From Phytoactinopolyspora endophytica (GTDB lineage Bacteria; Actinomycetota; Actinomycetes; Jiangellales; Jiangellaceae): a stretch of 10,211 nucleotides of DNA. The stretch covers positions 434,004 through 444,214 of the forward strand of contig NZ_ML142852.1 in assembly GCF_004138495.1 (NCBI RefSeq), in the 5' to 3' direction. A model generated the notes under the pieces. The model made no database searches. It was given only the letters and a program-made list of their open reading frames with translations, and had not been told where the DNA came from. Positions 1 to 10,211 of the stretch are shown here, piece after piece (the stretch's first letter is position 1; each line of letters starts with the position of its first letter). The position numbers and the translations under genes were made by a program.

Positions 1-167
1 CACGCCTGACGTGCGGTGTAGTCCGGCGGCGTGGAGCCGGGATCGTCCGCGTCCACCTGGTTCAGCCCGTACTCGCCACCGGCGACCGACGTCGCGGTCG
101 CAACGAGATCAGGGTAAGTCGAGGATGACCCCGATTGTGCTCGAAGGCGCCGCTCTGGAGACTTCCC
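1..167 (-). pseudogene. Unrecognised protein fragment running off the left edge
   Basis: One minus-strand frame is open from a TAA at 168-170 to the window edge. It contains no ATG. Its distal part (about 1-116) reads like real protein: a stretch ...ATSVAGGEYGLNQVDADD... followed by PGSTPPDYTARQA, with strong GC bias at third codon positions. The proximal part (about 117-167) does not look like protein. The simplest reading is the interior or C-terminal end of a gene that has lost its start to a rearrangement near position 117. I do not recognise the family. The call rests only on codon appearance and residue composition, so an incidental open frame in GC-rich DNA is possible. Confidence 0.3.
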
Positions 168-288
168 TTAGAGTCCCGGTCAGTCAGTTTCGGCCTAGCC
201 ATCCCCGGCAATCCAGGAATGGCTCTGCTGCACGGATAGGTGACCTTCGATCTCGCTTGCCTCGTAGCGGGCCTGGAAGGATGTCGTT

Positions 289-396
289 GTGACCAAGCCC
301 TACCCCCAAGAGTTCGTGATGACGTCGTGCGCGTGGCGCGGAATCGTGAGCCCGGTGTGACGATCGAGCAGATCGCGACCGAATTCGGTGTCCAGT
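289..396 (+). pseudogene. IS3-family transposase OrfA, 5' remnant with a frameshift
   Basis: From GTG at 289 the sequence reads VTKPYPQEF. After a one-base loss near 316 it continues in another frame as RDDVVRVARNREPGVTIEQ and then IATEFGV. This is the characteristic N-terminal helix-turn-helix start of actinobacterial IS3-type OrfA (Transposase_8 type), which binds the element ends. Similarity stops at about 393, where a helix-turn-helix partner segment should follow, and the next bases belong to a sigma-factor fragment on the opposite strand. No OrfB (DDE catalytic subunit) follows here. The remnant is about one third of a normal OrfA and cannot be functional. Identification is from recalled family sequence, not a search. 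Confidence 0.6.
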
Positions 397-408
397 TTCC
401 GCGACAGT

Positions 409-609
409 GGGGCCCGCCACCGCGGGATGATCGATCGCCGCGGCGAGCTGCCGCGCGAGCCGGATGGCCTCTTCGGCGAGGTCGACGTCGCCGGAATAGC
501 ACTCGTTGAAGACCAGGCAGAGAACGCGCCACACGGTGATGACGTAGCCGGGCTGGTCGAACCGCACGCCGGAGCCGGCGCGCTTGACCCGGCTGATGCG
601 CTGGGCCAT
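409..609 (-). pseudogene. ECF RNA polymerase sigma factor fragment (DUF6596 type)
   Basis: Reading leftward from ATG at 607-609 the frame gives MAQRISRVKRAGSG, then VLCLVFNECYSGDVD, LAEEAIRLARQLAAAIDHP and AVAG. This matches the middle of large ECF sigma factors with a DUF6596 C-terminal region, where RISRAK, LYLVFNEGY and AEAIRL...EVAGLLALMLL blocks occur in this order. The N-terminal sigma region 2 (core binding, -10 recognition) and most of region 4 are absent, and the block breaks off at AVAG, where LLALMLL should follow, directly against the IS3 OrfA remnant. NEGY has become NECY. It sits about 40 bp downstream of the oxidoreductase stop with no ribosome-binding signal that I trust, so this is a relict rather than a short gene. 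Confidence 0.65.
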
Positions 610-651
610 GGTCCCCAACTACAACATAAACCTCATGAACAAACCTTCTCA

Positions 652-1869
652 CTAAGGTCCAAACACCTGCTCGTGAAGTGGTGACATCAGCACTGACTCG
701 CCGCTAATACGTGACTGTTCAGCCGCAATCGCCACCAGCACAGCATCGATACCCTCTTTGAGACCGGCCCGGGCGCAACTTTCCCCGACGCCACCGACAG
801 TTCTCCAGAAGGCGTCTTGGATGGCCTGATCACCTCCATGATGCCCACTCGAATCAGCGACAATCGCTATTTCTGACCGCGTCCAACGATTACCCGACTC
901 ATCTGGGCGGTCCAGCACAATGCAGGACTCCTGAATATCCCCACTCAACGCACCATCACTTCCGTAAATCCGAATACGTCGAGTAGGCCGAGGCTGACCC
1001 ATTACCGCGGTCAGCGTGCACAGAGTTCCCTGCGCGTACTCGATCATCACCGACTGATGGTCCGGAAACGTTGCGCCTACCTCATATGGAGATTGATCCT
1101 CCGCTTCAAAAAACGTCGCCGCCAATCCCGTGTCCCCGTAATCCATACCGTTTCGGAGAACGTCCGCGGCCAAGAACCTGGGATGCTGTTCATTATGCGG
1201 CCTAGGAACGAAATGTGATCGCGTCCCCATCGAAAACACTCGAACTGGCTGCGCACCGACCAACCAATTTAGAACGTCAATATCGTGGCAGCACTTCTCT
1301 ACGATAAATCCGCCCGATATCCGATCATTGCGGCGCCAACCCGAATGCAGTACTGACGTCACGTACGTCCCTACGTTCTCGTCAGCCTCGATACTAAGTA
1401 TCTCGCCAAGAAAGCCCGAATCAATAATTTCCTTAATTTTGGCATAAAATGGCGTATACCGGAGCACAAAGCCAACAAATACTTGCCGACCGGCCAATCT
1501 CTCGTGTTCCCGCCATAGCTGCACACATTGCTCAACGCTTACGGCAACCGGCTTTTCCAGCAGCATCGGGATGCCCTTCGACATGGCTCGCACTGCGTCT
1601 TCGGCATGAAAAGCGTTCGGAGAAGCGATCACCACAGCATCGAGCAACTCGTCTCGGAACATCGACGCGCCATCATCGTACTGCCGTAAACCCGACAACC
1701 CGCCGACCAGCCGTTCAAACCTACTTCTGTTGCGCTCATTTGGATCCGCAATAGCCGCAACGTGAATCCCGCTGTAGTCGCCAAGGTTTCGAACATACGA
1801 CGCGGCGCGCTTACTTGTCCCGATCACCCCAACCCGAGCGGCGCGCCCACATGACCTCTCGTCTAACAT
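652..1869 (-). CDS. Gfo/Idh/MocA-family NAD(P)-dependent oxidoreductase
   Basis: This 405-residue protein is probably a cytosolic sugar or polyol dehydrogenase using NAD(P). The start is ATG at 1867-1869, preceded by a GGGGGAGG ribosome-binding sequence 9 bases upstream. The N-terminal Rossmann fold begins RVGVIGTSKRA (about 12-22), with an acidic residue ending strand 2 (AIADPNE, 39-45) and the family hallmark EKP at 105-107. The C-terminal alpha/beta domain carries GGFIVEKCCHDIDVLNWL (187-204). His195 and Asp198 sit where the family has its catalytic His and Asp, and Lys192 is in the EKCCH variant seen in some subgroups. The glycine loop is GTSKRA rather than the usual GxGxxG. It lies 241 bp downstream of, and in the same direction as, the solute-binding-protein gene, so co-transcription is plausible but not tight. 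The substrate cannot be read from sequence. Low-GC codons are more frequent than in the flanking transposase remnants. Confidence 0.93.
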   Translation of the reverse strand: MLDERSCGRAARVGVIGTSKRAASYVRNLGDYSGIHVAAIADPNERNRSRFERLVGGLSGLRQYDDGASMFRDELLDAVVIASPNAFHAEDAVRAMSKGIPMLLEKPVAVSVEQCVQLWREHERLAGRQVFVGFVLRYTPFYAKIKEIIDSGFLGEILSIEADENVGTYVTSVLHSGWRRNDRISGGFIVEKCCHDIDVLNWLVGAQPVRVFSMGTRSHFVPRPHNEQHPRFLAADVLRNGMDYGDTGLAATFFEAEDQSPYEVGATFPDHQSVMIEYAQGTLCTLTAVMGQPRPTRRIRIYGSDGALSGDIQESCIVLDRPDESGNRWTRSEIAIVADSSGHHGGDQAIQDAFWRTVGGVGESCARAGLKEGIDAVLVAIAAEQSRISGESVLMSPLHEQVFGP

Positions 1870-2110
1870 TTCTCTTCGCCTCCCCCGCGAGAAGATGCCG
1901 TTGCTCGACTAAACGGAACGTTCTTCGCCATAGAAACATGTTGTCGGTCTGCTGCATATGTGGAGAACCAGTGTGCGCGGTCGTCTTGCCGGATCGACCA
2001 GTCACGGACCGTCAACCCGCGCCATGTTAAGCCAGGATGGACACGAATCAACGGCTCAACTTGTCGTTGATCATTGTTTGCGATTCGTTGACACGGGTTA
2101 AAGATGTAGA

Positions 2111-3910
2111 TTATCTATCTAGCCACACTCCCCTGGTAGTGAAAACTGTCGTGTGATGCCAAAGCTTTAGATTGTTCACGCGCGGGTTAATGAGCAGGTA
2201 ATACCCACCCCATAGAACAGGGATGCTGACATAAGCCTCGTCTTTCGCAACTGCGGACTCCACCGCGAGTCTGTGTTGAGCCTCTGGATCTTCCTCTCGT
2301 ATCGCCCTCTCGGCAAGATCACTCACGTGCTCTACCTCCGGGTGCCTACGCCCCTTGAGGATTTGCGCAAGTTCAATATCAGTAGCGCCTTGGCTCCGAG
2401 CGATGTCCAACTCTTCCGCCACCTCCACTGGCGCCAGATTCACGCCATAGGTTCTCGCGCTCGAACCTACGCTACTATGTGCGGCACCTAGTAGTGTAGG
2501 TGGCTGGACAGAATTGTTGAACACAAAGAATCCCACGTAGTCCTCAGGATGAAGGAGCACCTTGAGCTTCTCGAGATAGACTCCCCTTTCGAGAACATCA
2601 AGTCGCGCATCAATTCCCAGATCTTCTCGCCACATCTCGGCGATAGCTTCTACCCAAGGAATATTCTGGTGGTGCACCAGGTTGATCACGGGCATTCCGT
2701 CACCGTCGGCGTACCCAGCATCAGACAACAATTCTCGGGCGGCATCTACATCGTGCTCAACCCCGGGAATTTCCTCGGACGATTCCACACCTTCGGGAAT
2801 GAGCGAGTTCCCCGGAATTGCGGGTTTCGAGATTTCTCCAAGCGCCTCTCGGTCAATAGCCAATGAAAGTGCCTGCCGAACACGGACATCGTGCAACGCT
2901 GGATGGCGACTATTGAATACGGTCAAGTTGCGGAACTGATTTGTTGGTGACGAAGCTATTTCGTCGGCCACATCAGAGGTAGTTACCGCTTCCAAATCAT
3001 CTTCAATACGACCAGTGATGTCGATTTCATTCTGTTGATAAGATAGCAGATCAAACGTAGTGCCGCCGTCGTTAAAGGAAACTTCCCATCGGGAAATATA
3101 GTAGTTTTCAGAGTCCCAGTATTGGTCGTTGGAAAGTAGGACCGCACCTTGATTAACCCGAAATTCATCAAGTATGTACGGGCCATTACCCACCCATATC
3201 TGGGGATTCAGCCATTCTTCACCATTCTCCTCCACAGTGGCGGGATGCAATGGCAGTGCCCAAAACTGCGAGAGATAGATTAAGAGATCACTATTAGGCG
3301 CATCCAAACGTAGTTCGAACGTCAAGTCATCGAGCGCCTTGGCACCGACGTCAGCGAAGTTGCCGTTTTCCCCGCTCATGTAGTCAGCTGCACCAGCCAC
3401 ATTGACACGTCCTGGGTTGAAGGAAGGATTGCCTTCCCCCGCGACGCCAGGAGTAAGGATGCGTTTCCAGTTCCACTCGAAATCGCTGGCCGTCACGGCT
3501 TGTCCGTTCGACCACTTCGCATTCTCTCGGACATGGAATGTGTAGATCAAACCATCGTTCGAGATATCCCAGGACTCTGCCGCGCCCGGCAACACCTTAG
3601 AGGGGTCATCTGCGTTAACGACTACAAGCCCTTCCCACAATCCAACCATGAGAATCTGCCCGAACGATGCGTTGCCGGCCACGGCGGGGTCAAGATGCGT
3701 GACTGGCATCATAGTCTGACGCAGCGTTCCTCCCCGCTTCGGCTCATTGCTCTCGGCACTTCCGCTTTCAGGCGTGCTACCTCCACTGCCATTTGAGAAG
3801 CCGCAAGCCGAGCCTGCCGACGCTGCGGCAGCAAGCGTCGCAGCGAGAAACGTGCGTCTACGCATGGATGTTTGACCGCCAATAGGTGATGTACTTGGCC
3901 TACCACTCAC
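2111..3910 (-). CDS. ABC transporter substrate-binding protein, family 5 (SBP_bac_5)
   Basis: This 599-residue exported binding protein would capture a peptide or oligosaccharide outside the membrane for an ABC importer. The start is GTG at 3908-3910, chosen because AAGGAG lies 6 bases upstream (3917-3922). The internal ATG (residue 16) has no such site. Residues 16-36 form a Tat-like signal: MRRRTFL, an alanine-rich core, then AGSAC with Cys36 as a possible lipid-anchor site. The lipobox is poor because Gly replaces the usual Leu at -3. A Ser/Gly/Glu-rich linker follows. Family 5 landmarks include LRQTMMPVTHLDP, WSNGQAVTASDFEWNW, VGNGPYILDEF and DVRVRQALSLAIDREALG. Length is normal for the family. 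Strikingly, no permease (DppB/C-like) or ATPase gene is beside it, so it must be an orphan or use a transporter elsewhere. The peptide-versus-sugar choice is not resolved by sequence. The neighbouring oxidoreductase favours a sugar or sugar derivative, which is inference. Confidence 0.93.
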   Translation of the reverse strand: MSGRPSTSPIGGQTSMRRRTFLAATLAAAASAGSACGFSNGSGGSTPESGSAESNEPKRGGTLRQTMMPVTHLDPAVAGNASFGQILMVGLWEGLVVVNADDPSKVLPGAAESWDISNDGLIYTFHVRENAKWSNGQAVTASDFEWNWKRILTPGVAGEGNPSFNPGRVNVAGAADYMSGENGNFADVGAKALDDLTFELRLDAPNSDLLIYLSQFWALPLHPATVEENGEEWLNPQIWVGNGPYILDEFRVNQGAVLLSNDQYWDSENYYISRWEVSFNDGGTTFDLLSYQQNEIDITGRIEDDLEAVTTSDVADEIASSPTNQFRNLTVFNSRHPALHDVRVRQALSLAIDREALGEISKPAIPGNSLIPEGVESSEEIPGVEHDVDAARELLSDAGYADGDGMPVINLVHHQNIPWVEAIAEMWREDLGIDARLDVLERGVYLEKLKVLLHPEDYVGFFVFNNSVQPPTLLGAAHSSVGSSARTYGVNLAPVEVAEELDIARSQGATDIELAQILKGRRHPEVEHVSDLAERAIREEDPEAQHRLAVESAVAKDEAYVSIPVLWGGYYLLINPRVNNLKLWHHTTVFTTRGVWLDR

Positions 3911-4791
3911 GTGCCACTCCTTAGCTAGTTATAACGAAGGTACAAGACAAGTAGTCGTGCCTCGACTCCCTCATTTGCAAAGCGGGAGGTTGTAATCGTG
4001 ATGCGAAGCATGCGTTTGTGGCATACAGCAGGACGTGTTAATCATTGTTCCCGTTATAGATACAGGCGATGTTGATGCCGTTATCCGCGGTGACTAGCGG
4101 TGGCGAATGAGAGAACTCTTCGTCCCACTCTGTTGATTCGGCGACATCGAGTCGACTTGCGTCCAAATCGATTATTGCGTCGCACCCAGACGCCTAGAAC
4201 GAAAGTTTGCGATACGCCACTACAGATAAGTAGTGGTAGTGTCCCCCTTCCTCACCATCACCCACTGCCCACACCTGGCGCGAGCGGCAACGGGTAGAGT
4301 CGCACCTGCACTGCTGGCGCAAGAACTCCTGGTCAACTTCGCGACCGACCCGCTTTGCTTCGCATTCTTCACCTTCGCTGTGCACTGGGGATTGAGGTCG
4401 GACATCATACTTATATACGCAGTATAAATGGCTGGCCTCCGTCGACTATCGGCTTTCGTGATAGATGTACGGGCACATCGTCGGTACATCCAGCAGTGGA
4501 CCGGCGTTCGCACCACCGCGGCGATCATCGCAACCGCGGAGAAGATCGTATGGCGGGCAACGACACGGGACACCCTCCTACATGGTCCCGCATTGAGGCA
4601 AGCCGAAACCTCGCCGTCACGAGTAGCTCGCTGTACAGGCGTAGGTTTCATCGGCACACCTCCTAGTCACCGGAAATCGTGACTCGACCGTCCGGTGTGC
4701 GGGCCACCTTACACGACGCAAGCGATTGCCGCAATCGCTGCAACGTGCTGCTTTGACGTGCGAATCTTGATCTTCTTTGGCTACGCCCCGC
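3911..4791. other. Long non-coding stretch, mostly degraded DNA
   Basis: No convincing gene is present. The first 160 bases are AT-richer and probably hold the minus-strand promoter of the solute-binding-protein gene. A TATAAC (minus strand, 3928-3933) is visible but lies too close to the ribosome-binding site to be a confident -10 box. From about 4200 there are several short overlapping open frames on both strands, none with a ribosome-binding site or recognisable family. One plus-strand piece (about 4446-4540) reads SAFVIDVRAHR...GVRTTAA, faintly like the AFVIDVYSR...MRT region of IS3-type OrfB. Because an IS3 OrfA remnant lies at the left of the window this is possible, but the match is too weak to annotate. 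The last 80 bases hold an inverted repeat described separately. Confidence 0.5.
4718..4741. promoter_or_regulatory. Operator-like inverted repeat (CAAGCGATTG motif)
   Basis: GCAAGCGATTGC (4718-4729) is followed by a second inverted half. AGCGATTGC (4721-4729) and GCAATCGCT (4731-4739) are perfect 9-base arms around a single C. The first element is identical over 12 bases to 5526-5537 in the promoter region of the second oxidoreductase. The form, a short palindrome centred on GCG, resembles LacI-family operators. It lies just beyond the truncated end of the IS256 remnant and about 800 bp from the start of the solute-binding-protein gene. It may therefore be a leftover control region displaced by the insertion. 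It has no obvious gene to control today. Confidence 0.45.
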
Positions 4792-5083
4792 GTCCAGTGG
4801 CCGGTTGCGCCACCCCGTCATCTCCCCAGAGACCTTGTCGGTGATCCGCGAAACCTTGCCCTTCGAGACATTCGCGCCGTAGACCTCGTCGAAATGCGCG
4901 GCAACCTCACCGGTGGTCAGACCGTTCGCCGATAGTGACAACACGATCTCATCGAAACCGGTCAGCCGGTGCTACCGATTGCGCACGGTTCGAACGACGA
5001 GTCGACATCTCGGGGCACCTCGATCTCAACCGGGCCGACCTGGCTTCAACACCGTGTTGACTCTCATGCCATTGCGCGTTGGC
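4792..5083 (-). pseudogene. IS256-family (Mutator-type) transposase remnant
   Basis: Reading leftward, blocks typical of actinobacterial IS256 transposases appear in the right order but in different frames: RNGMRVNTVL (near 5050-5076), VGPVEIEVPRD...SSFEP (near 4985-5040), RLTGFDEIVLSLSANGLTTG, then EVAAHFDEVYGANVSKGKVSRITDKV and EMTGWRNRPLD (ending at 4792). Frame changes occur near 5040 and near 4965. Similarity ends exactly at RPLD, where the intact family continues into the first catalytic Asp of its DDE triad. None of the catalytic residues survive, and the N-terminal 70 or so residues are not recognisable either. It is a relict, about a quarter of the roughly 400-residue protein. Identification is from recalled family motifs and is firm. 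Confidence 0.85.
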
Positions 5084-5087
5084 ACCG

Positions 5088-5378
5088 GTGAAAACGGAGG
5101 ACCATGTCGACGTCGTCGACGCAGTGCCGGCCAGCACACCGATCGTGCTCGGAAGGGAAATTCCACGGCCGAAAGCTTTGACCATGCCCCCTTCCGACGC
5201 TCGCCAACTCGACCAGGCTCTTGCCCGGCTGCTTATGACGGACTCATCCTCCTCGCGTCGTTTTGATGAGTCGGCAACGTGGCGACATGCATTCATTGCT
5301 GCAACGTCTTGTATGGATTGCCGATCGTCGCGTGGTTACTGCTTGGCCACACACTCCAAAAATATACTTCTTATATGA
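5088..5378 (+). CDS. Possible small hypothetical protein or gene fragment
   Basis: From GTG at 5088 (or TTG at 5079) one frame stays open to TGA at 5376-5378, about 96 residues. Its first 60 codons have GC-biased third positions and a soluble, plausible composition: VKTEDHVDVVDAVPAS, then TPIVLGREIPRP, then MPPSDARQLDQALARLL. The last third turns into low-quality sequence (MTDSSSSRRF...SCMDCRSSRGY). I see no ribosome-binding site and do not recognise the family. It starts where the IS256 remnant ends, on the opposite strand, so it may be a piece of the gene that the element entered. It could equally be a chance frame. Confidence 0.2.
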   Translation: MKTEDHVDVVDAVPASTPIVLGREIPRPKALTMPPSDARQLDQALARLLMTDSSSSRRFDESATWRHAFIAATSCMDCRSSRGYCLATHSKNILLI

Positions 5379-5495
5379 CCGGGGCCCTCAATGGACGTGA
5401 CGTGGTTCGATGGAACGGTCCTGCCTCGACTGCAGTGCCTCGGCGCCTCAGGCATAACAGCGATGGGGCCCGCCCGGCCGGCCCCCTGGGGGGAG

Positions 5496-5525
5496 TTGCG
5501 TCGTTGCAAGCGTTTGGATTATGGT
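5496..5525 (+). promoter_or_regulatory. Candidate promoter of the second oxidoreductase
   Basis: TTGCGT (5496-5501) and TATGGT (5520-5525) are separated by 18 bases, a plausible sigma-70-type pair. They would start a transcript near 5532 with a leader of about 160 bases before the coding start. One operator-like site lies between the two boxes and another covers the predicted start point. That arrangement makes sense for a repressed promoter and is the main reason for this call. Box matches alone are only moderate. Confidence 0.4.
5506..5517. promoter_or_regulatory. LacI-type operator-like site 1 (GCAAGCGTTTGG)
   Basis: Near-palindrome with the same CAAGCGNTTG core as the other sites in this window. 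It lies in the spacer of the candidate promoter at 5496-5525, where a bound repressor would block RNA polymerase. Its right half is less perfect than in the site 20 bases downstream. Confidence 0.5.
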
Positions 5526-5537
5526 GCAAGCGATTGC
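5526..5537. promoter_or_regulatory. LacI-type operator-like site 2 (GCAAGCGATTGC)
   Basis: GCAA and TTGC arms surround GCGA. The 12 bases are identical to 4718-4729. Its centre is 20 bases from the centre of site 1, about two helical turns, so two dimers could bind the same face of the DNA. It would cover the predicted transcription start of the downstream oxidoreductase gene. Confidence 0.55.
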
Positions 5538-5693
5538 GGGGACGTGCACCTGTTGTCACTCTGACTGGCGTGGATCGGTGTGCTGCGTTGGAGTCCGTCG
5601 CCCACTAGCGGGGCAGCGGGCCCACTTCGGGTAGCACGACCTCTAGCGTTGCGTGCGGCCCACTACATCTGCCAAGTACTAGGGAGAAGTTTG

Positions 5694-6743
5694 TTGTTGA
5701 CCGAGGTGAATGAACCGATCCGAGTGGGCCTTATCGGTTTGGGCCGGAGTGGCTGGAAGATCCACGCCGACGGCCTGGCCAAGCTTGACGAATTCCAGAT
5801 TGTCGCCGCCGCCGACCCGGACGCCGCACGTTGCATCGAAGCCAAGAACCGCTTCGGTTGCACTACCTACTCCGACCCCAAGAGCCTGCTCAGCGATCCG
5901 CAGGTCGAACTCGTGATCGTTGCCACGCCATCACACACCCATGTTCCGCTTGGTGTTGCTGCCCTGCACGCTGACAAACATGTCGTTATCGAGAAACCCC
6001 TCGCTCAGTCCGTGGCCGAGGTCGACAAGCTCTTGGCTGCGGCGAACAAGACCGGCCGTATCCTTACGTGTTTTCAGAATAATCGATTTGAACCGATCTA
6101 CACGTCTATCCGCGACATCATCGACTCTGGCAGACTCGGCGAATTGGTCCTCATCCGCCGCGCAATTCACCGCTACACCCGGCGCTCGGATTGGCAAACT
6201 CTGCGCAAATACGGAGGTGGAGAATTGCCCAACACTGCTTCGCATTTCCTAGATCAGCTCCTGCTCCTCCTTGACGACACCCCCATCGACCTACTCGCTG
6301 ACCTCCGCCACACCGTCTCTGCCGGTGACGCCGAGGACCACGTCAAGCTCGTCCTCAAACCTAAGACCGGCCCCTTGATCGACCTCGAATCCAGTTCCGT
6401 CATCGCCGCCGGCCAGCCCGGCTGGCTCATCGCCGGCACCACCGGCACGCTCACTACCATCGAGACTACGATCCACGTTAAGTGGTATGACCCGAGTACA
6501 GTTGAGAAGATCGCCGTAACCGAAGGGGCTGCCCCGGGGCGGACCTACGTCGGCGGTAAGAAGATCAGCTGGAACGAAGAGACCATCACAACAGAGCCTG
6601 GCGGCACCAAGCGCACCTTGGACTTCTATCAACACCTAGCCCGCACCGTGCGCCACGGTGCCGATCTTTACGTCACCCCCGAGACCGTCCGCCGCCAAAT
6701 CGGTATCATCGAACGCGCTCGCCGACAGACCGGTCTTCTCTAA
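5694..6743 (+). CDS. Gfo/Idh/MocA-family NAD(P)-dependent oxidoreductase
   Basis: A second dehydrogenase of the same superfamily, only distantly similar to the first. The frame is open from 5580, but AGGGAG (5681-5686) sits 7 bases before TTG at 5694, giving a normal 349-residue protein. TTG at 5691 or 5697 and GTG at 5706 are alternatives. The Rossmann motif GLIGLGRSGWKIHA is near residue 12, ADPDAAR ends strand 2, and EKP is at about 100-102. The second domain carries GGGELPNTASHFLDQL, in which His184 and Asp187 (with Asn180) match the family's substrate-site pattern. Closest in style to inositol or sugar dehydrogenases such as the Iol/MocA groups, but the substrate is not readable. It is transcribed away from the solute-binding-protein gene and is intact despite transposase debris on both sides. 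Two operator-like sites in its promoter suggest substrate induction through a LacI-type repressor. Confidence 0.93.
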   Translation: MLTEVNEPIRVGLIGLGRSGWKIHADGLAKLDEFQIVAAADPDAARCIEAKNRFGCTTYSDPKSLLSDPQVELVIVATPSHTHVPLGVAALHADKHVVIEKPLAQSVAEVDKLLAAANKTGRILTCFQNNRFEPIYTSIRDIIDSGRLGELVLIRRAIHRYTRRSDWQTLRKYGGGELPNTASHFLDQLLLLLDDTPIDLLADLRHTVSAGDAEDHVKLVLKPKTGPLIDLESSSVIAAGQPGWLIAGTTGTLTTIETTIHVKWYDPSTVEKIAVTEGAAPGRTYVGGKKISWNEETITTEPGGTKRTLDFYQHLARTVRHGADLYVTPETVRRQIGIIERARRQTGLL

Positions 6744-6762
6744 CCAGGTAATCCGCGCGGCG

Positions 6763-6776
6763 AGGTGTCGACACCT
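6763..6776. promoter_or_regulatory. 14-base perfect palindrome after the oxidoreductase stop
   Basis: AGGTGTCGACACCT lies 19 bases past the TAA of the second oxidoreductase. As RNA it could fold into AGGTG / CACCT with a TCGA loop, extended by wobble pairs, so it may act as a weak terminator, although no T-run follows. As DNA it could be a protein-binding site or part of an insertion target. I cannot decide between these. Confidence 0.3.
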
Positions 6777-7058
6777 TGTCGGACCGGGTCCTTTGCCGCA
6801 TGGCTCCCCTTCGAGCCCCGGCGGGCAGCGAAGTAAGCCACCGACGAGGTGCCAGGGTTAGGGCTGGTCCATCTTCATGCTCGCGGCGGACTCGCACACA
6901 CCTGGCAGTTAAACCGCCCCCTTCAAGGTGCCGCTCGGCCCGTGACCCATCATCGGCATTTGCCGTGAGCATGTGGTGCCTCCAAGCTCCCTCAGCCGCC
7001 TCCCGATGACTCCAGCCAAAGAGCGAATGGGGAAGGGCCGTGCCCAATTTTAATATGC
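6777..7058. other. Non-coding region with the likely right end of the IS110 element
   Basis: No gene is supported here. Frames that stay open through it are extensions of the broken transposase. On the minus strand, just past the transposase stop, comes a GCTTGGAGGCACCACATGCTC stretch (near 6970-7000), resembling the short conserved motif that actinobacterial IS110 elements carry between the stop codon and their right end. A small CGGCA-TT-TGCCG inverted repeat is at 6954-6965. IS110 elements lack long terminal repeats, so the exact boundary cannot be set from one copy. Confidence 0.35.
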
Positions 7059-8220
7059 TCACCGTGGCGTCGCACAAAAATGGGGCCAACCCCGCCAGGG
7101 AAGCCGCGGCGAAACAACGAGCTCTTCTGATGGGTGCGCAGCGTTGAGGACGCGGTAAGATCTGGCGCGTGGTGCAGCGCTTGAGACAGCGTCGGATCTC
7201 GCGGCGGGTCTTGCCTTGGGCGGTTCGTCGCTCAACGTAGGTGCGGGTCTCGGTTTCATTGCGCATCCTGGCCAGGACGACGGTGTTCAGGGCGCAGTTC
7301 AACCGGGGATCGCCGCCGCGGTTGAGTCTGTGGTCGCTCGGTGTTGCCCGAAGATGCTGGGATCGGGCATGTGCCGGCGATCTGGGCCATATCGGCCTCG
7401 CTGCGGCCCCGGCCGGGGATAGGGCCACACGCACAAAAGTGATCGCACCGACGCCCGCCAGGGCGAGTAGCCCTGGTGCCCGGGCATCTACGATGGTGGT
7501 GACCTCATCTCGGTTGTCTTGAGCTCCGTGTCGAGCTGGACCACGCGAGTAGCGAGCCGGATGGCCTCGGCTCGTGCGGTCGCGATGCCAGTCGGCTCGG
7601 CACGTCGGCGCCACCGGGCGATCTCCTTGATCTGGGCCGCGCTCAGGGCACGGTTGTCCGCGTACGACAACGGCGGGCACCGATACCAGGGCGTGGGATC
7701 TCACCAGTGCGGTGAGCGCGTTGATCGCTCGCACCGTTCGGCGTTGAGCTGCTCACGGGCTTGTGGTCAGGACCTGTAACGCAACCTGGTCCTGACTGCT
7801 CTGCCCAGCCCCGCGGCGGTCTCGTAGCCGCGTCACCGGCATGCTCAACGTGCCGCGAGCTGCCGTGACCGCGTCCATCACATCGGTCTTACCACGTCCC
7901 CGTTCACGACGCGGCGTCGGCGCCTCGACCCGGTAGCCGACCTTCGCGAGTTCCTCGGCCAGGGGCGCGCCGTAAGAGCCGGTGCCTTCAGCGCTGACCA
8001 GCACACCGCTCACCTCGCCGTCGGTGCGACGAGCGATCCAGTCGCACGCTCGAGCGAGCCCGGCTGGCTTCGTGGGGAAGGTCTGCTCATCGACCAGGGC
8101 GCCGGTCCGCGCCACGACGATGGCGTAGCTGTGGGACGCGGCGTGGGTGTCGACGCCAACCACGAACCCGTACACATCACCGACGCTCACCGAGGTGATC
8201 GTGGCGTTCTTCTTTGTCAC
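7059..8220 (-). pseudogene. IS110-family transposase (DEDD recombinase), multiply frameshifted
   Basis: From a GTG at 8218-8220 the RuvC-like DEDD domain is intact at first: VVGVDTHAASH (Asp24), SAEGTGSYG (Glu78) and GRGKTDVMDAVTAAR (Asp113, Asp116). The frame then breaks at an extra base near 7765 (LTT / REQLNAER) and again near 7735, 7690, 7515, 7430, 7335 and 7165. Every expected later block is still found in one of the three frames: RAINALTALVRSH, SAAQIKEIARWRRR, APGLLALAGVGAIT, CPIPASSGNTE (7346-7360 encodes PASSG, with the nucleophile Ser), RLNRGGDPRLN, EIRRCLKR and YRVLNAAH, ending at TGA 7059-7061. The IS110 enzyme normally recombines ends and targets guided by an RNA. This copy is near full length but dead. 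The break points are approximate, placed by eye against remembered family sequences. Confidence 0.88.
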
Positions 8221-8224
8221 ACCG

Positions 8225-8450
8225 GGCACTGCGATGTCTCCTGACTTCAACCGGATGGGACGTCGTTGCCGACGTCGGCCCGGGAACGAAGTCACTACGA
8301 GGCGCGCCTGTAACGGGTCACAGCCAGAGTCGTTTCAGCGACTCGGGTCGGACGTGCTTCTGATCAAGCCATCGTGGTGGACCAGGATCGACGACGGCTC
8401 CCGGACCTGACGGACAGATCCTGGGCAAGACACCCCTCATCAGGGGGGTC
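8225..8450 (-). ncRNA. Possible relict bridge RNA region of the IS110 element
   Basis: The stretch just upstream of the transposase start contains no gene but at least three stem-loops: GACGTCG-TTGC-CGACGTC (8259-8276), GAGTCG-TTTCAG-CGACTC (8327-8344, with two more flanking C-G pairs across one mismatch) and CCCCT-CATC-AGGGG (8433-8446). IS110-group elements are known to encode a structured bridge RNA in the non-coding left end ahead of the recombinase, which specifies target and donor DNA. Position, length and structure fit, but I cannot assign the guide loops because the element ends and target site are not known. As the transposase is broken, any RNA here is probably a relict. Confidence 0.35.
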
Positions 8451-8588
8451 AGGCGATTCACGAGTCACACCAGATCCGATAGACCGCCGCCAACCCTGCC
8501 CGCCAGCCCAGGCCAGCCATCACAAACATTTACAGGCAGTTCAATCTGAACCGACCGCTGACACCACGGTTATGACCAGGTACGACGA
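8451..8588. other. Non-coding stretch between IS110 end and beta-helix control region
   Basis: No ribosome-binding site, recognisable protein or RNA gene is visible here. A short plus-strand frame exists across 8374-8646, but its composition (many Pro, Arg, His and Thr) does not look like a protein. The left boundary of the IS110 element must fall somewhere in or just before this stretch. Confidence 0.4.
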
Positions 8589-8598
8589 CAATCGCTTG
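8589..8598. promoter_or_regulatory. LacI-type operator-like site (CAATCGCTTG)
   Basis: The reverse complement, CAAGCGATTG, is identical to the ten-base cores at 4719-4728 and 5527-5536. It lies 67 bases centre to centre upstream of the site at 8656-8665. An auxiliary upstream operator at such a distance is a common arrangement for repressors that loop DNA, though looping is only inferred here. Confidence 0.45.
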
Positions 8599-8655
8599 TT
8601 GCCCTGCACCAACATCATTGTGCGGCCTTCCCGAATGACCAGCTAGCAAGTACCA

Positions 8656-8691
8656 CAAGCGCTTGCACTCATTGTGTTGGTGCGTTAAGCT
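8656..8691 (+). promoter_or_regulatory. Promoter and operator of the beta-helix protein gene
   Basis: CAAGCGCTTG (8656-8665) is a perfect ten-base palindrome with the central GC of LacI-family operators, and is the most symmetrical of the five related sites in the window. It overlaps TTGCAC (8663-8668), a candidate -35 box. TAAGCT (8686-8691) follows after exactly 17 bases and fits the loose TAnnnT -10 pattern of actinobacteria. Transcription would begin near 8698, leaving a leader of about 150 bases before the ATG at 8847. Repressor bound here would block the -35 box. Confidence 0.5.
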
Positions 8692-8846
8692 CTGTCCACC
8701 CGGCCGGTCGACGGGTGTGGCCGTGAAACTCGGCGGACCTAATCACCCACGTTTTGAAGACGACACAGCGAAAGTCTGGCGAGCCCAGCGCAGAAAGGCT
8801 CGAGTCCGATCAAGTGAATCGCCAACATGAGATCTGGGAGTTGAAG

Positions 8847-10211
8847 ATGGATCGCTTCAAGCACAGTGGAACACCGGCAGACACAACAATCCTTTCCCGC
8901 CGTCGTGCTCTCCAGCTGGGTGGTGCCGCATTGGCCCTGGGGGGCGCAAGCGCTATATCAGGGACTCAAGGCGCGCTTGCGCTCGGTGCATCCTCTCCGT
9001 CTCCAAGCGCGGATCTAGTATATGCATCGAGCTTCGGCTACGATCCTGACGATGCCACTGACGCGCTGCAGGCAGCCTTGGACTCGTCAGCGCATACCGT
9101 CGTGATCGACGACGTTGGCAGTGAGTGGCTTACAAGGCCACTTTTTCTGAACCGAGATAATATCTGCATCGTTGTCGAGCCAGGCGTCACTGTACGCGCG
9201 AAACCCGGGGGGTTTCCTGGCACTAGTGACAAGCTACTTAATATCACGGGACGCCAGAATGTGACGCTCCTCGGGTATGCCGCGACGTTCGCGATGAACA
9301 AACAAGAGTATATTGATCTGAACGACGGAAGCCAATGGCGGCCGGCGATCTATATTGGCAGCTGTTCCAATATTCGTATCGAGGGCCTAAAAATTACCGG
9401 CGCCGGTGGGGACGGAATTTACCTAGGGCGAGTTAGAGGTGCCAACCAAGCACAACATCCTCCCCACTCAACTAACGTTACTATCAGGAACGTCACCTGC
9501 GATGACAACTACCGCAACGGCCTCAGTGTGGTATCCGTAGACGGACTGCTTGTCGAGGGATCGGCGTTTATAAACTCCCGCGGACAGAACCCGCAGGCCG
9601 GGATAGACTTTGAGCCAAATCTGAGCGACGAGCAGATCTCTCGCGCAGTAGTGCGAGACACAGTCATGGACCGTAACGTTAACGCCAATCTCTATATAGT
9701 GTTGCGGCACCCATCGGAATACGCTGCGCCAATAGATTTACTCGTCGATCGTGTCTATATCGGACGACAGCACGAGACATCGACCTACGCGGTAAGCTTG
9801 ATGATCCAGACTCCATCCGGTGTCGATCCGGGCGGTCGTATCGAACTACGTGATTCGCTTATCGAGTCGAACCCTGCCTCCTGCAGTACCCTAATCGGGG
9901 GAAAGCAAGCTTCCGGTGTAGACCTTGTATTTACACGCACGGTGGCTATAAACATGGGTAATGAGTCTAGTCATTACCCACCGATCTATTTAACTGGCCT
10001 ATCAGGCGTGTCAGAGTTTGGTGGCATCAGCTGGGATGACTGCTCAATGTTCGTCGACCAGCCTGTTGCGTTTCTTCGCGCAAACGCGCCTGAAGGGTCT
10101 CCCGTTATTCGCGACCTAGCGGGAAATATTACAGTCGTGAATCCACACGGCGTGTGGACGGATCTCGGTGATAACACAGAAGACATCACCCTGGCCGTGC
10201 GCGCGCTGGAG
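8847..10211 (+). CDS. Tat-exported right-handed parallel beta-helix protein (3' end outside window)
   Basis: Open from ATG 8847 for 455 codons to the window edge with no stop, so the C-terminus is missing. GGGAG (8836-8840) lies 6 bases before the start. Residues 18-47 form a twin-arginine signal (SRRRALQLGGAALALGG...), predicting folded export. The mature protein begins with a segment DDATDALQAALDSSAHTVVI, typical of the N-terminal cap of pectate-lyase-like folds. It continues with short repeating strand-turn units: NICIVVEPGVTV, NVTLLGY, NIRIEGLKITGAGGDGIYLG (about 175-194), NVTIRNVTCDDNYRNGLSV (210-228), LLVEGSAFINSRGQNPQAGIDFEPN (234-258). These are PbH1-type beta-helix rungs, the fold of many polysaccharide lyases and glycosidases. 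No specific lyase or hydrolase active site can be named from sequence, so enzyme class and substrate are open. It is preceded by operator-like sites shared with the second oxidoreductase, suggesting a joint role in breaking down an extracellular glycan. Confidence 0.85.
   Translation, partial: MDRFKHSGTPADTTILSRRRALQLGGAALALGGASAISGTQGALALGASSPSPSADLVYASSFGYDPDDATDALQAALDSSAHTVVIDDVGSEWLTRPLFLNRDNICIVVEPGVTVRAKPGGFPGTSDKLLNITGRQNVTLLGYAATFAMNKQEYIDLNDGSQWRPAIYIGSCSNIRIEGLKITGAGGDGIYLGRVRGANQAQHPPHSTNVTIRNVTCDDNYRNGLSVVSVDGLLVEGSAFINSRGQNPQAGIDFEPNLSDEQISRAVVRDTVMDRNVNANLYIVLRHPSEYAAPIDLLVDRVYIGRQHETSTYAVSLMIQTPSGVDPGGRIELRDSLIESNPASCSTLIGGKQASGVDLVFTRTVAINMGNESSHYPPIYLTGLSGVSEFGGISWDDCSMFVDQPVAFLRANAPEGSPVIRDLAGNITVVNPHGVWTDLGDNTEDITLAVRALE

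Follow-up and report, generated by a model that had tools for sequence, protein, structure and literature searches.

Local sugar regulons of the LacI family have been surveyed (Ravcheev et al. 2014, PMC4052901). In the portion of that survey considered here, the operators are even palindromes with a central CG located near the repressor gene, pairs of sites may precede one gene, and a local regulator controls carbohydrate genes. Sites usually lie 30–140 bases before the target start, although this is not obligatory, and peaks of site spacing are reported at 13, 22 and 32. The locus described here, a window of 10,211 nucleotides from the 7.6-Mb draft genome of Phytoactinopolyspora endophytica (C4:434004–444214), resembles these regulons in palindrome type, proximity to a repressor gene, paired sites, putative carbohydrate targets and a candidate local regulator. 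Compared to what that portion describes, it differs in that an operator and the 16–17-base promoter spacer around it form a single locked composite, a putative target operon is split in two, and one site is ~800 bases from its proposed gene. The case appears to be an ordinary local LacI regulon in kind, the twist being an operon that appears to be split, with a copy of one and the same promoter-operator at either half.

Paralogous LacI-NagB-Gfo/Idh/MocA-ABC clusters are present in the same genome (C1:597k and C34) and in G008, G017, G018 and G019. These are similar in that their LacI genes have TGCAANCGNTTGCA-type sites and adjoin NagB-like, Gfo/Idh/MocA and family-5 ABC genes in varied combinations. 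In contrast, their repressors are 36–48% identical to the candidate repressor at C4:454150, and the composite signature of the C4 system is absent from the 13 genomes without its orthologue. The cluster at C1:597k–607k (L256, L074), with the order LacI-Gfo/Idh/MocA-NagB-PermA-PermB-ATPase-SBP and also found in G018, has, ahead of two of its gene groups, overlapping sites at a spacing of 10 bases (TGCAA...TGCAAACGCTCGCA). A literature search did not find TGCAAGCGCTTGCA, and among the papers listed on Jiangella and LacI, or on Phytoactinopolyspora and transcriptional regulators, none dealt with such a regulon, judged by title and the start of the abstract.

The ten-base motif and its gene context

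The window contains four intact genes. A family-5 solute-binding protein (SBP; 2111–3910, PF00496) is followed on the minus strand by a Gfo/Idh/MocA oxidoreductase (GFO1; 652–1869, PF01408/PF02894). A second oxidoreductase (GFO2; ~5694–6743, PF01408/PF22725) and a beta-helix protein (PF13229) are on the plus strand; the frame of the latter opens at 8754, runs past the end of the window at 10211 to L057:10365, and has a likely start, judged by eye, at 8847. Runs of N in the draft (L057:10200–10350 and 13200–13280; L055, L058) cut the beta-helix frame and that of a third oxidoreductase. Two remnants, both on the minus strand, are of a Mutator-type (IS256-like) transposase (4789–5041, PF00872), which resembles at the DNA level copies in G011, in G008 and on the genome's own contigs, and of an IS110-type transposase (7753–8295, PF01548). 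By Pfam, the target-type genes comprise ABC permeases, SBP, Gfo/Idh/MocA, NagB-like and sulfatase genes, the SBP and permeases belonging to an oligopeptide-type family; none of these genes reached an NCBIfam equivalog cut-off.

The initial annotation reported five copies of a LacI-type operator motif, CAAGCGNTTG, and all five are exact in a scan of the window (4719–4728, 5507–5516, 5527–5536, 8589–8598 in reverse, and 8656–8665). As the copy at 8656–8665 is a perfect palindrome counted on both strands, the five places give 6 strand matches, compared to a mean of 0.06 and a maximum of 2 in 200 dinucleotide shuffles, which agrees with the expectation of well under one. As also annotated, none of the five is located within the four intact genes (652–1869, 2111–3910, ~5694–6743 and the beta-helix frame from 8754). 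The entire draft has 50 strand matches in 38 distinct places, five of them within these 4 kb. Since the reversed control pattern gives 128 strand matches, there is no overall genome-wide enrichment. What is distinctive about the ten-mer is its cluster in the window and its preference for non-coding DNA. Of the 33 places beyond the window, a crude ORF caller assigns 13 to non-coding DNA, versus a non-coding share of 10.0% in a 400-kb sample of the same genome (p = 8e-6); two further places resemble over-long gene-start calls by eye, and the count was kept at 13. Nearness to LacI genes is not significant for these 33 places (3 within 2 kb, p = 0.12; 5 within 5 kb, p = 0.14). The bare ten-mer was rejected as a mark of the regulon, being too loose with 38 places genome-wide and no significant proximity to LacI genes.

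A matrix built from 25 sites of other genomes places the 14-mers starting at 5525, 8654, 4717 and 5505 as the four top positions of the window. The training sites were chosen with the core in mind, so this test is independent of the genome under study, not of the core. The scores at 5525 and 8654 (18.9 and 18.7) are never reached in the 400-kb control, while those at 4717 and 5505 (the latter 15.8) are reached twice. When the window was dinucleotide-shuffled 300 times, hits at that level had a mean of 0.013, compared to 4 seen. With these positions and with even, CG-centred palindromes such as GCAAGCGATTGC and CAAGCGCTTG, the motif copies do look like LacI-type operators.

The composite promoter-operator and the candidate regulator

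The site at 4719–4728 falls within an operator palindrome (GCAAGCGATTGC, 4718–4729) that is part of a putative composite promoter-operator on the minus strand at 4706–4734, TTGCGG - CAATCGCTTGCGTCGTG - TAAGGT, with the −35 at 4734–4729 and the −10 at 4711–4706. It matches exactly the composite pattern TTGCNN-CAANCGNTTG-N6/7-TANNNT, which has one other exact place in the genome, C4:453947–453975. The 17-mer GCAANCGNTTGNNGCAA, which on the opposite strand reads TTGCNN-CAANCGNTTG-C, likewise has two exact places, at 4718–4734 of the window and between the LacI gene and PermA. The window composite is on the strand of SBP-GFO1 and of the permeases and faces SBP and GFO1. An open frame and a possible weak terminator (3967–3953), no more than chance, lie between it and the SBP gene. 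At 4220–4657 (minus), AGGAGG and ATG are found behind the promoter; frames around 4220–5378 have no Pfam match apart from a sub-threshold one (E 0.064), and the frame at 4220–4657 is perhaps a decayed gene. Site 4719 is also inside an open frame (4663–4944) whose other end matches the Mutator-type transposase. A role as part of the transposase gene was dropped, since the DNA similarity to other copies is confined to 4789–5041, leaving the site ~60 bases outside the remnant.

The genome has 71 LacI-type HTH matches, 70 of them over the cut-off. The nearest past the window, ~10 kb beyond it, is C4:454150–455139 (plus strand; HTH match at C4:454156), a complete repressor (PF00356 and PF13377) with HTH and sugar-binding domain. 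It is divergent from genes for PermA, PermB and an ATPase (C4:449787–453762); nearby are also genes for a sulfatase, a NagB-like protein and additional Gfo/Idh/MocA proteins. The composite at C4:453947–453975 faces PermA-PermB-ATPase. The annotation had proposed looking for a nearby LacI gene with the motif in its own promoter; the DNA between the C4 repressor gene and its divergent transporter genes carries CAACCGATTG/CAATCGGTTG inside the longer signature, not the exact ten-mer. SBP and GFO1 follow on the permeases' strand, 11.9 kb beyond the ATPase gene, and the first part of this interval holds a sulfatase and the third oxidoreductase on the same strand. The NagB gene here has only a degenerate site upstream, and three relatives have a site before NagB. 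A LacI-family fragment without the recognition helix (our own reading; L058:7313–7588, C4:459312–459587, minus) follows two Gfo/Idh/MocA genes; ahead of these two is a perfect TTGCAAGCGGTTGCAA (C4:457158), which may represent an orphaned operator.

In 22 genomes of the order, the composite pattern occurs at 17 places (reversed control 0) and the 17-mer at 16 (reversed control 1). The composite is present in all nine genomes that have an orthologue of the C4 LacI (at least 80% identity), and in none of the 13 that do not; the next-best LacI matches reach at most 48% identity. Seven of the nine are from one genus and the counts are thus not independent; in both genera with the orthologue, the composite too is missing from the members without it (5 and 3). 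A distance of at most 6 kb separates the orthologue from 15 of the 17 places, the exceptions being the window site and G019:C39:234957. This joint presence and absence associates a LacI-family repressor gene with the motif and points to the C4:454150 LacI as the likely regulator.

The exception in G019 (Phytoactinopolyspora limicola) lies ~120–150 bases before an intact PermA-PermB-ATPase-SBP-GFO1 operon, whose SBP and GFO1 are each 65% identical to those of the window. The window genes were linked to the regulon via the ABC operons of G019, G011 and G017, SBP following ATPase in the latter two also. Among the sites listed, none precedes the PermA-PermB-ATPase-SBP operons of G011 or G017, although G011 has the orthologue. 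A scan of 13 SBP homologues likewise gave no site at a distance of up to 1.5 kb, as expected of homologues mostly inside operons. The window genes were discarded as a conserved neighbourhood of the orthologue, with no SBP, GFO1 or GFO2 match above 100 bits in 17 orthologue loci. Near the LacI orthologue of P. limicola, a large beta-helix-like gene (G019:C23, L075:14339–16165) has a composite upstream, which fits beta-helix genes as targets.

Relatives of the C4 LacI with 62–83% identity are found in Phytoactinopolyspora, Jiangella, Occultella, Pseudactinotalea, Actinotalea, Micromonospora and two Propionibacteriaceae-type MAGs. The 17-mer is present at 14 of 17 orthologue loci (27 places in all), including those of Occultella, Pseudactinotalea and Actinotalea. 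In 13 loci it lies ~110–220 bases upstream of the LacI frame, and in Micromonospora the distance is 1 kb; 13 loci have a second copy, 1.4–3.3 kb upstream of LacI except in Micromonospora (4 kb). The two MAG loci are without the 17-mer, as is the LacI locus of G019, whose copy lies elsewhere (C34), and two LacI homologues of 62% identity are without it. Among the matches listed, TANNNT follows the TTGCNN hexamer by 16–17 bases in 29 of 30, one Micromonospora site lacking it. An extra GCAA at +13, found in 19 of 51 distinct 24-mers, recalls the 13-base spacing in PMC4052901. Its interpretation as a second overlapping operator was dropped, because the opposite strand is the −35 start TTGCNN with TANNNT at that distance.

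Sites before oxidoreductase 2 and the beta-helix gene

The initial annotation stressed two other promoters. Before oxidoreductase 2, sites at 5507–5516 (CAAGCGTTTG) and 5527–5536 (CAAGCGATTG), both on the plus strand, are 20 bases apart, and the former, ~180 bases before the gene, falls, by eye, between the two boxes of a possible TTGCGT-18-TATGGT promoter. The palindromic site at 8656–8665 (CAAGCGCTTG) overlaps, also by eye, the −35 of a possible TTGCAC-17-TAAGCT promoter before the beta-helix gene, which is absent from the list of a consensus promoter scan. Its supposed upstream partner at 8589–8598 (minus) has a matrix score of 8.5, a background value reached by 33 positions in the 400-kb control (0.84 per window), and is probably no operator of this type. 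A scan for the composite pattern did not find it at 5507, 5527 or 8656. Distances to the start are ~800 bases for 4719, ~158 for 5527 and ~182 for 8656 (to the likely start), all outside the usual range. By these comparisons, the main site appears to be 4719, on a predicted minus-strand promoter facing the binding-protein gene, rather than either stressed promoter, since its composite points at SBP and dehydrogenase genes that form one operon with permeases in a relative. Sites 5507, 5527 and 8656 are good core matches and are probably operators as well, serving either this repressor or one closely related to it.

The identity of that repressor is complicated by paralogues. Among the 70 LacI genes examined for their recognition helix (one below the cut-off was left out), nine share the helix STVSRA(L/F). 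In the 300 bases preceding the HTH, six of these nine have a site that differs from TGCAANCGNTTGCA by at most 2 mismatches, as do 3 of the 61 others (Fisher p = 4.8e-5). Given the shared helix and this enrichment, a paralogue may be the owner of 5507, 5527 and 8656. A candidate LacI regulator gene outside the window was found as annotated; its sole control of all five copies is in question. GFO2 homologues adjoin LacI genes in G017, G018, G019 and on C34 of the same genome, where the LacI operon contains a 65% homologue of GFO2 behind TGCAAGCGGTTGCA; the 14-mers at 5505 and 5525 are one mismatch from it. A perfect 14-mer occurs in the 1.5-kb flanks of 3 of 11 GFO2 homologue loci scanned and in 12 other places.

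A proposed regulon with a putative split operon

The window sites are most likely operators of a sugar-responsive LacI-type repressor controlling a sugar-uptake island. We consider it probable that the window belongs to a carbohydrate-uptake island under the local repressor C4:454150–455139, with both promoter-operators as its targets. From the sites, their co-occurrence with the orthologue and the operon order in relatives, all read from sequence, we infer how binding, repression, promoter use and the assignment of sites to genes might fit together. Without inducer, a repressor dimer would occupy the palindrome in the −35/−10 spacer and exclude polymerase; a sugar or sugar derivative would free it from the operator. 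The composite at C4:453947–453975 would drive PermA-PermB-ATPase and that at 4706–4734 SBP and oxidoreductase 1, which share an operon with the permeases in the relative and are 11.9 kb away here. Both transporter halves would answer to one repressor, each being behind a promoter-operator of the same build. The sites at 5507/5527 and 8656 would probably be further operators, for that repressor or a paralogue close to it. We suggest tentatively, at somewhat less than even confidence, that the operon was split and co-regulation kept, because each half owns a copy of a rigid module, its operator fixed in the spacer of the promoter, of which the genome has just two copies. Several observations count against the proposed regulon: the promoter-SBP gap, far beyond the usual distance and with an open frame inside it, the lack of listed sites before the G011 operon and near the SBP homologues, the LacI homologues of 62% identity and the G019 LacI locus without the 17-mer, and the degenerate site before NagB.

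Chance, by which an AT-richer stretch happens to contain several ten-mers, could draw on the lower GC of the window (0.58 versus 0.67 in the control) and on the background score of 8589. Shuffles of the window itself account for so few ten-mers and matrix hits that we regard this as highly improbable; for the site set, 8589 alone excepted, it is practically refuted. It is unlikely, though less so, that some sites are relics of decayed genes and of the decayed repressor at C4:459312–459587, left in IS-shuffled DNA and now regulating nothing. The two transposase remnants, the nearby LacI fragment lacking its recognition helix and the frame without family match behind 4706–4734 are consistent with such decay, whereas the −35, operator and −10 there are all intact in an exact pattern match, and an intact LacI gene with a matching signature is 15 kb away.

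Control may also be divided, the C4:454150 repressor owning only 4719 and a paralogue such as the LacI of C34:12391 or C1:597621 binding 5507, 5527 and 8656. The recognition-helix type common to nine proteins, the GFO2 homologue and near-identical 14-mer of the C34 operon, and the lack of the composite build at these sites make this a genuine possibility, which we rate as short of probable. Against it, no intact LacI gene is closer than that of C4, the C34 and C1 proteins are encoded on other contigs, and the cores are too alike to tell the proteins apart.

The C4 repressor and its promoters are proposed purely from sequence, among the 71 LacI-type matches of the genome, on the basis of a signature present or absent together with the regulator across 22 genomes. 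If true, it would provide a clean case of a regulon outliving the break-up of its operon, and one for specificity within a set of nine paralogous repressors whose recognition helices are alike.
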